DNA of 64,000 nucleotides. It comes from Flintibacter sp. KGMB00164 (GTDB lineage: Bacteria > Bacillota > Clostridia > Oscillospirales > Oscillospiraceae). The position numbers and the translations under genes are program-made. The notes under the pieces are model-generated. The model saw only the letters and a program-made list of their open reading frames with translations. It did not search any database and was not told the origin of the DNA. Location: positions 1,798,001 to 1,862,000 of the forward strand of contig NZ_CP044227.1 of NCBI RefSeq assembly GCF_008727735.1. The letters run 5' to 3'. This document shows, piece by piece, positions 1 through 64,000 of this stretch (positions are counted from its first letter, which is position 1; every line of letters starts with the position of its first letter).

Positions 1-696
1 TTTGTCCACGGTCACCAGACTGTTGACCGCCCGGCTCAGCCGCACCTTGCGGCCGTCATGGAGCAGAATCAACTTGCCGGCGGCCACAGCCGCATTGGGG
101 TCAGCGATCTCATCCACCGCCGTGACCTCCTCCAGAGGGGCCGAAGTAGCTGAGTTACTGATCTCGGTACCGGCCAGCAGTCCGGCGATCCGACTGCAGT
201 AGTCCGCCCCGGTGAAGGTCTCCCCACCGGCCACAATGCCGGAGGCAGAGAAGTTGATCACTGCCATATTGTCCGCCTCGTGGTCAGGAAGCACCGCTTT
301 GCCGATACAGTACTTTTCCCGGGCCTTGTCCAGCCAGGTGACCAGGGCGGTCATCTCCTCCTCATCCACGTCGGCAGGGGCAGACAGATAGTCAAAATCT
401 GTGACCTCCAGCGGAGCACAGCCCTTGGTCACCAGGTCATCCTCCGATCCAATGACCACCAGCAGCACCTTCTGGGGCCGCCGGTCGCCGCCCACAAAAG
501 CCCGTTTGATATTGGCCTCCACTGTAGTGCCCAGACCGGTAGGGATATCCTCCTCCGATCCCAGCACATACAGCCCAGCCTGGGCCCCGGTGTCCCGAAC
601 GATCACCGCCGCCACCCCGTTTTTCATGCGGGTTGCCACGGTCTCCACGGCCTTTTTGATGGTAATTGTCAGGGTAGGCACACCCAAATCTGCCAT
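1..696 (-). CDS. Phage tail sheath protein (C-terminal part off the window)
   Basis: The frame is open from an ATG at 696 to the window edge (232 codons), so the C-terminus is missing. The translation begins MADLGVPTLTITIKKA and contains FVGGDRRPQKVLLVV and a long PADVDEEEMTALVTWLDKAR stretch, which I recognise as the XkdK/PBSX-like contractile tail sheath family. This protein polymerises around the tail tube and contracts at infection, so the prophage is myovirus-like. A GGAGG site lies just before the ATG, and the start is 2 bases after the stop of the tail-terminator gene, as in a late operon. The tail tube gene would be expected next, outside the window. The family call is from memory of the sequence pattern, not from a search. 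Confidence 0.85.
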   Translation of the reverse strand, partial: MADLGVPTLTITIKKAVETVATRMKNGVAAVIVRDTGAQAGLYVLGSEEDIPTGLGTTVEANIKRAFVGGDRRPQKVLLVVIGSEDDLVTKGCAPLEVTDFDYLSAPADVDEEEMTALVTWLDKAREKYCIGKAVLPDHEADNMAVINFSASGIVAGGETFTGADYCSRIAGLLAGTEISNSATSAPLEEVTAVDEIADPNAAVAAGKLILLHDGRKVRLSRAVNSLVTVDK

Positions 697-698
697 AG

Positions 699-1163
699 TT
701 ACTCCTCCTCTCTTCCGTCTGGTGTAACGGAAATGTTGTAATCCTCCAGCGGCGCCGCCGCCACAGGAGTGATGTCCCGGTCATCCTGCCAGGACAGGGT
801 AAAGGTGAGTTCGGCGTAGTCGTTAAAAACTTCACCGACGGTTCCACTGATATCCAGATACCGATCCCCCGCCTGGATGGCCGCGCAGCTGAACAGCTCC
901 AGAGCCACGGTCAGCCGATCAGACAGGGTTTCGATCTGGCTATCGTGGTAGTCATCCACTGTCTCAAAAAAGGTGATCTTTACCTGGGCAGTGCGGTCAA
1001 CTGTCCAGCGGGTGGCATCCTCCATGGTCTGCTTCCCCACCTCCGTGAGGAAAGAGGGGCGTTTGAATCCCTTGCGCACCACATTCCGGTACGCTTTCAA
1101 GTCTGGAAAGCGTTCCTGGGTAAGCGCCTCCACGGCCAGCAAAATATCGTTTACACGCAGCAT
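699..1163 (-). CDS. Tail terminator family protein (DUF6838-like)
   Basis: This 154-residue protein (MLRVNDILLAVEALTQERF...) is of the size and type of the small tail-completion proteins that cap the tail tube at the head side. It lies exactly where such genes sit, between a gp10-like protein and the tail sheath. The C-terminal half is acidic and predicted to be mainly strand (YLDISGTVGEVFNDYAELTFTLSW). The start overlaps the previous stop by one base, so the two genes are likely translationally coupled. Assignment relies mainly on position plus a family resemblance; a different minor tail role is possible. Confidence 0.7.
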   Translation of the reverse strand: MLRVNDILLAVEALTQERFPDLKAYRNVVRKGFKRPSFLTEVGKQTMEDATRWTVDRTAQVKITFFETVDDYHDSQIETLSDRLTVALELFSCAAIQAGDRYLDISGTVGEVFNDYAELTFTLSWQDDRDITPVAAAPLEDYNISVTPDGREEE

Positions 1164-1612
1164 CAGCTACCTCCTAAGTCGTGGGCAAGGCGCTGGCCCA
1201 GCTGGGCGGCCGCCTGTTCCGCCGCTCTCTCCGGCAACACTTTGGCGTACATCCCTTTGGCCGGCACACGGGCCTTCTTGATGCGGGGGGTATACCGCTT
1301 TGCCTTCCCACTGGGGGGACGAATCTTATGACCGGACTCAATGGCGTTTGTCACAGCCCCTACCGCCCGGCCGTACACATCGCTGGTCTTTTCTGCCGGA
1401 TGGACTGCCACATACCCTCCGCCGGAACCCAGGTGCATGTGCTGCCATCTCTGCACCTTGCCGCTTCCCCCAATATTGCCTTGCACCTGGGACAGCAGCT
1501 GCTGTCCCAGGCTGTTCAAGACCTCCTTTTTGCTCTCCGGCGCCTTGCGTACTGCCTGCGCCAGATCGGCGTCCAGCTTTTCCAGGTCATGGCTGTCAAT
1601 CTGGATGGACAT
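1163..1612 (-). CDS. HK97 gp10-like tail-component protein
   Basis: The 149-residue protein starts MSIQIDSHDLEKLDADLAQAV, an N-terminal helix typical of HK97 gp10-like neck/tail proteins. A middle segment rich in Gly and basic residues (GKAKRYTPRIKKARVPAKGMY) and an amphipathic C-terminal helix follow. The gene is packed between the head-closure gene (zero-base gap) and the tail terminator (one-base overlap). In related phages this product helps join the tail to the connector. It shows no enzymatic motif. The call is based on the N-terminal pattern, length and position. Confidence 0.75.
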   Translation of the reverse strand: MSIQIDSHDLEKLDADLAQAVRKAPESKKEVLNSLGQQLLSQVQGNIGGSGKVQRWQHMHLGSGGGYVAVHPAEKTSDVYGRAVGAVTNAIESGHKIRPPSGKAKRYTPRIKKARVPAKGMYAKVLPERAAEQAAAQLGQRLAHDLGGS

Positions 1613-2182
1613 TTATAGATCCTCCGTGCGCACGATCTCATACTCATTTTTGTACGGATCCAGGGTGTGGGCCACTTGAACCTCATAGTTTACGCCGTCC
1701 ACTTCCACCAGACCGCCTCGCTGCAGCTGGATGACCTTGGAGGTCACCAGCACATAGGTAAGGCGGTTGATGGAGTAGGGCTCCGGCTGCTCCCATTTGG
1801 CATACTTCTCGGTCAAAATTCCAGGGAAGGCTGCGCCAGGTTCCTCCTCATCAGTGTTTGCCCGGCACAAGACCGGATCCACCAGAGCCGCCTGCACATC
1901 CAGGTACATCCGGTCTCTGTTGGTGATGGAGGTCAAAAACAGGTGCTGGCCCTTCCAGCGCAGGGCCTGGTGAAGGGTGAGGGACTGCCGCCGGATCACA
2001 ACGGCAGCATCCCGGGCCCCCACCCCCACTTTGGAAAACAGGTTGGTCTTTGTGGTCTGCTCCACCTTGGCCCAAATCCGTCGGATGGGGACCCACTCCC
2101 AGGTCTGCTCTGCCGTCTGCTGCAGCTCCAGCAGCTCCAGGCGCTCGCTGAGGCTGCCGGCATCCACATAGGTATCCGCCAT
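1613..2182 (-). CDS. Phage head closure / head-tail adaptor protein
   Basis: This 189-residue protein begins with SLSERLELLELQQTAEQTWEWVPIRRIWAKVE, the hallmark opening of SPP1 gp16-like head-closure proteins. These form the ring between connector and tail. The remainder (VVIRRQSLTLHQALRWKGQHLFLTSI) is compatible with the family's beta-barrel. It is somewhat longer than the usual 105-120 residues, with an extra C-terminal part (YALVTSKVIQLQRGGLVEVDGVNYEVQVAHTLDPYKNEYEIV-type strands), which may be a lineage-specific extension. It follows the connector gene by 11 bases. Confidence 0.8.
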   Translation of the reverse strand: MADTYVDAGSLSERLELLELQQTAEQTWEWVPIRRIWAKVEQTTKTNLFSKVGVGARDAAVVIRRQSLTLHQALRWKGQHLFLTSITNRDRMYLDVQAALVDPVLCRANTDEEEPGAAFPGILTEKYAKWEQPEPYSINRLTYVLVTSKVIQLQRGGLVEVDGVNYEVQVAHTLDPYKNEYEIVRTEDL

Positions 2183-2193
2183 ACTGCCTCCCC

Positions 2194-2520
2194 TTACCCT
2201 TCGGTGTCCAAGTTGGACACTTCTGTAAGCTTGAGCTGGTTGAGCATTCGGCGGAAGACCACATTCTCACCCACCTGGCTGGCGGGCTCCTTAAGGTCCC
2301 GGTGTTCCCAGTTGTCCAGCACCATGGCGTTGACGCACAGGTCATACTGGGCCCGCCGGGAGGTTCCTTCCTGGGGCTCGGCCACTCCGGCCCCATCCAT
2401 GTAGCCCACAGCCGCCTCATAGAAGGCGGGGATCAGCGCCGCTACCTCCGGATCATCGGCCAGCTCGGCCAGCTTGCAGTAGGCCAGCAGCGCCGCCTTG
2501 CGCTCTTCTGTCAAGGCCAT
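2194..2520 (-). CDS. Head-tail connector protein (gp6-like)
   Basis: The 108-residue, mostly helical acidic protein (MALTEERKAALLAYCKLAELADDPEVAALIPAFYEAAVGY) matches the pattern of HK97 gp6 / Phage_gp6-like connectors: one helix block, then MVLDNWEHRD. The product forms the ring under the portal through which DNA passes. It is directly downstream of the capsid gene (2-base gap). The C-terminal codons for VSNLDT lie inside a perfect 17-base palindrome that recurs at 5905, described separately. Confidence 0.8.
   Translation of the reverse strand: MALTEERKAALLAYCKLAELADDPEVAALIPAFYEAAVGYMDGAGVAEPQEGTSRRAQYDLCVNAMVLDNWEHRDLKEPASQVGENVVFRRMLNQLKLTEVSNLDTEG
2204..2220. repeat. Palindrome GTGTCCAAGTTGGACAC, copy 1
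   Basis: Perfect odd palindrome (8-base arms around one central base). It overlaps the last codons of the connector gene and lies 22 bases before the head-closure start. The same palindrome, differing only in the central base, occurs at 5905-5921. Confidence 0.9.
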
Positions 2521-2522
2521 GG

Positions 2523-3716
2523 TCAGCCTCCGATGGTGCCGACCACAAAGCCCTTGTCCACGATCAGGTTACCGCCCACAAAGGCGTCTCCCAGGATGGC
2601 GTACATCCGCTCCACTGCCTTGACCGACTCGTCAATGCGGATGGAGTAATCGCCGAACAGGCCAACCTCAAAGTTCATGGGGTCACCGTAGAGAATCTTG
2701 CTGTCCCCCACTGCCTTCACCAGGTCGTAGGGCAGCACCACGCCTCCGTCCCGGATGGTGCCGCTGTTGGGGTTGGTGGGATCGGGGGTGATCTCCAACA
2801 GACGACGCTTCTCGTTGGTGCCCCGCAGCTGGCCCAAGGCCTTCAGGTTGGTTTTGGTGAGCAGCAGACGGGCGGAGGCCCCCATGGCCTCATCGGATCC
2901 GTAGGCAAAATACAGGGTGTCCAGGGTGTTCACATCGATGGCCGAGCCCAGGGCAGCCTCAGCAAAGATATTGGCGGCCGCCTTATTCTTGGCATTGGTG
3001 ATGCCGAAGAAGGTGGGGGTAGAGGGGTCATCGCCGTTGACGATCAGCTCGGCCAGCTTGCGGCGCAACGCCCGCATAGCCATGCCGTAGATCTTGTCGT
3101 AGTAGCTGGCGGGAGACAGACGGGCGATATTGCGGTCCACATAGCTGGTCACACTCAGCTCATAGGGCTTGATCTCTGCCACGCCGAAGGTGGGGTCGGT
3201 GGAGACCGTGCGGGCCGTGCCGGCGGTCTCCTCCACCTTGCCACCCTTGGCATCAAGTTCAGTAATCACATAAGGCTCCTGGAAAGCGCCCATGCCGGTC
3301 ATGTCCATCACCCGGACACGATCCACGATAGAGGGCACTACATTGCCCAGAGGATCATGGATCTCCGCACCGGCACCGGTGGGCTGCACGATGGTACCGG
3401 TAGCCAGGGTGGTCTGATTACTCAGGGCGCGGCGCACCTCATTAGCGGTGAAGGTAACGAGGTCGCCCCGTTGCAGGGCGGTCACCCGCTCAGCGACCAT
3501 GTCCTCCAGTTCCGAACCGGTGGGACCGGGAGCGGAGAGCATCTGCCGATCCTGCTCGGCCACCAGGTCCTGAACCTGCTGAATCTCGGCGTTCAGGTTG
3601 GTAATCTGCTCCATCAGGCCCTGGTAGTCCGCCTGGTTGTTGGCCGTCAGGGCCTCCTCGGCCTTCTGGAGCAGGCCGGCGCGCTGGTTGATGAGGGCGT
3701 AAAGCTTCTGCTTCAT
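2523..3716 (-). CDS. HK97-fold major capsid protein
   Basis: I start this at ATG 3716 (397 residues), preceded by a GGAGG site; a longer frame to 3884 exists but overlaps the protease gene and lacks a good ribosome site. Residues 1 to about 85 form a coiled-coil N-terminal region (KLYALINQRAGLLQKAEEALTANN...), which in HK97-type phages is the delta domain that scaffolds assembly and is cut away by the prohead protease. The HK97 shell domain follows (ALSNQTTLATGTIVQPTGAGAEI..., ending NLIVDKGFVVGTIGG). The adjacent upstream ClpP-like gene is the expected processing enzyme. Confidence 0.95.
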   Translation of the reverse strand: MKQKLYALINQRAGLLQKAEEALTANNQADYQGLMEQITNLNAEIQQVQDLVAEQDRQMLSAPGPTGSELEDMVAERVTALQRGDLVTFTANEVRRALSNQTTLATGTIVQPTGAGAEIHDPLGNVVPSIVDRVRVMDMTGMGAFQEPYVITELDAKGGKVEETAGTARTVSTDPTFGVAEIKPYELSVTSYVDRNIARLSPASYYDKIYGMAMRALRRKLAELIVNGDDPSTPTFFGITNAKNKAAANIFAEAALGSAIDVNTLDTLYFAYGSDEAMGASARLLLTKTNLKALGQLRGTNEKRRLLEITPDPTNPNSGTIRDGGVVLPYDLVKAVGDSKILYGDPMNFEVGLFGDYSIRIDESVKAVERMYAILGDAFVGGNLIVDKGFVVGTIGG

Positions 3717-3732
3717 AGTTTTGTTCCTCCAA

Positions 3733-4446
3733 TCAAAATCGATTTCGTTCCAGTTCCAAACGGGCGGTAATCCGCCAGTCGGTCCCGGCATCTTTTGGGA
3801 CAGGGTCCGTCCCCTGCTGAGGGTTGGGGTTGGCCTTGATGTAGGCCGCCCGAAGGGCGTCCAGATCAGGCAGGCCAAAGGCATTGACCAGACTTCCGGG
3901 ACTCATCCCCTGGCTCTCCTGCCCCAAGATCTCATCCACAAGGCCGTGATCCAGGGCATCCTGGGCGGTAAGCCAGGTTTCGGAGCTCATCATCCGCCGC
4001 AGGCTGGCCCGGTCGCTCTTGCCCCGGGCCTTCAGTTCGTAGGCATTGAGGATGGCCTCCCGGGTGCTGTCCAGCATGCCGATGGAGCGCTGGTGGGCGG
4101 TCCGATCTCCGTCGGTACTGGTACTTGGCAGGTGGATCATCATCTGGGCCACCGGGGAGATGGCCACCGTATCACAGCCCAGACAAAGATAACTTGCTGC
4201 GCTGGCCGCCAGGCTCTGGATCTCCGCCCTGGTGTGCAGGCCACTGGCCTTCAGCACCGAGTACATCTCGCTGCCGGCAAAGACAGAGCCGCCGGGGCTG
4301 TTGATCTCCAGCACCAGTTCCTCCCCCTCCGGATTGGCGGCAATGGCGTCCCGCACCTGCTGGGGAGAGAAGGCCGAATAGCCAAACCACTCATAGATCC
4401 ACTTGTCGTCGTCGGCAGATACGATACCGTTCAGAGTCACTCTCAT
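3733..4446 (-). CDS. Prohead (head maturation) protease, ClpP-like
   Basis: The 237-residue protein has the ClpP fold signature: LEINSPGGSVFAG near residue 50, the nucleophile serine in SLAASAAS near residue 80, and the catalytic histidine in MMIHLPST near residue 105. Such enzymes cut the capsid delta domain during head maturation. It lies between portal (4-base overlap, ATGA type) and capsid (16-base gap), the canonical order. The last ~40 residues (NPNPQQGTDPVPKDAG) are low-complexity and may be removed or act as a linker. Confidence 0.93.
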   Translation of the reverse strand: MRVTLNGIVSADDDKWIYEWFGYSAFSPQQVRDAIAANPEGEELVLEINSPGGSVFAGSEMYSVLKASGLHTRAEIQSLAASAASYLCLGCDTVAISPVAQMMIHLPSTSTDGDRTAHQRSIGMLDSTREAILNAYELKARGKSDRASLRRMMSSETWLTAQDALDHGLVDEILGQESQGMSPGSLVNAFGLPDLDALRAAYIKANPNPQQGTDPVPKDAGTDWRITARLELERNRF

Positions 4447-5714
4447 GTGTTTTCACCTCCGCTTCCTGTATTTCGGTTGACTGACAGCTCTCTCCACAAG
4501 GAGAGGGGCACATAGTTCAAGGAGGCCAGGCGGTCGTCGCCGCCCTCCACATCGGGCATATCCTCCAGCCGGTTGATGTCATTAACCGAGAACACGCCGA
4601 TCTCCCGCATGTTCTTATACCAGGCACTCCGGGCGGCGTTGTCGCCCCGAAGCTCGGCCATCATATTGATGCGCAGCTCCAGCCCGGCGGCGATCTGGTC
4701 GGCAAAGAGCATCTTGTAGGTCTGCTCCTCCTCGTACTGGGTGACGATGGGGTGCAGGGTCGATACCACATACTCAATGGCGTTCTGCTCGTTGGAGCTG
4801 TACGCCTGTTTTCCCTCCTGGAGCTTATAGAGTGGGATTCCAAAATACCGGGCAATGTCCCGGATAGCCACCTCCTGGCTTTCGATAAATTGGGCGTCCT
4901 TGTTGCTCAGGCTGACCGACTGATATTTCAGGCCATAGTCCAGAATAGCGATTCGGTTGGCGTTGGTTGGGCCAGAGTGAACCCGCTCCCAATCCCGGCG
5001 CAGAAGGTCTTTTCTGCGGATCTTCTGCTCTGGGTTTTCCGGGTCATTCACGCTGCCGGACAGGTCAGTATCCGTCTGGAGTACTCCGCCGGGCTGCCCA
5101 CCGTTTTCGTAGTAGCTCAGGTCGTGCTGCTGCCGGGCCCTGGCTGCCGTAATTACCTCTGCCGCCCTCTGCAACACCGAGATCCCAGTGATTCCATCCC
5201 GGGACGCCCCCTTGTAGTGGTTCACATCAGCATGGGAAAGGGTGAACACGCTGCCGGATGCCGGATCCCGGACATTGTGCCATACCCGTCCGGCGGTATC
5301 CCGCCAGGTATAGACCAGCTCTCCGGGCAGGGGGATCAGCTCCATGATTTCTGCCGTATAGGGGTTGCGCCGGATCCAGTCGTAGCTGTTCCCCCGGGTC
5401 AGGCGGCTGGCCTCCAGTAGCTTTTTCCGTACCGACGGCGCCATGGCCTCATTGGGACGGATGTTCAGTAGCCGTAGCAGGGGCAGCTCAACCCGCTCAC
5501 GGGTCACCCGATCCACGCAGTAGGTGGGCAACTTGGCCATGGAGTCGCTGAGGATCTCAATGCACCGGTCCACCGCACTGAGCTTTCGGGCCGCTGTCTC
5601 GCTGGTGTCCAGCGTGGTAGGCGAATAGCCCACCGCTGTGAGGGTGTCTGCCGTTACGGCGTTCTTGACAGAGGGAGAGCGGGCCACCGCCCGGAGTCCT
5701 TTTGCCACGCTCAC
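4443..5714 (-). CDS. Phage portal protein (HK97 type)
   Basis: The 423-residue protein builds the dodecameric ring at one capsid vertex through which DNA is packed and ejected. It carries typical portal features: an N-terminal ATDTLTAVGYSPTTLDTSETAARKLSAVDRCIEILSDSMA-type helix region (AVDRCIEILSDSMAKLP), VNHYKGASRDGITGISVL in the middle, and RYFGIPLYKLQEG. The start is GTG, overlapping the stop of the upstream 59-residue gene in a GTGA junction, which supports translational coupling. Downstream it overlaps the protease gene by 4 bases. Confidence 0.93.
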   Translation of the reverse strand: MSVAKGLRAVARSPSVKNAVTADTLTAVGYSPTTLDTSETAARKLSAVDRCIEILSDSMAKLPTYCVDRVTRERVELPLLRLLNIRPNEAMAPSVRKKLLEASRLTRGNSYDWIRRNPYTAEIMELIPLPGELVYTWRDTAGRVWHNVRDPASGSVFTLSHADVNHYKGASRDGITGISVLQRAAEVITAARARQQHDLSYYENGGQPGGVLQTDTDLSGSVNDPENPEQKIRRKDLLRRDWERVHSGPTNANRIAILDYGLKYQSVSLSNKDAQFIESQEVAIRDIARYFGIPLYKLQEGKQAYSSNEQNAIEYVVSTLHPIVTQYEEEQTYKMLFADQIAAGLELRINMMAELRGDNAARSAWYKNMREIGVFSVNDINRLEDMPDVEGGDDRLASLNYVPLSLWRELSVNRNTGSGGENT

Positions 5715-5890
5715 TGCTCACCGCCTCCCCCCAGGGAACTGAGTACCGCGCCCGCCAGCAGGAACACGCCCGCGGCGATTACTCCGGCGGGTATGGAGTA
5801 CATCCCTGTCCCCAGACTCACCAGTGCCGCGCCGGCAGCCATCACCAACTCCGTAGCATACTCCGCCACCGCTTTTTTCAGTTCCTTCAT
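5711..5890 (-). CDS. Small membrane protein between terminase and portal
   Basis: A 59-residue frame starting MKELKKAVAEYATELVMAAG, with an AAAGGAG site 8 bases upstream. Residues from about 15 to 52 are strongly hydrophobic (LVMAAGAALVSLGTGMYSIP, then AGVIAAGVFLLAGAVL), giving one or two membrane segments. The stop overlaps the portal GTG start in a GTGA junction. Function is unknown. The good ribosome site, exact coupling and hydrophobic design argue it is expressed. Confidence 0.75.
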   Translation of the reverse strand: MKELKKAVAEYATELVMAAGAALVSLGTGMYSIPAGVIAAGVFLLAGAVLSSLGGGGEQ

Positions 5891-5904
5891 TGATGCTCCT
5901 TTCT

Positions 5905-5921
5905 GTGTCCAACTTGGACAC
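5905..5921. repeat. Palindrome GTGTCCAACTTGGACAC, copy 2
   Basis: Perfect odd palindrome in the short gap between the terminase stop (5924) and the 59-residue gene start (5890). It is identical to the palindrome at 2204-2220 except for the central base. Confidence 0.9.
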
Positions 5922-5923
5922 CG

Positions 5924-7687
5924 CTACAAACTAAAGTCCGGCCGAGCCAGGGCTGCCGCCAAATCGGGCTTCTGGGCCTGTTTGGCCATAGCCGTGGCCA
6001 TGGCGATGATCCAGGCCACCGTGATGTCGATACGGCCCACGCTGCGGTTTTTCATGGGTTTGAGGTTCTCGTTGCCGTCGGTGGCACAGCGCACATTGCC
6101 AAAGCACCACCGGGCGGCGGTATTATGCTCGTGGAGCATCTCGTGCTTGCGCAGCAGCAGCTCCACCTGCTTGGTGGCCGGGCTCATGCCCATCATAGTC
6201 TGGGAGATCTCAATAACCTCCAGCCCCTCCTGCTCCTCTGTCCCCTGCATCAGCCGCTGGGATAGTGTCCAGGACAGGGCGGGGTCCAGCCCCAGGGTCA
6301 CCAGGTTAAAGTCCCTGGCCGCCTCCCAGATGGTCTGCTCCACGGCGTCATAGTCGATGATGTCGCCTGGACAGCCCTGGAGAAACTCCGCCCGGATCCA
6401 GTCTCTGTAGGGCACCCCGTCCCGGGTCTCCCGTGCCTGAAGGTCTTCCAAAGGCACCCATGCCCAGAACAGAACCACCCAGGTCTCCAGGCCATCCTGG
6501 GGCGGGAACAGCAGCACAAAGGCGGTTAGGTCTGTGCTCTTGGATAGGTCCAGCCCACCATAGCACCGCTTTCCTCGCAAATACGCACGCACAGCCTGCC
6601 GGCGGGCGATCACACTCAGCCCCTCCCACTCCGGGCGGTTCCACTGGGTTTTGTCGTAGATGGTAAGGGGCACCCAGCCCACCGACTTGACGGCGATCCA
6701 CTGGTTGAGGCGCAGCCAGCGAAACAACCGCTCTGCCGCCTCGCTCTGCCGGGCCGCCCGGGCCTCCTTCCGGAAGTCCTTGATTTTCAGGTTGTGGCCA
6801 AGGCCGGGATTGCAGGCATACCACAGGGTCTCGTCGTAGATATCCAGCTCCTCGATCTTGTCCGGGTCGTCCCCGGTAAGCACACCGATTCCAAACATGA
6901 TAGGGCACCACTCGGGCAGATCGGCGTCCATCTCCCGCTCCGGCTCCCCCCGCCGCCAGGCCAGGATCCTCCGACACTTCTCATGGATCTCCCAGCCAAT
7001 GCTCTTGCGGTCTGGGTCATCTCCTGCCGTAGTCAGCACGATCACCGCTTGCTGCCGCCGGGCGGCATCGGAACCGGCAGTGAGCACGTCCCACAGCCGC
7101 CGGTTAGGCTGGGCGTGGAGCTCATCGATGATGATGGCGGAGAAGGAAAAGCCATGCTTGGAGGCAGCCTCGGAGGAATATACCTTCATCAGGCCGCCGC
7201 CTCTTGTGCGGATCTCTCGCACGCTGTCCCGGCACCAGACCAGTGGGTCGTGCTCGGGCTGAGATAGGGCAGTATGCTCCACCATAAACTTGGCGCACTG
7301 GTAGATAATATCCGCGTTGGTCTTGTCGGCGGCGAAGACTCCCACTTGGGGCCGGGGCTCCCCGTCTGCCATCAGGTGGTAGAGACCAAGGCCAGCGGCA
7401 AATTCACTCTTGCCATTCTTTTTAGGGATCTCCTCATAGAGGAAACGCCGGTACCGGCTCCAGCTCCCGTCCTCGTCTTGGGCCTGGACACCGTAGAACT
7501 GGCGGATAGCCTCCTCCTCCCAGCCGGACAGCTCAAAGGGCTTACCCGCCCACTCGTTCTGCCCGAATACCAGCATGGAGAAGAAGGCACGGACCATGTC
7601 CACCTCGTTCGGACTGTACCGCAGCACAGTGCCGTCGTCCGGCTTCACTACAGCCACCCCGCCCCCAAGCTGTAACATTTCAGGCAC
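5924..7687 (-). CDS. Terminase large subunit
   Basis: This 587-residue packaging motor cuts and translocates phage DNA. Visible motifs are a Walker A-like IPKKNGKSE at about residues 87-95, Walker B AIIIDELHA at about 184-192 with the catalytic glutamate in place, a coupling segment VIVLTTAGDD at about 215, and the first nuclease aspartate in YGGLDLSKSTD near 380. Start is GTG with GGAGG nearby, overlapping the small terminase stop by 8 bases. Length is usual for Terminase_1-type proteins. Confidence 0.95.
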   Translation of the reverse strand: MPEMLQLGGGVAVVKPDDGTVLRYSPNEVDMVRAFFSMLVFGQNEWAGKPFELSGWEEEAIRQFYGVQAQDEDGSWSRYRRFLYEEIPKKNGKSEFAAGLGLYHLMADGEPRPQVGVFAADKTNADIIYQCAKFMVEHTALSQPEHDPLVWCRDSVREIRTRGGGLMKVYSSEAASKHGFSFSAIIIDELHAQPNRRLWDVLTAGSDAARRQQAVIVLTTAGDDPDRKSIGWEIHEKCRRILAWRRGEPEREMDADLPEWCPIMFGIGVLTGDDPDKIEELDIYDETLWYACNPGLGHNLKIKDFRKEARAARQSEAAERLFRWLRLNQWIAVKSVGWVPLTIYDKTQWNRPEWEGLSVIARRQAVRAYLRGKRCYGGLDLSKSTDLTAFVLLFPPQDGLETWVVLFWAWVPLEDLQARETRDGVPYRDWIRAEFLQGCPGDIIDYDAVEQTIWEAARDFNLVTLGLDPALSWTLSQRLMQGTEEQEGLEVIEISQTMMGMSPATKQVELLLRKHEMLHEHNTAARWCFGNVRCATDGNENLKPMKNRSVGRIDITVAWIIAMATAMAKQAQKPDLAAALARPDFSL

Positions 7688-8162
7688 GGCGTCTGGCCTC
7701 CATCAGTTTCAGGAAGGGGTTATCCTCTCCCTTGTCCGGCTGCTTGGGGAGCACCAGTCGGCACCGGCTGGTGACGGTCATTCCCATGTCATTGGCACAG
7801 GCCCTGGCCTGCTCAAAGTAGGACTTCTGGGCCTTGGTCCACTTGTTCACCAGGTCCGGGTCCTGCTGATCCAGGGCATCCTGAACCAGGCGGCAGGCCG
7901 CCGTGAACTGGTGCTGCGCCACGATGTAACGCCCCACCGTGTCCCGGTCCAGCTGGGCCGCCCCCATGTCGGCAGTCAGGAGCTCCTTGGCCAGGGCGCG
8001 GAAGTCGGCCTTCAGATACTCCGGCAGCCACTTGGGCACCCGCATCTTGGCGGGCTTGGGAAGATTCACTTCTTCGGCAGCTCTCTGGGCCTTTTCGTCC
8101 TTGCTCAGGTGCTTGCGGCCATTGGCCTCCAGCACGCTTAATTTTTGTCTGGGCCCCGGCAT
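7680..8162 (-). CDS. Terminase small subunit (P27 family)
   Basis: The 160-residue protein starts MPGPRQKLSVLEANGRKHL, the P27-type opening (MPGPxPKPxxLxxLxGN...). It then has PKWLPEYLKADFRALAKEL and a helix-rich C-terminal half. It recognises the packaging site and recruits the large subunit, whose gene overlaps it by 8 bases. The gene starts with ATG behind an AAAGGAG site. The structured non-coding stretch upstream (8163-8356) is described separately. Confidence 0.9.
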   Translation of the reverse strand: MPGPRQKLSVLEANGRKHLSKDEKAQRAAEEVNLPKPAKMRVPKWLPEYLKADFRALAKELLTADMGAAQLDRDTVGRYIVAQHQFTAACRLVQDALDQQDPDLVNKWTKAQKSYFEQARACANDMGMTVTSRCRLVLPKQPDKGEDNPFLKLMEARRRA

Positions 8163-8356
8163 GTTCTCAGCTCCTTTCCCGCCTTTCGCCCCGTGGGGAA
8201 AAAATCTTGCACGGAGGGGTGCCTGCGGTCTTACGCACCCAAAGCCAAAACAATTTTGACCTGGGGGGATGGTTCAGAAAGCCGCAGGCTTTTCCTGGGT
8301 GCGCATAGGCGCAGCGCATCCGCGCCTGGGCGCCCAAGCGTTCTGCCGTCTCGTGG
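8163..8356 (-). ncRNA. Candidate structured leader / pseudoknot upstream of terS
   Basis: There is no gene in this gap. Four short blocks can pair in an interleaved order. GCCTGCGG (8221-8228) is complementary to CCGCAGGC (8282-8289), and GCACCCA (8235-8241) is complementary to TGGGTGC (8296-8302). Both block pairs are separated by exactly 6 bases, giving the order A-B-A'-B' of an H-type pseudoknot with a 40-base middle loop. A further GC-rich hairpin-prone stretch is at 8303-8337. It could be a leader RNA, or part of the packaging site next to the terminase genes. Fold and role are inference. Confidence 0.45.
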
Positions 8357-8728
8357 TTATCTGCTTCGATTTTTCTTGCGTTCTTCAGCCATTTCCCTGG
8401 CCGTTTTCCGGTTGTGGCAGCGCTCGCACAGGCTCTGGTGGTTAGCCGGATCAATGAACAACTGCCAGTCTCCACGGTGGGACTCCACGTGGTCCACTAC
8501 GGTGGCCCAGGTCCGGACGCCTCGCCGGGCGCATTCGCGGCAGAACGGCTCCCGCAAGAGCTGCGCGGGGCGGAGGTCATCCGTCCAGACGGGCAGGCTG
8601 TACCAGCTGTGGTACTCGGCCGACGTACGCCGGGACGCTCTCTTGGGCTTGTGCTTGGGACAGTATCCCTCCCGGGTCAGCGACCGGCAGCCTGGATGTC
8701 GGCATGGCTTGAGCGGCTTTAGGGCCAC
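8357..8728 (-). CDS. HNH endonuclease
   Basis: The 123-residue protein has zinc-binding cysteine pairs (FCRECARRG and SLCERCHNRKTA) around the HNH core VVDHVESHRGDWQLFIDPANHQSL. Start is GTG with a GGAGGTGA site. HNH proteins encoded beside terminase genes are known to assist specific cleavage during packaging in many tailed phages (HK97 gp74-like). Position and length fit that role. The N-terminus carries another Cys/His set (CRHPGCRSLTREGYCPKH). Confidence 0.92.
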   Translation of the reverse strand: MALKPLKPCRHPGCRSLTREGYCPKHKPKRASRRTSAEYHSWYSLPVWTDDLRPAQLLREPFCRECARRGVRTWATVVDHVESHRGDWQLFIDPANHQSLCERCHNRKTAREMAEERKKNRSR

Positions 8729-8799
8729 GGGCTATCACCTCCGGACAAAACAAAAAGCGCCCAAGCCAACGACACCCCAAGTTTGGGTTCTGTCATGGC

Positions 8800-9000
8800 T
8801 CAGGCGCTGGTCACTGTGGACGCGGGCTCAGGCGCTTCGATATTCACGAGTGTCTCCTGCCCGCAGCGCTTGCACTTTCGGGGCAGGTTTCGGGCGGTGG
8901 TGTCCGGCCGGATCAGCAGCAGTTTTCCCTTGCCGCATACCGGGCAGATGACCCATCCGTTCCTTATGACAAGTTTACCACATCGTACATCCGTTTGCAA
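8800..9000 (-). CDS. Cysteine-rich KTR-type zinc-ribbon protein
   Basis: A 66-residue frame with the zinc-ribbon pattern WVICPVCGKGKLLLIRPDT, then PRKCKRCGQETLVNI. This resembles the Cys_rich_KTR family, common beside conjugative elements and phage replication genes in Firmicutes. The start used here is TTG at 9000 and is uncertain, because the upstream ribosome site is weak and no ATG is in frame before the ribbon. The biochemical role is not known. Confidence 0.65.
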   Translation of the reverse strand: MQTDVRCGKLVIRNGWVICPVCGKGKLLLIRPDTTARNLPRKCKRCGQETLVNIEAPEPASTVTSA

Positions 9001-9058
9001 ACCTTTTCGCCGCCTTTCTGTGTGATATAAAAGATAATATACTTACCCCCGAGACCGA

Positions 9059-9082
9059 AAAGAATAGAAAAGCTATTCTTTC
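9059..9082 (-). terminator. Weak hairpin at the end of the HUH gene
   Basis: Arms AGAATAG and CTATTCT with a short loop, followed on the minus strand by a few T residues. AT-rich and short, so only a candidate terminator. Confidence 0.35.
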
Positions 9083-9840
9083 TTCCGTCTTCTCCTGCGG
9101 CTCCTGTGCCGCTTCTTCCTGTCCGCTTTGGGCAACATGTACTTGATCCAGGCAAATTCCCCGTACCCATTGACCACCGGTCCCTCCCGGGCCAAGGTCT
9201 CCGCCTCGGGCGGTGCTGCCAGTGTCACGCAGTCTGGCACTGTCTCCGTCTCAGCCTCCGGCCGTCTTAGTCCCAGGGATGGTGTCCAGGTGCGCTCCCC
9301 TACCTGCGGGTGGCCCCACTCCCGGGGCTCCTTGGTCAGGTAGCTGGCCAGATCTTCATAGGTGTAGTCCCGATGAAAGACCAGCCGGCGCAGCTCCACG
9401 TTGTCGCCGTAGATCCAAAGCTGGCGGATCTCCTCCAAATCGTCCCCGGTGGAATTGAGCACCAGATGGTGGTGCAGCCGCCCTCCGGGACAGGCCCCTT
9501 CTGTGACATAGATGTAATGGAGTTCCTCTCCCCGCTCGGCCCGGGCCTTGCGCAGCTTGGAAAGGAAGGCGCGGATCTTGCGCACCGCCTTGTCCCGGCT
9601 GTCTGGCAGGTGCTTGTCGTCGTAGGTGAGGGTTACAAACAGGTCGCCGTCGTCAAAGTTGGCGGCCAGGGTTCGCTCCAGCTTCTGAAAGGATGTTCGG
9701 GCGTTGAGTTTCTCCCGGGCGGCAGTGCTGGCCTTCTGCTTCTGGGCCCGTGCCTTAGGACTGTCCCCCGCTTTACATGGCGTGTACACCACCGCAAAGA
9801 CCACCCGGCCCGCCCGGATCTTCCGGAGGATCTTACTCAT
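9073..9840 (-). CDS. HUH-type replication initiator-like protein
   Basis: I start at ATG 9840, which has GGGGGAGG upstream (255 residues). Motifs suggest a rolling-circle initiator fold: a FVTLTYDDKHLPDS segment near residue 80 (motif 1-like), then the metal-binding pattern GGRLHHHLVLNS near residue 130, and a candidate tyrosine in YLTKEPREWGHP or YGEFAWIKYM later. The C-terminus is a strongly basic tail (KKRHRSRRRRRKKE). Such proteins nick one DNA strand. Finding one in a tailed-phage replication region is unusual but known in Firmicutes prophages. It overlaps the 79-residue gene by 8 bases. Confidence 0.7.
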   Translation of the reverse strand: MSKILRKIRAGRVVFAVVYTPCKAGDSPKARAQKQKASTAAREKLNARTSFQKLERTLAANFDDGDLFVTLTYDDKHLPDSRDKAVRKIRAFLSKLRKARAERGEELHYIYVTEGACPGGRLHHHLVLNSTGDDLEEIRQLWIYGDNVELRRLVFHRDYTYEDLASYLTKEPREWGHPQVGERTWTPSLGLRRPEAETETVPDCVTLAAPPEAETLAREGPVVNGYGEFAWIKYMLPKADRKKRHRSRRRRRKKE

Positions 9841-10072
9841 GGGCCACCTCCCCCGGAACATCCCAGGTACAGGCCACGCCACCCAAGTCTGGGAGGTATT
9901 CCAAGGACAAACCTACCCCCTGCCCTACCACCAACACCCCCAGGGCCAAGCTATCCATGACGAAGCTCCGCACCGCTCGCAGATCTGCCGACTCCTTTGC
10001 CGGCACCCGCACCACCAGCACCGGGCGGCCCATCTCCTCTATCTCTGATCGCAAAACCGTTTCATGATCCAT
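9833..10072 (-). CDS. Small hypothetical protein
   Basis: 79 residues (MDHETVLRSEIEEMGRPVLV...), beta-alpha pattern with repeated VLVV strands and an acidic C-terminus. The start overlaps the end of the ribbon-helix-helix-like gene by 34 bases, and its stop overlaps the HUH gene start by 8 bases, so it fits between them as part of one transcript. Its upstream region holds the paired TTCGT-N6-ACGAA sites. No family recognised. Confidence 0.6.
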   Translation of the reverse strand: MDHETVLRSEIEEMGRPVLVVRVPAKESADLRAVRSFVMDSLALGVLVVGQGVGLSLEYLPDLGGVACTWDVPGEVAHE

Positions 10073-10305
10073 TTCTGCGCTCCCCTCTCTTTGGTTCGGT
10101 CCATTTTCGTGGCACCACGAAAATGGTTTATCTTTTTCGTAGGTTCACGAAGATGATCCCCATGCAGGGCAATCATCTTCTCCCGGGTCAGCTTGTCCAC
10201 CACCCTGCCAAGGCTCTTCAGCTTTCCCATCTGCCTGAGCCGCTCCAGGTTATAGAGGGTCTGGGCGGTCACCCGCAGCGAAACGCGGCGCATATTCTTT
10301 TTCAT
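10039..10305 (-). CDS. Ribbon-helix-helix-like DNA-binding protein
   Basis: Start chosen at ATG 10305, 6-7 bases after GGAGG (88 residues). The N-terminus MKKNMRRVSLRVTAQTLYNL has a basic strand followed by two helices (LERLRQMGKLKSLGRVVDKL), the layout of Arc/MetJ/ParG-type ribbon-helix-helix proteins. The last 30 residues are basic and probably disordered. Two TTCGT-N6-ACGAA inverted repeats lie within the 3' part of this gene, before the next start, and could be its operators. No search was possible, so the fold is inferred from the pattern. Confidence 0.6.
   Translation of the reverse strand: MKKNMRRVSLRVTAQTLYNLERLRQMGKLKSLGRVVDKLTREKMIALHGDHLREPTKKINHFRGATKMDRTKERGAQKWIMKRFCDQR
10106..10151. 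promoter_or_regulatory. Two tandem TTCGT-N6-ACGAA inverted repeats
   Basis: Sites at 10106-10121 and 10136-10151 share the half-sites TTCGT and ACGAA with a 6-base spacer and start exactly 30 bases apart, about three DNA turns. The first is the core of a larger perfect palindrome (12-base arms, 10101-10126). They lie 34-79 bases before the start of the 79-residue gene, inside coding sequence, and look like a cooperative repressor site. Confidence 0.55.
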
Positions 10306-10364
10306 ACAAAATCCTCCATGAATCATCTTTTTCTCTGGTGAAAAGCTATCGTCGAGGTGATTTT

Positions 10365-10628
10365 ATGGCCAAACAAGGCATGGCGCGTCCGGAGTGGACG
10401 CATACCCGTCCTCACAATTCCCAGTCGCCCGTCCCTGAGATCCAGGGCAAGGCCAAGCACGGGAAGCAAAAAGCAAACCCCATCATTCCCGGCACATCGG
10501 GTGCTGACCTGAAGGTGTTTCACTCCAAGCCTTTCCCCACCACCTCCATTCTGGATACCGACCTGGGCCGGGACAATCTGACCAACGACCTGCCCGCCGC
10601 CGATCTGGAGGACTGGGAGGAGCTGTAA
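10365..10628 (+). CDS. Conserved small prophage protein on the opposite strand
   Basis: 87 residues, starting MAKQGMARPEWTHTRPHNSQ, with GAGGTGA 5 bases before the ATG. A Rho-independent terminator follows the stop by 10 bases. It is rich in Pro, Lys and His in the first half (PVPEIQGKAKHGKQKANPII) and acidic at the end (DLEDWEEL). This pattern is reminiscent of small proteins I have seen in other Oscillospiraceae mobile regions, but no function is known. It is divergent from the ribbon-helix-helix-like gene, with 59 bases between starts. Confidence 0.7.
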   Translation: MAKQGMARPEWTHTRPHNSQSPVPEIQGKAKHGKQKANPIIPGTSGADLKVFHSKPFPTTSILDTDLGRDNLTNDLPAADLEDWEEL

Positions 10629-10637
10629 CGGACACGA

Positions 10638-10667
10638 TCCCGCCCCACAAAGGGGCGGGACTTTTTT
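10638..10667 (+). terminator. Intrinsic terminator of the 87-residue gene
   Basis: Perfect 9-base stem (TCCCGCCCC / GGGGCGGGA), 5-base loop, then C and six T on the plus strand. Confidence 0.9.
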
Positions 10668-10682
10668 ACTCTACTGCCCTGA

Positions 10683-11105
10683 TCAAAAGGGCAGCTCACC
10701 CTCGTCATCCTGCTCTGCAAATTCCTGGGCAGGCGGTTCTGGAAGGCTGCGCTCATCGGCGTTGCCCTCGCTGGGAGGTGCTGTCTTGGCTCCGGCAAAG
10801 TAGATCTGATCGGCCACTACCTCAGCAGTGCGGCGCTTGGCACCCTCTTTATCCGTCCAGTCCCGGATCTGGAGCCGACCTTCCACCACAGCCAGCTGCC
10901 CCTTGCGGAAATATTGCTGGACAAACTTAGCCTTGGCGTTCCAGGCTGCCACCTCGATCCAGTCGGTGGGCCGTCGGCCTGTGGCCTGATCCACAAAGTC
11001 CCGGTCCACCGCCAGAGAGAAAGAGGCCACCGGCGTACCGCTCTGAGTGTACCGCACCTCTGGGTCTCGCCCCAGGCGCCCCATAAGGATGATTTTATTC
11101 AGCAT
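10683..11105 (-). CDS. ssb: Single-stranded DNA-binding protein
   Basis: 140 residues. It begins MLNKIILMGRLGRDPEVRYTQSG, the canonical SSB opening, followed by the OB fold (VASFSLAVDRDF, DWIEVAAWNAKAKFV, QLAVVEGRLQIRDWTDKEG). It ends in the acidic tip DDEGELPF, which recruits replication partners. It is a prophage copy that supports DNA replication and recombination. The start overlaps the small zinc-finger gene by 11 bases. Length and motifs are standard. Confidence 0.97.
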   Translation of the reverse strand: MLNKIILMGRLGRDPEVRYTQSGTPVASFSLAVDRDFVDQATGRRPTDWIEVAAWNAKAKFVQQYFRKGQLAVVEGRLQIRDWTDKEGAKRRTAEVVADQIYFAGAKTAPPSEGNADERSLPEPPAQEFAEQDDEGELPF

Positions 11106-11256
11106 CCGCGGCCTCCTTATCGTTTATAGCCCTGATCTCATCGAATGTAGGGAAATATCTTCTCCTAGCAACCAAAGTCAGAAGTTCCAGAATAGCCGGG
11201 TCATTCGTTTTGATCGGTTGCCCACAGAAGGGACATGGATCACCGCATTTCAGCAT
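11095..11256 (-). CDS. Small CPxCG-type zinc-finger protein
   Basis: 53 residues from ATG 11256, which has a GGAGGAC site; the longer frame to 11304 lacks one. It starts MLKCGDPCPFCGQPI, so a C-x2-C zinc knuckle is at the N-terminus (with an earlier Cys), followed by an amphipathic helix (PAILELLTLVARRR). CPxCG mini-proteins of this sort often act as adaptors. Function unknown. It lies between a cysteine-rich mini-gene (2-base gap) and ssb (overlap). Confidence 0.65.
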   Translation of the reverse strand: MLKCGDPCPFCGQPIKTNDPAILELLTLVARRRYFPTFDEIRAINDKEAADAE

Positions 11257-11258
11257 GG

Positions 11259-11387
11259 TCAAAAGTCCTCCTCTTCCGTGTAACCAAAGGGACACGAATC
11301 GCAACTCAAAGGTCCGTCTTCATCCGCTCCTTCACATGGACGTGACTCTGGCCCATCCATGGGACATCCACACTTGTATATGATCAT
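11259..11387 (-). CDS. Cysteine-rich 42-residue protein
   Basis: I place the start at ATG 11387, exactly 8 bases after AAGGAG; the frame is open to 11471 but without a ribosome site there. The protein MIIYKCGCPMDGPESRPCEG... has six cysteines arranged C-x-C ... C ... C-x2-C (SCDSCPFGYTEEEDF), probably binding a metal. It is encoded 2 bases before the next mini-gene. No known family identified. Confidence 0.55.
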   Translation of the reverse strand: MIIYKCGCPMDGPESRPCEGADEDGPLSCDSCPFGYTEEEDF

Positions 11388-11474
11388 GTAAAATTCTCCT
11401 TCATCCATTCCTTCCGGGTCTTTCCCTGGAGGTGCATACAGCAGGACTGGCCCCGGCACCTTGCCGTGCATGGT

Positions 11475-13313
11475 TCAAGCTGTACGGGTGGCTGGTTCAT
11501 GGCTTCTCTTTTTTAACTTACCAGATTCTGTCTGGGGCGCCCTGGCCTTTTGATCCGCAAACCAAGGAGTCAAAACGTCCCGTTCCCAACGGTCGCAGAA
11601 GTCCCGCACCTTTTGGGGGATTTTGTGACGGTACTGCTTTCGATCTCCATGGTGTTCATTTCCGTAGCCGTGCAGCTGGATCTCCACCGGGATTGCCTTG
11701 GTCATGTTAATCTGCAAGGTGTAATAGCTGCGCTCCGGCCGGCGGTAATGCCGGACAAAGAAGATAGGCTTTCCGGAACAATGCTCACTTCCATAGGCCC
11801 CGACACAGTGCCGTAGGGTCTTTCCCTCAGCCACAAGATCCTCCTCTGTCCTGGGCAGCACCACGCACAATTCGCCGTCTGTCCACTCCAATTCCCGGTA
11901 CTTAATAAAGGTGCTGGTAAAGCCCAACTGGTAGGAGGCTTTTGCACGGCCTGTCCAAAACTGAGCGATCCGATCATGGGCAGCCAGCAGATCCCGGGGC
12001 CAGAGGGTCTCCTCGGTCTCCGCCAGTTCCGCGTCCCGCATCATTTTGCGGTAGTCGATCAGCAGCCGCACACCGTCTTGAAGGACATCATGCTTTTCCA
12101 GATACCGCACCACCCGGGCCGGGACCAGATCTGTCCATCCGGCGGCAACCATTTCCAGCAGGTGCCCCACAGCCTTGCTGCCGATGCGCTCCCGGCAATG
12201 CTCAAACTCCAAAGCGTCAGCTTTCGGGAATTGACGATGGTATCTGTCCCAACATGCCGCATCCTCAGACTCCCAATTCTTTTTACGGATCTCACGGAAT
12301 GCCGTCTTGCTCATGTGAAGCATTCTGTGCGGCTTGACCTCCATCCAGTCCACCCATGGAATAGGCGGTGCATCGCACAAGTCCGCCTTGGTTGCCGCAC
12401 AGTCAAGCTGCCTGTCGATGGCTGCGGCAACAGCTCCAGCAAGGCCCTGCCGCATCAGGTTTTCCACCTGCGGGTGTCTCTCCCACACATGAAGATATGC
12501 CCCAGGCCAGCAGCCTTCCGCGCCAATGTACTCGTCCAGGGCGGTTTTTTCTCCCGTATGTCCATCCAGGTCCGGCCCATAGTTAAAGGTCCAACCGCCC
12601 ACCTTTCGGTGGTTCTCAGCCTCCCAGGAATAATACAGAAGCTGCATCGGGTCTCTGGAATAGGTACATGGGGCCCATACCGCCTCCTTCACATCCCCGC
12701 TGCGCATCTCAGCCCGGAACCGGCGCACCTTTCCATCCAAATCCACGACCAGAGCCGCATAGGGCACAAAGTTCGTTGTATCGTTCCCAATGTCATCCTG
12801 CCAGCGGCGGACCAACCAGTACATCACCGCTGTGTAGCGGTCGACGTTTACCACCTCGGCCTGGAGGACCTGAAAGGTCCGTCCGTGTCGGAGCTCCGAG
12901 CGGTGCGTGACCTCCGCAGTGGTCCAGCAGCGTGGGCAGGTGATGGTTTCGCCATTGAAATACACACTTGCGTCTAGGCCAGGCTCTGCATACCCTTCAT
13001 ATGTCTGCCCATCCGGCCCCTCTGTCAGAACAATGCCGCCCTGGTAATAGCCGGCGATAAAATCCTCCCCGCAGTTGCTGCAAGTGCAGCGGGCACCCCA
13101 GCGGCGCATTCTTGACCGTTCCCAGTGCGCCCATTCCTCCGGACCCATAGTCTGCTGAATCTCATCTGCCAGCTCCACAGACTCACGGTGGTACAGAACC
13201 AAGGGATAGCCAAGCGCATTGCTGTCGTAAACATCCATCAAGGTTTCCGTCTTAAGCGCACCGCTGGGCTGGACCGGAAGTTTTGCGGCAAGTCCTTTCC
13301 AGTTCTTGTCCAT
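11475..13313 (-). CDS. PcfJ-like protein
   Basis: 612 residues from ATG 13313 (GAGGTGG upstream). The N-terminal half has two zinc-ribbon-like pairs (CTCSNCGEDF near residue 80 and ITCPRCWTTAEV near 125). The C-terminal part has the block VVLPRTEEDLVAEGKTLRHCVGAYGSEHCSGKPIFFVRH, characteristic of the PcfJ family. PcfJ-like genes were first named on conjugative plasmids, and their biochemical role is unknown. Here the gene sits inside a phage replication block after DUF3102, next to an unrecognised 112-residue gene in the usual PcfK position. Confidence 0.8.
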   Translation of the reverse strand: MDKNWKGLAAKLPVQPSGALKTETLMDVYDSNALGYPLVLYHRESVELADEIQQTMGPEEWAHWERSRMRRWGARCTCSNCGEDFIAGYYQGGIVLTEGPDGQTYEGYAEPGLDASVYFNGETITCPRCWTTAEVTHRSELRHGRTFQVLQAEVVNVDRYTAVMYWLVRRWQDDIGNDTTNFVPYAALVVDLDGKVRRFRAEMRSGDVKEAVWAPCTYSRDPMQLLYYSWEAENHRKVGGWTFNYGPDLDGHTGEKTALDEYIGAEGCWPGAYLHVWERHPQVENLMRQGLAGAVAAAIDRQLDCAATKADLCDAPPIPWVDWMEVKPHRMLHMSKTAFREIRKKNWESEDAACWDRYHRQFPKADALEFEHCRERIGSKAVGHLLEMVAAGWTDLVPARVVRYLEKHDVLQDGVRLLIDYRKMMRDAELAETEETLWPRDLLAAHDRIAQFWTGRAKASYQLGFTSTFIKYRELEWTDGELCVVLPRTEEDLVAEGKTLRHCVGAYGSEHCSGKPIFFVRHYRRPERSYYTLQINMTKAIPVEIQLHGYGNEHHGDRKQYRHKIPQKVRDFCDRWERDVLTPWFADQKARAPQTESGKLKKRSHEPATRTA

Positions 13314-13323
13314 TGCCGCCACC

Positions 13324-13662
13324 TCACAGGAAGTCTGCAAGATTGAGGACCTTGGTGGCATCCACGCCAGCGAAACCGGACGGCGTACCAAGGCCATAAA
13401 ACTCCCGCAGAATCTCCTCCGCTTCTGCCGGACTGACACAGGAAAAGCCGCCGCTTTTGTGACTGTCTGCAAAGGCCTTGATTTTCTTCTCCGCCTGGAC
13501 GATTCCCATGCTGAGATTCTCCAGATCCTTTGCCAGCAGTTCCGCGCTCTCCGGCTCCCGCCGGCAAATATCCTTCAGCTGCTCCGCCACCATCCAGGGT
13601 GCGGAGCGCTCCTTGACCTGGCGCTGCTGCTCATTTAGCAGTTCGATAGCCCGCTCAATCAT
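13324..13662 (-). CDS. Unknown protein encoded next to PcfJ-like gene
   Basis: 112 residues from ATG 13662, which has GGGAGG 8 bases upstream and overlaps the stop of the DUF3102 gene by 4 bases (ATGA); a GTG 9 bases earlier is less likely. It has a helical N-terminal part (ERAIELLNEQQRQVKER) and a compact C-terminal part (IKAFADSHKSGGFSCVSPAEAEEILREFYGLG). The position before pcfJ corresponds to pcfK, but I see no clear PcfK signature. Function unknown. Confidence 0.6.
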   Translation of the reverse strand: MIERAIELLNEQQRQVKERSAPWMVAEQLKDICRREPESAELLAKDLENLSMGIVQAEKKIKAFADSHKSGGFSCVSPAEAEEILREFYGLGTPSGFAGVDATKVLNLADFL

Positions 13663-14633
13663 TCCGCACACCTCCCGATCACCTCGGCCAGGGCCCGCAG
13701 GGCCTTTTCCACGCCCTGGGCAGCGGTAGAGTCCGGCCGCCCCCGCAGTTTCAGGAGGATACCCCGCATTTTGTTGGCCTGGTCCTGGGCTTGCTGGAAT
13801 AACACCTGGAAGGTGGCCATGTCCTCGTCGGAGGCCAGCACCGCGGTTTTTCTGGCCCGCTCCGAATCCTGAAGCTGGGCCTGGGTCCGTTCCAGAGCAA
13901 CCTGGGCCTCCTTTGCCTGAGCCTCGGCCTTTTTCTGCCGCTCCTTGGCACGGTCCAGCTTGGCCTGCATCTCGGCTACAGCTTCTGCCCGAGCTTTCTC
14001 CAGAGCTTCCGGATCTGCCACAGTCTCCACGGCCACCTCCACCGGCCGGTTTTTCAGCTCGGCCAGCTCCTCTTCCAGTTTGGCAGTATCGTGTAAAGCC
14101 CGCTCCCGATCTTCCTGCGCACCGGCCAAACGAGCGTTGAGCAAAGTCATATCCTCGGCCATCTTAGCCCGGGCCTGCTCGGCGGTATTGGCTTCTGCCT
14201 TGGCTTCCTCCGCAGCTTTGCGAGCCTCATCACGTTCCCGGATGGCCTTCTCCAGCTGGCGGGCACTCATGTCAATGACGTCGTGGTCTTCCATGAACTG
14301 CTCCCGTTCTTCTGCCGGCAAAGCCAACAGCGTCAAGGCTTTAGAGGCTCCCAAATCGGCAAGCGTCTGCCGATTTGTCCATTCCCTGGCCAGGCGCATG
14401 AAGTTCCGGGCAGTTCGCTCAGAAAACTCCACCCGTTCATTCAGCCAAGGTAGCCACTCCCCATGGGGCAGCATGTCCTTTGCCTCGATGAGGCACCGGC
14501 CGATGGTGAGGATGGCCTCTCCCCCGGCCCGCTTTGCGTCCAGTATTTCCCCAGTGATGGCCTCAATCGTGCGGTTTTCGGCGGGCTTAGCCATAGTCTG
14601 GGCGATAATCCGCCCCAAATCCGGCTTACTCAT
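13659..14633 (-). CDS. DUF3102 protein with long coiled coil
   Basis: 324 residues. The first ~130 match the DUF3102 pattern seen in phage and plasmid genes: ITGEILDAKRAGGEAILTIG, then GEWLPWLNERVEFSERTARN and LADLGASKALTLLALP, which resembles ParB/KorB-type helical DNA-binding regions. Residues ~125-270 are a highly charged Ala/Glu/Lys/Arg coiled coil. The gene overlaps parA by 8 bases, which fits a role as ParA's partner, though that is inference. The start has AAGGAGGG. Confidence 0.8.
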   Translation of the reverse strand: MSKPDLGRIIAQTMAKPAENRTIEAITGEILDAKRAGGEAILTIGRCLIEAKDMLPHGEWLPWLNERVEFSERTARNFMRLAREWTNRQTLADLGASKALTLLALPAEEREQFMEDHDVIDMSARQLEKAIRERDEARKAAEEAKAEANTAEQARAKMAEDMTLLNARLAGAQEDRERALHDTAKLEEELAELKNRPVEVAVETVADPEALEKARAEAVAEMQAKLDRAKERQKKAEAQAKEAQVALERTQAQLQDSERARKTAVLASDEDMATFQVLFQQAQDQANKMRGILLKLRGRPDSTAAQGVEKALRALAEVIGRCAE

Positions 14634-15399
14634 GGACCATGCCCTCCTTCTCCAGCAGTTCAGCCACCCACGCCCGGTAGTCCCTAGCGGCAGAGCACCA
14701 GGGGCTCCATTGCTGGACGGCCATCCCGGCCCAGGAGCTCTCCGGCACCTTGTCGGTGCGCCGGATCACTGTATCGTAGACGGGCACTCGTCCGTCCTCA
14801 CGGAGATAGGCAGCTGCATCCTCTACCACCGGAGAACGGTGCCACTGGTTTACCAGCACCCCGGCCACGCGAATCTCAGGACGGATATATCGCAGACTGT
14901 CAATCTGGACCATCAGGTCACCCACGCCGGTGGCCGAACAGGCATCAGACAAAACTGGTATAACCACAGCATCACTGGCTAGGATTGCGGAAATACAGGC
15001 CACAGACAAGTTTGGAGGGCAGTCCACGATTATCACATCGTAGGCATCGTCCTCAGCAATAGCATCGCGCATACTCATCATTGCGCTGTATCTCAGAGCT
15101 GCCTCATCCTTCTCCAGCTCCATTGCCCACAGATCCTCCGAGGCGGGCAGCACGTCCAGCCCGGCCACGTCGGTATGTACCACAAGTTCTTCATAGCTGC
15201 TGTAATAACCACGGAGCAGCGCCCCCAGGCCCGCATATTCTCCCTTGGGCAGGAGGATGCCGGTGGCGTTGGCCTGCCCGTCGGCGTCGATGAGCAGCAC
15301 CCGCAGGCGGCAGCTGGTGGCCAACACATAGGCCAGATTCACGGCGGTGGTAGTCTTTCCTACTCCGCCCTTTCGATTAACAATGGCAAATGTTCTCAC
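14626..15399 (-). CDS. ParA-family partition ATPase
   Basis: 257 residues from GTG 15399, preceded by AAAGGAG; a longer frame upstream is not credible. The deviant Walker A NRKGGVGKTTTAVNLA starts at about residue 8. It also has the ParA VLLIDADGQANATGIL block and the Walker B region DVIIVDCPPNLS. There is no N-terminal HTH, so it is like type Ib/III ParA or Soj. No ParB is annotated nearby; the overlapping DUF3102 gene or the ribbon-helix-helix-like gene at 10039 could serve. Its start codon lies inside one copy of the TTCTCACGGTG motif that also occurs twice near 17,750. Confidence 0.88.
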   Translation of the reverse strand: MRTFAIVNRKGGVGKTTTAVNLAYVLATSCRLRVLLIDADGQANATGILLPKGEYAGLGALLRGYYSSYEELVVHTDVAGLDVLPASEDLWAMELEKDEAALRYSAMMSMRDAIAEDDAYDVIIVDCPPNLSVACISAILASDAVVIPVLSDACSATGVGDLMVQIDSLRYIRPEIRVAGVLVNQWHRSPVVEDAAAYLREDGRVPVYDTVIRRTDKVPESSWAGMAVQQWSPWCSAARDYRAWVAELLEKEGMVHE

Positions 15400-15403
15400 G
15401 GTG
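15391..15403 (-). promoter_or_regulatory. CACCGTGAGAACA motif over the parA start
   Basis: On the minus strand this reads CACCGTGAGAACA and covers the parA GTG codon. The 11-base core CACCGTGAGAA recurs twice upstream of the DnaD-like gene (17734-17774). Binding there would block parA translation or transcription start. Confidence 0.45.
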
Positions 15404-15413
15404 ATAACTCCTT

Positions 15414-15611
15414 TCAGTTCTTCGGTATGATTTGAAATGCCTCCCGGATGGTGCGGCTTCCCACCTGGCCTTCGGCCACGTAGTAACGGCCCTTGGGATG
15501 GATGTAGACCACTTTGCCCCGCACTGCCCCGGTGCGAGCCTGTACACTCTCCGAGCCCTGACCATGGACCCAGCAGTCCGGGAGGAAAGTAATAGGGTCT
15601 CCCACTCTCAC
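15414..15611 (-). CDS. Small SH3-like beta-rich protein
   Basis: 65 residues (MRVGDPITFLPDCWVHGQGS...), a run of alternating strands (RGKVVYIHPKGRYYVAEGQV) that suggests a small beta barrel. The GTG start overlaps the DnaB stop in a GTGA junction, and parA begins 15 bases after its stop. These facts support real translation. No function recognised; a small nucleic-acid-binding accessory protein is possible. Confidence 0.65.
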   Translation of the reverse strand: MRVGDPITFLPDCWVHGQGSESVQARTGAVRGKVVYIHPKGRYYVAEGQVGSRTIREAFQIIPKN

Positions 15612-16930
15612 GGCACGTCACCCCCTTCCTCAAATGGCACCGGTTCACTGTCCGCTAAAGAGGTGAATGTCATCTGCTTGTATTCCGGCTCCCGGCGCAC
15701 CGGCTTGTCCACCACGCTGGTCTTAAAGCGCTGGTGCGCGCCGTCAAAGACCAAGTATACGATACCTCCCGCCTCACCGTCTTTATTCTTGGCAATCTTG
15801 AGACAGCGGCGGCTGCGGGGGTTGTTGGGCTCTTCCTTGTACAGCAGCAACACGCCGTCGGCGTCCTGCTCGATCTGGCCCGACTGACGCAACGAGTGCA
15901 GTCCCGGGGCCTTCTCGTTTTCTCCGCCCTTCTGGGGTCTGGAGAGCTGGGACAGCGCGCACACGGTGATGCCAGTAGTCTGGGCCATCACGTGCAGGTC
16001 CTTGGATATCTGAGTCACCTGTTCCACGTCGCTCCGCCTCCGGTCCTCCGGGGCGATGAGCTGTAAGTAGTCAATGTAGATGATGTCGTACCGCCCCGCC
16101 AGGGCCAGGGCCTGAATATCTACCACAGATAGGCCACCCGCCTGGATGATCTCCAGCTTTCGGCCCACCATGGCGGTACTTCGGCACTCAATCTCCCGCC
16201 AGTCTGACTCCTGAAGGTTGTGTTCCTTGACCCGGCCAAAATCCACCCCGCACACGGCGGTAACCGTCCGGTCAATGATCTTGTCCGGATGGGTCTCCAA
16301 GGAAAAGTAGCCCACCCGCTTGTCTTTGGCCTGGGTCCAGGCAAGTTGCAGGGAAAATGCGGTTTTTCCAGCGCTAGGGTATCCACCCAGCACCACAAAG
16401 TCCCCGTACTCACACCGGAACGTGCCGTCCACCTTGTCCATCCCCCAGGGGACCAGATTGGCGGGACGGCGCTGGCGGTCGTAAAAGTCCAGCAGGCCCT
16501 GCTCCATGCTCACAATCTTCACCCCGGGCCGGTCTCCCAGGATGCGCTGCTGCTGTTCCACCAGCTTTTGGACCTCCTCTAGGGAGATACAGTTTACCGC
16601 GCTGGCGGCCAGGCTCTGGACGCGCAGCAGCTTGGACTTCTCCACCAGGAGGTCCAGATAGACCTCCACGTTGGCGGCGGTGGGGGTCTCGTCCATCAGC
16701 TCGTGGAGAAAGAGGGCGTAGCTACGCCCCACCTTGTCGGCCACGGTGACCGCGTCCACCGGCTTTCCTGCCTGGAACAGCTCCCGACAGGCCCGGAAGA
16801 GGGTCTTGTACTCGCCGGTGTAGTCCTCCTCCCGGCTGCGGTGCATCACGATCCCGGCCACGTGCGGCCCGTCGATGAGCATGGAGCCGATGACGGAGCG
16901 CTGGGCCTCAAAGTATTCGCCTTTGCTCAT
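15608..16930 (-). CDS. Replicative DNA helicase (DnaB family)
   Basis: 440 residues. The N-terminal DnaB domain (EYFEAQRSVIGSMLIDG... ELFQAGKPVDAVTVADKV) is followed by the RecA-like ATPase domain with Walker A LGGYPSAGKTAFSLQ at about 185-195, Walker B-like DIIYIDYLQLI, and the sensor segment ALSQLSRPQKGGENEKAPGLHSLRQSGQIEQDAD. It unwinds DNA at the phage fork. The start overlaps the DnaD-like initiator by 4 bases, which pairs loader/initiator with helicase. No DnaC-type loader is visible, so the DnaD-like protein or host factors may load it. Confidence 0.95.
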   Translation of the reverse strand: MSKGEYFEAQRSVIGSMLIDGPHVAGIVMHRSREEDYTGEYKTLFRACRELFQAGKPVDAVTVADKVGRSYALFLHELMDETPTAANVEVYLDLLVEKSKLLRVQSLAASAVNCISLEEVQKLVEQQQRILGDRPGVKIVSMEQGLLDFYDRQRRPANLVPWGMDKVDGTFRCEYGDFVVLGGYPSAGKTAFSLQLAWTQAKDKRVGYFSLETHPDKIIDRTVTAVCGVDFGRVKEHNLQESDWREIECRSTAMVGRKLEIIQAGGLSVVDIQALALAGRYDIIYIDYLQLIAPEDRRRSDVEQVTQISKDLHVMAQTTGITVCALSQLSRPQKGGENEKAPGLHSLRQSGQIEQDADGVLLLYKEEPNNPRSRRCLKIAKNKDGEAGGIVYLVFDGAHQRFKTSVVDKPVRREPEYKQMTFTSLADSEPVPFEEGGDVP

Positions 16931-17715
16931 AGCAGGTAGGTCCCCTCCTCCTCCACAACCCTCTCCGGGGCGCTGGGCCGCTGGCCTTGGGTGGGCAAGG
17001 GCTTGTCCTCATCTTCCCAGCGGCGGTTGTTGAGCCAAGTGGAGGCATATGGGATCCCAATGCCACGCTGCCACTCCTCGCTTGCCATCTGACGCTTGAG
17101 GGCGCGGGCCATCACCACCAGCAGCGCGTCGTCCGGCTTCAGCTTGTCCCAGGCTTTGATGGCCGCCTGTTTGGACCGGCCGCATGGATACGCAGCCCAG
17201 AAGTCCGCAAACCGCTCCGGCTTCCAGTCCGGAGCCTCTTTCGGGGCATTGGACCGCTTGCCGCGCTTTTTCGCTGGCGTTTCCCCCTTGGGGGGATTAT
17301 AGGGGGGATATTCTACTGTACTATTACTTGTATTATTCTCTCCGCCATTTTTGGCAGGAGGTCCCCCCGATTTTGGCAGGACCCTCCCCCCATTTTTGGC
17401 GGGAGGGGGTACAGCGGATCCAGGGGGGCCACAAATCCAGATTTTCCGGCAAAGGACTTCCTGGCTCTCGGGGTCCCGCTCTACCTCTATATGGATGTGT
17501 CCCCGATCTCTAAGCTGCTTGAGTAGATCCTCCACGGTCCGCTTAGCAATGCCAAGGGTATCGGCCAGCCGGGCGTTCCAGGCCCAGCAGTAGCCCTCAG
17601 CCTGGGCCAAGGCGGACAGTTCTCCATATAGTAGCTTGGCATTGGGCCTCAGGGTATGGTCGTCCCGCACCCGGGCCGGGATCACGGAGTATAAACTCCG
17701 GTATGTCTCCCCCAT
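16927..17715 (-). CDS. DnaD-like / helix-turn-helix phage replication initiator
   Basis: 262 residues. Residues 1-95 form a winged-helix domain of the phage initiator type (YRSLYSVIPARVRDDHTLRPNAKLLYGEL, then LADTLGIAKRTVEDLLKQLRDRGHI). A Pro/Gly/Lys-rich linker (GRVLPKSGGPPAKNGG and similar repeats) follows, then a C-terminal segment FADFWAAYPCGRSKQAAIKAWDKL typical of replisome organiser proteins. It likely binds the prophage origin and loads DnaB, encoded just downstream. The linker repeats PPAKNGG three times. Start has AGGTGA. Confidence 0.85.
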   Translation of the reverse strand: MGETYRSLYSVIPARVRDDHTLRPNAKLLYGELSALAQAEGYCWAWNARLADTLGIAKRTVEDLLKQLRDRGHIHIEVERDPESQEVLCRKIWICGPPGSAVPPPAKNGGRVLPKSGGPPAKNGGENNTSNSTVEYPPYNPPKGETPAKKRGKRSNAPKEAPDWKPERFADFWAAYPCGRSKQAAIKAWDKLKPDDALLVVMARALKRQMASEEWQRGIGIPYASTWLNNRRWEDEDKPLPTQGQRPSAPERVVEEEGTYLL

Positions 17716-17733
17716 CTCAAATCACCTCTTGTG

Positions 17734-17774
17734 TTTCTCACGGTGGTGTGCTATCATACAAGTGTTCTCACGGT
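17734..17774 (-). promoter_or_regulatory. Two CACCGTGAGAA repeats upstream of the DnaD-like gene
   Basis: On the minus strand, CACCGTGAGAA occurs twice here (about 17734-17745 and 17763-17774), 29 bases apart, just upstream of the initiator gene start at 17715. A TATGAT-like -10 box lies between them. The same core covers the parA start. They may be operators or origin iterons. Confidence 0.5.
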
Positions 17775-17789
17775 GGGTTCCGCCCATCG

Positions 17790-17824
17790 GCCCGGGGGTC
17801 GGCAAAGCCCTCGGGCATTTTTTT
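17790..17824 (+). terminator. Terminator oriented against the prophage operon
   Basis: Stem GCCCGGGGG / CCCTCGGGC (one wobble pair), 9-base loop, then A and seven T on the plus strand. No plus-strand gene precedes it. On the minus strand there is no T-run after the hairpin. Confidence 0.7.
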
Positions 17825-17951
17825 ATGCCATGACGGTCGCCCAGTAGGTCAAACCGGCCAGAACGGCCGCCACTAGGGACAGCCCACAAATGAACCATTC
17901 CAGTGCCTCGTACAACACAGGATGCTCCCGTCTCAATCTGTCCCACCACAT
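17823..17951 (-). CDS. 42-residue membrane protein
   Basis: Frame MWWDRLRREHPVLYEALEWF, then ICGLSLVAAVLAGLTYWATV, then MA and stop. One clear membrane helix follows a short basic N-terminus. The ATG overlaps the AbrB-family stop by one base (TGATG) and has GGAGGA within that gene's 3' end, so it is translationally coupled. Holin-like mini-proteins can look like this, but the early-region position makes a regulatory or superinfection role equally possible. Confidence 0.65.
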   Translation of the reverse strand: MWWDRLRREHPVLYEALEWFICGLSLVAAVLAGLTYWATVMA

Positions 17952-18208
17952 CAGCAGTCCTCCAGGATGTCCAGCAGCTGATTCATCTGGTAGATCACCT
18001 CGACCGGAGCTCCCTCCTGGATAGCCTCCTCCCGCAGGCGGCGCACCCGCTCAGACAGCGGCAGCTCCTGCTGCTTACGAAGAAAAATACCATCATCGGT
18101 CCCGACGATTTCCATAGGGGTACCTGGGCCCATTTCCAGCTGCGTCCGCATCTCTTTGGGTATTACTACTCTACCCAAATTGTCCATACGGCGAACAATG
18201 GCTGTCAT
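17951..18208 (-). CDS. AbrB/MazE/SpoVT-type transcription regulator
   Basis: 85 residues. The swapped-hairpin AbrB domain covers residues 1-48 (IVRRMDNLGRVVIPKEMRTQL, EIVGTDDGIFLRKQ), very close to the Clostridia AbrB consensus. A helical C-terminal part (LSERVRRLREEAIQEG) probably mediates multimer formation. GGAGG precedes the ATG by 7 bases. In the prophage it likely controls early genes as a transition-state style repressor. No MazF-like toxin is adjacent, so it is not an antitoxin by context. Confidence 0.9.
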   Translation of the reverse strand: MTAIVRRMDNLGRVVIPKEMRTQLEMGPGTPMEIVGTDDGIFLRKQQELPLSERVRRLREEAIQEGAPVEVIYQMNQLLDILEDC

Positions 18209-18229
18209 AAGTAATCCTCCTGTTCTGTG

Positions 18230-18252
18230 CCCCGCATCCGCGGGGTCTTTTT
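18230..18252 (+). terminator. Second terminator oriented against the prophage operon
   Basis: Perfect 6-base stem CCCCGC / GCGGGG, loop ATCC, followed by TCTTTTT on the plus strand. It lies between two minus-strand genes and follows no plus-strand gene. Confidence 0.55.
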
Positions 18253-18272
18253 CTTACGTATACATATCCGGC

Positions 18273-18617
18273 TCACCAGATCCCGGCCCGGATCATCAGC
18301 TGGGTAGCCACCTCGATAACCCGCTTGCGGCCCTCGGCCTTTTCCTCCTCGGTGAAGGGCACCTCCCGGTGCAGTTCTTTCCCGACCGCGATTCCTATCT
18401 TTGGGCCCATATCCCCGAGCACAGACTTATCCACGTCCATCTTTTTGTCCCCAATGACCAACCAGTGACGCCCTACCCATTGTCGGACCTCTCTTTTACA
18501 CGGCTTTCCGTTGTAGGTACACATTTTGGTTTTCACGGTAATCTCCAGGGGTTCTCCTTCCATCTCCTGTCGGTAGCACTGCATGTACTGATGCTCAAAG
18601 TACTCAATCCTAAGCAT
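18273..18617 (-). CDS. Hypothetical prophage protein
   Basis: 114 residues (MLRIEYFEHQYMQCYRQEME...) with a GGAGGTGA site before the ATG. It seems to be a small alpha/beta protein with strands in the middle (RQWVGRHWLVIGDKKMDVD) and a C-terminal helix (KRVIEVATQLMIRAG). Three cysteines (QCYR, MCTYNGKPCKRE) could coordinate metal, but no standard motif is formed. Likely an early gene, since it lies between regulators. Confidence 0.6.
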   Translation of the reverse strand: MLRIEYFEHQYMQCYRQEMEGEPLEITVKTKMCTYNGKPCKREVRQWVGRHWLVIGDKKMDVDKSVLGDMGPKIGIAVGKELHREVPFTEEEKAEGRKRVIEVATQLMIRAGIW

Positions 18618-18664
18618 GACGTCACCTCCTCTCTGAACCTATTAGCTGCGGCTCGTCCGATATG

Positions 18665-19114
18665 TCAGTCCCCGTGCTCACAGAAGCGCAGCTCCATGCC
18701 GCACTGGATCAGCTCCTTCAGGTCTTCTACGATGGCGTCATACTCTGCCCGCTCTTCCTCGTCAATCTGGCCATCTTCAGCGATCTCCAGCAGGCGCTCC
18801 ACCGAGTGGTTCTTGGAAAAGCGGGTAAGTCGATTGCACAGCCGCACCACAGACTCCATCAGAGTACGGGGCTGGATCACGGGGATAATGCTGGATGCCA
18901 GCTCGTCATGCAGGTTGACGTGCTGCACCGCCAACCGCTGGGCGTCGTAGCAGATCACCATCCGTGAGACTACATGATTGGGCGGGATGCGCTGGCCGGT
19001 TTCATAGGCACGTACACTCTCCACGCTGATACCCAGCTGTTCGGCGGCCGCTTCCTGGGTGATACCGGCATTCCGTCGAGCTATTTTATAGATATTCCGG
19101 TATTCCTTCGGCAT
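18665..19114 (-). CDS. XRE-family regulator
   Basis: 149 residues. The N-terminal helix-turn-helix is clear: IYKIARRNAGITQEAAAEQLGISVESVRAYETGQRIPP-type pattern at residues 8-45 (GITQEAAAEQLGISVESVRA). The C-terminal part is acidic and helical (EIAEDGQIDEEERAEYDAIV), probably a multimer or partner domain. It is encoded just after a smaller Cro-like protein on the same strand. This two-gene layout is common in Firmicutes prophage early regions, and one or both may bind the operators near 19,400. Confidence 0.85.
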   Translation of the reverse strand: MPKEYRNIYKIARRNAGITQEAAAEQLGISVESVRAYETGQRIPPNHVVSRMVICYDAQRLAVQHVNLHDELASSIIPVIQPRTLMESVVRLCNRLTRFSKNHSVERLLEIAEDGQIDEEERAEYDAIVEDLKELIQCGMELRFCEHGD

Positions 19115-19144
19115 GGGAACTCCCTCCTTTTTGGGGTAGAATTA

Positions 19145-19351
19145 TTAAGCAGAGGTGCGGCCAGGGGGCTCCCGGCCATACAGCGCGTCGATGGAGCAGC
19201 CGAAGAGGTCGGCCAGCAAGGGAAGCTTGGCTGCTCTGGGTAAGATACGGCCACTTTCCCACGCCGAAACCGTGGTGGAGTCCACACCCATCTTTTCCGC
19301 CAGCTCTTTGCTGGAAAGCCCCAGCTTCTCGCGGTACTCTTTGATCTTCAT
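19145..19351 (-). CDS. Cro-like XRE regulator
   Basis: 68 residues, nearly all helix-turn-helix: EYREKLGLSSKELAEKMG, DSTTVSAWESGRILP. It ends with the usual IDALYGREPP. Being the first gene leftward from the switch region, it corresponds to Cro in lambdoid phages. A promoter on the minus strand (TTGAAT-N17-CATAGT, 19403-19431) leads into it, and GGAGGCGGACGG precedes the ATG. It probably represses the opposing lysogenic promoter. Confidence 0.85.
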   Translation of the reverse strand: MKIKEYREKLGLSSKELAEKMGVDSTTVSAWESGRILPRAAKLPLLADLFGCSIDALYGREPPGRTSA

Positions 19352-19378
19352 CCGTCCGCCTCCTCTCTATGGCATTTC

Positions 19379-19431
19379 TTGATTTTAAATCATGGCTGTG
19401 ATACTATGAATTCACTCACAGTCATATTCAA
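19379..19431. promoter_or_regulatory. Overlapping opposed promoters with CTGTGA/TCACAG operator
   Basis: Plus strand: -35 TTGATT (19379-19384), 17-base spacer, -10 TACTAT (19402-19407), reading into the DUF2513 gene. Minus strand: -35 TTGAAT (19431-19426), 17-base spacer, -10 CATAGT (19408-19403), reading into the Cro-like gene. The two -10 boxes overlap, so RNA polymerase cannot occupy both. An inverted repeat CTGTGA-N14-TCACAG spans 19396-19421. Confidence 0.65.
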
Positions 19432-19475
19432 TTTTAGTTTCAAATAACTCCCCACTTTTGAAAGGTGGTTATCGT

Positions 19476-19862
19476 ATGAAACTGAACCCGGATTGTGTCC
19501 GATCGGTGCTTTTAGAGATTGAAAAATTAGGTTTTAATGAACATGCAACGATTTCTTCTCTCCATACCGCTTTACCGGATTACTCTGAGGAAGATCTGGA
19601 ATATACCTGTTTTATTCTTAGTGACGGTGGTTTTTTAAACATTGAGAGCATTGATCTTCCAGGGCAGTTTCTTCCAGCTGTAAAAGCGGTCTACTCCATG
19701 ACATACAAGGGACATGAATTTCTTGAGAAAGTTCGTGCAAATAAAATTTGGTCAGCAATAAAAACGATTGGCGAAAAGCTTGGTGTTCAGACTTTGGATG
19801 GATACAGTATGATCGGGGCGAACATTCTCACGGAAATCATCAAAAACCATTTCGGTTTCTGA
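19476..19862 (+). CDS. DUF2513 domain protein
   Basis: 128 residues from ATG 19476, with AAAGGTGG upstream. The opening MKLNPDCVRSVLLEIEKLGF and the later VYSMTYKGHEFLEKVRANKIW match DUF2513, a winged-helix-like family found in prophages and genomic islands. It is AT-richer than the surrounding prophage. It is transcribed from the plus-strand promoter at 19379-19407. Its 3' end overlaps a small minus-strand gene by 23 bases. Likely DNA-binding, exact role unknown. Confidence 0.85.
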   Translation: MKLNPDCVRSVLLEIEKLGFNEHATISSLHTALPDYSEEDLEYTCFILSDGGFLNIESIDLPGQFLPAVKAVYSMTYKGHEFLEKVRANKIWSAIKTIGEKLGVQTLDGYSMIGANILTEIIKNHFGF

Positions 19863-20046
19863 ATCGAAACAAGCCTTGTTTTCTATGTCCGGCAACTCCT
19901 TTGTAGGCCTGATCCAGCTCCTCATCGGTAGGAGGTGGAAGCTTCCGCTTTTTCCAGCACCAAATCAGCATGAGGACTTCTCTCCGCGTAACCCACCACC
20001 CCATCCCGCACACCAGCGTGGTGAGCCCAAAGAATACGGTGAGCAC
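19840..20046 (-). CDS. Small membrane-anchored basic protein
   Basis: 68 residues from GTG 20046, preceded by GGGGGAG. It has one N-terminal hydrophobic segment (MLTVFFGLTTLVCGMGWWVT) and a basic cytoplasmic tail (WCWKKRKLPPPTDEELDQAY). A strong promoter (TTGACA-N17-TATGAT on the minus strand, 20094-20122) sits 50 bases upstream. The convergent overlap with the DUF2513 gene suggests mutual interference of the two transcripts. Function unknown; superinfection exclusion or regulation of lysogeny are possibilities. Confidence 0.6.
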   Translation of the reverse strand: MLTVFFGLTTLVCGMGWWVTRREVLMLIWCWKKRKLPPPTDEELDQAYKGVAGHRKQGLFRFRNRNGF

Positions 20047-20068
20047 CCTTTCTCCCCCCTCTTGTTTG

Positions 20069-20159
20069 ACTTTAAATCACTTGCTGTGAGTAAATCATAA
20101 ATCCGAAATTTCGTATTGTCAATGCAATTTATATATTATTTCGTATTTTATACGAAATA
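20069..20159. promoter_or_regulatory. Lysogeny promoter region with ATACGAAAT operators
   Basis: Minus-strand promoter TTGACA (20122-20117), 17-base spacer, TATGAT (20099-20094). The spacer contains the palindrome CGAAATTTCG (20104-20113). Upstream is a perfect inverted repeat TATTTCGTAT-TTT-ATACGAAATA (20137-20159). A CTGTGAGTAAATC half-site like that at 19,400 lies near the transcription start (20083-20095). The region is very AT-rich and also precedes the plus-strand repressor gene. Confidence 0.65.
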
Positions 20160-20190
20160 TCGAATTCTTTTTATATAGGAGTGATGTCGC

Positions 20191-20526
20191 TTGGATGCCT
20201 CCACTTTTGTACAAAATGTAAAATACCTATGTTTAAAAAAGGGCATTAAACCAACCAACGCCTGTAAAGATGCTGGAGTTGGGGGAAGCTTTTTGAGTGA
20301 CATCTTGAACCGTGGCAGTACCCCATCAGTTGCCAAAGTACAGATGTTGGCCAACTATCTGGGTGTAACCACCAGCGAACTTTTGGGAGAAACAAAAAAG
20401 CCCACCGTCCAAGACGATGGGCTTACAGAAGCCGAGCAGGCACTTATGGATTTGTTTCGTCAGCTGACGCCGGATCAGCAGGACATGGTGATCCGCATGG
20501 TGCAGGCGGCTGCTGACAAGCAATAA
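20191..20526 (+). CDS. XRE-family (CI-like) prophage repressor
   Basis: 111 residues starting at TTG 20191, with AGGAG 9 bases upstream. The helix-turn-helix is at residues ~5-60 (VKYLCLKKGIKPTNACKDAG, GGSFLSDILNRGSTPSVAKV, MLANYLGVTTSELLGE). A C-terminal helix (LTEAEQALMDLFRQLTPDQQ) serves as the multimer part; there is no LexA-type peptidase domain, so induction must work in another way. It faces the operator region 20069-20159 and is the best candidate for the lysogeny repressor. Confidence 0.88.
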   Translation: MDASTFVQNVKYLCLKKGIKPTNACKDAGVGGSFLSDILNRGSTPSVAKVQMLANYLGVTTSELLGETKKPTVQDDGLTEAEQALMDLFRQLTPDQQDMVIRMVQAAADKQ

Positions 20527-20611
20527 TAGCCTGGGCGGCTATGACAAGCAGCGCAGCAGGATCTTTGCTGCCGCGGATGATAGATAACAGTCTCTCTTCC
20601 CTGCTGGTCAT
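20444..20611 (-). CDS. Small helical protein antisense to repressor end
   Basis: 55 residues (MTSREERLLSIIRGSKDPAA...), with AGGGGGCGG before the ATG. The motif SIIRGSKDPAALLVIAAQAII resembles many small Firmicutes prophage proteins of unknown function. Its last 28 codons overlap the 3' end of the CI-like gene on the other strand. Coding in this orientation therefore rests on the ribosome site and the recognisable motif. Confidence 0.55.
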   Translation of the reverse strand: MTSREERLLSIIRGSKDPAALLVIAAQAIIACQQPPAPCGSPCPADPASADETNP

Positions 20612-20733
20612 ATTGCCGCCCCCTTTTATGTTGTCGTATTGCAATTATAGAACATATGTACTATAATTTCAATAGAGCACTACTAATTTTAATGTCTCTG
20701 GCACTACAAAACAGAAAAATGGGGGAAAATGGT

Positions 20734-22059
20734 ATGGAAATTGTCTTTCTTGTCATCGCTATCGTGTTTCTTGTGCTCTGGCAGTTGGAAAAGAGAAAGA
20801 GTACCACAGTAAAAAATCTGGAAGTAGAGCGAGCTGCGGCCCGCTCCTACGTCGAAGATAGAAAAGCCGAAGGTGACGCCTTACTGGAAGAAAAACGCCG
20901 TGAGGCCCTCGACTATTACTGGAAAAAAACCAAGAGTGCAGATGAGAAAGTAAAATCCGCAGAGGCCAAGGTGGAGAAGCTTGAGCAGGAAAAGGCCTCG
21001 CTGAACGAGGAACTTGGAACGCTCTATAATGAGGTTCTCTGTTCCATGACTTCGATCGATGCCTACTCCGACCTGAAGTCGGACGAGGTGAAGAACCAGT
21101 TAGCCTTGTTGAAAACCAGGGAGGACGAAGCCGTCAAGTCGGGAGCGGCCTTGGAAGTCTCTAACGAGAGCACCTCCAAAAAAGTTGTCGAGAGTCAGAA
21201 GAAGCAGATTCTCCGGTGCTTCAATGCGGAAAGCGCTTCTCTCATTGGTGGTGTCACTGTTAACAACGTAGACTCGGTGCGCACTAAACTCCAGCGCTCC
21301 TACGATGCACTTAATAAGATCTTTGCCGTGGACGGGGTAAAAATTTCCGAGGACTTTCTCGCTATGAAGTTCGAAGAAATGAGTCTTGTTTACGCTTATA
21401 TGGTCAAAGTTGAAGAAGAAAAGGAGCAGAAAAAGGCAATTCGTGAGCAGATGGTGGAAGAGGAAAAGGTCCGCCGTGAGATTGAGCGTGAAAAGCAGAA
21501 AATTGAGAAGGAAGAAAACCAGTTCAACAACGAAGTCAAGAAGCTGATGGGCTATATGCAGAAGGCAAAGGACGACGTTGAAAAACAGCTTTATATCGAT
21601 AAGATCCAGGAGTTGGAGGACAAACTCAAGGCCCTTGCCAGTGACAAGGAAAATGTCCTGCAGCGTGAGCAGAATACCCGGGCCGGATTTGTTTATATTA
21701 TCTCTAACATCGGCTCCTTTGGGGAAAGCGTGTATAAGATCGGCATGACCCGGCGGCTGGATCCTATGGACCGGATCAATGAGTTGAGCAGCGCCTCTGT
21801 CCCCTTTCCCTTTGATGTCCATGCAATGATCTTCTCTGAGGATGCTCCCGCACTGGAAACCCTCCTGCACCATCACTTCCAGGAGAACCAGGTCAATAAG
21901 GTTAATGCCAGAAAAGAATTCTTCCGTGTTGATCTGGATGAAATCAAGAAGCTCGTCCTTGAAAATCACAATGCCACGGTGAAATTTGTAGATATCCCGG
22001 ATGCACTTGAGTATCGTGAGACGTTGAAGATGGAAGAGGCAGCAAAAACTGCTCTATAA
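20734..22059 (+). CDS. SNIPE-like membrane nuclease (DUF4041 + GIY-YIG)
   Basis: 441 residues from ATG 20734, with GGGGGA 8 bases before it. Residues 2-17 are a membrane helix (EIVFLVIAIVFLVLW). A long charged coiled coil follows (to about 110), then a DUF4041 region with CFNAESASLIGGVTVNNVDS and YDALNKIFAVDGVKISEDFL, a second coiled coil, and a C-terminal GIY-YIG/T5orf172-type nuclease domain (AGFVYIISN..., VYKIGMTRRLDPMDRINEL, with catalytic-type Arg and Glu). This order is that of SNIPE, an inner-membrane nuclease reported to cut phage DNA as it enters. In a prophage it would protect the lysogen from other phages. Confidence 0.85.
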   Translation: MEIVFLVIAIVFLVLWQLEKRKSTTVKNLEVERAAARSYVEDRKAEGDALLEEKRREALDYYWKKTKSADEKVKSAEAKVEKLEQEKASLNEELGTLYNEVLCSMTSIDAYSDLKSDEVKNQLALLKTREDEAVKSGAALEVSNESTSKKVVESQKKQILRCFNAESASLIGGVTVNNVDSVRTKLQRSYDALNKIFAVDGVKISEDFLAMKFEEMSLVYAYMVKVEEEKEQKKAIREQMVEEEKVRREIEREKQKIEKEENQFNNEVKKLMGYMQKAKDDVEKQLYIDKIQELEDKLKALASDKENVLQREQNTRAGFVYIISNIGSFGESVYKIGMTRRLDPMDRINELSSASVPFPFDVHAMIFSEDAPALETLLHHHFQENQVNKVNARKEFFRVDLDEIKKLVLENHNATVKFVDIPDALEYRETLKMEEAAKTAL

Positions 22060-22091
22060 AATAAACAGAAATGAAAGAAATGAGATAAATA

Positions 22092-23336
22092 ATGATACAA
22101 GCAAAGCCATTAACACTTTACATGTTAGGGAATGGATTTGACCTTGCCCACGGACTTCCAACTACATATCGGGACTTCTTTTACTTTCTTGAGGCAATTA
22201 AAAGTCTGAGTTCCACACCACAAGATCCTAACGAAGTTCCCATGCTCCGCGACAATTTAACAGTTCCTACTTTAGCATATTTGAAAGATGCCTTTTCTTC
22301 ACCAGCACAGGTTCCTAATTACATCCAAGCTATCAGATCAGCCCTATGCTTTGACACCCCTACAGCAGAAAATCTGTGGCACGGTTTATTTCGCAAAAAA
22401 CTGCGTGAAAAATCACAACTAGATACATGGATTGATTTTGAAAAAGAAATTGAACATACTGTTAGTCATTTGCGCGATACACTTTTTTCAGAAAATTTTT
22501 CCCAGTCTGACATAGAGCAAATACGCTTATATATGGGAAAAGCTGCTTTCAACCATACCAAAAGGAGATTTAAAGAAGAAAAATTAGAGAAATATGAACA
22601 TGAGCTTTCTAAGTCAATAGATGGTTCTGTCAAAGCCACTTCAGTACTTTTAAGCTATCGCAATGAATACATTCTTTTTTTATACCATGAATTACAAAGA
22701 TATATTTTTTGTTTGGAATTATATCTGCGTTTTTATGTAATTGAACACTGTTTTAAAACAGGCCAAATAAATAGTTTTTTAAAAAGCTTATTTGACAGCA
22801 CTCACCCAGACTTTATTTTGTCATTTAATTATACTGATATCTATACATATTATGTTGATCAAATACAGCCCAGCGATATTAAAAAACACCATATTCATGG
22901 TAAACTTCGTACCACAGAACAATTACTAGCGGCTATAGAAGCAAAGGACTATCTTCACTCGCCGTTAGTATTAGGATTCCATAACCATGAAAAATTTGAA
23001 ACATCTGAGGATACCCAGCTTCTATGGTTTGAGAAGTTCTTTCAGCGTATGCTCTGCAAAACTGGCACTGATTTTTTCTCCTGGATGGAAAGAAGAGTTC
23101 CTGACAGAGGCACACTACTTCACACTATTATCTATGGTCATTCTTTAGACAAAACAGACGGAGATTTTATTCGTCTAATATTTGAAAAATCCGCAAAGAT
23201 TACTGTATACTATTATCACGAAACTGATCTTCCTCAACTTATTTCTAATCTAATATCGGTTTTTGATCGTAGTCAAGTGAATTTCTACTACACAATGGGA
23301 ACTCTTGAGTTTCTACCTATTCCAGAAAGCACCTAA
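22092..23336 (+). CDS. AbiH-family abortive infection protein
   Basis: 414 residues. The AbiH signature is clear: LYMLGNGFDLAHGLPTTYRD at residues 9-28, LSFNYTDIYTYY at 243-254, HHIHGKL at 266-272, and IIYGHSLDKTDGDF near 346. AbiH was named for lactococcal phage resistance; the mechanism is not settled. It follows the SNIPE-like gene by 32 bases on the same strand, so they probably form one defence operon. The gene is strikingly AT-rich compared with both neighbours, a sign of separate acquisition. Confidence 0.9.
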   Translation: MIQAKPLTLYMLGNGFDLAHGLPTTYRDFFYFLEAIKSLSSTPQDPNEVPMLRDNLTVPTLAYLKDAFSSPAQVPNYIQAIRSALCFDTPTAENLWHGLFRKKLREKSQLDTWIDFEKEIEHTVSHLRDTLFSENFSQSDIEQIRLYMGKAAFNHTKRRFKEEKLEKYEHELSKSIDGSVKATSVLLSYRNEYILFLYHELQRYIFCLELYLRFYVIEHCFKTGQINSFLKSLFDSTHPDFILSFNYTDIYTYYVDQIQPSDIKKHHIHGKLRTTEQLLAAIEAKDYLHSPLVLGFHNHEKFETSEDTQLLWFEKFFQRMLCKTGTDFFSWMERRVPDRGTLLHTIIYGHSLDKTDGDFIRLIFEKSAKITVYYYHETDLPQLISNLISVFDRSQVNFYYTMGTLEFLPIPEST

Positions 23337-23353
23337 TCTTTTGTCATCTGTGC

Positions 23354-23383
23354 TGAGAAGCCGCCCGGGGGGGCGGTTTCTCA
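23354..23383. terminator. Strong hairpin after AbiH
   Basis: 13-base stem (TGAGAAGCCGCCC with GGGCGGTTTCTCA, one wobble pair) and a 4-base G loop, 18 bases after the abiH stop. There is no T-run on either strand, so it may be a weak terminator or an RNA-stabilising end. Confidence 0.5.
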
Positions 23384-23429
23384 AAAATCCGTCATTCGAA
23401 CATTCGTTTTCTTTCGACAGGAGGCCGCC

Positions 23430-24950
23430 ATGGATCACAACCGAAGCGCCGACCTTACCGGCCTGGATGCCGCCGTCTACCTGCGCAAGTCCCGCATGGA
23501 GGAGGGTCTAGCCACCGAAGAGGTGCTTTCCAAACACCAGAAGACCCTCTATGACTACGCCGCTGCCTACGGCATCCACATTCTGGCGGAGTACCCCGAG
23601 GTGGTCAGCGGCGAGTCACTCTATGCCCGCCCCCAGATGCTCCGTCTCCTTCAGGACGTGGAGGATGGTCACTACGACGCGGTGCTGTGCATGGATTTGG
23701 ACCGACTCTCCCGCGGCCGCATGAAGGATCAGGGCATCATCCTGGACGCCTTCCGGGAGTCGGGCACTCTCATCATCACCCCAGAAAAGGTCTACAACCT
23801 CTCCGACGAGATCGATGAGGAGTACGCCGAGCTGAAAACCTTCATCTCCCGCCGAGAGTACAAAATCATCACCAAACGACTGCGCCGGGGGCTCCAGATG
23901 TCCATCCAGGAGGGCTGCTACGTGGCCAACGCCCCATACGGCTACCACAAGACTGTGGTGGACCGCAAGCCCACCCTGGAGATCTACGAGCCGGAGGCAA
24001 AGTTTGTGCGCATGATGTTCCAGCTCTACGCCCAGGGGTATGGCTGCGTCGCTGTGGCCCGCCACGTCAACGCTCTGGGCGCCCGGCCCCACCGCTCCCC
24101 GGAGTTCTCCCGCAACAGCGTGGCCAAGATTCTTCGCAATCCCACCTATGTGGGCAAGATCGTCTGGAACCAAAAGAAGCACATCCGGAAGGGGGCCAAG
24201 GGGAATCCAAAGCATATCACCATCTACCAGCCTCGGGATCAGTGGACCATTACCGATGGCCTCCACCCTGCCATTGTGGACCGGGAGCTCTTTGACCAGG
24301 TGCAGGCCATCATGGATGGCCGCTACCAGCCGGCCAAGAACGACGGCACGGTGCGCAGCCCCCTGGCTGGGCTGGTGAAGTGCGTCAACTGCGGGCAGAA
24401 CATGCAGCGCATGGTGATGAAACAGAAGGCCTACTTGCTGTGTATGCGGCCCGGCTGCTGCTCCTCCACCCAGTTTGATTTGGTCGAGGACCAGATCCTT
24501 GACTACCTGGAGGACACCTTGGCCAAGCTGACCATGGATCAGCCCCAGCACATCCCCGGTCGGAATACCGACGTACTGGAGACCACCCTGGCGGCGGTAA
24601 AAAACGAGTTGGCCGGCACTGACCGTCAAAAGAACCGGCTGTATGAGCTGCTGGAGCTGGGAGAGTACGACCTACCCCTCTTCCGAGAGCGTATGGCAGC
24701 AGTGAAGGAGAAGCGAGCCGCCCTGGAAAAGAAAGAGGCGGAGCTGGAGCGCTCCCTGCGAGAAGTCCAATGCTCCAACCCCGCCCTGCTGGCGGAGCGG
24801 ATCCGGGCGGTGCTGGACGCCTACGGCACCGCCGATCCCGCCGGCAAGAATTCCCTTTTGAAATCCGTGCTGGACACGGTCTGGTATCAAAAGGAGAAGA
24901 AAACCAAGCCTTCCGACTTCCAACTGACCTTCACCCTCCGCGCCCTGTGA
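23430..24950 (+). CDS. Large serine recombinase (phage integrase)
   Basis: 506 residues. The resolvase domain has the catalytic serine in AVYLRKSRMEEG (Ser21), then VLCMDLDRLSRGRMKDQG near 90. The recombinase domain follows (GCYVANAPYGYHKT..., RNSVAKILRNPTYVGKIVWN), then a zinc ribbon (LVKCVNCGQNMQ ... LLCMRPGCC) and a C-terminal coiled coil (AALEKKEAELERSLREV). It inserts the phage at a short attachment site and needs a directionality factor for excision, which is not recognised here. The gene lies at the prophage edge, 20 bases from the cut host gene. Confidence 0.95.
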   Translation: MDHNRSADLTGLDAAVYLRKSRMEEGLATEEVLSKHQKTLYDYAAAYGIHILAEYPEVVSGESLYARPQMLRLLQDVEDGHYDAVLCMDLDRLSRGRMKDQGIILDAFRESGTLIITPEKVYNLSDEIDEEYAELKTFISRREYKIITKRLRRGLQMSIQEGCYVANAPYGYHKTVVDRKPTLEIYEPEAKFVRMMFQLYAQGYGCVAVARHVNALGARPHRSPEFSRNSVAKILRNPTYVGKIVWNQKKHIRKGAKGNPKHITIYQPRDQWTITDGLHPAIVDRELFDQVQAIMDGRYQPAKNDGTVRSPLAGLVKCVNCGQNMQRMVMKQKAYLLCMRPGCCSSTQFDLVEDQILDYLEDTLAKLTMDQPQHIPGRNTDVLETTLAAVKNELAGTDRQKNRLYELLELGEYDLPLFRERMAAVKEKRAALEKKEAELERSLREVQCSNPALLAERIRAVLDAYGTADPAGKNSLLKSVLDTVWYQKEKKTKPSDFQLTFTLRAL

Positions 24951-24970
24951 GCCCGGCTTTTCTTTTTTCC

Positions 24971-25096
24971 TCAAAGTATTAAAGACGCTATATCTTCCTC
25001 TTTGCAGGAATCAAAAATTTTCTTCGTGTGTATGCACACGGCCTCCCGAATGCGGCGCTCGTCGCTCACGGGACCGGGCACGACCTTTTCAGGCAT
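24971..25096 (-). pseudogene. 5' fragment of a host gene cut by prophage insertion
   Basis: From ATG 25096 (GGAGGG upstream) 41 codons read MPEKVVPGPVSDERRIREAV, CIHTKKIFDSCKEEDIASLI, L, then stop. I recognise REAVCIHTKKIFDSCK as the start of a widespread, longer Clostridia protein (normally continuing DKDCIEDLR...), probably spore-coat related. Here the match stops at DSCK and an unrelated tail follows. Because the integrase gene ends only 20 bases further left, the break should be the attachment junction; the rest of the host gene would lie beyond the other prophage end, outside this window. Confidence 0.65.
24985..25015. other. Probable prophage attachment site (right junction)
   Basis: The host-like coding sequence of the fragment changes to phage-like sequence around the codons for DSCK (about 24,998-25,009), next to the serine integrase gene. 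The exact core cannot be fixed without the other junction. Confidence 0.5.
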
Positions 25097-25215
25097 ATGG
25101 AATCCCTCCTAAGCTCTGGATGGCCCCGGCAAGGCCCTGGCAGGCCGCGCCGGGTACACCTCATACTATGACCGGAAATTTTTTTGGTGCGGCCCAAACC
25201 ACCGGAAAAGAGCCC

Positions 25216-25244
25216 TTGTCCTTGGCTGCGTTTTTGGGTATAAT
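25216..25244 (+). promoter_or_regulatory. Promoter of the DUF4364 gene
   Basis: -35 TTGTCC (25216-25221), 17-base spacer, -10 TATAAT (25239-25244), 36 bases before the start codon. Confidence 0.75.
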
Positions 25245-25279
25245 ACTTTTGTATGAGCCTTTGGAAGGAGGAGGACCCC

Positions 25280-25837
25280 ATGTCCCGGACCGGATTTATT
25301 CAAAATGAAATGGATTTGAAGCTATTGGTGCTGTACATTATGGACCGCGCCGTGGCTCCCATCACCTTTTTGCAGCTGCTGGATCTGGCCCTGTGCGATG
25401 CGGGGGTAGACTACTTCTCCCTCACAGAGGCAGTCAATCACCTCACAGAGACGGAGCATCTCTCTCTGAACGGAGAGCTCTACTCCATCACCGAAAAGGG
25501 TAGGCGCAACATCGAGATCTGCCAGAGCAGTCTACCCTACTCCGTGCGTCTGCGGTGCGATGAAAATCTGGTCAAGCTCAACGACGCCCTCATGCGCCAG
25601 GCCCAGGTGCAGACCGGTCTGCAGCCCAATGAGGACGGGACCTGTACCGTCCGGCTCTATCTGGCCGACGAGGCCGGTCCTCTCATGGAGCTCAAGCTCA
25701 TCTCCCCCTCTCTGGCCCAGGGCCAGACCCTCACCAGCAAGTTCCAGCAGTCCCCCGAGGCCATCTACCACGAGATCATGGCTCTGCTGGTGCGTCACTC
25801 CCAGGAGGAGTCCGACCAGACTCCGGAACAGGAATAA
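25280..25837 (+). CDS. DUF4364 family protein
   Basis: 185 residues from ATG 25280, with GGAGGAGGA upstream. The N-terminal half is a winged-helix-like region (NEMDLKLLVLYIMDRAVAPITF, LTEAVNHLTETEHLSL, YSITEKGRRNIEICQS), and the C-terminal half is beta-rich (GTCTVRLYLADEAGPLMELKLI). This matches DUF4364, a single-copy putative regulator of Clostridia. Its own promoter and a strong terminator make it a single-gene unit at the first intact host position beside the prophage. Confidence 0.88.
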   Translation: MSRTGFIQNEMDLKLLVLYIMDRAVAPITFLQLLDLALCDAGVDYFSLTEAVNHLTETEHLSLNGELYSITEKGRRNIEICQSSLPYSVRLRCDENLVKLNDALMRQAQVQTGLQPNEDGTCTVRLYLADEAGPLMELKLISPSLAQGQTLTSKFQQSPEAIYHEIMALLVRHSQEESDQTPEQE

Positions 25838-25841
25838 TCAA

Positions 25842-25878
25842 AACGGTCCCCGGCCGATAAAGCCGGGGACCGTTTTTT
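25842..25878. terminator. Bidirectional terminator
   Basis: Perfect 13-base stem (AACGGTCCCCGGC / GCCGGGGACCGTT) with T-run on the plus strand and A-run upstream, serving both the DUF4364 gene and the convergent MocR gene. Confidence 0.9.
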
Positions 25879-27253
25879 ACAGCAAAACCGCCAGACGTTC
25901 CAGCGCCTGGGGCAGACGCTCCAAATCGGCGCCGGGGTAGTTGACCACCAACCAGTGCTCCTCTCCTCCTCCGTAGTCGGTAAGGAAGGACAGGCGGATG
26001 CCCGCCTCCTGAGCCAGCCGGGCCAGCTCCCGGTCGCTGCGCCGGGTATCCAGACCCACCAGGAAGTGAAGCCCCGCGTCCTCTCCCCGCACCGCATAGC
26101 GGCCCTTCAAGGGACTTTCTTCCAGGGCGGAGAGCACCTGGTCCCGCCGCCCCCGGTAAAAGACCCGCATGCGGTTGACATGGGTCTCAAACCCGCCGCC
26201 GGACAAAAACCGGGCCAAGGTGTACTGCTCCATGGCGGGGACGGTACAGGAATAGAAACCCAGCCTGCGGTGGTAGTCCTCCAGCAGGACAGGGGGCAGC
26301 ACCATGTAACTGATACGCAGCGAGGGGGCCAGGGTGCGGGAAAAGGTGTTCATATAGATGACCCGCCCGCTCCGGTCGATGCTCTGAAGGGTGGGGATGG
26401 GCCGTCCGGTAAAGCGGAACTCACTGTCGTAGTCGTCCTCGATGATGTACCGCCCCTCCCCCTTTTGTGCCCAGCGCAGCAGGCTCTGCCGCCGGGCGAT
26501 GGGGGTGACCACTCCGCTGGGGAACTGGTGGGATGGGGACAGGTGGATCACCTGGGCTCCGCTATCCTCCACGCTCTCCACCCGCACCCCCTGCTCGTCC
26601 ATGGTCAGAGGAACACACTTGGCTCCATTGAGGGCATATACCTTGCCCGCCTTGGGATAGCCGGGCTGCTCCAGGCCAAAGACCTTGTCTCGACCTAAAA
26701 GCTGCACAATCAGGTTGTAGAGATACTCGGTACCAGCCCCTACCACCACCTGCTCCGGGGACACGTCAATGCCCCGGAACTGGCGCAGATAGCCCACAAT
26801 GGCCTGACGCAGTTCGGGCACTCCGCTGTGGGGTGATACCTTCAGCAGCCGCTCCCCCTCATCCGAGATGACCCGGCGGAGAAGGCGTGCCCATACCGCA
26901 AAGGGAAATCCCTCGGTACCCGACCCGCCGCTGCGCAGATCCAGCAGCCACTCCCCCTCCGGCTCCTCCGGCAAGGGCATGGTCCGGGCAGGGGCCGGAC
27001 GTGCCCCTGTCTCCAGAGCACTGACGAAGTAGCCGCTCTTCTCCCGGGTGTACAGGTAACCCTCCGCCACCAGCTGGGCATAGGCGTTTTCTACTGTAAC
27101 TACCGACACCTCCAGATTCCGGGCCAGAGCCCGCTTGGAGGGCAGCTTCTCCCCCGGCTTGAGCACCCCCGCCCAGATATCCTCCTTGATGCGACGGCTG
27201 AGATAATCGTACAGAGGCAGATCTCCCCGCTCCTCCAGGGAATAGGTCAGCAT
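25877..27253 (-). CDS. MocR/PdxR-type transcription regulator
   Basis: 458 residues from ATG 27253 (GGAGAGAG upstream). Residues 1-75 are a GntR winged helix (PLYDYLSRRIKEDIWAGVLKP, GEKLPSKRALARNLEVSVVT, ENAYAQLVAEGYLYTREKSG). The rest is an aminotransferase-fold class I domain; the expected PLP lysine region is VIYMNTFSRTLAPSLRISYM, where S-R-T-L replaces the catalytic S-K-T-L. The lysine that forms the Schiff base therefore seems to be Arg, which would prevent normal PLP linkage. Lies 22 bases after the LysR gene and probably shares its transcript. Confidence 0.88.
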   Translation of the reverse strand: MLTYSLEERGDLPLYDYLSRRIKEDIWAGVLKPGEKLPSKRALARNLEVSVVTVENAYAQLVAEGYLYTREKSGYFVSALETGARPAPARTMPLPEEPEGEWLLDLRSGGSGTEGFPFAVWARLLRRVISDEGERLLKVSPHSGVPELRQAIVGYLRQFRGIDVSPEQVVVGAGTEYLYNLIVQLLGRDKVFGLEQPGYPKAGKVYALNGAKCVPLTMDEQGVRVESVEDSGAQVIHLSPSHQFPSGVVTPIARRQSLLRWAQKGEGRYIIEDDYDSEFRFTGRPIPTLQSIDRSGRVIYMNTFSRTLAPSLRISYMVLPPVLLEDYHRRLGFYSCTVPAMEQYTLARFLSGGGFETHVNRMRVFYRGRRDQVLSALEESPLKGRYAVRGEDAGLHFLVGLDTRRSDRELARLAQEAGIRLSFLTDYGGGEEHWLVVNYPGADLERLPQALERLAVLL

Positions 27254-27275
27254 GCTTCTCTCTCCTTCCGCGCCG

Positions 27276-28199
27276 TCATAGAACGACCTCGTCATATTCT
27301 GCCTGGTCTCCAGGCAGGCGGCTCCCGGTCTGCTCCCGCACCCAGGCGATAAATTCCCGCACCAGACGGGAGGAGGGTCCCTCCCGGTTCCACACCAGCA
27401 CATATTCCACCCGCCGGGCGGGCTGGGTGATCACCTTTACCCGCACCAGGGAGCTGGGGGTCTGGGCGGTCTGGGGAAAGATGCTGATGCCCACCCCCTG
27501 CTCCGTCAGCGCCACCGCGTCCACATAGTTGGACATGGTACACAGAAGATCGGGTTCCGCACCGATCTCCTGAAACCACCGGCGAATGGCCTGCACCCGG
27601 GACCCTCGGGAGGGGACGATCAAAGGCTGTCCCACCAGACGCTCCAGAGGGATGGTGTCCTCCGGCTCCTGGGCCAGGGCGCTCTCCAAGGGCAGAATCG
27701 CGGCCCACGGCTCCTCTCCCACCTGAAAGCCCTCCAAACGCTCCGTGTCGTAGGGGGCAGCTACAATTGCCAGATCGGCCAGGCCCTGGCGCAGACGGTC
27801 CAGCACATCGTCGCTGCTGCCGTTCCACAGGTTATAGTGTACCAGAGGGCAGCGTTTTCGAAATCCGGCGATCCAACCGGCGGCCAGATAGGGGGCCTGC
27901 CCCTCCACCATTCCCAGATACAACGTGCCCGACACCTGGTTTCTCCGCTCCCGCAGCTCCTGGGCGGTTTTTTCCGTCAGCTCCAGAATCTGCTTGGCCC
28001 GGCGCAGCAGCAGGGCGCCGTCATCGGTGAGCTCCAGGCGGCGCTTGCCCCGCACAAACAGCTGCACGCCCAGTTCCTCCTCCAGACAGCGGATCTGGTG
28101 GCTGAGAGGCGGCTGGCTCATATTCAGTTTTTCCGCCGCCCGGGTGATATTCCGTTCCTGGGCAACCACGGTAAAATACCGCAGCGTACGAAGATCCAT
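27276..28199 (-). CDS. LysR-family transcription regulator
   Basis: 307 residues from ATG 28199 (GGGGGAGAG before it). The winged helix is at the start (MDLRTLRYFTVVAQERNITR, AAEKLNMSQPPLSHQIRCLE, EELGVQLFVR). A CbnR/BenM-like effector domain follows (LYLGMVEGQAPYLAAGWIAG, LADLAIVAAPYDTERL). The ligand is unknown. Although encoded as a lone LysR, no divergent gene faces it; the neighbouring MocR gene downstream shares orientation. An AT-rich element with ATCATAT and ATATGAT arms lies at 28,220-28,260, a possible autoregulatory site. Confidence 0.9.
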   Translation of the reverse strand: MDLRTLRYFTVVAQERNITRAAEKLNMSQPPLSHQIRCLEEELGVQLFVRGKRRLELTDDGALLLRRAKQILELTEKTAQELRERRNQVSGTLYLGMVEGQAPYLAAGWIAGFRKRCPLVHYNLWNGSSDDVLDRLRQGLADLAIVAAPYDTERLEGFQVGEEPWAAILPLESALAQEPEDTIPLERLVGQPLIVPSRGSRVQAIRRWFQEIGAEPDLLCTMSNYVDAVALTEQGVGISIFPQTAQTPSSLVRVKVITQPARRVEYVLVWNREGPSSRLVREFIAWVREQTGSRLPGDQAEYDEVVL

Positions 28200-28440
28200 G
28201 GTCTCTCCCCCTTCGGGAGTTATCATATCAAAAAAATATGGTAAGCACAATATGATATGTATTTTATTTTTATTTCGGGATGTGGTATTCTTAGCTTGTC
28301 TCCGGGAGTACCCCGGATGTTTCATGCGTTTTCCCACACCCCTTCCAACGCGGGGCAGTTCCATCCATCCCTGTCCGGCGTTCGTGTGGTTTCTTTCCCT
28401 CAATGGGTCTTATGGCTATCACGCCAACTCCTCTCAAGTA
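28200..28440. other. Intergenic region without a recognised gene
   Basis: The stretch upstream of the LysR gene has an AT-rich part (28,225-28,275) with ATCATAT/ATATGAT arms that could hold its promoter, and then GC-rich sequence with no supported frame or RNA family. Confidence 0.5.
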
Positions 28441-28472
28441 AACTGGGAGCAGGTTTTACCTGCTCCCAGTTT
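28441..28472 (-). terminator. Hairpin after the thioesterase gene
   Basis: 14-base perfect stem (AACTGGGAGCAGGT / ACCTGCTCCCAGTT) with a 4-base loop, 5 bases after the stop of the minus-strand gene. The T-run is weak on the minus strand. Confidence 0.6.
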
Positions 28473-28476
28473 GCTT

Positions 28477-28851
28477 TTATTGTCCCGCTTTGTCCTGAAT
28501 TCCCTTCGGGGTGACCATGATACGCAGGTGGGAGCCCTCTCCGCACTTGCCTTTCTCGTCAAAGACCTCCAGGTCAAACCACATTTTCCGCCGCTCGATG
28601 CTCCGCAGCCGGGCGGTGGCGCTTACCTTCATCCCCACAGGGGTGGGAGCCAGATGGCGGCAGTGGATCTCCGCCCCCACGGTGGTCATTCCCTCGTCCA
28701 GATAGGCCTTGGCCAGCTCCAGCGCGGCCCCCTCCATCAGGGCCACCATATTGGGGGTGGACAGGATCTTGGATCCGGCGCTGCCGATGCGCTTGGCGGT
28801 CATCTCGTCGGTGACCTCCCAGGTCAGGGTGTATTCGGTGGGCTTTTCCAT
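28477..28851 (-). CDS. Hotdog-fold thioesterase (FlK-like)
   Basis: 124 residues, typical single hotdog domain: YTLTWEVTDEMTAKRIGSAG, STPNMVALMEGAALELAKAY, LDEGMTTVGAEIHCRHLAPT, PVGMKVSATARLRSIERRKM. The pattern TPNMVALMEGAA and TVGxxIxxxHLAPTPVG matches the fluoroacetyl-CoA thioesterase-like family (YbgC/FlK superfamily). It should hydrolyse a small acyl-CoA, substrate unknown. One base separates it from the upstream DMT exporter, so both are co-transcribed; a joint role in removing or exporting a toxic acid is conceivable but not shown. Confidence 0.85.
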   Translation of the reverse strand: MEKPTEYTLTWEVTDEMTAKRIGSAGSKILSTPNMVALMEGAALELAKAYLDEGMTTVGAEIHCRHLAPTPVGMKVSATARLRSIERRKMWFDLEVFDEKGKCGEGSHLRIMVTPKGIQDKAGQ

Positions 28852-28852
28852 A

Positions 28853-29788
28853 TTATACTTCCTCCTTTGTCGCTTCGCTCTCCCCGGCGCTCCCGGCCCG
28901 CAGGGCCTTCAGGGAGTCCCACTGAGAGAGGACCAAGCCTGCCAGGGTCAGGGCCGTGCCCACCCCGGACAGGACGTTTACCGTCTCATGCAAGATCAGC
29001 ACCGAGCAGATCACGGTGATCACCGGCACCAGATAGATATATACCATGGTTTTCACCGGTCCCAAGGTCTTGATGGCGTAGTTCCAGGTGACAAAACACA
29101 TGGCGCAGGCTCCCAGCCCCAGATAGAGGAGCATAGCGGCATAGCTTCCGTTGGCCAGTCGCCCCAAGTCCCACCGGAAAGGCAGGAAGGCAGAGGCCGG
29201 GATCATAAACAGAATTCCATAAAAGAAAATGCGCCGGGTCGTCAGAATCACATTCCAGCCAAAGCTGCCGATCTTCTTGGTGAGCAGGGAGTACACCGCC
29301 CACACCATGGCGGCGATCACCGCCAGCAGATCGCCCCGCAGATCCAGAGACATCTGGCTGCCGTTGAAGCTGATGAGGCAGATGCCGCCCATAGACAGCA
29401 GAAAACCGCCCAGGAAATTCCACTTGGGCCGGTCCGCTCCCCGGCTCAGGACCAGGGAGAACAGGGCAGCAAACAGAGGCGAGGCGGACACGATCACTCC
29501 TACGTTGGAAGCGGTGCTGAAAGTCAGGGCAATGTTCTCCAGCAGGTAGTACAGGCACACGCCCGTCAGTCCCGCCGCGGCAAACAGCCCCTCCTTCTTC
29601 CAGTCCCCCACCTTAAGCCGCCGGGGACAGGCCACCGCCAGGGCCACATAGCCCAGCACAAAGCGGAAAATCAAGATCTCCAGCGGGGTAAACGCCTCCA
29701 GCAGCACCTTGGTGGCAATAAACGTCGTCCCCCAGTTGACCACCGTAAACAGGGCCGCCAGATGGCCAAAGGAAAGCTTTGATTCCAT
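28853..29788 (-). CDS. DMT-family (EamA) transporter
   Basis: 311 residues with ten hydrophobic segments in two EamA repeats: HLAALFTVVNWGTTFIATKV at the start and GDLLAVIAAMVWAVYSLLTK in the middle. Each repeat begins with the characteristic W-G/V-x-x-x-x motif. Such proteins export amino acids or metabolites at the cytoplasmic membrane. It is transcribed away from a second DMT gene (29987), with which it shares fold but little sequence. Substrate unknown. Confidence 0.93.
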   Translation of the reverse strand: MESKLSFGHLAALFTVVNWGTTFIATKVLLEAFTPLEILIFRFVLGYVALAVACPRRLKVGDWKKEGLFAAAGLTGVCLYYLLENIALTFSTASNVGVIVSASPLFAALFSLVLSRGADRPKWNFLGGFLLSMGGICLISFNGSQMSLDLRGDLLAVIAAMVWAVYSLLTKKIGSFGWNVILTTRRIFFYGILFMIPASAFLPFRWDLGRLANGSYAAMLLYLGLGACAMCFVTWNYAIKTLGPVKTMVYIYLVPVITVICSVLILHETVNVLSGVGTALTLAGLVLSQWDSLKALRAGSAGESEATKEEV

Positions 29789-29986
29789 GTCCCTTCTCCT
29801 CTCTCAGCGCGCTTTCCCTGTCAGTGTACCATGCCGGACCGTCTATGTAAAGGCGGCCCGGCCTTTTCTTTTGTTATGGACGTGTATTTTTTCTTTCCTC
29901 TTCCGCTTATTTTTGTAATATGGTACAATATGCCCGGATACTCCCCCATTCCCTTAAACCATTTCTTTCTGGAGAGGATGTTTCTT

Positions 29987-30868
29987 ATGCGCACGCAGGT
30001 AAAGGCCGACCTGATGCTGGTCCTGGTGACCTTTTTCTGGGGAATTTCCTATCTGCTCACCGACCTGGCGCTGGGAGAACTGGGGCCGTTCACCCTCAAC
30101 GCCCTGCGCTTTCTCATCGCCTTTGCCGCCGCCGGGCTTTTGTTTTTCCAACGGCTGCGCGCACCCAGCCGCGCCACCTTGAAGCTGAGCCTGTGTACCG
30201 GGGTTGCTCTGCTGAGCATCTACTCTTTTAACACCTTCGGGGTAAAGTACACTAGCCTGACAAACGCCGGGTTTCTCTGCGCCATGACGGTTGTCTTTAC
30301 CCCGCTTCTGGACTACCTCTTCTTCCGCACCCGCCCGTCCCGGAAGCTGTTTGTGGTATTGATCATGTCGGTGACAGGCATCGCTCTGCTCACCCTGTCC
30401 AGCGCTTTGCGCCCCGCCCTGGGCGATATCCTGTGTATTTTATGCGCCGTCTCCAACGCCGCCTACCTGCTGATTACCGAGCGGGGCGTGGCAGGACAGG
30501 AGATCAACGCCTTCCAACTGGGCATTTACCAGCAGCTCTTTGCCGGTCTGGGCATGCTGATCCTGTCTCTGATCTTTGAGATCCCCACCCTGCCCCGCAG
30601 CCCGGCGGTGTGGGGCAGCGTGCTGATCCTCGCCCTCTTCTGTACCGGAGCGGCCTTTCTCATCCAGGCTGTCGCCCTCCAGTATACCACTGCCTCCCAC
30701 GTGGGGGTCATCTTCTGTCTGGAGCCGGTGTTCAACTCCATTCTGGCCTTCTTTGTCGCCCACGAGGTACTGACGCCCCAGGCCTATTTCGGCGGCCTGC
30801 TGCTGCTTGCCAGCCTGTTGGTCATGGAGACAGACCTCACACTTCTTTTCCGCCGCAGGCAAAAATAA
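29987..30868 (+). CDS. DMT-family (EamA) transporter
   Basis: 293 residues from ATG 29987, with GGAGAGG 9 bases upstream; an ATG at 29978 touches the ribosome site directly and is less suitable. Ten predicted membrane helices in two EamA repeats (LMLVLVTFFWGISYLLTDLA; LGDILCILCAVSNAAYLLIT). The motif FWGISYLLTDLALGELGPFT is typical of the RhaT/EamA group. It is divergent from the first DMT gene, with a 198-base gap, and ends in a strong terminator. Substrate unknown. Confidence 0.93.
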   Translation: MRTQVKADLMLVLVTFFWGISYLLTDLALGELGPFTLNALRFLIAFAAAGLLFFQRLRAPSRATLKLSLCTGVALLSIYSFNTFGVKYTSLTNAGFLCAMTVVFTPLLDYLFFRTRPSRKLFVVLIMSVTGIALLTLSSALRPALGDILCILCAVSNAAYLLITERGVAGQEINAFQLGIYQQLFAGLGMLILSLIFEIPTLPRSPAVWGSVLILALFCTGAAFLIQAVALQYTTASHVGVIFCLEPVFNSILAFFVAHEVLTPQAYFGGLLLLASLLVMETDLTLLFRRRQK

Positions 30869-30871
30869 GCA

Positions 30872-30908
30872 AAAGAGGCACAGGCAAAACGCCTGTGCCT
30901 CTTTTTTC
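30872..30908 (+). terminator. Intrinsic terminator of the DMT gene
   Basis: Perfect 13-base stem (AAGAGGCACAGGC / GCCTGTGCCTCTT), 5-base loop, T-run on the plus strand. It may also act for the convergent nfnB, which ends at 30916. Confidence 0.9.
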
Positions 30909-30915
30909 GAAGGGA

Positions 30916-32301
30916 TTAACCCTTGCTCTTGATGTACTCGTCGATGGACTTGGCAGCATGCTTGCCAGCGCCCATGGCCAGGATGACGGTGGCCGCGCCG
31001 GTAGCAGCGTCGCCGCCGGCGTATACGCCCTCCAGGCTGGTCTTGCCGCTCTCGTCGGCAGCCACACAGCCCTTCTTGGTCTTCTCCAGGCCCTCGGTGC
31101 CCTTGGTGCTCATGGGGTTGGGGCTGGTGCCCAGAGCCATGATGACCGCGTCGGCCTCTACCTTAAACTCGCTGCCCTCTACGGGAACGGGACGGCGGCG
31201 GCCGGAGGCGTCAGGCTCGCCCAGCTCCATGCGGATGCAGGTCAGAGACTGGACATGGCCCTTCTCATCGCCCTCGATGGACACGGGGTTGGTGAGCAGA
31301 TCGAAGATGATGCCCTCCTCCTTGGCGTGATGGACCTCCTCGGCACGGGCGGGGAGCTCCGCCTCAGAACGGCGGTAGATGATGTGGACCTCGGCGCCCA
31401 GGCGCTTGGCGCACCGGGCGGCGTCCATGGCCACGTTGCCGCCGCCTACCACGGCCACCTTCTGGTTGTGGAGGATGGGGGTGGGGCTGCCCTCCTTGTA
31501 GGCCTTCATCAGGTTAATGCGGGTGAGGTACTCGTTGGCGGAGTACACGCCCACCAGGCCCTCGCCGGGGATCTTCATAAACATGGGCAGGCCGGCACCG
31601 GAGGCGATGAACACCGCCTCATAGCCCCGCTCAAAGATCTCGGGGATGGTGAGAATCTTGCCGATGACCATGTTCAGCTCAATGTCCACGCCCATCTTCA
31701 CCAGGTTGTCCACCTCACGGGCCACGATGGCCTTGGGCAGACGGAACTCGGGGATGCCGTAGGTCAGCACGCCGCCGGCGGTGTGGAAGGCCTCGAACAC
31801 GGTGACGGAGTAACCCATACGGGCCAGCTCACCGGCGCAGGTCAGACCGGCAGGACCGGAGCCGATAACGGCCACCTTGTGACCGTTCTTGGGGGCGGTA
31901 GCCACATTGGCGATACCCTGCTCAGCGGCCCAGTCGGCCACAAAGCGCTCCACGCGGCCGATGGCCACGGGCTCGCCCTTCACGCCGCGGACGCACTTGC
32001 CCTCGCACTGGTTCTCCTGGGGGCAGACGCGGCCGGAGATGGCGGGCAGAGCGTTGGCGTTGGAGAGGATCTCATAGGCAGCAGCGAAGTCCTCCTCTGC
32101 CACCTTAGCCAGGAAGTCAGGGATGGGGATGCCCACGGGGCAGCCGGAGACACAGGCGGGGTTCTTGCAGTGGATGCACCGCTTGGCCTCGTTGACGGCC
32201 TGCTCGGCGGTGTAGCCCTGAGCCACCTCCAGGAAGTTGTGGTTACGTACCTGGGGCTCCTGCTCAGGCATGGGGGTCTTGTTCATCTGCATATTAGCCA
32301 T
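30916..32301 (-). CDS. nfnB: NfnB: flavoprotein subunit of NADH-dependent ferredoxin:NADP+ oxidoreductase
   Basis: 461 residues from ATG 32301 (GGAGGAGGTG inside the nfnA end). N-terminal iron-sulfur cysteines are present (CIHCKNPACVSGCPVGIPIPD, CPQENQCEGKCVRG), followed by two dinucleotide folds: VAVIGSGPAGLTCAGELARM for FAD and KVAVVGGGNVAMDAARCAKR for NADPH. The C-terminal GGDAATGAATVILAMGAGK binds flavin. The sequence alone also fits glutamate synthase small subunit, but the overlapping nfnA gene makes the bifurcating transhydrogenase far more likely. It couples NADH and reduced ferredoxin to NADP+ in anaerobes. Confidence 0.92.
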   Translation of the reverse strand: MANMQMNKTPMPEQEPQVRNHNFLEVAQGYTAEQAVNEAKRCIHCKNPACVSGCPVGIPIPDFLAKVAEEDFAAAYEILSNANALPAISGRVCPQENQCEGKCVRGVKGEPVAIGRVERFVADWAAEQGIANVATAPKNGHKVAVIGSGPAGLTCAGELARMGYSVTVFEAFHTAGGVLTYGIPEFRLPKAIVAREVDNLVKMGVDIELNMVIGKILTIPEIFERGYEAVFIASGAGLPMFMKIPGEGLVGVYSANEYLTRINLMKAYKEGSPTPILHNQKVAVVGGGNVAMDAARCAKRLGAEVHIIYRRSEAELPARAEEVHHAKEEGIIFDLLTNPVSIEGDEKGHVQSLTCIRMELGEPDASGRRRPVPVEGSEFKVEADAVIMALGTSPNPMSTKGTEGLEKTKKGCVAADESGKTSLEGVYAGGDAATGAATVILAMGAGKHAAKSIDEYIKSKG

Positions 32302-33142
32302 TGAGGGCACCTCCTCCCAGACGGCAGAGGTGGGCCTCTTTCGCCTTGGACTCAAAATCACGATAGGTGGCGTTGCGGGCGATAACCTCGTCAAAGTCCA
32401 CCTGATGGCCGTCGAAGTCGGGGCCGTCCACGCAGGCAAACTTCACCTCGCCGCCTACGGTGAGCCGGCAGCCGCCGCACATGCCGGTACCGTCGATCAT
32501 GATGGGGTTCATGCTGACGGTGGTGGGGATGTTGTACTTCTCGGTGAGCTTGCAGGCAAACTTCATCATCATCAGAGGACCGATAGCGAACACGTGGTCA
32601 AACTTCACGCCGCTGTTGATGAGCTCCTCCAGCTTCCCGGTGACAAAGCCGTGATAGCCGTAGGTGCCGTCGTCGGTGCAGATGTGCAGGTCGGTGCAGG
32701 CCTTGCCCATCTCCTCCTCCAGGATGACGATATCCTTGGTCTTGAAGCCGCCGATCAGGTCCACCTGATTGCCGGCCTCGTGCAGAGCCTTGGCCACCGG
32801 CAGCGCAATGGCACAGCCCAGGCCGCCGCCCAGGACCGCCACGCGGCCGTATCCTTCCACATGGGTCGGCTCACCCAGAGGGCCCACGAAGTCGTGCAGG
32901 CAATCGCCCTCATTGAGTTGATCCAGAGCCAACGTAGTGGCGCCTACCTTCTGGTAGATCACGGTGACCAGGTCATCCGCCGCGCTGGAGATGGTCAGAG
33001 GGATACGCTCCCCCTCCCCATCCACACGGAGGATGATGAACTGACCGGCCTTTGCCTTGGCAGCGATCAGCGGTGCGTAGACGGAGATCTGGCTGATCTC
33101 CGGCGTGAGCACCTTCTTTTTTGCGATCTCATACTGTTTCAC
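32294..33142 (-). CDS. nfnA: NfnA: FAD/[2Fe-2S] subunit of NADH-dependent ferredoxin:NADP+ oxidoreductase
   Basis: 282 residues from GTG 33142 (GAGGAGG upstream). It has a ferredoxin-reductase FAD domain (GQFIILRVDGEGERIPLTIS), an NAD site (VAVLGGGLGCAIALPVAKAL) and a C-terminal [2Fe-2S] cluster with cysteines in DGTGMCGGCRLTVGGEVKFAC. This is the family of dihydroorotate dehydrogenase electron-transfer subunits; the paired flavoprotein NfnB (8-base overlap) defines the function. The complex sits in the cytoplasm and balances NADPH, NADH and ferredoxin pools. Confidence 0.92.
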   Translation of the reverse strand: MKQYEIAKKKVLTPEISQISVYAPLIAAKAKAGQFIILRVDGEGERIPLTISSAADDLVTVIYQKVGATTLALDQLNEGDCLHDFVGPLGEPTHVEGYGRVAVLGGGLGCAIALPVAKALHEAGNQVDLIGGFKTKDIVILEEEMGKACTDLHICTDDGTYGYHGFVTGKLEELINSGVKFDHVFAIGPLMMMKFACKLTEKYNIPTTVSMNPIMIDGTGMCGGCRLTVGGEVKFACVDGPDFDGHQVDFDEVIARNATYRDFESKAKEAHLCRLGGGALNG

Positions 33143-33265
33143 TGTTTTTCCTCCTCGAACCGCACTTCGGTCCTCCGGCTTGCGTCAGAGCGCCTCCCTG
33201 CGTTTCTTATATGTATACGCGGCCCAGCCGCGCAGGGACAACAACATCAGGAAAGGAATCTTCCC

Positions 33266-35203
33266 TTACAGGAATCGCCGGCGGCGGTAGCCTCCGCCAC
33301 GTCTTCTCCGGCCCCGGCGAATGAGGGTGCGCACCAGGAAAACGACCAAAACCACCAGCAGGATGAGAATCAGCACCAGCCCAACAAAAAACAGGCTGGG
33401 GTTCTTCACCAGCTCGATGGGGTTCCAGCTGGTGCTGATGGTCTTGCAGCTGCCCGCCTCATAGTGAGAGGGGATGCCGTCGGTGCCAAAGTTCTGGAGA
33501 TAGGCCGCCAGGGCGTACCACTCTTTGATCTCATTGCCGTTTTTATCCCGGAGGATCCGGGTGGAGAAGTCAGTAATGGGCTGTCCGTTCTCGTCCTTGG
33601 GGACGATGGACAGAATGCCGAAGGATTTATCCTTCACGGTGCCCAGCATCTGGGCGGAGTACATCCCGGAGACCACCCGATAGAGCTTGTCGTTTTCCAG
33701 CTTGGACAGGCTCTGGGACCCGAAATTGACGGCGTAAGCCGGCTCCTCCAGCTGAGCACCGGTCACCCGGTTGAAAATCAGCCGGTGGGTATTAAAGGAA
33801 TACTGAGCGCCGGACATGTAGAGCTGGGTGCCCGTCATGATGGGGGACACCGAGGCGTCCACCTCCATCACCGCTTTCAGCTCCTTGCCGGTGAGGTAAC
33901 AGGATACCAGGGGATAGCCGGACTTTCCGTCCTCTCCCACGCCCATGGACAGTACGTCAAAGGCCTGGGAGGTGGTAATATTTCCCTTGTAGAGAGAGGC
34001 CCGCAGCACCCCGTCGGCCACTACCGCCACCGTCTCCACATCGGGGGCGTCTTCCAGCAGTGTGGTGGAGGCCCAGTGGTAGGCATCGGCCACCAGGTTT
34101 CCAAGGGCATTGTCCACCCGGTCCTTGTTCTGGGGCTTGGGCAGGTCGTAGTCGCTGGTGGTGAGCACTTGGTCGTAGCTCAGGCCATAAGAGGCAAGAT
34201 AGCTGGAGCTGACCTGATTTTTCCATCCTTCCACCAAGGTTGCGATGGTCTGGTCCTCCGCTACTGTCTCATCAATGGGTGTCAAGTGATAATCCTTTAG
34301 GGTCTTCTCCCCATCCTCAGTCCACTCCAGAGTGATGGAGCCCAGGTTCTCACAGTAAGGCCCGGCAGAGACGATATAGGTATCCCCTTCTACGATGGGC
34401 TCGGTGAGGGTGGTGTGGGTGTGGCCGGAGATAATGAGGTCAATGCCGTCCACCTTCTTGGCCAGCTGCTGATCCTCCGACTTGCTCTCCTTAACGTTAG
34501 TACCGCCGTGGGACAGGCAGATAATGAACTGGGCACCCTGCTCCTCCAAAGCCTTCACACACCGTTTGGCGGCCTCAATGGGGTCCTCCAGGGTAAAGCC
34601 GGAGGTGGGGGCGCAGTCATCGGAGTCGGTACCCATCAGGCCGAAAATGCCGTAGGTGATACCGCCCCGTTCCAGGAGCATATAGTCCTTCACCCCGTAG
34701 GCCGACATAGCCCGCTGGATATCCAGCTGGTCGGGGTTGTCGTCGGAGGGTTTGTAGTTTGCCATGAGCAAAGCAGGCACCGTATCCCCGCTGGTGCGGG
34801 CGGCGGTAAGCATCCGGGCAAAACCCAGTCCCTCGTGGTCAAACTCGTGGTTTCCGGCGGTGGTGGCGTCATAGCCCAGGGCTCCCATGGTGCGCAGCTC
34901 CGGCGCTTTTGAGGTGTACAGAGTCTGGATCAGGGAACCAATGGAGAAGTCACCGCCATCCAGCGTCAAAGCATCGGGATGCTGGGCGCGCTCCTGCCGG
35001 AGCACGGTAGCCAGCCGGGCATAGCCCCCCGACTCTCCGCCGTCGGCAGCCGTTTGGGGCAGAAAATGGGAGTGGAGGTCGTGGGTAAAGAGCACTGTGG
35101 TCTCATGGCTCTCCCCCTCCCCCGCAGCCAGGACGGCGCAGGGCAGGGCGGCACACAAGAGCAGCAGCACCAGTATTATGGCCGCAGCCCGCAATCTCTT
35201 CAC
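33266..35203 (-). CDS. Membrane-anchored 5'-nucleotidase / metallophosphatase
   Basis: 645 residues from GTG 35203, with AAAGGAGG 7 bases upstream. A signal peptide opens it (KRLRAAAIILVLLLLCAALP). The metallophosphatase domain has all metal motifs: TVLFTHDLHSHFLP, LDGGDFSIGS, TAGNHEFDHEG, ICLSHGGTN, LIISGHTHTT. A 5'-nucleotidase C-terminal domain (ALGNLVADAYHWASTTLL..., VDASVSPIMTGTQLYMSGAQ) follows. Near the end is a membrane helix (LFFVGLVLILILLVVLVVFL) and a strongly basic tail, so the enzyme is outside the cell and anchored by its C-terminus. It would scavenge nucleotides. Confidence 0.92.
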   Translation of the reverse strand: MKRLRAAAIILVLLLLCAALPCAVLAAGEGESHETTVLFTHDLHSHFLPQTAADGGESGGYARLATVLRQERAQHPDALTLDGGDFSIGSLIQTLYTSKAPELRTMGALGYDATTAGNHEFDHEGLGFARMLTAARTSGDTVPALLMANYKPSDDNPDQLDIQRAMSAYGVKDYMLLERGGITYGIFGLMGTDSDDCAPTSGFTLEDPIEAAKRCVKALEEQGAQFIICLSHGGTNVKESKSEDQQLAKKVDGIDLIISGHTHTTLTEPIVEGDTYIVSAGPYCENLGSITLEWTEDGEKTLKDYHLTPIDETVAEDQTIATLVEGWKNQVSSSYLASYGLSYDQVLTTSDYDLPKPQNKDRVDNALGNLVADAYHWASTTLLEDAPDVETVAVVADGVLRASLYKGNITTSQAFDVLSMGVGEDGKSGYPLVSCYLTGKELKAVMEVDASVSPIMTGTQLYMSGAQYSFNTHRLIFNRVTGAQLEEPAYAVNFGSQSLSKLENDKLYRVVSGMYSAQMLGTVKDKSFGILSIVPKDENGQPITDFSTRILRDKNGNEIKEWYALAAYLQNFGTDGIPSHYEAGSCKTISTSWNPIELVKNPSLFFVGLVLILILLVVLVVFLVRTLIRRGRRRRGGGYRRRRFL

Positions 35204-35276
35204 AGCAGCGCCTCCTTTACACTTCCATATGAGCTTCATCGCTCCCTATTCTGCCACAAAATCCCCAAATAAGCAA

Positions 35277-35313
35277 GAGCGGAATCCATTGATTCCCTCT
35301 CTGGATTCCGCTC
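35277..35313. terminator. Hairpin between asparaginase and nucleotidase genes
   Basis: Perfect 12-base stem (GAGCGGAATCCA / TGGATTCCGCTC) with a 13-base loop. A T-rich tail lies on the plus side; the minus side reads TTGCTTATTT. It probably ends the asparaginase transcript. Confidence 0.65.
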
Positions 35314-35345
35314 GTTTCTGTTTATTTTTATTTTTTAAGGTAATT

Positions 35346-36341
35346 TCAACGGATCAGGTCAAATTGTACCGGCTGTTCAAACAATTGCCGCACCTGTCCG
35401 CTCTCCCGGGTCTGGCCCAGCGCCCACATAAGCTTGGCAGTGGCCGCCTCCAGGGTCATGTTATAGGCCTCCATCAGCTGATACTTCTCTTTTACCTGGT
35501 AGCCCACCTGATAGACCTCCATATCGCTGCCCTCGTAGGGCACCTGGGTCATCATGACAATGGTCTTACCCGCCTCCAGCCAGGACTCCATAGCCCGGGC
35601 CAGAGGACCCGACGCGCCTCCGGGCAAACCGCCCACGCCGAAGCTCTGCAAAATCACCGCCTCATACCGGTCCCGCAGGGCCTCCAGAGCGTCAGCTCCC
35701 ATACCGGGGATCAGGGTCAGCAGCAGCACCCGCTCCTCCATCTCATGATAGAAGATCGGCCTGGGCCGGTACTCCAACTCGGCCAGATAGCGGATGAGCT
35801 TCCCATCCCGAATGACAGCTAGCTCGGGATAGTCCACGCTGGAAAACGCGTTAAAACTCTTGGTGCGTTCCTTCCGGGCACGGGTGCCCAGAATTACCTT
35901 GCCGTCAAAGACCAGACTCACCCCGTGGGAACCCTCCGCCGCGGCGTAGAGGAAGCTGTTGTACAGGTTGAGCCGGGCGTCGGTGTTCTCCAGACAGATG
36001 GACTTCTGAGAACCGGTGATGACGATGGGTTTTTCCGAATACTGGATGAGGTAGGACAGGGCGGCGGCGGTGTATGCCATGGTATCGGTACCGTGGGTGA
36101 TCACAAAGCCGTCGTACTGGTCATAGTGCTCCTCCACTGCTCGGGCCATCTCCTGCCAGTGACGGGGAGTGATATTGGTGCTGTCCAGGTTCATCAGCTG
36201 GATGGCCTCCACCTGGCACAGCTGGCCGATGGCAGGCACATAGTTCAAAATTTCCTGGGAAGTAATGGCGGGGGTCAGTCCCTGCCCGCTGTCCTTGGAG
36301 GCGATGGTGCCTCCGGTGGCCAGCATAAGGATCTTCTTCAT
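35346..36341 (-). CDS. ansA: L-asparaginase (type I)
   Basis: 331 residues. It has both active-site threonine motifs: MLATGGTIASKDSGQGL near residue 10 and GFVITHGTDTMAYTAAALSY near 85. There is no signal peptide, so it is cytoplasmic. It hydrolyses asparagine to aspartate and ammonia. Length and C-terminal half (KAVILQSFGVGGLPGG-type AVILQSFGVGGLPG) match the bacterial type I group, which is often allosteric. It is six bases downstream of the ferredoxin-flavodoxin gene and thus probably co-transcribed. Confidence 0.95.
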   Translation of the reverse strand: MKKILMLATGGTIASKDSGQGLTPAITSQEILNYVPAIGQLCQVEAIQLMNLDSTNITPRHWQEMARAVEEHYDQYDGFVITHGTDTMAYTAAALSYLIQYSEKPIVITGSQKSICLENTDARLNLYNSFLYAAAEGSHGVSLVFDGKVILGTRARKERTKSFNAFSSVDYPELAVIRDGKLIRYLAELEYRPRPIFYHEMEERVLLLTLIPGMGADALEALRDRYEAVILQSFGVGGLPGGASGPLARAMESWLEAGKTIVMMTQVPYEGSDMEVYQVGYQVKEKYQLMEAYNMTLEAATAKLMWALGQTRESGQVRQLFEQPVQFDLIR

Positions 36342-36347
36342 GAACAG

Positions 36348-37094
36348 TTAACCCTCCAGGAAGGTCTCTACCTCCCGGCGGGCAGAGAAATTAGCGGTGA
36401 GCTTCTGGGCCAGCAGAGAGCTGTTAAAGCCCAACGCTCCGGTGGGACAGGCGGAGACACAGGACATGCAGCTGATGCACTTATCATCCGCCCACATGAG
36501 GGTCTTCAGGTCCATGGCCTCGGTGGGGCAGGCCTTGGCGCAGATGGCGCAGCCCAGGCAGGTGTCCCAGTCCCGGTCCTTCTTTACCGGCACAGCGGGC
36601 TTGGGCGGAGGATTGGGGTTGCCGGGCACGGCAGCTTCCGTCCAGTTCTCTTCCGCCAGCTTCTCCTTCACACCCTGGACAAACTGCTCCAGAACGGTGG
36701 TGTCCTTCTCGTCCGGGCGCCCCTCCCCCAAGGTGGGGGCAAAAATGTGGGGGGTGATGACCGCCGCAGCTCCGGCGCACCGGAAGCCCTGCTCCCCCAG
36801 GATACGCTTGACCTGGGCCAGAGTCTCGTCATAGTGGCGGTTGCCGTAGGTGGCCAGAATGACACAGGGAGTGTTCTCCCCCTTCAGGCCGTCCAGCAGT
36901 CCGGGCACCGCAGGCATCTGTCCGGCGTACACCGGCACCGCCAGCACCAGCAGCTCGTCCTTGCTGAAGTTCCGCTGCGCCCGGGTCCGGCCTCCCAGAT
37001 TCACATACTCTTTTGCATCAAACAGGCCGCCTACCAGCTCACAGGCCCGCTTCGTTCCTCCCGAAGGACTGAAATAAGCACCAATCGCGTTCAT
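36348..37094 (-). CDS. EFR1-type flavodoxin-ferredoxin fusion
   Basis: 248 residues. The N-terminal part is a flavodoxin-like domain (IGAYFSPSGGTKRACELVGG with the phosphate loop SPSGGTKR, then LLVLAVPVYAGQMPAVPGLL). The C-terminal part carries two [4Fe-4S] motifs: DTCLGCAICAKACPTEAMDL and DKCISCMSCVSACPTGALGF. EFR1 family proteins shuttle electrons from ferredoxin to flavin enzymes in anaerobes. AAAGGGGA precedes the ATG. It shares a transcript with ansA, after the terminator of rfbA. Confidence 0.92.
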   Translation of the reverse strand: MNAIGAYFSPSGGTKRACELVGGLFDAKEYVNLGGRTRAQRNFSKDELLVLAVPVYAGQMPAVPGLLDGLKGENTPCVILATYGNRHYDETLAQVKRILGEQGFRCAGAAAVITPHIFAPTLGEGRPDEKDTTVLEQFVQGVKEKLAEENWTEAAVPGNPNPPPKPAVPVKKDRDWDTCLGCAICAKACPTEAMDLKTLMWADDKCISCMSCVSACPTGALGFNSSLLAQKLTANFSARREVETFLEG

Positions 37095-37117
37095 ATGTTC
37101 TTCCCCTTTCGTTTAAA

Positions 37118-37139
37118 AAGAGGGCCGCGCGGCCCTCTT
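37118..37139 (-). terminator. Terminator after rfbA
   Basis: A perfect 22-base palindrome made of the arm AAGAGGGCCGC and its complement, followed by TTTTT-like bases on the minus strand. Confidence 0.8.
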
Positions 37140-37145
37140 GATGGT

Positions 37146-38003
37146 TTATAGACACTGGAGGTATTTCCCGTACAGGGTCATGCTCAGCTCGTCGCCGATG
37201 GCGTGGACGTGGTCCTGGTTGATCCACCCCTCCTGGAGTCCCAGCTCTTCCAGACAGCCCACATACCGGCCCGTCTCGTCCTGGATCTCCTTGATGGTCC
37301 GCCCGGCATCCAGCAGACTGTCCGCGGTGCCCGCGTCCAGCCAGGTGAAATCCTTCTCCAGAGGCACCACCTGGAGCTGACCCCGGTGGAGGTACTCCAG
37401 ATTCACATCGGTGATCTCCAGCTCTCCCCGGGCGGAGGGCTTCAGATTTCCGGCGATCTCCATGACCTGGTTGTCATAGAAGTACAAACCGGGAATGACA
37501 TAATTGGACTTGGGATGGCGGGGCTTCTCCTCGATGGAAATGGCCTTGCCGTCCTTGTCAAACTCCACCACGCCGAAGGGATGGGGGTCTTCCACCCAGT
37601 AACCGAACACGGTAGCTCCCTTCTCATTGGCGGCAGCCTGCTTCAGGGTATCGCCCAGGTTGGGCGCGTAGAAGATATTGTCTCCCAGCACCAGACACAC
37701 CCGGTCCTCCCCCACAAATTCCCGGCCGATCAGCAGGGCGTCGGCAATGCCCCGGGCCACCGGCTGCTCGGCGTAAGTGATCTTCAGACCATACTGCTCA
37801 CCGTCTCCCAGCAGAGCCCGGAAGGTATCCGTCTCATCCGGGGGAACGATGACCATGATGTCTGAAATTCCCGCCTGCATCAAAATGGCAATGGGATAGT
37901 AGATCAGGGGCTTGTCATACACAGGCAGCAGCGGCTTGCACACCGGCTTGGTCATGGGGTAGAGTCGGGTGCCCTTTCCGGCAGCCAATACGATTCCTTT
38001 CAC
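37146..38003 (-). CDS. rfbA: Glucose-1-phosphate thymidylyltransferase
   Basis: 285 residues from GTG 38003 (GGAGG upstream). The nucleotidyltransferase signature GIVLAAGKGTRLYPMTKPVC is at the N-terminus, with CKPLLPVYDKPLIYYPIAIL and VCLVLGDNIFYAPNLGDTL later. It makes dTDP-glucose, the first step to dTDP-rhamnose and other cell-wall sugars. No other rml genes are nearby, so it stands apart from a sugar cluster. Length is usual. The promoter at 38064-38092 and the terminator make it a single-gene unit. Confidence 0.93.
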   Translation of the reverse strand: MKGIVLAAGKGTRLYPMTKPVCKPLLPVYDKPLIYYPIAILMQAGISDIMVIVPPDETDTFRALLGDGEQYGLKITYAEQPVARGIADALLIGREFVGEDRVCLVLGDNIFYAPNLGDTLKQAAANEKGATVFGYWVEDPHPFGVVEFDKDGKAISIEEKPRHPKSNYVIPGLYFYDNQVMEIAGNLKPSARGELEITDVNLEYLHRGQLQVVPLEKDFTWLDAGTADSLLDAGRTIKEIQDETGRYVGCLEELGLQEGWINQDHVHAIGDELSMTLYGKYLQCL

Positions 38004-38063
38004 AGCATCCTCCTGTTAACCGTCAGACCCGAACCGGGTCCATCACTTGTTCTATTCCAAGCC

Positions 38064-38092
38064 AGTGTACCATGTTTCCAGGGGCTTTTCAA
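38064..38092 (-). promoter_or_regulatory. Promoter of rfbA
   Basis: Minus strand: -35 TTGAAA (38092-38087), 17-base spacer, -10 TACACT (38069-38064). Confidence 0.65.
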
Positions 38093-38179
38093 GTAGAGCG
38101 CTCTTAAATCTTGTTTAAAATGACGCAAGGTTCTTCTTAAGGGTCGGGATCCCTGGTCAGTTTGCCCCATAAGACAAAC

Positions 38180-38208
38180 GGGGCAGCGGGAAGTTCTCCC
38201 GCCGCCCC
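38180..38208 (-). terminator. Terminator of the sigma/anti-sigma operon
   Basis: 11-base stem GGGGCGGCGGG / CCCGCTGCCCC (one wobble) with T-rich sequence on the minus strand, just after the anti-sigma gene stop (38219). Confidence 0.7.
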
Positions 38209-38218
38209 TGACCGTGAT

Positions 38219-38875
38219 TTATTTCTGATTTTCCTGCCACCGGGTATACCACAGCTCCCGGACCTGCTCCTGGCCCCGAGTAAACCACTCCACGTTGTTC
38301 TGCTCCCCCGGCGAAATGTCGGTACAGCTGCTCAGTATGCCGCTTCCCCCTCCGGAGCCGTCCGGGACAGTAACGCCTTCGTACCAACCGTAGTCCTCCG
38401 GTGTCCCGCCCACGATCACATAATAGAGGTTCCCCTCCCCGTCCCACCAGGTATCCACATAGGGCATTTTCTCATCCACCTGATCGGTGACGTCCACCCG
38501 TTGGCCACGGGCCACCACCCACAGGCGGTTCTCTTCCAAGGAGACCACCAAAGGCTTTCCATTCTCATCATAGCCGTCTGAAGGATGGGCCTCCACATAG
38601 TGCTCTTCTCCGCTGTCGCCGATGGTGATCTGGCCGCCGCCTACCAGCTGAAAGATCCGCTCTCCGTATACCTCTGCACAGCTCCAGCCCACCAGCCCGA
38701 GGCACACAGTCAGCGCCGCTGCTACCAACAGGACCCGCCGCTTCTGCACACGTCTCCGGCCCACCCGGGCACGCACCAGTTCTTTGACCCGCTCCCGGTC
38801 CACAAGCCCTTCTCTGGGCTGCAATTCCTCATCCACATACCCGTTCATCAGTTCGGAAATCTTAATCTTCTTCAA
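38219..38875 (-). CDS. Putative membrane anti-sigma factor
   Basis: 218 residues. The N-terminal 45 residues are cytoplasmic and charged (ISELMNGYVDEELQPREGLV), followed by one membrane helix (VLLVAAALTVCLGLVGWSCA) and an outside domain of ~150 residues (GDSGEEHYVEAHPSDGYDEN..., VDTWWDGEGNLYYVIVGGTP). The gene overlaps the ECF sigma gene by 14 bases, the usual sign of a sigma/anti-sigma pair. No recognised sensor family in the outside part. Confidence 0.75.
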   Translation of the reverse strand: MKKIKISELMNGYVDEELQPREGLVDRERVKELVRARVGRRRVQKRRVLLVAAALTVCLGLVGWSCAEVYGERIFQLVGGGQITIGDSGEEHYVEAHPSDGYDENGKPLVVSLEENRLWVVARGQRVDVTDQVDEKMPYVDTWWDGEGNLYYVIVGGTPEDYGWYEGVTVPDGSGGGSGILSSCTDISPGEQNNVEWFTRGQEQVRELWYTRWQENQK

Positions 38876-39407
38876 AGATATATCCCTCCCGTTCCAGCTG
38901 CCGTTTCAGCTTTTCCCGGCCCCGGCGCAGCCGGGTCTTGGCGGTGGAGTGGTTCATTCCCATCTCCTCCGCCGCCTTTTCTACGGTCTGACCATAGTAG
39001 TAGTGGCGGACAAACAGCTCCCGGTCCGATGGCTCTAACGCCTCCAAGGCTGCCCGCACCAGCTGCGCCGCCTCACGGGTCTCCAGCTCCCGCTGAGGGC
39101 TGTCCTGGGCCAGTACCAGGATATCCTCCTCCAGAGGCAGCAGCTCCCGCCGGTCCCGCAGCCGATTCAGCGCCCGGTTCCGGACTACTGTTGCCAGCCA
39201 GCTCTTTACCTTTCCCGGCTGCAGCTTCTTCCGTTCCCGCCAGGCACACAGAAAGACGTCCGCCGTCAGTTCCTCCCACTCTTGGGGGCAGCCCGGCATC
39301 ATCCGGGCGGCGATGGCGGCGACATAAGGGGTGTAATGCTCAATCAGAGCCTCCAGTCCCGCCGGGTCGCCCCGGTGCAGCCTCTTTAATACTTCCTGTT
39401 CGTCGAT
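38862..39407 (-). CDS. ECF-type RNA polymerase sigma factor (apparent ATC start)
   Basis: An ATG-start reading (39302) would remove region 2.1. The same frame extends 35 codons upstream with clear homology-like sequence (DEQEVLKRLHRGDPAGLEAL, IEHYTPYVAAIAARMM), and an AGGAGG site sits 8 bases before ATC 39407. Before that there is no ATG, GTG or TTG back to a stop. I therefore place the start at ATC (181 residues). Region 2 continues in MMPGCPQEWEELTADVFLCA and VKSWLATVVRNRALNRLRD, and region 4 is ALEPSDRELFVRHYYYGQTV with EKAAEEMGMNHSTAKTRLRR. It directs a small regulon with its anti-sigma partner. Confidence 0.8.
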   Translation of the reverse strand: MDEQEVLKRLHRGDPAGLEALIEHYTPYVAAIAARMMPGCPQEWEELTADVFLCAWRERKKLQPGKVKSWLATVVRNRALNRLRDRRELLPLEEDILVLAQDSPQRELETREAAQLVRAALEALEPSDRELFVRHYYYGQTVEKAAEEMGMNHSTAKTRLRRGREKLKRQLEREGYIFEED

Positions 39408-39430
39408 GTTCTCCGCCTCCTCTCTGTTTT

Positions 39431-39458
39431 GACGCGTCTACCCTATAAACACAGTTCC
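39431..39458 (-). promoter_or_regulatory. Candidate self-regulated ECF promoter
   Basis: Minus strand GGGGAACTGTG, 19 bases after GGAAC a CGTC box (39434-39431), which resembles the GGAAC...CGTC pattern of ECF promoters. It lies 24 bases upstream of the sigma gene start, suggesting autoregulation. Spacing is slightly long. Confidence 0.45.
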
Positions 39459-39485
39459 CCGCCTCTTGGTTTCAAATTTGGGCAG

Positions 39486-39518
39486 AAAAAATCCGCCCCC
39501 TCACTTGGAGGGGGCGGA
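39486..39518 (-). terminator. Terminator after the carboxyltransferase gene
   Basis: Perfect 11-base stem TCCGCCCCCTC / GAGGGGGCGGA with TTTTTTC on the minus strand. Confidence 0.9.
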
Positions 39519-39547
39519 CAAGATCATGATGTATTGCCAAACTAGGC

Positions 39548-41524
39548 TCAGCCCAGGGTGACCAGCAGGTCGTCAGTGTTGACGGCGGTGCCCACCACAG
39601 CGGACACGGACTTGACAGTGCCGTCCACGGGAGCGGAGACTTCGATCTCCATCTTCATGGCTTCCAGCACCACCAGCACATCACCGGCCTTCACGGCCTG
39701 GCCGGGCTTGCACTCCACCTTAAAGATGTTGCCGGGCATGGGGCTGTTGACGGCAGTCTCGCCGGCAGCCACAGCGGCGGGGGCAGCGGCAGGAGCCGCA
39801 GCGGGGGCGGGAGCAGCCGCAGGAGCCGCGGCGGGAGCGGGAGCAGCCACAGGGGCAGCGGGAGCAGCAGCCACAGGAGCGGCGGCTACGGGAGCGGCGG
39901 CAGCGGCGGGAGCGTCAGCGCGCTCCACGGAGACCTGGAAGGGCTTGCCGTCGATGGTAATGGTAAAGGTACCGGTGCAATCGCCCTGGCTGCCCATCTT
40001 CAGGTGAGGAGGCTGATAGGAAGCGGCAAAGGCGGGGATGGGACGGCTGGTGTAGCCGGGCACCGCAGGAGCGGGAACCTCAGCATAGTACACAGGACCC
40101 TGCCAGGCGGGAGTGGGCGCAGGAGCGGGGGCCGCCTTGGGGGCGGGAGCCGCCTTCTTGGGCTCCTCCTTGGCGGGGAAACCGGCCTCGCGGTCCTTGA
40201 AGAAGGCCATGGCCACCTGGGGGAAGGCGATGTAGCTCAGCACGTCCTCGTCGCTCTTGGCGGTGGCGCCCAGCTCCTTCTTGGTCTTCTCGAACTCAGG
40301 CTCCAGGCTGTCGGCGAAGCGGCCCTTCACCAGGGGGGTGTCGCCCAGGATCTTCTTCTGGATGGCGGGATCAATGGGAGCGGGAGTACGGCCGTACTCG
40401 CCGCGGCAGTAAGCCTTGATCTCCTTGCCGACCACCTTGTAGCGCTCGCCGGCCAGCACGTTCTGCACAGCCTGAGAACCAACCATCTGGCTGGTGGGGG
40501 TGACCAGAGGAGGATAGCCCATATCCTTGCGGACCTTGGGAGTCTCTTCCAGCACCTGGTCCAGCTTGTCGATGGCGTTCATCATCTTCAGCTGGGAGAT
40601 GAGGTTGGACAGCATGCCGCCGGGGATCTGGTAGTTGAGGCACTGGGTATCAGTGGACATGGAGATGGGATCCAGAGTGCCGCTCTTGAGGAAGTCGGCC
40701 CGGACGCCCTTGAAGAAGTCGGCCATCTCGGTCAGGGCCTTGTCGTTCAGGTCAACCTGATAGCCCATCTGACGGATGGAGTAGGCCACGGACTCGGTGG
40801 CGGGCTGAGAGGTGCCGCCGGAGAAGGGAGAAATGGCAGTATCCAGCACGTCGGCGCCGGCCTCCACAGCCTTGAGCTGGGTCATGTAGGCCAGACCGGT
40901 GGTGCAGTGGGTGTGGATGACCAGAGGCAGCTCAGGCACGGCGTCCTTGATGGCGGAAACCAGGTCGTAGGCCTCCTTGGGGCCCATCAGACCGGCCATG
41001 TCCTTGATGCAGATGGACTTTACGCCCATGCTCTTCAGGTCCTTGACCATCTTCACGTAGTTCTCCAGGGTGTGCACGGGGCTGGTGGTATAGGAGATGG
41101 TACCGGAAGCGTGAGCGCCCTGCTTGACGGTCTCATCAATGGCCACTTCCAGGTTGCGCACGTCGTTGAGGGCGTCGAAAATACGGATGATATCGATACC
41201 GTTCTTCACGGAGTACTCGACAAACTTACGTACCACATCGTCGGGATAGTGCTTATAGCCCAGGATGTTCTGGCCGCGCAGCAGCATCTGCAGCTTGGTG
41301 TTGGGCATCTTGGCGCGGATCTTGCGCAGACGCTCCCAGGGATCTTCCCGCAGGTAACGCAGACACACGTCAAAGGTGGCGCCGCCCCAGACCTCGGCGG
41401 AGTAGAAGCCAGCCTTATCCATGGTCTCCAGGATGGGCTCAAACTTGCTGTAGGGAAGCCGGGTGGCGATCAGCGACTGATTCGCGTCACGCAGCACAGT
41501 TTCCGTAAACTGGACCTTTCTCAT
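39548..41524 (-). CDS. Biotin-dependent carboxyltransferase (oxaloacetate decarboxylase alpha / pyruvate carboxylase B type)
   Basis: 658 residues. The N-terminal TIM-barrel carboxyltransferase domain starts VQFTETVLRDANQSLIATRL (metal-binding D-A-x-Q), with CIKDMAGLMGPKEAYDL and LVIHTHCTTGLAYMTQLKAV (metal histidines). A conserved domain follows to residue ~440, then a linker with short strands and a long Ala/Pro run, and a C-terminal biotinyl domain with VLEAMKMEIEVSAPVDGTVK. No oadB/oadG or biotin carboxylase is adjacent, so the partner is elsewhere. Ala-Pro runs appear from about residue 450. Which of the alternative complexes it serves is not decided by the sequence. Confidence 0.88.
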   Translation of the reverse strand: MRKVQFTETVLRDANQSLIATRLPYSKFEPILETMDKAGFYSAEVWGGATFDVCLRYLREDPWERLRKIRAKMPNTKLQMLLRGQNILGYKHYPDDVVRKFVEYSVKNGIDIIRIFDALNDVRNLEVAIDETVKQGAHASGTISYTTSPVHTLENYVKMVKDLKSMGVKSICIKDMAGLMGPKEAYDLVSAIKDAVPELPLVIHTHCTTGLAYMTQLKAVEAGADVLDTAISPFSGGTSQPATESVAYSIRQMGYQVDLNDKALTEMADFFKGVRADFLKSGTLDPISMSTDTQCLNYQIPGGMLSNLISQLKMMNAIDKLDQVLEETPKVRKDMGYPPLVTPTSQMVGSQAVQNVLAGERYKVVGKEIKAYCRGEYGRTPAPIDPAIQKKILGDTPLVKGRFADSLEPEFEKTKKELGATAKSDEDVLSYIAFPQVAMAFFKDREAGFPAKEEPKKAAPAPKAAPAPAPTPAWQGPVYYAEVPAPAVPGYTSRPIPAFAASYQPPHLKMGSQGDCTGTFTITIDGKPFQVSVERADAPAAAAAPVAAAPVAAAPAAPVAAPAPAAAPAAAPAPAAAPAAAPAAVAAGETAVNSPMPGNIFKVECKPGQAVKAGDVLVVLEAMKMEIEVSAPVDGTVKSVSAVVGTAVNTDDLLVTLG

Positions 41525-41628
41525 TCTGAATCAACCTCCATGTTGCTTGTCTCGCAATTTGCAGGTCTGCTTGCATTCAAACCTGACAAGTGACGCCGGC
41601 TAGGGCGCCGGAAGACTCACTTATTAGT

Positions 41629-41657
41629 ATTTTAGTATATCTCGCTCCGCAACGCAA
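41629..41657 (-). promoter_or_regulatory. Promoter of the carboxyltransferase gene
   Basis: Minus strand: -35 TTGCGT (41657-41652), 17-base spacer, -10 TAAAAT (41634-41629). Confidence 0.6.
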
Positions 41658-41731
41658 CCCCCTGAGTCCAAATAATTGACAAATTCTTGGGTTTACCGTT
41701 CCCGGGCTTCCTGCATTTTGGAGCAAATAAA

Positions 41732-41772
41732 AAAGCCGCCGGCAGTTGGGAAGGAAAACCGCCGCGGCTTTT
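41732..41772 (-). terminator. Terminator of the 43-residue gene
   Basis: Arms AAAGCCGCGGCGGT and ACTGCCGGCGGCTTT, then T-run on the minus strand, 33 bases after the stop codon. Confidence 0.8.
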
Positions 41773-41805
41773 AAAGATCGGTATTATCCATATTGTCCAT
41801 GCCTC

Positions 41806-41937
41806 TCACCGGTCGCTGCACGGCTGAGACATCTCCCGGCCGTTGAGAGTCTCACCGGCGAAGATCAGATCATCGATATCCCGGTCTTCCCGTACCAGGC
41901 TCCAAATGCTGTTGGAGTCCCGCTTCACCATCGTCAT
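41806..41937 (-). CDS. 43-residue protein with own transcription unit
   Basis: Start ATG 41937 has AAAGGAGGTGA 6-7 bases upstream, an unusually strong site. The product (MTMVKRDSNSIWSLVREDRD, IDDLIFAGETLNGREMSQPC, SDR) is hydrophilic, slightly acidic in the middle, and has no membrane segment or known domain. A strong promoter (42213-42241) leads to it through a ~270-base leader, and a terminator follows. The frame extends upstream to 42126, but this part lacks a ribosome site. Function unknown; the leader may itself be the active RNA. Confidence 0.6.
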   Translation of the reverse strand: MTMVKRDSNSIWSLVREDRDIDDLIFAGETLNGREMSQPCSDR

Positions 41938-42212
41938 GCTGTTCACCTCCTTTTTTCTTCTTTTCCGGCGGCATAGCCTCCCGCAAAATGCAGGGAAAAT
42001 ATCCATCGCCGCCGCATCCTGCAAGTTTCCCAAACAAAGAAAACACCGCGAAAACCATCCGGCCCGGAGCGATCCAACGGCGCTCCACCGGTTATTTCCG
42101 CGGGTAAAATCTATGAAATTGGTCATTTCTCAAAGATCAATTCATCTATTTAGGGACCCTGCTCGGAAACACCCGCCAGGCGAGACTTTTCTTTTTTCGC
42201 CTAGCTGAAGTT

Positions 42213-42241
42213 ATTTTAGAGCAGTTATGAAAAAATGTCAA
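42213..42241 (-). promoter_or_regulatory. Strong promoter upstream of the 43-residue gene
   Basis: Minus strand: -35 TTGACA (42241-42236), 17-base spacer, -10 TAAAAT (42218-42213). The distance to the start codon is about 270 bases. Confidence 0.75.
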
Positions 42242-42304
42242 GTGTTCCCGTATTAAAATGCAGTTAAGATTTTCTTTTCTTGCATTTTTATTTTCTGGCA
42301 AAAG

Positions 42305-42340
42305 AAAAAAGCCCGCAGGGGCTCTCCCCCACGGGCTTTT
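42305..42340 (-). terminator. Terminator of the uvrC-rsmD-coaD operon
   Basis: Stem AAAGCCCGTGGGG / CCCCTGCGGGCTTT with a T-run on the minus strand, 12 bases after the stop at 42352. Confidence 0.85.
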
Positions 42341-42351
42341 CATCCAAAGGC

Positions 42352-42873
42352 TCAATCCACGTCCGCAGCCGCGTCATACACCGGCCGGGAACTTCCGGAA
42401 CTGGCGGCAGCAGCGGCTCCCGCAGCAGCGCGGAAGCGGGCACGGGACTTCTTGATCTCGTCGTAGGCCTCAGCCACCGCCTCTTCCGTGCGGCGCAGCG
42501 CGTCTTCGCAGTACTCGTTGGCCGAGCGCTTCAGCTCCCGGCTGCGCTCCTCGGCCTGCTGCATCATCTCGTTGGCCCGCTGCTTGGCCTGGAGGGTGAT
42601 GACATCCTCCGACACCATCTGCCGGGCCTTATCCTCGGCCGCCTTCCGGATGGCCTCCGCCTCCCGCTTGGCCGAAGAGAGCATGTCTGCCCGGGTGGCC
42701 ATGACCTTCTTGGCCTCGGTCAGCTCCACAGGGAACTGGGCACGGATATCGTCAATAAGATCCAACGCACGGTCCCGCTCAATCATACATTTATCGCTGG
42801 ACAGGGGCACATTTTTGGCCTCGTCCACCATGTCGAACAACATGTCCAGCAGTTCTTCCACACCGCTCGCCAT
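42352..42873 (-). CDS. Coiled-coil protein (ATP synthase b / DivIVA-like)
   Basis: 173 residues, nearly all helix and coiled coil: SAKREAEAIRKAAEDKARQM, LQAKQRANEMMQQAEERSRE. It then has an Ala/Ser-rich tail ending YDAAADVD. Similar proteins follow coaD in many Clostridia and are often auto-annotated as ATPase. No ATP motif is present here. It ends the operon uvrC - rsmD - coaD and starts 3 bases after the coaD stop. Function unknown; a scaffolding or division role is inferred only from structure type. Confidence 0.75.
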   Translation of the reverse strand: MASGVEELLDMLFDMVDEAKNVPLSSDKCMIERDRALDLIDDIRAQFPVELTEAKKVMATRADMLSSAKREAEAIRKAAEDKARQMVSEDVITLQAKQRANEMMQQAEERSRELKRSANEYCEDALRRTEEAVAEAYDEIKKSRARFRAAAGAAAAASSGSSRPVYDAAADVD

Positions 42874-42876
42874 CTG

Positions 42877-43374
42877 TCAACCCTTCCTTTCCTGCAATTC
42901 CTTCATGCGCTGATTCACATCAGCCACGATTTCCCGGGGAATGAACTCCTCCAGGTTGGCTCCATACCGGGCCATCTCCTTGACCACCGTGGAGCTTAAG
43001 TAGGTGTATTTCTCACTGGAGGCCAGGAACATGGTCTCCAGACCAGGGTTCAGCTTGCGGTTGATGACCGCCATCTGTACCTCCTGCTCAAAGTCGGACA
43101 CGGCACGCAGACCCTTGACCACCACATGGGCCTTCCGCCGTTTGGCGTAGGCGGCCAGCAGGCCCTCGGCAAAGTCCACTTCCACATTGGGAAAACGGGC
43201 GGTAGAGCGCCGCAGCAGCTCCACCCGCTCCTCGGGGGTAAACATACCGTGCTTGTTGGAGTTGATCATCACGCACACAATGAGCTTGTCAAAGCACAGA
43301 GCGGCGCGCTTGATAATATTCAAATGCCCCAGCGTCACCGGGTCAAAGCTGCCGGGGTAGATTGCGATTTTCAT
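42877..43374 (-). CDS. coaD: Pantetheine-phosphate adenylyltransferase
   Basis: 165 residues. The signature IAIYPGSFDPVTLGHLNIIK with T/HxGH appears at the N-terminus, and FLASSEKYTYLSSTVVKEMARY (ISSTxVR region) near the end. It makes dephospho-CoA, the fourth step of coenzyme A synthesis. The start overlaps rsmD by 4 bases (ATGA), the standard rsmD-coaD pair of Firmicutes. Length is usual. Confidence 0.97.
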   Translation of the reverse strand: MKIAIYPGSFDPVTLGHLNIIKRAALCFDKLIVCVMINSNKHGMFTPEERVELLRRSTARFPNVEVDFAEGLLAAYAKRRKAHVVVKGLRAVSDFEQEVQMAVINRKLNPGLETMFLASSEKYTYLSSTVVKEMARYGANLEEFIPREIVADVNQRMKELQERKG

Positions 43375-43931
43375 CCGTGGAGTTCCCTCCCAGTTTTCCG
43401 GTAGATGGTCAGCTTGATCTTGCCGTACCGGTACTCCTTTCCCCGCTCATAGGGGGCGTTCAGCGTGGGCAAAACCTTGTCCAGCGCACTTTCGCACACC
43501 ATTATACCATGTTCCCGAAGAATGTCAAATGCAGCGATGGCCTCCACCGCCCGCTCCAGCAGGTCGGCGCGGTAGGGCGGATCCAGGAAAATCACGTCGA
43601 ACTGTTCCCCGCAGGTCTGGAGAAAACCCAGGGAATCTCCCTGCACCACCCGGCCTTTTCCGGCCAAATCCGTCACTTTTAAATTGTTTTTGATGAGGGT
43701 CACCGCATCGCTGCGCTGGTCCACAAAGGTGCAGTGCTCCGCGCCCCGGGACAGGGCCTCGATTCCCAGCTGGCCGGTTCCTCCAAACAGATCCAGGATT
43801 TTCCTTCCCGGCACCTCAAACTGTACGATGTTGAACAGGGCCTCTTTTACCCGGTCGGTGGTAGGGCGGGTCTCCATTCCCTCCAGCTCTCCCAGCCGAC
43901 GTCCCCTGGCGGTTCCTGAAATCACGCGCAT
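43371..43931 (-). CDS. rsmD: 16S rRNA (guanine-966-N2) methyltransferase
   Basis: 186 residues from ATG 43931 (GAGGTG 6 bases upstream; a GTG 9 bases earlier is possible). It has MRVISGTARGRRL at the start, the SAM-binding KILDLFGGTGQLGIEALSRG and the catalytic DVIFLDPPYR. It methylates G966 in the small ribosomal subunit. Four-base overlap with coaD and 31 bases after uvrC suggests one transcript. Confidence 0.96.
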   Translation of the reverse strand: MRVISGTARGRRLGELEGMETRPTTDRVKEALFNIVQFEVPGRKILDLFGGTGQLGIEALSRGAEHCTFVDQRSDAVTLIKNNLKVTDLAGKGRVVQGDSLGFLQTCGEQFDVIFLDPPYRADLLERAVEAIAAFDILREHGIMVCESALDKVLPTLNAPYERGKEYRYGKIKLTIYRKTGRELHG

Positions 43932-43962
43932 ATCGGTCACCTCACATCCAAAGTATTCATTC

Positions 43963-45792
43963 TTAATCCTTCGTCTCTTCCCTGCGGAAGAACTGATATA
44001 CCGCCTGTGCCGTGTTTTTCGGCACCACCTTTTCCAACTCCTCCAAAGGAGCCTGGCGGATGGCTTTGACGCTCTTGAATGCTTTCAGCAGCTGGGCGCG
44101 CCGCTTCTCCCCCACTCCGGGGATCTGGTCCAGCACGGAGCCCTGGACCCGTCCTTTCCGCTGTTGGCGGTTAAACTCAATGGCAAAACGGTGGGTCTCC
44201 TCCTGGATCTGACCGATGAGAGCAAACACCGCCGGGATGGCCTGGATGCCGATCTCCCGCCCGTCAGGAGCTACCAGAGCCCGGGTACGGTGACGGTCGT
44301 CCTTCACCATGCCGAAGGCGGGGATGTCCAGGCCGAAGTCATCCAGCACCCGCCGGGCGATCTTCACGTGGTTCTCGCCGCCGTCAATGAGCATCAGGTC
44401 GGGGAGGGTTCCAAACTTCTCGTCCCCGTCCAGATACCGCTGAAAGCGCCGGGTGAGCACCTGCTCCATAGAGGCATAGTCGTCGGGCCCGGTCAGGTCC
44501 TTGATTTTAAAACGGCGGTAGTCCCGCTTCAGCGGCCGCCCGTTCTCAAAGACCACCATGGAGGCCACCATGTCATCCGCGCCGGTGTTGGAGATGTCGT
44601 AGGACTCGGTGCGCCGGGGGGCCTGCTCCAGACCCAGCATCTTCCCCAAGGCCTCCAGCAGTTTATTTTGCCGCTCTTCCCGGGTGGTGGCCCGGGTGAC
44701 CTCCTCCACGGCGTTCTGGTTGGCCAGTTTGATGAGGTCCATTTTGGCTCCCCGCTGGGGGGTAATGAGCTCCACCCGCCGCCCGGCCTGCTCACTGAGC
44801 ATCCGGGTAAGCGGCACCTGGTCATCCAGTTCGCAGGGAAGCAAAATCTGCCGGGGCAGGCGGCTGCGCCCGGCGTAATACTGTCGCAGCAGGGCTGAGA
44901 GGATCTCCCCCGTCTCCTCCTCCATGGGCCGCTCCATCAGGTCCATGTCCTTGGCGGCCAGTTCCCCGTCCAGATAGTGGAGCACCACAAAGCAGCTTTT
45001 GGCCTCGCCCCGGAAAAATCCGGTCACGTCGGTGTCGGCCAGGGAGCCTGCCACCACCTTCTGCCGCTCTCCCAGCAGCTGGATGGCCTTGATGCGATCC
45101 CGAATCTGAGCGGCCTTTTCAAAGCGCAGCTCCTCGGCGGCCTGCTCCATCTGGGCAGTGAGGTCTGCCTTGACCTCCTTAAATTTCCCCTCCAGCAGGG
45201 ACACTGCCTGGGCGATGGCCTGGTCGTAGCGCTCTTTTGTCATCTCCCGGCGGCAGTAGCCGTCGCACTTGCCCATATGGAAATTGAGGCAGGGGCGTTC
45301 CTTGCCGATGTCCCGAGGGAACTGCCTGCGGCAGGTGGGCAGACGCAGAGCCGTGCGCAGAGCATCCACGATCTGCTGGGTGCTGTGGCGGCTGGCGTAA
45401 GGACCGAAGTACCGCGCCCCGTCCTCCGCCACCCGGTTAGCCAGAGAAAAGCGGGGGTACTCCTCTTTTGACAGACGAATATAAGGATACCCCTTGTCGT
45501 CCTTCAAAAGAATGTTGTACCGGGGCTGGTGGCGCTTGATGAGGGAGTTTTCCAGCACCAGGGCTTCAAACTCACTGTCGGCGATGATCACGTCGAAGTG
45601 GTCGATCTGGGACACCATAGCCCGGGTCTTTTCCGTGTGGGAGGCGGAGTCCTGGAAATACTGGCTGACCCGGTTTTTCAGGGCCTTGGCCTTGCCCACA
45701 TAGATAACGGTACTGTGTACATCCTGCATGATATACACGCCGGGTTTCAGCGGCAGGGCATGGGCTTTTTCTTTTAACTCGTCAAAGGTCAA
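43963..45792 (-). CDS. uvrC: UvrABC excinuclease subunit C
   Basis: 609 residues. Domains in order: GIY-YIG nuclease (PGVYIMQDVHSTVIYVGKAK at 18-37), a cysteine cluster (LPTCRRQFP...CLNFHMGKCDGYCR) near 160, a UVR motif (AEELRFEKAAQIRDRIKAIQ) near 210, the RNase H-like endonuclease (SYDISNTGADDMVASMVVFE) near 400, and the helix-hairpin-helix pair (DQIPGVGEKRRAQLLKAFKS) near 565. It makes both incisions in nucleotide excision repair. Length and all motifs are normal. Lies after the HPr-like gene and its terminator. Confidence 0.97.
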   Translation of the reverse strand: MTFDELKEKAHALPLKPGVYIMQDVHSTVIYVGKAKALKNRVSQYFQDSASHTEKTRAMVSQIDHFDVIIADSEFEALVLENSLIKRHQPRYNILLKDDKGYPYIRLSKEEYPRFSLANRVAEDGARYFGPYASRHSTQQIVDALRTALRLPTCRRQFPRDIGKERPCLNFHMGKCDGYCRREMTKERYDQAIAQAVSLLEGKFKEVKADLTAQMEQAAEELRFEKAAQIRDRIKAIQLLGERQKVVAGSLADTDVTGFFRGEAKSCFVVLHYLDGELAAKDMDLMERPMEEETGEILSALLRQYYAGRSRLPRQILLPCELDDQVPLTRMLSEQAGRRVELITPQRGAKMDLIKLANQNAVEEVTRATTREERQNKLLEALGKMLGLEQAPRRTESYDISNTGADDMVASMVVFENGRPLKRDYRRFKIKDLTGPDDYASMEQVLTRRFQRYLDGDEKFGTLPDLMLIDGGENHVKIARRVLDDFGLDIPAFGMVKDDRHRTRALVAPDGREIGIQAIPAVFALIGQIQEETHRFAIEFNRQQRKGRVQGSVLDQIPGVGEKRRAQLLKAFKSVKAIRQAPLEELEKVVPKNTAQAVYQFFRREETKD

Positions 45793-45820
45793 TTTCCAGT
45801 TCCTCCTCTCTGCCTGAGAA

Positions 45821-45850
45821 GAAAAAAGGCACCGCCGCAGCGGTGCCTTT
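45821..45850 (-). terminator. Terminator after the HPr-like gene
   Basis: 10-base stem AAGGCACCGC / GCGGTGCCTT with a T-run (TTTTTTC) on the minus strand. Confidence 0.85.
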
Positions 45851-45867
45851 TCCGTTGAAATACTTGA

Positions 45868-46131
45868 TTACTCGGAGAAATCAGAGGAAATCATCTTAAA
45901 CAGGGCCTCTACCGCTTCCTTCTCGTCGGGGCCATCCGCGATCAGCTTGATCGGAGTGCCCTTCACGATACCAAGGGACAGAACGCCCAGCAGGCTCTTG
46001 GCATTCACCTTCCGCTCGTCCTTCTCAACCCAAATGGCGCTCTTGAACTCGTTAGCCTTCTGGATGAAGAAAGTAGCAGGTCTGGCGTGCAGGCCAACCT
46101 GGTTGTTTACGACCGCTTCCTGACTATACAT
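45868..46131 (-). CDS. HPr-family phosphocarrier with both His15 and Ser46
   Basis: 87 residues from ATG 46131 (GGAGGTACGG upstream). The His motif VGLHARPATFF puts histidine at position 15, and KVNAKSLLGVLSL puts serine at 46, the regulatory site for HPr kinase. It stands alone, with its own promoter and terminator, between uvrC and mutS2. A second HPr (56507) lies in the pts operon and lacks the serine. This copy may therefore serve catabolite regulation (HPr/Crh-like) as well as or instead of sugar transport. Confidence 0.9.
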   Translation of the reverse strand: MYSQEAVVNNQVGLHARPATFFIQKANEFKSAIWVEKDERKVNAKSLLGVLSLGIVKGTPIKLIADGPDEKEAVEALFKMISSDFSE

Positions 46132-46167
46132 ACAACCGTACCTCCGCACTCGTCATATTGTGTCCTT

Positions 46168-46197
46168 AGCATAGCAGATTTATGCCGTTCCCGTCAA
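46168..46197 (-). promoter_or_regulatory. Promoter of the HPr-like gene
   Basis: Minus strand: -35 TTGACG (46197-46192), 18-base spacer, -10 TATGCT (46173-46168), about 35 bases before the start codon. Confidence 0.65.
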
Positions 46198-46344
46198 TGA
46201 CATTTTTCACAAATCTACGCAAAACTGTCCCAAAAAATTCCGGACGCGCATCTCTTTCGTCTGAATGACGATTTTTTATTTTTCTTTAAAAAGTTTTTTG
46301 TATATTTTGACCGCAAGTCGAAATCTAGTATTTTAACTTACCAT

Positions 46345-48714
46345 TTATTTCAGCGTCACCACGGTCACGCCATCCTCACCCTCGCCATAACGGCCGGGGC
46401 GGAAGGCTTTCACATAGCGGCTGCGCTTGAGATAGCTGCGCACGGCATTACGCACCGCACCGGTTCCCTTGCCGTGAATGATGGTCACCGTCTCCAGCTT
46501 GCCCATCATGGCGGTGTCCAGGAACCGCTCCACCGCCATCACCGCCTCATCGGTCATCATGCCCCGCAGGTCGATCTCACTGGGCACCGCGGCGGTGCGG
46601 ATGGTGCGCTCGGCTCTGGCAATGATCTTCCGGGTGGCCTTCTGGGTCTCGGTCTCCCCTTCCACGACCCGCACCTCGCTCTGCTTAGCGGAGATCTTCA
46701 AAATGCCCGCCTGGAGCTGGAGGGTGCCGTCCTTGTTCACCGAGAGGACCGTAGCCTTGGTGCCCATTTTCAGCAGCTCCACTGTGTCGCCCACAGCCGC
46801 GTCCCGGGTGGGCGGGGGTGCTTCGGGCTCCTGGGCAGGACCGCCGATGTTCCGCTCCGCCTCGTTCAGGAGGCGGCGGGCCTCGGCCCGGCTGTCGTTC
46901 ACCTGCTGCCAGTCCAGCTTATCCTGGCGTTTTTTGATCTCTTTCAGCTCAGCCAGAGCCAGGTCGCTGGCCGCCCGGGCCTCCTCGATGATGGCACGAG
47001 CCTCAGCCTGGGCCTTCTCCACCACCTTGGCACGCTCAGCTTCCAGCTTCTCCCGGTACTCCCGGGCCTTGCTGGCCGACTGCTCCATCTCCAGCTTCAG
47101 GCGTTTGGCCTCAGCCCGTTCGGCCTCCATCTCCTGGCGCTGCTGATCCAGCCGGGTGAGCACGTCCTCAAAGCGGACGTTCTCCGCGTCCAGCCGGGCA
47201 GCGGCCTTTTCGATGATATACTCCGGCAGTCCCAACCGCCGGGAAATAGCAAAGGCGTTGGACTTGCCTGGAATGCCAAGAATCAGCCGGTAAGTGGGCG
47301 CCAGCGTCTCCACGTTGAACTCGCAGGAGGCGTTCTCCACCCCAGGGGTGGTCATGGCGTACACCTTCAGCTCAGCGTAGTGGGTAGTGGCGGCCACGGC
47401 AGCCCCCATGCCCCGGGCGCTTTCGATGATGGCGGCAGCCAGAGCCGCGCCCTCCACCGGGTCGGTACCTGCGCCCAGCTCGTCCAGCAGAATGAGGGTG
47501 CGGTCATCCGCCTCCTCCAGGATACCCACAATGTTGGTCATGTGGGAGGAGAAGGTGGACAAGGACTGGGCAATGGACTGCTCGTCACCGATATCGGAAA
47601 GCACCCGGTCAAAGATCCGCACCGTGGAGTCGGCCCCGGCGGGGATGTGCAGGCCGCACTGGGCCATGAGGGTAATGAGGCCGATGGTCTTCAGGGTAAC
47701 CGTCTTGCCGCCGGTGTTGGGGCCGGTGATCATCAGGGTGTCGAAGGTGTCGCCCAGCTCCAGGTCGTTGGGCACCGCTTTTTTCTTGTCCAGCAGCGGG
47801 TGTCTGGCCTTACGCAAGCGTAAATACTTGTCAGACAGTTTGGGCTGGGAGCCCTCTATTTTCAAAGACAGCTGGCCCCGGGCAAAGATACCGTCCAGCC
47901 ACACCAGCAGCTGGTAGTCCTCCAGAATGTCCTCCTTGTGGGCGGCGCACTGGGCAGACAGCTCAGCCAGGATACGCTCAATTTCCTTTTTCTCCTTGGC
48001 CAGCAGCTCCCGCAGCTCGTTGTTGGCCTTTACCACGCCCATGGGCTCAATAAAGAAGGTGGAGCCGGAGGCCGACACGTCGTGGACCAGGCCGGGAATG
48101 GCGTTTTTGTGCTCCGACTTCACCGGCACCACGTACCGGTCGGAGCGGATGGTGATGATAGACTCCTGCAAGTACTTGGACTGGTTGGAGGAGATGAGTT
48201 TTTGCAGGATGTCCCGCACCTTGGCCTCGGTGGCACGCATGTGGCGGCGGATAGAGGCCAGCTCGCTGCTGGCCGAGTCGGCCAGCTCATCCTCCCCCAC
48301 GATGGAATTGGTGATGGTGTCCTCCAAAAAGCGGTTGGGGGTGAGGGCGTGGAAGAGGTGGGAGATGGGGGTCTTCTCCTCGCTGTCTCCGTACTCCTTG
48401 GCAGTACGGGCGCAGCGAAGCACTGCCGCCACCTCCAGCAGCTCCCGGGTGTTGAGGCTGCCCCCCATGTCCGCCCGGTGGAGGATGGCTCCCACCGGTT
48501 TAACTCCGGACAGGCCCGGACTGCCCCGGAGCACCAGCATCTTCACCGCCGCCGAGGTCTCCTCCTGGGCACGCTGTACATCGTCCAGGTCGGTCATAGG
48601 CCGCAGCTGGAGGGCCTTCTCCTTGCCCTCCTGGGTGGCAGCACAGGCAGAGAGCTGCTCCAGCACCCGGGGCAGCTCCAGTGTGATCATGGATTTTTCA
48701 AACAGGTCGGTCAT
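46345..48714 (-). CDS. mutS2: Endonuclease MutS2
   Basis: 789 residues from ATG 48714 (GGGAGGAAACC upstream). The MutS-type core includes Walker A ITGPNTGGKTVTLKTIGLIT near residue 330 and Walker B LILLDELGAGTDPVEGAALA near 405. A coiled coil (about 510-620) and the C-terminal Smr nuclease domain (EIDLRGMMTDEAVMAVERFL, VTIIHGKGTGAVRNAVRSYL) follow. It acts on recombination intermediates and, in Bacillus, on collided ribosomes. Nothing unusual in length. Its upstream neighbour is the M56/BlaI operon in the same orientation. Confidence 0.97.
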   Translation of the reverse strand: MTDLFEKSMITLELPRVLEQLSACAATQEGKEKALQLRPMTDLDDVQRAQEETSAAVKMLVLRGSPGLSGVKPVGAILHRADMGGSLNTRELLEVAAVLRCARTAKEYGDSEEKTPISHLFHALTPNRFLEDTITNSIVGEDELADSASSELASIRRHMRATEAKVRDILQKLISSNQSKYLQESIITIRSDRYVVPVKSEHKNAIPGLVHDVSASGSTFFIEPMGVVKANNELRELLAKEKKEIERILAELSAQCAAHKEDILEDYQLLVWLDGIFARGQLSLKIEGSQPKLSDKYLRLRKARHPLLDKKKAVPNDLELGDTFDTLMITGPNTGGKTVTLKTIGLITLMAQCGLHIPAGADSTVRIFDRVLSDIGDEQSIAQSLSTFSSHMTNIVGILEEADDRTLILLDELGAGTDPVEGAALAAAIIESARGMGAAVAATTHYAELKVYAMTTPGVENASCEFNVETLAPTYRLILGIPGKSNAFAISRRLGLPEYIIEKAAARLDAENVRFEDVLTRLDQQRQEMEAERAEAKRLKLEMEQSASKAREYREKLEAERAKVVEKAQAEARAIIEEARAASDLALAELKEIKKRQDKLDWQQVNDSRAEARRLLNEAERNIGGPAQEPEAPPPTRDAAVGDTVELLKMGTKATVLSVNKDGTLQLQAGILKISAKQSEVRVVEGETETQKATRKIIARAERTIRTAAVPSEIDLRGMMTDEAVMAVERFLDTAMMGKLETVTIIHGKGTGAVRNAVRSYLKRSRYVKAFRPGRYGEGEDGVTVVTLK

Positions 48715-48784
48715 GGTTTCCTCCCGTTTCATATTCAAAGGATGCTTTATTTTCTCACATTTCATGCCATTTGACAAGTGGACG

Positions 48785-48817
48785 CAAAAAAGCCCGGGAT
48801 ACCAGCGTTCCCGGGCC
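48785..48817 (-). terminator. Terminator of the M56/BlaI operon
   Basis: 8-base stem GCCCGGGA / TCCCGGGC and a T-run (TTTTTTGCG) on the minus strand, 20 bases after the third M56 stop. Confidence 0.85.
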
Positions 48818-48836
48818 TATTTGCGTTAAAATCGTC

Positions 48837-50132
48837 TTACCACAGTCCCTGCTGAAAGCCGGTGAGGTCGGGGGTACCGGATAAAGTTTCCCAGTTGCTA
48901 AAACGGACAAGTGTTCCATTCCATGTATTGCACCAGTAGCTCATCTCGTGCCATTTTCCTGTGGTATCCTTGGCCAGTAAAGTTATATCTCCGTCCTTTT
49001 CCGCCCGCAGCCAGCGTCCCGTCGGCGTCCAGTCTTTCGAAAGCTCTACTTCGATGGCCGCCTGCTTCCAGTTCCAGACCACATCCTCAGTCAGGTAAGG
49101 AATATTCTTCGGTCCTCCCACAAAGAAGAGGAACACCAGCGCAAAAAAACACCACCTGCACAGCGCAATCCATCTCTTCGGTCTGTGCCAGGCCAACACC
49201 GCCTTCACCCGGGCCACCGCGCCGCACTCCCCAAAGGCCAGTGGCTCGCCCCACAGCATCTTTCCCGAAGCCAGTTCCACCAGAGTCTGGGCGTACTGTT
49301 TTCTCTGCTCTCCCCGTTCCAAATCCCGCAGAGTTTTTTCATCACAGGCCAGCTCCAGGTCCCGGCAGAAGTAGTAGTAGGCCGCCCACAAAATGGGGTT
49401 CCACCACCATAGCACCAGCACCAGGTTGGCCCAGGACTTCATCCAGCTGTGGCACAGCTTCAGGTGGTTCCACTCATGGCGCAGCACCAGCTCCCGCCGC
49501 TGGGGCGGCAGTTCCGCCTGGAGGTAGATCATATCGTGCCGTTTCCCATCGATCTTTTCCCCGCCCTGGTATACAAAGCTGGTGGGCAAATTCTGACACA
49601 GGCGCACTCCCACCGGGACATCACTGTCCCGCCGGGACATGGCACGGTTCAGCAGGGGATCATCGTCGGACAGCAGTTCTCCCTGCCGACCCAGGGCTTT
49701 CAGCCGCCGTGTCCTGCGCCACATCCAGATAGTCAGCGCCGCGATGCCTGCCAGCCATACAAGAGCCAGCGCCAGGATCACTCCGTCGGTCAGTTCTACC
49801 AACACCGCTTTTCCACCCGGCAGAGCCATGATGTACTCCCCGGTACCCCGATAGTTGGCAGGAAGGTAGGCAGGCAAATCGAAGGTCCCTCCGTCGGTTC
49901 GAGGAGTAATAAGATCCCGGAAGGTAACCGGCAGGATGTGTATCCATCCTAAAAGGCCAAACATATTCACCATCCCGGTTCCATACCAACCCAGCATATC
50001 CAGCCAGGTCCGCTGTTGGGCGGTCAGAAGCCTGAGCAGCAACGGACGCAGAACCAGCATACCTCCCAGCATCAACCCGGCAATGATCCCCATATTACAA
50101 AGCATTAATATGACGTTTACCAGTACGTTCAC
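48837..50132 (-). CDS. BlaR1-like M56 membrane metallopeptidase, copy 3 (last in operon)
   Basis: 431 residues from GTG 50132. Predicted membrane helices at the N-terminus (LMLCNMGIIAGLMLGGMLVL), near 110-135 and near 330 (WCFFALVFLFFVGGP), with the zinc site LRHEWNHLKLCHSW (HExxH) around residue 215 and ELACDEKTL further on. The outside C-terminus (~100 residues) ends SGTPDLTGFQQGLW and is too short for a penicillin-binding sensor domain. Site-1-type proteolysis that inactivates BlaI is the known role of the family. Confidence 0.88.
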   Translation of the reverse strand: MNVLVNVILMLCNMGIIAGLMLGGMLVLRPLLLRLLTAQQRTWLDMLGWYGTGMVNMFGLLGWIHILPVTFRDLITPRTDGGTFDLPAYLPANYRGTGEYIMALPGGKAVLVELTDGVILALALVWLAGIAALTIWMWRRTRRLKALGRQGELLSDDDPLLNRAMSRRDSDVPVGVRLCQNLPTSFVYQGGEKIDGKRHDMIYLQAELPPQRRELVLRHEWNHLKLCHSWMKSWANLVLVLWWWNPILWAAYYYFCRDLELACDEKTLRDLERGEQRKQYAQTLVELASGKMLWGEPLAFGECGAVARVKAVLAWHRPKRWIALCRWCFFALVFLFFVGGPKNIPYLTEDVVWNWKQAAIEVELSKDWTPTGRWLRAEKDGDITLLAKDTTGKWHEMSYWCNTWNGTLVRFSNWETLSGTPDLTGFQQGLW

Positions 50133-50177
50133 GCTCTCACACCCCCAGGTATCTGAACCTATCGAACCTATTTTTAT

Positions 50178-51464
50178 TTACCATAACCCCTGCTGAAAGC
50201 CGGTGAGGTCGGGGGTGCCGGATAGGGTCTCCCAGCCACCCGTCTGGTAAAAGCGCCCGTCCCATGCACTGCACCAATAACTCATCTCGTGCCACACCCC
50301 TTGGGTGTCTTTAGCCAGCAGGGTCACATCGCCGCTGCGCTCCACGCTCATCCAGCGCTCCTCCGGCCTCCAGCCGCCGGGCAGCTCCACTTCCACCCTC
50401 GCCTGCTGCCAGGCTTGCACGACCTCCACAGGCAGGAAGGGAATGTCCCTGGGCCCGCCCAAAAAGAACAGGAACACCAGCGCAAAGACACACCACCTGC
50501 CCAGCGCGATCCACCACGTTGGCCTGTGCCAAGCCAACGCCGCCTTCACCCGTGCCACCGCGCCGCACTCCCCAAAGGCCAGAGGCTCGCCCCACAGCAT
50601 CTTTCCTGAGGCCAGCTCTACCAGGGTCTGAGCATACTGTTTCCGCTTCTCTCCCATCTCCAGATCCTGCAGGGTCCTCTCGTCGCAGGCAAGCTCCATA
50701 TCCCGGCAGAAGTAGTAGTAAGCCACCCACAAAATGGGGTTCCACCACCAAGATACCAGCACAATATTGGCCCAGGACTTCATCCAGCTGTGGCGCATCC
50801 GCAGGTGGTTCCACTCATGGCGCAGCACCAGTTCCCGCCGCTGGGGCGGCAGCTCCGCCTGGAGGTAAATCATATCGTACCGTTTCCCATCGATTTTTTC
50901 TCCGCCCTGGTACACAAAGCTGGTGGGCAGCCCCCGGCACAGCCGTACCGCTGTGTCCCGGTCCTCCTGGAGCCATTTCAGGCCGGAGTCTTTGGGGTCC
51001 AGTAGTTCCCCCTGCCGTCCCAAGGCTTTCAGCCGCCGGCTTCTGTGCCACATCCAAATGCTCAGAGCCGCGATGCCCGCCAGCCACACCACAACTGCAG
51101 CCAGTAGCATCCCGTCGGTGAGTTCCACCCACACTGCCTTGCCTCCTGGCAGAGCAACCGCGTACTCCCCCGTGCCCCGGTAGGCGAACGGGAGATACGC
51201 AGGCCACTGGTATACGATTCTGCTGGTGGTACGTGGGGTGATAAGATCCCGGAAGGTGACCGGCAGGATATGGACCCATGCCAACAAACCGAAGATGTTG
51301 AACATCCCCGTGCCATACCATCCCAGCATCCCCAGCCACGTCCGCTGCCGGGCGGTCAGAAGCCGGAGCAGCACCGGGCGCAGCACCAGCATCCCGCCCA
51401 GCATCAGCCCGGCAACGATCCCCATGTTCCAAAGCATCAAAATGCCGCTCATCCAACCGTTCAT
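50178..51464 (-). CDS. BlaR1-like M56 membrane metallopeptidase, copy 2
   Basis: 428 residues from ATG 51464 (GGAGGTG upstream). Same architecture as its neighbours: N-terminal helices (LMLWNMGIVAGLMLGGMLVL), zinc motif LRHEWNHLRMRHSW, ELACDERTL, a final helix (CVFALVFLFFLGGP) and the shared outside end SGTPDLTGFQQGLW. It is close to copy 3 throughout, and more distant in the C-terminal outside part (VVQAWQQARVEVELPGGWRP). 45 bases separate it from copy 3. Confidence 0.88.
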   Translation of the reverse strand: MNGWMSGILMLWNMGIVAGLMLGGMLVLRPVLLRLLTARQRTWLGMLGWYGTGMFNIFGLLAWVHILPVTFRDLITPRTTSRIVYQWPAYLPFAYRGTGEYAVALPGGKAVWVELTDGMLLAAVVVWLAGIAALSIWMWHRSRRLKALGRQGELLDPKDSGLKWLQEDRDTAVRLCRGLPTSFVYQGGEKIDGKRYDMIYLQAELPPQRRELVLRHEWNHLRMRHSWMKSWANIVLVSWWWNPILWVAYYYFCRDMELACDERTLQDLEMGEKRKQYAQTLVELASGKMLWGEPLAFGECGAVARVKAALAWHRPTWWIALGRWCVFALVFLFFLGGPRDIPFLPVEVVQAWQQARVEVELPGGWRPEERWMSVERSGDVTLLAKDTQGVWHEMSYWCSAWDGRFYQTGGWETLSGTPDLTGFQQGLW

Positions 51465-51506
51465 ACTCTTACACCTCCTGGGTGCTCCCATGGAGTTTCC
51501 TCCCAG

Positions 51507-52805
51507 TTACCACAGCCCTTGCTGAAAGCCGGTGAGGTCGGGGGGCTCGGACAGAGTATACCAGCTGTCGCTGCCACGAAAACCTCGGTCCCGGGTTCGA
51601 TAGATATACATCTGCTCATGCCAGATCCCCTGAGTGTCCTTAGCCAGCAGGGTCACAAAGCCATCCTGATCTACTTTCATCCAGCGCTCCGCCGGCGTCC
51701 AGTCTCCAGGCACTTCCACTTCCACCGCCTCCTGCTGCCAGTACTGGACCAGCTCCTGGGGCAGGTAGGGAATGTTCTGGGGTCCGCCCACAAAGAATAG
51801 GAACACCAGGGCAAAGGCGCACCACTTGGCGTTTTTGACCCACTCCTTGGGCTCGCGCCAGGCCACCACCGCCTTCACCCGGGGAATGGCGTCACACTCC
51901 CCGAAGGCCAGGGGAACGTCCCACAGCATCTTCCCTGCCGCCAGTTCCACCAGGGTCTGGGCGTACTGCTTGCGCTCCTCCGACCCGGTCAGGTCGTCCA
52001 GGGTCTTTTCGTCGCAGGCCATCTCCAGATCCCGGCAGAAGAAGTAGTAGGCCACCCACAAAATAGGGTTCCACCAGAACAGGATCAGCAGCGCACTGGC
52101 CCAGCACTTCATCCAACTGTGGTGCAGGCGGATGTGGTTCCACTCATGGCGCAGCACCAGCACTCGCCGCTGGGGGGACAATTCCTCCTGGAGGTAGATC
52201 ATGTTGTACCGCTTCCCGTTGATCTTTTCCCCATCCTGGTACACAAAGCTGGTGGGCAGCCCCCGGCACAGCCGCACCCCCACCGGCTTATCCTCCGGCC
52301 GCCGGGACAGACTGCGAAACAGCAGGGGATCATCGTCCGCCAACAGCTGTCCCTGCCGTCCCAGGGCTTTCAGCTGGTTGCTTCTGCGCGTCAGCCACAG
52401 CGTCAGGGCCACCACCACACCGATCCAGAGCAGGGCCAGGGCGATCACGATACCGTCGCTGAACTCCACCCACACCGCCCTGCCTCCAGGCAGGGCCACG
52501 GCGTATTCCCCCGCGCCTTTGTAGTTTTCGGGCAAATAGGCTGGGATGTCACAGCTGCTGATCCCGGTGCGCGGCGTGATCAAATCCCGAAACGTGACCG
52601 GAAGAATATGGAGCCACCCCAGCAAGCCGAACATGGGCGCAAACCCAGTCCCGTACCACCCCAGCATCCCTAGCCAAGCCCGTTGCTGGGCCGTCAGGAG
52701 CTTACACAGTACCGGGCGCAGGATCAGCATGACGCCAAGCATCAGTCCGGCGGTCAGTCCCGCATTCCAGATATCAAACAGGAAATTCGCAAAGAACCAC
52801 TTCAT
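51507..52805 (-). CDS. BlaR1-like M56 membrane metallopeptidase, copy 1 (next to blaI)
   Basis: 432 residues. Zinc site LRHEWNHIRLHHSW, EMACDEKTLDDLTGSEERKQ, membrane helices at the start (NAGLTAGLMLGVMLILRPVL) and before the outside domain (CAFALVFLFFVGGP). It is the most divergent of the three but again ends SEPPDLTGFQQGLW. It starts 4 bases after the BlaI stop, the standard blaI-blaR1 arrangement. The outside domain could sense something other than beta-lactam. Confidence 0.9.
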   Translation of the reverse strand: MKWFFANFLFDIWNAGLTAGLMLGVMLILRPVLCKLLTAQQRAWLGMLGWYGTGFAPMFGLLGWLHILPVTFRDLITPRTGISSCDIPAYLPENYKGAGEYAVALPGGRAVWVEFSDGIVIALALLWIGVVVALTLWLTRRSNQLKALGRQGQLLADDDPLLFRSLSRRPEDKPVGVRLCRGLPTSFVYQDGEKINGKRYNMIYLQEELSPQRRVLVLRHEWNHIRLHHSWMKCWASALLILFWWNPILWVAYYFFCRDLEMACDEKTLDDLTGSEERKQYAQTLVELAAGKMLWDVPLAFGECDAIPRVKAVVAWREPKEWVKNAKWCAFALVFLFFVGGPQNIPYLPQELVQYWQQEAVEVEVPGDWTPAERWMKVDQDGFVTLLAKDTQGIWHEQMYIYRTRDRGFRGSDSWYTLSEPPDLTGFQQGLW

Positions 52806-52809
52806 GGTC

Positions 52810-53163
52810 TCACTCCTCCCAGGTGTGCCGGTCGATGAGTTCCTTCAGTTCCTCCGCCTCCTTGGGGGTGAGCCGCCGCCCGCTGAAAAAGGCGTTGAAG
52901 AGACTCAGCATTCCTCCCGCCTGGCTAAGCAGCTCGCTGCCCTGGTCCTGGAGCACCTCCTCCCGGGTGTACCGGGGGGTCACGGTGGCCTCGTGGTTCT
53001 CCGCCGCCCCCTTGTGCACCAGGCGGCGCAGGACGGTGTAGGTGGTGCTCTTGCTCCAGCTCAGCCGCTCTTTGCAGGCGGCCACCAGCTGGGTGGAGTT
53101 AATAGGTGCCAGATCCCACAGCACTTCCATCAGCCGCAGCTCGCCATCGGTCAATCTTTCCAT
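52810..53163 (-). CDS. blaI: BlaI/MecI-family repressor
   Basis: 117 residues. The winged helix covers ERLTDGELRLMEVLWDLAPI, LSWSKSTTYTVLRRLVHKGA and the wing (EATVTPRYTREEVLQDQGSE). The C-terminal helices dimerise (FSGRRLTPKEAEELKELIDR). BlaI repressors bind palindromes with TACA or similar arms; here the operators at 53188 and 53221 have GTTTA arms. M56 peptidases encoded after it would cleave it on signal. No beta-lactamase or mecA is nearby, so the regulon is unknown. Confidence 0.93.
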   Translation of the reverse strand: MERLTDGELRLMEVLWDLAPINSTQLVAACKERLSWSKSTTYTVLRRLVHKGAAENHEATVTPRYTREEVLQDQGSELLSQAGGMLSLFNAFFSGRRLTPKEAEELKELIDRHTWEE

Positions 53164-53187
53164 AATGTCACCTCCTTACAGATTATG

Positions 53188-53236
53188 GGTTTATCTAGAT
53201 AAACCTCTTTCCCATTTGAAGTTTATCATGGTAAAC
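53188..53236. promoter_or_regulatory. Two BlaI-type operators
   Basis: GGTTTATCTAGATAAACC (53188-53205) is a perfect 18-base palindrome. GTTTATCATGGTAAAC (53221-53236) is a near-palindrome with the same GTTTA/TAAAC arms. Both lie in the 60 bases before the blaI start, consistent with autoregulation. Confidence 0.8.
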
Positions 53237-53248
53237 CTTCGAAGTCAA

Positions 53249-53281
53249 GAAAAAGCGCGCTGCAAACTTGCAGCGCGCTTG
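53249..53281 (-). terminator. Terminator after the MATE gene
   Basis: 13-base stem (GCGCGCTGCAAGT-type arms, AGCGCGCTGCAA and TTGCAGCGCGCT) followed by TTTTTC on the minus strand. Confidence 0.9.
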
Positions 53282-53283
53282 CT

Positions 53284-54639
53284 TCAGACGGTGCGGGCGG
53301 CCTCGGTGCCCAATTTCCGGTAGACGGTAAAGTACATGGTGAGGATACAGGCCATACCTCCCAGCAGCTGGGATACCGCCTCGGCGGTGAATACGCCGGT
53401 GGTCCCCATCCAGATAGGCAGAATGACCGTGAGCGGCGCGTTAATAATGGCCTTGCGCAGCAGGGAGAAAAATACCGCCTGCTTGGAGCGGCCCAGGCTG
53501 ACGAACACACCCTGGCCTGCCATCTGCAAAGACATGGGAATAAACAAGCAGAAGTAGATACGCAGGGCCGGGATGCCGTGCTGAATCACATCGGGTTCGT
53601 TGTTGAAAATCCGGATCAAAAATCCAGGGAACAGCATGGCAATGGCCCAGAAGGCTGCAGCATACAGCACGGTACCTGTCACGCTGAACCGGATGGACTG
53701 ACGTACCCGCTCATATTTCTTCGCCCCGTAGTTGAAGCCGGTCACCGGCTGTGCTCCGTTGGACAAGCCCTGCACCGGCATGGTGCACACCTCCCGCAGG
53801 GAGTTGATGATGGTCATAATGCCCACGTACAGGTCGCCGCCGTAGGCCTGGAGGGTGGCGTTGCACACCACCTGCACCAGACTGTTGGTCAGATTCATGA
53901 AGAAACCAGACAGGCCCAGGGTAATGATCCGCTTCACCCGGCTGGCCTTCAGTCTCATGCACCCCAGACGAAGTTTCAAAATGGCCTTTGGGCCGGTGAG
54001 AAACCGCAGCACCCATACTGCGGAGCATCCCTGGGCAATCACGGTTGCCAAGGCAGCTCCCTTTACACCCAGATTCAACCCAAAGATAAAGATCGGGTCC
54101 AGTACGATGTTCACCACTGCTCCCAGACCTACCGTCATCATCCCTACCCGGCCAAAGCCTTGGGAGTTGATAAAGGGATTCATCCCCAGACCGATCATGA
54201 CAAAGAGGGTACCCAGCAGATAGATGGTCATATAAGCGCTGGCGTAGGGGTAGGTAGCGTCACTGGCGCCGAAGAGGTAGAGAACCGGGCGGCGCAAAGC
54301 CAGGAAAAACACTGTCACCGCCGTACCGAAGATCAAAAGCAGTGTAAAGGCATTTCCCAGCACACACTCCGCCTCTTCATTGTCACCCCTGCCCCGGTGG
54401 ATAGAGCACAAAGGCGCGCCGCCGGTCCCGCAGAGATTGGCAAATCCCATGATAATGGAGATAATCGGTATCGTCAGACCCAGTCCCGTGAGGGCTAGAT
54501 GGCCGGGCAGCCGCCCCAGATACATCCGGTCCACCACACTGTACAGCACATTGATGAGCTGGGCGGCCGTCATAGGCAGCGCCAGCGACATAATGTTTTT
54601 TGAAATCTTGCCTTGGGAAAAGTCGTGGGTCTGCGCCAT
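53284..54639 (-). CDS. MATE-family multidrug exporter
   Basis: 451 residues, twelve predicted membrane helices, starting KISKNIMSLALPMTAAQLIN, with LGRLPGHLALTGLGLTIPII and VQGLSNGAQPVTGFNYGAKK typical of the NorM/MepA type. It exports drugs or metabolites against a sodium or proton gradient. It starts behind GGAGG, 9 bases away. No regulator is adjacent. The upstream neighbour is the ptsI end, with a shared terminator region, and the downstream one the BlaI operator. Confidence 0.93.
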   Translation of the reverse strand: MAQTHDFSQGKISKNIMSLALPMTAAQLINVLYSVVDRMYLGRLPGHLALTGLGLTIPIISIIMGFANLCGTGGAPLCSIHRGRGDNEEAECVLGNAFTLLLIFGTAVTVFFLALRRPVLYLFGASDATYPYASAYMTIYLLGTLFVMIGLGMNPFINSQGFGRVGMMTVGLGAVVNIVLDPIFIFGLNLGVKGAALATVIAQGCSAVWVLRFLTGPKAILKLRLGCMRLKASRVKRIITLGLSGFFMNLTNSLVQVVCNATLQAYGGDLYVGIMTIINSLREVCTMPVQGLSNGAQPVTGFNYGAKKYERVRQSIRFSVTGTVLYAAAFWAIAMLFPGFLIRIFNNEPDVIQHGIPALRIYFCLFIPMSLQMAGQGVFVSLGRSKQAVFFSLLRKAIINAPLTVILPIWMGTTGVFTAEAVSQLLGGMACILTMYFTVYRKLGTEAARTV

Positions 54640-54725
54640 CCTCCCGGGCCTCCTTCCAGTTATCCCTTTTTTAACACGATTTTAACATTTTACACCCATC
54701 CCCTTCTTCTCGCAAGAGTAAAATC

Positions 54726-54762
54726 AAGCCGCCTGACCCTGCAAAGGGTCAGGCGGCTTTTA
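54726..54762. terminator. Terminator of the PTS operon
   Basis: Perfect 15-base stem (AAGCCGCCTGACCCT / AGGGTCAGGCGGCTT) with a 4-base loop, located 13 bases after the ptsI stop. Confidence 0.85.
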
Positions 54763-54775
54763 TTTCATGAACGAT

Positions 54776-56428
54776 TTAGCTGTTGAGCAGCTCCAGAGTA
54801 CAGGTCTTGGCGATGCTCTTGCGGATGGCGGCGCGCAGAGGCAGCACCGCCGTGGGGGTGACGCTCAATTCATCGATGCCCATGGCCAGGAAGGTGGGCA
54901 GCAGGCTCAGATCAGCGCCCAGCTCTCCGCAGATTCCGATCCAGATACCGGCCTGATGGGCGGCATCCGCGGTCATCTTCAAGGCCCGGAGCAGGGCGGG
55001 ATGGTGGGGGTCAAAGAACTTGCCCAGGTCATTGCACTGCCGGTCACAGGCCAGGGTGTACTGGGTCAGATCGTTGGTACCCACGGAGAAAAAGTCTACC
55101 AGCTGGGCCAGCTCATCGGCGATAAATACCGCGGCGGGGGTCTCGATCATAATGCCGATCTCGGTGTCCGGGTTAAAGGGGATTCCCTCGGCAGTAAGCT
55201 CGTCCATCACCCGCTGGCAGGCCCGGCGGCACTCCTTTACCTCCCACACGCTGGCAATCATGGGGAACATGATGGCGATCTTTCCGTAAGCGCTGGCCCG
55301 GTAGAGGGCGCGCAGCTGGGTACGGAACACCTCAGGGCGGTTGAGGCAAATGCGGATGGCCCGCAGACCCATGGCGGGGTTCTCCTCCTTGTGGAGATGG
55401 AAGTAGTCCACCTGCTTGTCCGCACCGATGTCCAGGGTACGGATGATCACCCGCTTGCCGTTCATGGCGGCGGCTACCTCTTTATAGGCCCGGAACTGCT
55501 CCTCCTCAGTGGGATAGTCCTCGCTGGCCAGATAGAGAAATTCCGAGCGGAACAGGCCGATACCCTGGCCGTCGTTGGCCAGGACGGAGGCCACGTCCTC
55601 GGGAGAGCCGATGTTGCAGTACACGTTTACCTGCTTGCCGTCCAGAGTCACATCCTTCTGGCCCACCATACTGCGCATCAGCTCCCGGGTCTCCTCCTGC
55701 TTGGCGTGGCGGGCTTTCAGAGAGAGCAGCGTCTCCTCATCGGGCTCCAGAATCAACTGGCCGGTCTCCCCTACAATATAGGCCTGCTTGCCATGAAAGT
55801 CCTCGTTGAAGTCCTCTCCCAGACCGCACACGGCGGGGATGCCCATGGTGCGGGCCAGGATGGCGGTGTGGCTGTTGCCCGAGCCCTTTTGGGTGGCAAT
55901 GGCCAGGATCTTTTTCTTATCCAGCTGGATGGTCTCGGAGGGTGCCAGATCGTCGGCACACAGGATGACGGGCACATCGGAGTCGATGCCTCCCTCCACC
56001 ACCCCCATGAGGTTATTCAAAATGCGGCCGGTCACGTCCTTGATGTCGGCGGCACGAGCCTGCATGTATGGGTCATCCATAGATGCCAGCATGGCGGCAA
56101 ACTCCTGCCCTGCCTGGTCCACGGCGTACTCGGCGTTGAATCCCTGGGCCAGCAGCTCATCCATGGCCCCGGTGTAGTCCTCGTCCTCCAAAAACATGGC
56201 GTGGGTCTCAAAGAGCACGGCCGCCTCGTCACCGGCCTCTTCTCTGGCCTTCTCCGCCATATCGCTCAGCTGCTGGGCCGTGCGCTCTTTGGCCCGCTCC
56301 AGTCGGGCGCGCTCCTCCTGCTCATCCGCCCCGGTACGCATCTCCACCTGGGCGGCGGCGCGGTGATAGAAATAGATGGTCCCCTGCTCAATGCCCTTGG
56401 AGACCCCTTGCCCCTGAATGATCTTCAT
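54776..56428 (-). CDS. ptsI: PTS enzyme I
   Basis: 550 residues from ATG 56428 (a GGAAAGGGA site precedes). It has the N-terminal part KIIQGQGVSKGIEQGTIYFY, the active histidine in KGSGNSHTAILARTMGIPAV near residue 190, and the PEP-binding barrel with FFSVGTNDLTQYTLACDRQC and GICGELGADLSLLPTFLAMG. It transfers phosphate from PEP to HPr. It is the last gene of the ptsG - antiterminator - ptsH - ptsI operon, after a strong hairpin that could reduce its level compared with HPr. Confidence 0.97.
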   Translation of the reverse strand: MKIIQGQGVSKGIEQGTIYFYHRAAAQVEMRTGADEQEERARLERAKERTAQQLSDMAEKAREEAGDEAAVLFETHAMFLEDEDYTGAMDELLAQGFNAEYAVDQAGQEFAAMLASMDDPYMQARAADIKDVTGRILNNLMGVVEGGIDSDVPVILCADDLAPSETIQLDKKKILAIATQKGSGNSHTAILARTMGIPAVCGLGEDFNEDFHGKQAYIVGETGQLILEPDEETLLSLKARHAKQEETRELMRSMVGQKDVTLDGKQVNVYCNIGSPEDVASVLANDGQGIGLFRSEFLYLASEDYPTEEEQFRAYKEVAAAMNGKRVIIRTLDIGADKQVDYFHLHKEENPAMGLRAIRICLNRPEVFRTQLRALYRASAYGKIAIMFPMIASVWEVKECRRACQRVMDELTAEGIPFNPDTEIGIMIETPAAVFIADELAQLVDFFSVGTNDLTQYTLACDRQCNDLGKFFDPHHPALLRALKMTADAAHQAGIWIGICGELGADLSLLPTFLAMGIDELSVTPTAVLPLRAAIRKSIAKTCTLELLNS

Positions 56429-56455
56429 GTCTCGATCCCTTTCCATATCTTCTCA

Positions 56456-56492
56456 GAGGCGCCCGCTGTCTTTCTCCGGCAGCGGGCGCCTC
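56456..56492 (-). other. Strong hairpin between ptsH and ptsI
   Basis: Perfect 13-base stem GAGGCGCCCGCTG / CAGCGGGCGCCTC with an 11-base loop in the 78-base gap. The minus-strand side has no T-run (TGAGAAG), so it could be an attenuator, an RNA-processing site or a barrier that lowers ptsI relative to ptsH. Confidence 0.7.
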
Positions 56493-56506
56493 TTTTCGTA
56501 TATTCC

Positions 56507-56767
56507 TTACAGATTCTCCTTGAAGAACTGCTCCATGGCGGCGATGGCGGCCTCCTCAGAGGGGCCCTCGGCGGTGACGGTGATCTCGTCGCCGGTCTTG
56601 ACGCCCAGGCCCATCAGCTTCATCAGCTGGGTGGCCTTTACGCTCTTGTCGCCCTTGACCACCTGGATAGCGGTGTCAGCAAAGGGCTTTGCGGCCTTGA
56701 CCAGCGCTCCGGCGGGACGGGCGTGGATGCCCAGGGGATCCTGAATTACATAGGTAAACTGCTTCAT
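56507..56767 (-). CDS. ptsH: HPr phosphocarrier without Ser46
   Basis: 86 residues: the active histidine at 15 is in LGIHARPAGALV, and the usual regulatory site reads KATQLMKLMGLG, where the standard is K-S-(I/L)-(M/F). Aligned that way, serine 46 is replaced by glutamine (Thr stands next to it). It is therefore probably not a substrate of HPr kinase. It carries phosphate between EI (ptsI, downstream) and the PTS permease (ptsG, upstream). The second HPr at 45868 retains Ser46. Confidence 0.93.
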   Translation of the reverse strand: MKQFTYVIQDPLGIHARPAGALVKAAKPFADTAIQVVKGDKSVKATQLMKLMGLGVKTGDEITVTAEGPSEEAAIAAMEQFFKENL

Positions 56768-56843
56768 GAGTAAAACTTCCTTTCTATCATATACAATGGA
56801 TTTTGAAACCGCTCAGACCGGCGCGGGCCAGTCCCTGCGGTGA

Positions 56844-57683
56844 TCAGCACACGCTGGGTTCGGTGGAAAATACCCGCTGCACATGCATGGCCAGGTATCC
56901 CACCTCTGCCTCGTCCACCTGCCGTCCCAGGCTGCGCTCCAGCTGGCGGCAGATCTCCTGGGCAATATCGAAGGCTTTGGGGCAAGATTGGCGCATGATG
57001 GTATTGACATCCATGCTCAACTTCTCCCCTTTGATAAGGCGGGCGGCCATATATTTGATGTGGCTCATCAGGCGGTTATAGGACAGGGAGGACACATCGA
57101 TGACCACGCCTGTCTCCTGCTGCACCAGGTCTACGCACTCCCGGATGATAGCGGCGGTCTGCATGGCCTGGGAGACCTGCATGGACTCCAGCGAGGAGTG
57201 AACGTGCAGGGCGATATAGCCCAGCTCGTCGTCGCTGAAGACCACACCGGTCTGTTGGCGAATGAGTTCACCGCCCCGGGCAGCTACTTCGTACTCCTGG
57301 GGGAACAGAGCCTTGATGTCGGGGGTGAGAGGGTTGCTGAGGGGGGCATTTTTTGAGATGCGCTGGGCGGCAAAGGCGATGTGGTCGGCCATGGGCACCA
57401 GGATGCTGGTGTCCACCTGACCAAAGGTCTTCCGGGCGTCCAGAATAATGCTGTTGGCGATGCTCAGGTAGATGGGATCGATGCGCTTGACCAGCTCCCG
57501 GGGGTTACCCCGGTCGCATTTCTGGGAGAGCTGGTACACCGTCACCTCTCCGGAGAAGTTCACCCGCTCTCCGGGCTTTCTTCCGAAGCCGGCGCCCTTC
57601 CCTACCACCAGGTTTTCCTGGCGGTCGTCCAGGTTCTGGGCCAGCACCGCGTTATGGTTGAGCACTTTTGTAATTCGATACAT
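56844..57683 (-). CDS. LicT/GlcT-type transcription antiterminator
   Basis: 279 residues. The RNA-binding CAT domain is at the start (YRITKVLNHNAVLAQNLDDR, QENLVVGKGAGFGRKPGERV), and two PTS regulation domains follow: PRD1 with DHIAFAAQRISKNAPLSNPL and ELGYIALHVHSSLE, PRD2 with HIKYMAARLIKGEKLS and GYLAMHVQRVFS. PRD histidines are phosphorylated by PTS proteins. It should bind a hairpin in the leader of the ptsG transcript, upstream (59875-59935), and prevent termination when sugar is present. Confidence 0.92.
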   Translation of the reverse strand: MYRITKVLNHNAVLAQNLDDRQENLVVGKGAGFGRKPGERVNFSGEVTVYQLSQKCDRGNPRELVKRIDPIYLSIANSIILDARKTFGQVDTSILVPMADHIAFAAQRISKNAPLSNPLTPDIKALFPQEYEVAARGGELIRQQTGVVFSDDELGYIALHVHSSLESMQVSQAMQTAAIIRECVDLVQQETGVVIDVSSLSYNRLMSHIKYMAARLIKGEKLSMDVNTIMRQSCPKAFDIAQEICRQLERSLGRQVDEAEVGYLAMHVQRVFSTEPSVC

Positions 57684-57707
57684 GCTTCTCTCATCCCCCC
57701 GTCCAGG

Positions 57708-59831
57708 TCAAGATTCGTAGATATCCAGGGCCAGCAGGTCCTCTCCCGGCTTGACGTGGCCGGCCTTAATGAGGCGCAGCTGCTGGTTGTCCTCCATAGT
57801 GGTAAACAGCACCGGCGAGGAGGTGGAAGAGGCGTTCTCCCGGATATAGTCCAGATCGAACTCCAGGAGCTTATCGCCCTTCTTCACCTGGTCACCCTCC
57901 TTCACCAGGGCCTTGAAGCCCTGGCCCTTCAGGGCCACGGTATTGATGCCCACGTGGATGAGCATCTCCACCCCGTCCTCGATCTCCAGGCCGATGGCGT
58001 GGTTGGTGTCAAAAACAAAGCTGATGGTAGCATCACAGGGAGCGGTGACCACACCCTCACAAGGCACCACAGTGGCACCGTCGCCCATCATCTTCTCCGC
58101 AAAAGCCTCATCGGGGGATGCGGTGATGGGGGCGGACTCCCCGTGGAAGGGGCTGCCGATGACGATGGTGCGCAGCAGCGCGCCGTGCTCCGGCTTGGCC
58201 TCCTCCTGGCTCTCGGGCTCGGCCTGGATGGCGGCTTGCTCCGCTCCGGCAGCGCCGGAACGCAGGTAGTCCTCCAGGTTGGCCTTGATGATATTGACCT
58301 GAGGCCCATAGACCACCTGGACGCCCTGACCCTTCTGGATCACACCGGCCGCACCGGTAGATTTGAGCACCTGCTGGTCCACCTTGGATGCGTCATGGAC
58401 AGTGCAGCGCAGGCGGGTGGCGCAGCAGTCCACATCGGAGATGTTGGCCGCACCGCCCAAGCCCTGGGCGATGGCGGCGGACACCTGGTCCTCCCCGCCC
58501 TGCTCCTTGCGGGCGTTGTAGTCGGCCTTGGTGTACAGCTTGGTCTCCTGGTCGCCCTCCTCCCGGCCGGGAGTCTTGAAGTTAAACTTCTTAATGAGGA
58601 AGGAGAACACGAAGTAGTAGACCAGGAAGAACACAATGCCCAGGGGGATAATCAGCAGCCAGCTGGTTTTTTCATTGCCCTGGAGGATGCCGAACAGGGC
58701 CAGGTCAATGAATCCGCCGGAGAAGGTCAGGCCCACGGTGATGTTGAGGATGTGGCAGAGCATATAGGCAAGGCCCGCAAACACGGAGCTGATGATAAAC
58801 AGCACCGGGGCCACAAACAGGAAGGAGAACTCAAGAGGCTCGGTGATGCCGGTCAGGATAGAGGTAAGAGCGGCAGACAGAAGCAGGCCGCCCACCTGCT
58901 TTTTCCGCTCCGGCTTGGCACAGCGGTACATGGCCAGAGCCGCTCCGGGGAAACCGAAGATATACAGCACAAACTCACCGGTGAAACACCAGGTGCCGGC
59001 CGTGGAGAAGTGGGTCACGGTGGGATCAGCCAGCTGGGCAAAGAAGATGTTCTGGGCTCCGGCCACCATGGTGCCCGCCACCTCCATAGTGCCGCCCACA
59101 GCGGTCTGCCAGAAGGGCAGATAGAACACGTGGTGCAGGCCGAAGGGAATGAGCAGGCGCTTGATCATGCCGAACAGGAAGGTGCCGAAGTAGCCCGAGC
59201 TGTACACCACCATACCCAGGGCGTTGATGCCCTCCTGAATGGGCTGCCAGACAAAGAACATCAGAATGCCTACCAGGGCAAAGACCAGGGTGCTGATGAT
59301 GGGCACAAACCGGGTACCGCCGAAGAAGGAGAGCACCTGGGGCAGTTGGATCTTATAAAAGCGGTTGTGCAGGGCAGCAACTCCCAGACCTACGATGATG
59401 CCACCGAAGGCGCCCATCTGCAGGGATGTGATGCCCAGCACGGTGGCGGTGGAACCCTCCAGCAGGTTTTCCACCCCGCCGGTCAGGCTGATCATGGCGG
59501 AGATGCTGGAGTGCATCACCAAGAAGGAGACGGCAGCGGCCAGGGCGGCCACTTCCTTCTCCTGGCGGGCCATACCGATGGCCACGCCGATAGCGAAGAT
59601 CAGGGGCAGGTTATCAAAGATCACGCCACCGCACTTGCTCAAAACGGAGAAAATAAAGTACGGCACCGTGCCGGGCCCCATCAGGCCCAGCAGGTTATAG
59701 GTGGCCAGGGTGGTCTCGTTGGTAAACGAGCTTCCCAGGCCCAGCAGCAGTCCTGCCACCGGCAGGATGGCGATGGGGAGCATAAAGGATCTGCCCACCC
59801 GCTGCAGCACACCAAAAAACTTTTCCTTCAT
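57708..59831 (-). CDS. ptsG: PTS glucose-type permease EIICBA
   Basis: 707 residues. The membrane IIC domain (1 to about 400) starts RVGRSFMLPIAILPVAGLLL. The IIB domain has the phosphocysteine block ISDVDCCATRLRCTVHDASK around residue 455. The C-terminal IIA domain carries MLIHVGINTVALKGQGFKAL with the active histidine, following FVFDTNHAIGLEIEDGVEML. It takes up and phosphorylates glucose or a related sugar, e.g. GlcNAc. It opens an operon with its own promoter and a leader terminator. IIA linker contains an Ala/Glu-rich part (GAAGAEQAAIQAEPESQEEA). Confidence 0.95.
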   Translation of the reverse strand: MKEKFFGVLQRVGRSFMLPIAILPVAGLLLGLGSSFTNETTLATYNLLGLMGPGTVPYFIFSVLSKCGGVIFDNLPLIFAIGVAIGMARQEKEVAALAAAVSFLVMHSSISAMISLTGGVENLLEGSTATVLGITSLQMGAFGGIIVGLGVAALHNRFYKIQLPQVLSFFGGTRFVPIISTLVFALVGILMFFVWQPIQEGINALGMVVYSSGYFGTFLFGMIKRLLIPFGLHHVFYLPFWQTAVGGTMEVAGTMVAGAQNIFFAQLADPTVTHFSTAGTWCFTGEFVLYIFGFPGAALAMYRCAKPERKKQVGGLLLSAALTSILTGITEPLEFSFLFVAPVLFIISSVFAGLAYMLCHILNITVGLTFSGGFIDLALFGILQGNEKTSWLLIIPLGIVFFLVYYFVFSFLIKKFNFKTPGREEGDQETKLYTKADYNARKEQGGEDQVSAAIAQGLGGAANISDVDCCATRLRCTVHDASKVDQQVLKSTGAAGVIQKGQGVQVVYGPQVNIIKANLEDYLRSGAAGAEQAAIQAEPESQEEAKPEHGALLRTIVIGSPFHGESAPITASPDEAFAEKMMGDGATVVPCEGVVTAPCDATISFVFDTNHAIGLEIEDGVEMLIHVGINTVALKGQGFKALVKEGDQVKKGDKLLEFDLDYIRENASSTSSPVLFTTMEDNQQLRLIKAGHVKPGEDLLALDIYES

Positions 59832-59874
59832 CGTGCAACCTCCTTATTCAAGCTCGCCGGCCAGTTGCTCAGAT

Positions 59875-59935
59875 GAAAAAAGCACTAACCGACAACTATT
59901 ACATTTTGTCTATGTAATAGCTAAGGTTAGTGCCT
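59875..59935 (-). promoter_or_regulatory. Leader terminator / antiterminator of ptsG
   Basis: Minus strand: outer arms GGCACTAACC and GGTTAGTGC, inner arms CTATTACAT and ATGTAATAG, then T6. It forms a nested terminator hairpin ~40 bases after the promoter and ~50 before the ptsG start. The 5' part could form the alternative RAT hairpin bound by the LicT-type protein. Confidence 0.8.
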
Positions 59936-59977
59936 GACAGTACAGTAACACACCTATTTAACATGGATTCTGGCGGG

Positions 59978-60006
59978 AGTATAGCACACCCCTTCCTGCC
60001 TGTCAA
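59978..60006 (-). promoter_or_regulatory. Promoter of the ptsG operon
   Basis: Minus strand: -35 TTGACA (60006-60001), 17-base spacer, -10 TATACT (59983-59978). Near consensus. Confidence 0.85.
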
Positions 60007-60124
60007 TCTACCCCTAAACATTTTCGCCCAAATAAACAATTATATACATTGTTTTTTGTGCGCAGTGCCGGTTTCTTTTGGCACTCACTGTTCCGGCGTC
60101 CCCATATCTTTCCCGGAAAAAGAT

Positions 60125-60153
60125 TTGCTCCTCACCAAAAACAATGGTAAAAT
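60125..60153 (+). promoter_or_regulatory. Promoter of the TetR-type gene
   Basis: -35 TTGCTC (60125-60130), 17-base spacer, -10 TAAAAT (60148-60153), 37 bases before the start codon. Confidence 0.65.
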
Positions 60154-60189
60154 ATAGGTCTCCAAGACAAGCAAAGGAGGTAGCGACCG

Positions 60190-60774
60190 GTGTCGAACGC
60201 TGCATTTACCAAACTGATGATCGCCCAGGGGCTCAAGCGGCTGCTGAAAACCACATCCTTTGTCAACGTCTCCGTGGGGGACATCGCCCGGGAGTGCAAA
60301 ATTAGCCGCAACACCTTCTACTATCACTTCAAGGATAAGTATGATCTCATCTCCTGGATCTTTTATACCGAGATCACCTCCATCCTCAGCGATGACATCT
60401 CCCTGGGCCACTGGCGGGACAGCCTGCTTTCGCTGTGTAAGTACATGCAGGAAAACCGGGATTTCTATCTCAACGTCCTTGAGTTTCAGGGGCAGAACAG
60501 CTTTTCCGAGTGTCTGATGGACTTCTACCAGGGCTTGGTGGCCCACCTGCTCTTCCATGCCGACAGCCAGCCCGCCCTGTCCCAGGAGCAGATCCGGATG
60601 GTCTCTCGCTTTTACGCCCACGGCATTACCGGCGTGCTGCTGGACTGGGCGCACAACGGCATGACCGCCGACCCGGAACCCGCCGTCACCATGCTGGAAA
60701 AGCTTCTCTCCAGCGACACGGTCCACCAGATCCTATCCACCCAGCCCAAGTCTCATTCCGCCTCCTCTTTTTAG
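60190..60774 (+). CDS. TetR-family regulator (DhaS-like)
   Basis: 194 residues from GTG 60190, 10 bases after AAAGGAGG. The helix-turn-helix is AQGLKRLLKTTSFVNVSVGD, then IARECKISRNTFYYHFKDKY. The C-terminal ligand domain (WRDSLLSLCKYMQENRDFYL) is of the TetR_C_8/DhaS type, whose known member activates dihydroxyacetone kinase genes. No dha genes are in this window; the next gene, DegV, has a fold related to DhaK. It is divergent from ptsG with ~350 bases between start codons. Confidence 0.88.
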   Translation: MSNAAFTKLMIAQGLKRLLKTTSFVNVSVGDIARECKISRNTFYYHFKDKYDLISWIFYTEITSILSDDISLGHWRDSLLSLCKYMQENRDFYLNVLEFQGQNSFSECLMDFYQGLVAHLLFHADSQPALSQEQIRMVSRFYAHGITGVLLDWAHNGMTADPEPAVTMLEKLLSSDTVHQILSTQPKSHSASSF

Positions 60775-60802
60775 GACAGATTATTAAATCTGTCCTATTT
60801 TT
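60773..60802 (+). terminator. Terminator of the TetR-type gene
   Basis: Perfect 10-base stem AGGACAGATT / AATCTGTCCT with T5, overlapping the stop codon. Confidence 0.9.
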
Positions 60803-60947
60803 GCGCATTTGTCTGATTTTGTATCTACTCAAGTTCGAACAAGAACCATAAAATAATCTTAATATATCTTAAGGCATGTCCAGGTGCACCGTCCACCCGG
60901 CAGCATCGGCGTGCCCTTTATCTTCTGCAAAGTAGGAGAAATTTGGA

Positions 60948-61811
60948 ATGAAGATCGCCATTATGACAGACAGCAACAGCGGCATCACCGCCCAGGAGGC
61001 TCAGCAGCTGGGCGTTGCCCTTCTGCCCATGCCCATTCAGATCGACGGTCAGATGTACCTGGAGGGAATCGACCTGTTCCCTTCCGAGTTCTACGCCCGC
61101 CTGGCCCAGGGGGCCGATGTGTCCACCTCCCAGCCCTCCCCTGCTGATACTATGGAGCTGTGGGACAAGCTGTTGGAGGAGTATGACCAGCTGGTCTACA
61201 TCCCCATGACAAGCGGTCTGAGCGGCACCGCCGCCACCGCCGCCAGCCTGGCCTGCGACGATCCCTATGAGGGCCGGGTGTTTGTGGCTGACAACAAGCG
61301 CATCTCCGCCCCCCAGCGCCAGTCGGTGCTGGACGCTCTGGCTCTGCGGGAGCGAGGCAAGTCCGGCGCGGAGATCAAGCAGCGCCTGGAAGAGGCCTCT
61401 CTCCACTCCCAGATCTACATCATGGTGGACACCCTCCACTATCTGAAAAAAGGCGGCCGGATCACGCCCACCGCTGCTCTGCTGGGCAGCGCATTGAACC
61501 TCAAGCCCATCCTTCAGCTCCAGGCCGGCAAGCTGGACGCCTACAAGAAGGTGCGGGGCACCAAGGCCGCCAAGACCGAGTTGGTCCACGCGCTGGAGGC
61601 CAAGCTCCCCTGTCTGGAGGGAGAGGGCAAGCTCATCGTCCAGACCGCCTACTCCGGCTCCGACGAGCTGGGTGCGGAGTGGAACAATTTTGTCCAGCAG
61701 GCTTTCCCCCAGTTCCAGGTCTACTCCACCGTGCTCCCCATGAGCATCGCCTGCCACACCGGTCCGGGCGCGCTGGGCGTGGCCTGTGTCCGGGAGCTGC
61801 CCGTCGACTAA
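60948..61811 (+). CDS. DegV-family fatty-acid-binding protein
   Basis: 287 residues. It begins KIAIMTDSNSGITAQEAQQL (the TDS motif), then VSTSQPSPADTMELWDKLLE, YIPMTSGLSGTAATAASLAC, and VDTLHYLKKGGRITPTAALL, all DegV signatures that line the fatty-acid pocket. Such FakB-type proteins present fatty acids to FakA kinase. Substrate chain unknown. The RBS is weak (AGTAGGAG about 12 bases away). Ends in a bidirectional terminator facing atpC. Confidence 0.93.
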   Translation: MKIAIMTDSNSGITAQEAQQLGVALLPMPIQIDGQMYLEGIDLFPSEFYARLAQGADVSTSQPSPADTMELWDKLLEEYDQLVYIPMTSGLSGTAATAASLACDDPYEGRVFVADNKRISAPQRQSVLDALALRERGKSGAEIKQRLEEASLHSQIYIMVDTLHYLKKGGRITPTAALLGSALNLKPILQLQAGKLDAYKKVRGTKAAKTELVHALEAKLPCLEGEGKLIVQTAYSGSDELGAEWNNFVQQAFPQFQVYSTVLPMSIACHTGPGALGVACVRELPVD

Positions 61812-61821
61812 CCGAACATAG

Positions 61822-61859
61822 AAAAAAACCGCGGTTTCGTTGGAAACCGCGGTTTTTTC
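61822..61859. terminator. Bidirectional terminator between degV and atpC
   Basis: 12-base stem (AACCGCGGTTTC / GAAACCGCGGTT) flanked by an A-run and a T-run on the plus strand. Terminates both convergent transcripts. Confidence 0.9.
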
Positions 61860-61868
61860 ATGCTGTTT

Positions 61869-62279
61869 TCAGTGCCGCTTGGCTGCTTTCAGTCGAGCCA
61901 GAGCACGGGCCAGGGCGGCCTTGGAATTGTAATAGTCCCGCATGCTCAGCTTCTGGCGCAGGCGCTCCTCCGCCCGCTCCTTGGCAGCCTCGGCACGGGC
62001 CCAGTCGATCTCCTCGGGGCGCTCGGCGGAAAAAACCAGCACCATCACCCGGTCGGGCATGATCTCCGCCAGGCCCTGGCTGACCACCGCCTCGTGCCAC
62101 TCTCCGCCGGCGCGGTAGCGCAGCTCGCCCGGCTCCAGGGCGGTGACCGCTGGCTCATGGCCGGCCAACACCCCAAGGGAGCCGTCAATGGCGGGCACCG
62201 TCAGTTCCTGGGCCTCGCCGATAAAAAATTGCCGGTCCGGGGTCACGATCTCCAGGTGGAACTGCCGCTCCTCGGCCAT
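61869..62279 (-). CDS. atpC: F1 ATP synthase epsilon subunit
   Basis: 136 residues. The beta-sandwich part starts FHLEIVTPDRQFFIGEAQEL, then VPAIDGSLGVLAGHEPAVTA; the C-terminal helical hairpin is ARAEAAKERAEERLRQKLSM. It links the rotor shaft to the c-ring and can inhibit ATPase activity. It is the last gene of the atp operon, one base after atpD. Length is typical. Confidence 0.96.
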   Translation of the reverse strand: MAEERQFHLEIVTPDRQFFIGEAQELTVPAIDGSLGVLAGHEPAVTALEPGELRYRAGGEWHEAVVSQGLAEIMPDRVMVLVFSAERPEEIDWARAEAAKERAEERLRQKLSMRDYYNSKAALARALARLKAAKRH

Positions 62280-62280
62280 G

Positions 62281-63717
<1,437 letters not shown>

Positions 63718-64000
63718 TCAGCGGGCGTTCCTGGCTCCGCCGGCCACCTCGGTGATCTCCTGGGTAATGGCTGCCTGGCGGGCCCGGTGATAGGTCAGGG
63801 ACAGCTTTTTCAGCATGTCCTTGGCGTTGTCGCTGGCCGACTCCATGGCGGTCATCCGGGCGCTCTGCTCCGAGCAGTAGGACTCCACCAGAGCGCCGAA
63901 GATCATGCCCTGGATGTAATTGGGCACGATGTTGTCCAGCACCGCCTCCTCCGAGGGGATATAGCGGATCTCCTGCCGGTATTCCGGCTCGTCCTCCTTG
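63718..64000 (-). CDS. atpG: F1 ATP synthase gamma subunit (C-terminal part; start off the window)
   Basis: The frame is open from the window edge to a TGA at 63718 (93 codons). The sequence ends with LVESYCSEQSARMTAMESAS, DNAKDMLKKLSLTYHRARQA, AITQEITEVAGGARNAR. ARMTAMESASDNA and NRARQAAITQEITEI-like AITQEITEVAGGA are the conserved gamma C-terminal helix that inserts into the F1 core. It is directly before atpD. Confidence 0.97.
   Translation of the reverse strand, partial: KEDEPEYRQEIRYIPSEEAVLDNIVPNYIQGMIFGALVESYCSEQSARMTAMESASDNAKDMLKKLSLTYHRARQAAITQEITEVAGGARNAR

Follow-up and report, generated by a model that had tools for sequence, protein, structure and literature searches.

The chromosome of Flintibacter sp. 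KGMB00164 carries a membrane-anchored nuclease gene of the SNIPE (PD-Lambda-1) type and an AbiH abortive-infection gene in tandem between the repressor and the integrase of a prophage, which raises the question of whether the two form one combined defence system or are separate genes that share a site. The window, the whole stretch of 64,000 nucleotides that was analysed, is part of a host genome assembled as a single contig of 2.92 Mb. The reading that best accounts for the locus, and that is probably correct, is that the slot between repressor and integrase takes exchangeable cargo and here contains two anti-phage genes, stacked but independent of each other, and not one system. The features on which this reading is based are as follows.

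4446..7687 (-): genes for the portal and the terminase large subunit, in the same prophage
20191..20526 (+): Xre-type repressor, 111 aa
20680..23355 (+): cargo segment with SNIPE and AbiH; the sister prophage of G762 has other genes in its place
20734..22059 (+): SNIPE / PD-Lambda-1 nuclease gene, 441 aa, encoding a predicted membrane helix (aa 1-19), a long coiled coil, DUF4041 (aa 157-212) and GIY-YIG (aa 318-408)
22092..23336 (+): AbiH gene, 414 aa, SIR2-like by predicted fold and profiles, with GNGFD (aa 13-17), Asn246 (22827-22829), His269 (22896-22898) and G-H-S (349-351)
23430..24950 (+): serine integrase, 506 aa (PHROG 95, 1.4e-97)
24993..25000 (no strand): attR region, with the crossover within a few bases, from the uninterrupted site of a same-genus genome

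The original prediction had placed two plus-strand genes within 20734-23336, separated by 32 bases and part of a lysogeny module, and all of this was confirmed, with the genes at 20734-22059 and 22092-23336: the Xre-type repressor, in which no peptidase domain was found, lies upstream and the serine integrase downstream. The prophage measures ~37.8 kb, its ends being set by the uninterrupted site of a same-genus genome (G759), in which one side corresponds to the sequence up to genome position 1785215 and the other to that beyond window position 24993; attL lies near genome position 1785208. A search for exact direct repeats as att sites identified none, and the empty site of the relative gave the ends instead; both ends carry inverted arms, as expected for a serine integrase. 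The terminase, portal, major head, tape measure and baseplate wedge genes, the last two of which sit just left of the window, make a contractile tail likely. A duplicated lysis segment, also left of the window, consists of two endolysin-type genes in one prophage (L312:2850-3695 and L312:7077-7883, both on the minus strand) that have a common N-terminal sequence, each with similar small genes next to it. An AT-rich DUF2513 gene (19473-19862, plus strand) precedes the repressor, and one of the sister prophages (L361) has it as well.

The predicted family of each gene was upheld by Pfam and PADLOC profile matches. The SNIPE protein matched the PADLOC PD-Lambda-1 model over nearly its full length (1.5e-119), as well as Pfam DUF4041 (4.1e-17) and GIY-YIG in the form of MUG113 and T5orf172 (6.1e-21 and 2.5e-18); NCBIfam had no model for this protein or for AbiH. 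Its reading frame is open from 20656, but the start at 20734 is the one that agrees with its relatives (MEIVFLVIAIVFLVLW...), and the predicted promoter is upstream of it. The mean hydropathy of residues 1-19 is 2.28 and the next residues are EKRK, which supports the membrane anchor of the original prediction. Glu375 (codon 21856-21858), invariant among 30 relatives, occupies the alignment column of Glu414 in the PD-lambda-1 protein of E. coli phage PhiR26_1, and E414A removes defence in E. coli (PMC13190303). The predicted structure (pLDDT 84, pTM 0.47) consists of a long helix and a C-terminal domain, the top PDB matches of which include, as a weak match, the GIY-YIG nuclease Slx1. The DUF4041 domain, the C-terminal GIY-YIG domain with its catalytic Glu and the N-terminal membrane anchor are thereby all present, as in the E. 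coli SNIPE (PMC13190303), from which the protein differs in its length (441 aa, against 500 aa in the E. coli phage homologue), in its N terminus and in its setting, the repressor-integrase slot of what is likely a contractile-tail prophage in an Oscillospiraceae host. Further hallmarks of the SNIPE family are the cutting of phage DNA during injection and the binding of the tape measure protein. In E. coli, SNIPE acted on siphoviruses and spared the myoviruses tested (PMC13190303), so by analogy its carriage may cost this phage little.

The AbiH protein matched Pfam AbiH (PF14253) across the whole domain (residues 9-371; 1.8e-28; 100.8 bits against a cut-off of 30.9), and the PADLOC AbiH model weakly (3.7e-8). 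An alignment of 43 AbiH sequences showed conservation of GNGFD, FNYT, HIHG, one glycine and YGHSL...D, and the window AbiH has a full-length open frame with all of the family-invariant residues. It shares the whole-domain match and these residues with the AbiH of Lactococcus lactis S94, which was tested in Streptococcus thermophilus and the mechanism of which is listed as unknown (PMC12322248), but is only about 20-30% identical to most members of the family. Direct relatives were absent from the phage records, and from the viral contigs searched with the single AbiH sequence, and the plasmid collection gave one weak match. The AT-richness noted in the original prediction was also evident, G+C being 35.3% in AbiH (28% at third positions), 47.6% in SNIPE, 60.7% in the integrase and 58.8% in the window.

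A Sir2 assignment of AbiH was already predicted in 2012 (PMC3506569), and the present results agree with it. Searching the PDB chains with the AbiH sequence produced no useful match, and the link is drawn instead from the fold match and from bridging profiles. The predicted AbiH structure (pLDDT 84.8, pTM 0.87) had as its 15 best PDB matches in Foldseek only the E. coli SIR2 of SIR2-HerA, at values that are weak in absolute terms (E from 5e-3, probability 0.98, TM-score about 0.36), with DSR2, Avs5, yeast Hst2, ThsA and SIRT2 ranking lower. Four stand-alone proteins of about 310-335 aa (at L340, L344, L345 and L348) carry both AbiH and SIR2_2 signatures, two of these places being matched by both Pfam models, and bridge the families: the AbiH profile matched the bridge at 1.7e-6 and the bridge matched SIR2_2 at 4e-9, as compared with 1.9e-4 for AbiH against SIR2_2 directly and 0.49 for a control against the SNIPE profile. 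On this fold and profile evidence AbiH is SIR2-like. In the alignment, the Asn and His that are invariant in SIR2_2 proteins fall on Asn246 and His269, and the corresponding pair in DSR2, Asn133/His171, is required for NAD cleavage (PMC11087589). The SIR2 likeness and the position of these two residues make NADase activity the likeliest mechanism. The fold, the Asn/His positions and the glycine motifs are those of SIR2-type NAD-depleting defence proteins (DSR2, ThsA, SIR2-HerA and Avs5), from which AbiH differs in being a single short protein without partner domains and in that its NADase activity is predicted.

The relationship of the two genes was examined in a survey of 206 SNIPE loci, 162 of them distinct by their last 200 residues, with flanks of mostly 6-8 kb that are shorter at contig ends. 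The suggestion that SNIPE and AbiH pair as a combined system, for which a search for adjacent genes in other genomes had been proposed, was not borne out: AbiH was near SNIPE in none of the 161 other distinct SNIPE loci, leaving the window as the only case, and SNIPE was near AbiH in 0 of 55 AbiH viral loci. These neighbour counts show no conservation of the pairing. This genome is the only one of 400 from the bacterial family in which both genes occur, and each is found without the other, SNIPE in related layouts and AbiH in three sister prophages.

The position of SNIPE itself follows a rule. It was counted over the distinct SNIPE loci that have an integrase within reach: the nearest integrase lies downstream on the same strand in 80 of 83 (45/47 viral and 35/36 genomic), against a chance expectation for side and strand of about a quarter; the AbiH viral loci, treated alike as a control, have this arrangement in 2 of 9. 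The order repressor, SNIPE, integrase is present in the annotated phages EJ-1, Javan476, PMBT9 and PLE3, and PhiR26_1 departs from it. The interval between SNIPE and the integrase contains extra room or genes in about half of the loci, including BstA (L068), AbiQ/ToxN (L063), Abi_2/AbiD, a second SNIPE (L297) and further candidates, and in phi5218 an Abi-like gene follows SNIPE. Most genes in these other intervals had no defence match, and PDC-S13 and similar PADLOC candidates, which may be Bro-N antirepressors, were excluded from the defence counts.

Comparison with about ten sister prophages points to exchange of the whole cargo segment. The closest of these (G762, locus L326) has the same attachment site and a 96% identical integrase, and its flanks match the window at 20390-20679 (94.5%) and from 23356 onward (88%), with the cargo replaced by a lipoprotein gene and a DUF4236-type gene, both labels being read from sequence, and a gene of 138 aa. 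Sister prophages with integrases 68-77% identical also carry other cargo. This high gene turnover between two conserved phage genes is that of a hotspot, and the slot between repressor and integrase is, as judged from these alignments, an exchangeable defence-cargo slot. In another sister, the same slot (L364:5971-6640, plus strand) holds a nucleotidyltransferase gene followed by a small gene that is HepT-like by eye, a pair of toxin-antitoxin type.

Three further prophages, in G761, G774 and G755, lie next to the same chromosomal gene and carry AbiH just upstream of the integrase without SNIPE. In G761, the gene directly before AbiH and the integrase (L362:4066-5028, plus strand) encodes 321 aa, in which a membrane helix at the N terminus (hydropathy 2.65) and a long coiled coil are joined to a DEDDh exonuclease domain, and has only two clear relatives (in G029 and G202) above the general DEDDh background. 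This protein has a SNIPE-like build with another nuclease and may be a new defence protein akin to SNIPE. The AbiH gene of G755 is preceded by a DEDDh-BRCT gene and a Uma2 gene, and in G774 no nuclease was seen with AbiH in the slot. The main new fact on AbiH here is that, across these sister sequences, it is a recurrent integrase-side occupant of the slot whose partners change.

These comparisons bear on two alternatives. In a combined system, SNIPE would sense injection and AbiH would be its NAD-depleting or cell-killing arm; the shared strand, the 32-base interval and the replacement of both genes as one segment relative to the sister prophage speak for such an arrangement, as do the other nuclease genes upstream of AbiH in two of the three AbiH-carrying sisters, one of which has the SNIPE-like membrane helix and coiled coil. 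The counts of 0/161 and 0/55, the restriction of the two genes together to this genome among the 400, the sister in which AbiH has no nuclease partner and the very different base compositions of the two genes stand against it; the combined system was rejected on the neighbour counts, and is unlikely. It could also be supposed that AbiH is passive AT-rich baggage or is decaying, given its 35% G+C and its identity of only 37-39% to the AbiH proteins of the three sisters, the integrases of which are 68-72% identical. However, the frame is open over its full length, every conserved family residue is kept and the sister AbiH genes are AT-rich as well, making this reading very improbable.

The features that bear on expression of the two genes lie around the short region between the repressor and SNIPE, with a further site before the integrase.

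20398..20424 (-): terminator-like hairpin, ending the antisense unit
20444..20611 (-): antisense mini-gene, 55 aa, overlapping the 3' end of the repressor gene and kept with other cargo
20639-20667 (+): predicted promoter towards SNIPE, TTGCAA-17-TATAAT
20672-20644 (-): predicted promoter towards the antisense mini-gene, TTGAAA-17-TATAAT
20650..20661 (no strand): putative LexA-like box GAACATATGTAC between the promoter hexamers
23398..23409 (+): second putative LexA-type box GAACATTCGTTT, about 20 bases before the integrase start, also in the closest sister

The two divergent promoters overlap (20639..20672) and both have 17-base spacers. The box between their hexamers differs by one base from GAACN4GTTY, the clostridial LexA box being GAACN4GTTT/C (PMC4234289), and sister prophages have GAACATTTGTTT, GAACGTTTGTTT or GAACGTATGTAC at this position. 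The host lexA gene has GAACATCCGTTT upstream, and in the stretch examined upstream of recA no box of the GAACN4GTTT/C type was found. GAACN4GTTY has one match in the window against 2.3 expected by chance, so the argument for LexA is one of position and conservation, not of rarity. A perfect operator palindrome was considered and rejected, the sisters keeping the promoters and the GAAC half-site better than the palindrome. Across sisters, the antisense-side promoter is better conserved than the cargo-side promoter.

Short antisense genes that adjoin the repressor gene at its 3' end, or run into it there, are also present at L326, L359, L360, L361, L075, L079 and L080; they are not all alike in sequence, and in the closer sisters they start from a promoter with a LexA-like box. 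Such genes are possibly antirepressors or excision factors that trigger induction. In staphylococcal phage 80alpha, Ith is an inhibitor specific to the defence protein Tha (PMC11087260), but the recurrence of antisense genes in relatives with other cargo makes a cargo-specific inhibitor of that kind unlikely here.

No plus-strand terminator was found between SNIPE and AbiH. None was found between the repressor and SNIPE either, which leaves room for transcription to run on from the repressor into the cargo, and in 80alpha a defence gene is carried on the cI transcript (PMC11087260). Expression of both genes in the lysogen, expected in the original prediction from their orientation, is unproven, and would require such read-through or leaky or SOS-induced transcription, since the nearest promoter (20639-20667) overlaps both the divergent promoter and the LexA-like box. 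The integrase may be under SOS control through its own putative box.

It is therefore possible, at a tentative level, that LexA holds the slot promoter off in the undamaged lysogen and that the cargo acts during induction; one use of this kind, for example against co-resident or competing prophages, is similarly conjectural. SOS induction is favoured by the box of host lexA and by the two putative boxes of the slot, one in the promoter and the other before the integrase, which the closest sister shares; against it stand the possible read-through in the lack of a detected plus-strand terminator between repressor and SNIPE, the better conservation of the antisense-side promoter and the 80alpha precedent (PMC11087260). 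In a further reading, AbiH would be a second layer behind an interchangeable membrane-tethered nuclease, SNIPE or the DEDDh protein of L362, with the pair raised by SOS through the LexA box shared with the antisense mini-gene. This reading has a low probability; if true, defence, integrase and induction would be switched together, and the antisense mini-gene runs into the repressor.

Under the preferred reading of two independent genes in an exchangeable slot, SNIPE and AbiH are probably co-transcribed with the integrase. The cargo would owe its basal expression to a repressor transcript that reads through, as in 80alpha, or to a leaky SOS-controlled promoter, and the slot's own promoter, bracketed as the slot is by LexA-type boxes, would probably be raised by DNA damage. 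SNIPE, seated in the membrane, would cut incoming phage DNA, mainly of siphovirus type, during injection, and AbiH, with its SIR2 fold and triggered by infection, would most likely destroy NAD and abort the infection when the first line provided by SNIPE fails.

Repressor-integrase hotspots with variable defence genes have been described in P2-related Vibrio phages (PMC9122126) and for Tha of 80alpha (PMC11087260), and in both precedents, as in the window, the defence genes run in the direction of the repressor. The 80alpha locus also has a small antisense gene (PMC11087260). The present slot differs from these hotspots in that a change of cargo leaves the antisense mini-gene in place and in that the LexA-like box lies within the shared promoter. 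The gene families and this kind of hotspot are known; the location rule of SNIPE, the placement of AbiH and the putative SOS-type control are new. No rule on gene location was found in the sections consulted of the SNIPE paper of 2026.

By these data SNIPE is a standard lysogeny-module gene, with the integrase, when one is near, nearly always downstream on the same strand, and this location suggests prophage self-protection as a main role. The same rule can be used to search for further defence genes in the interval between SNIPE and the integrase. Cargo of this kind is usually assumed to be simply constitutive in the lysogen, which the LexA-like boxes call into doubt, and the SIR2 NADase link would give AbiH, known since 1996, a testable active site.
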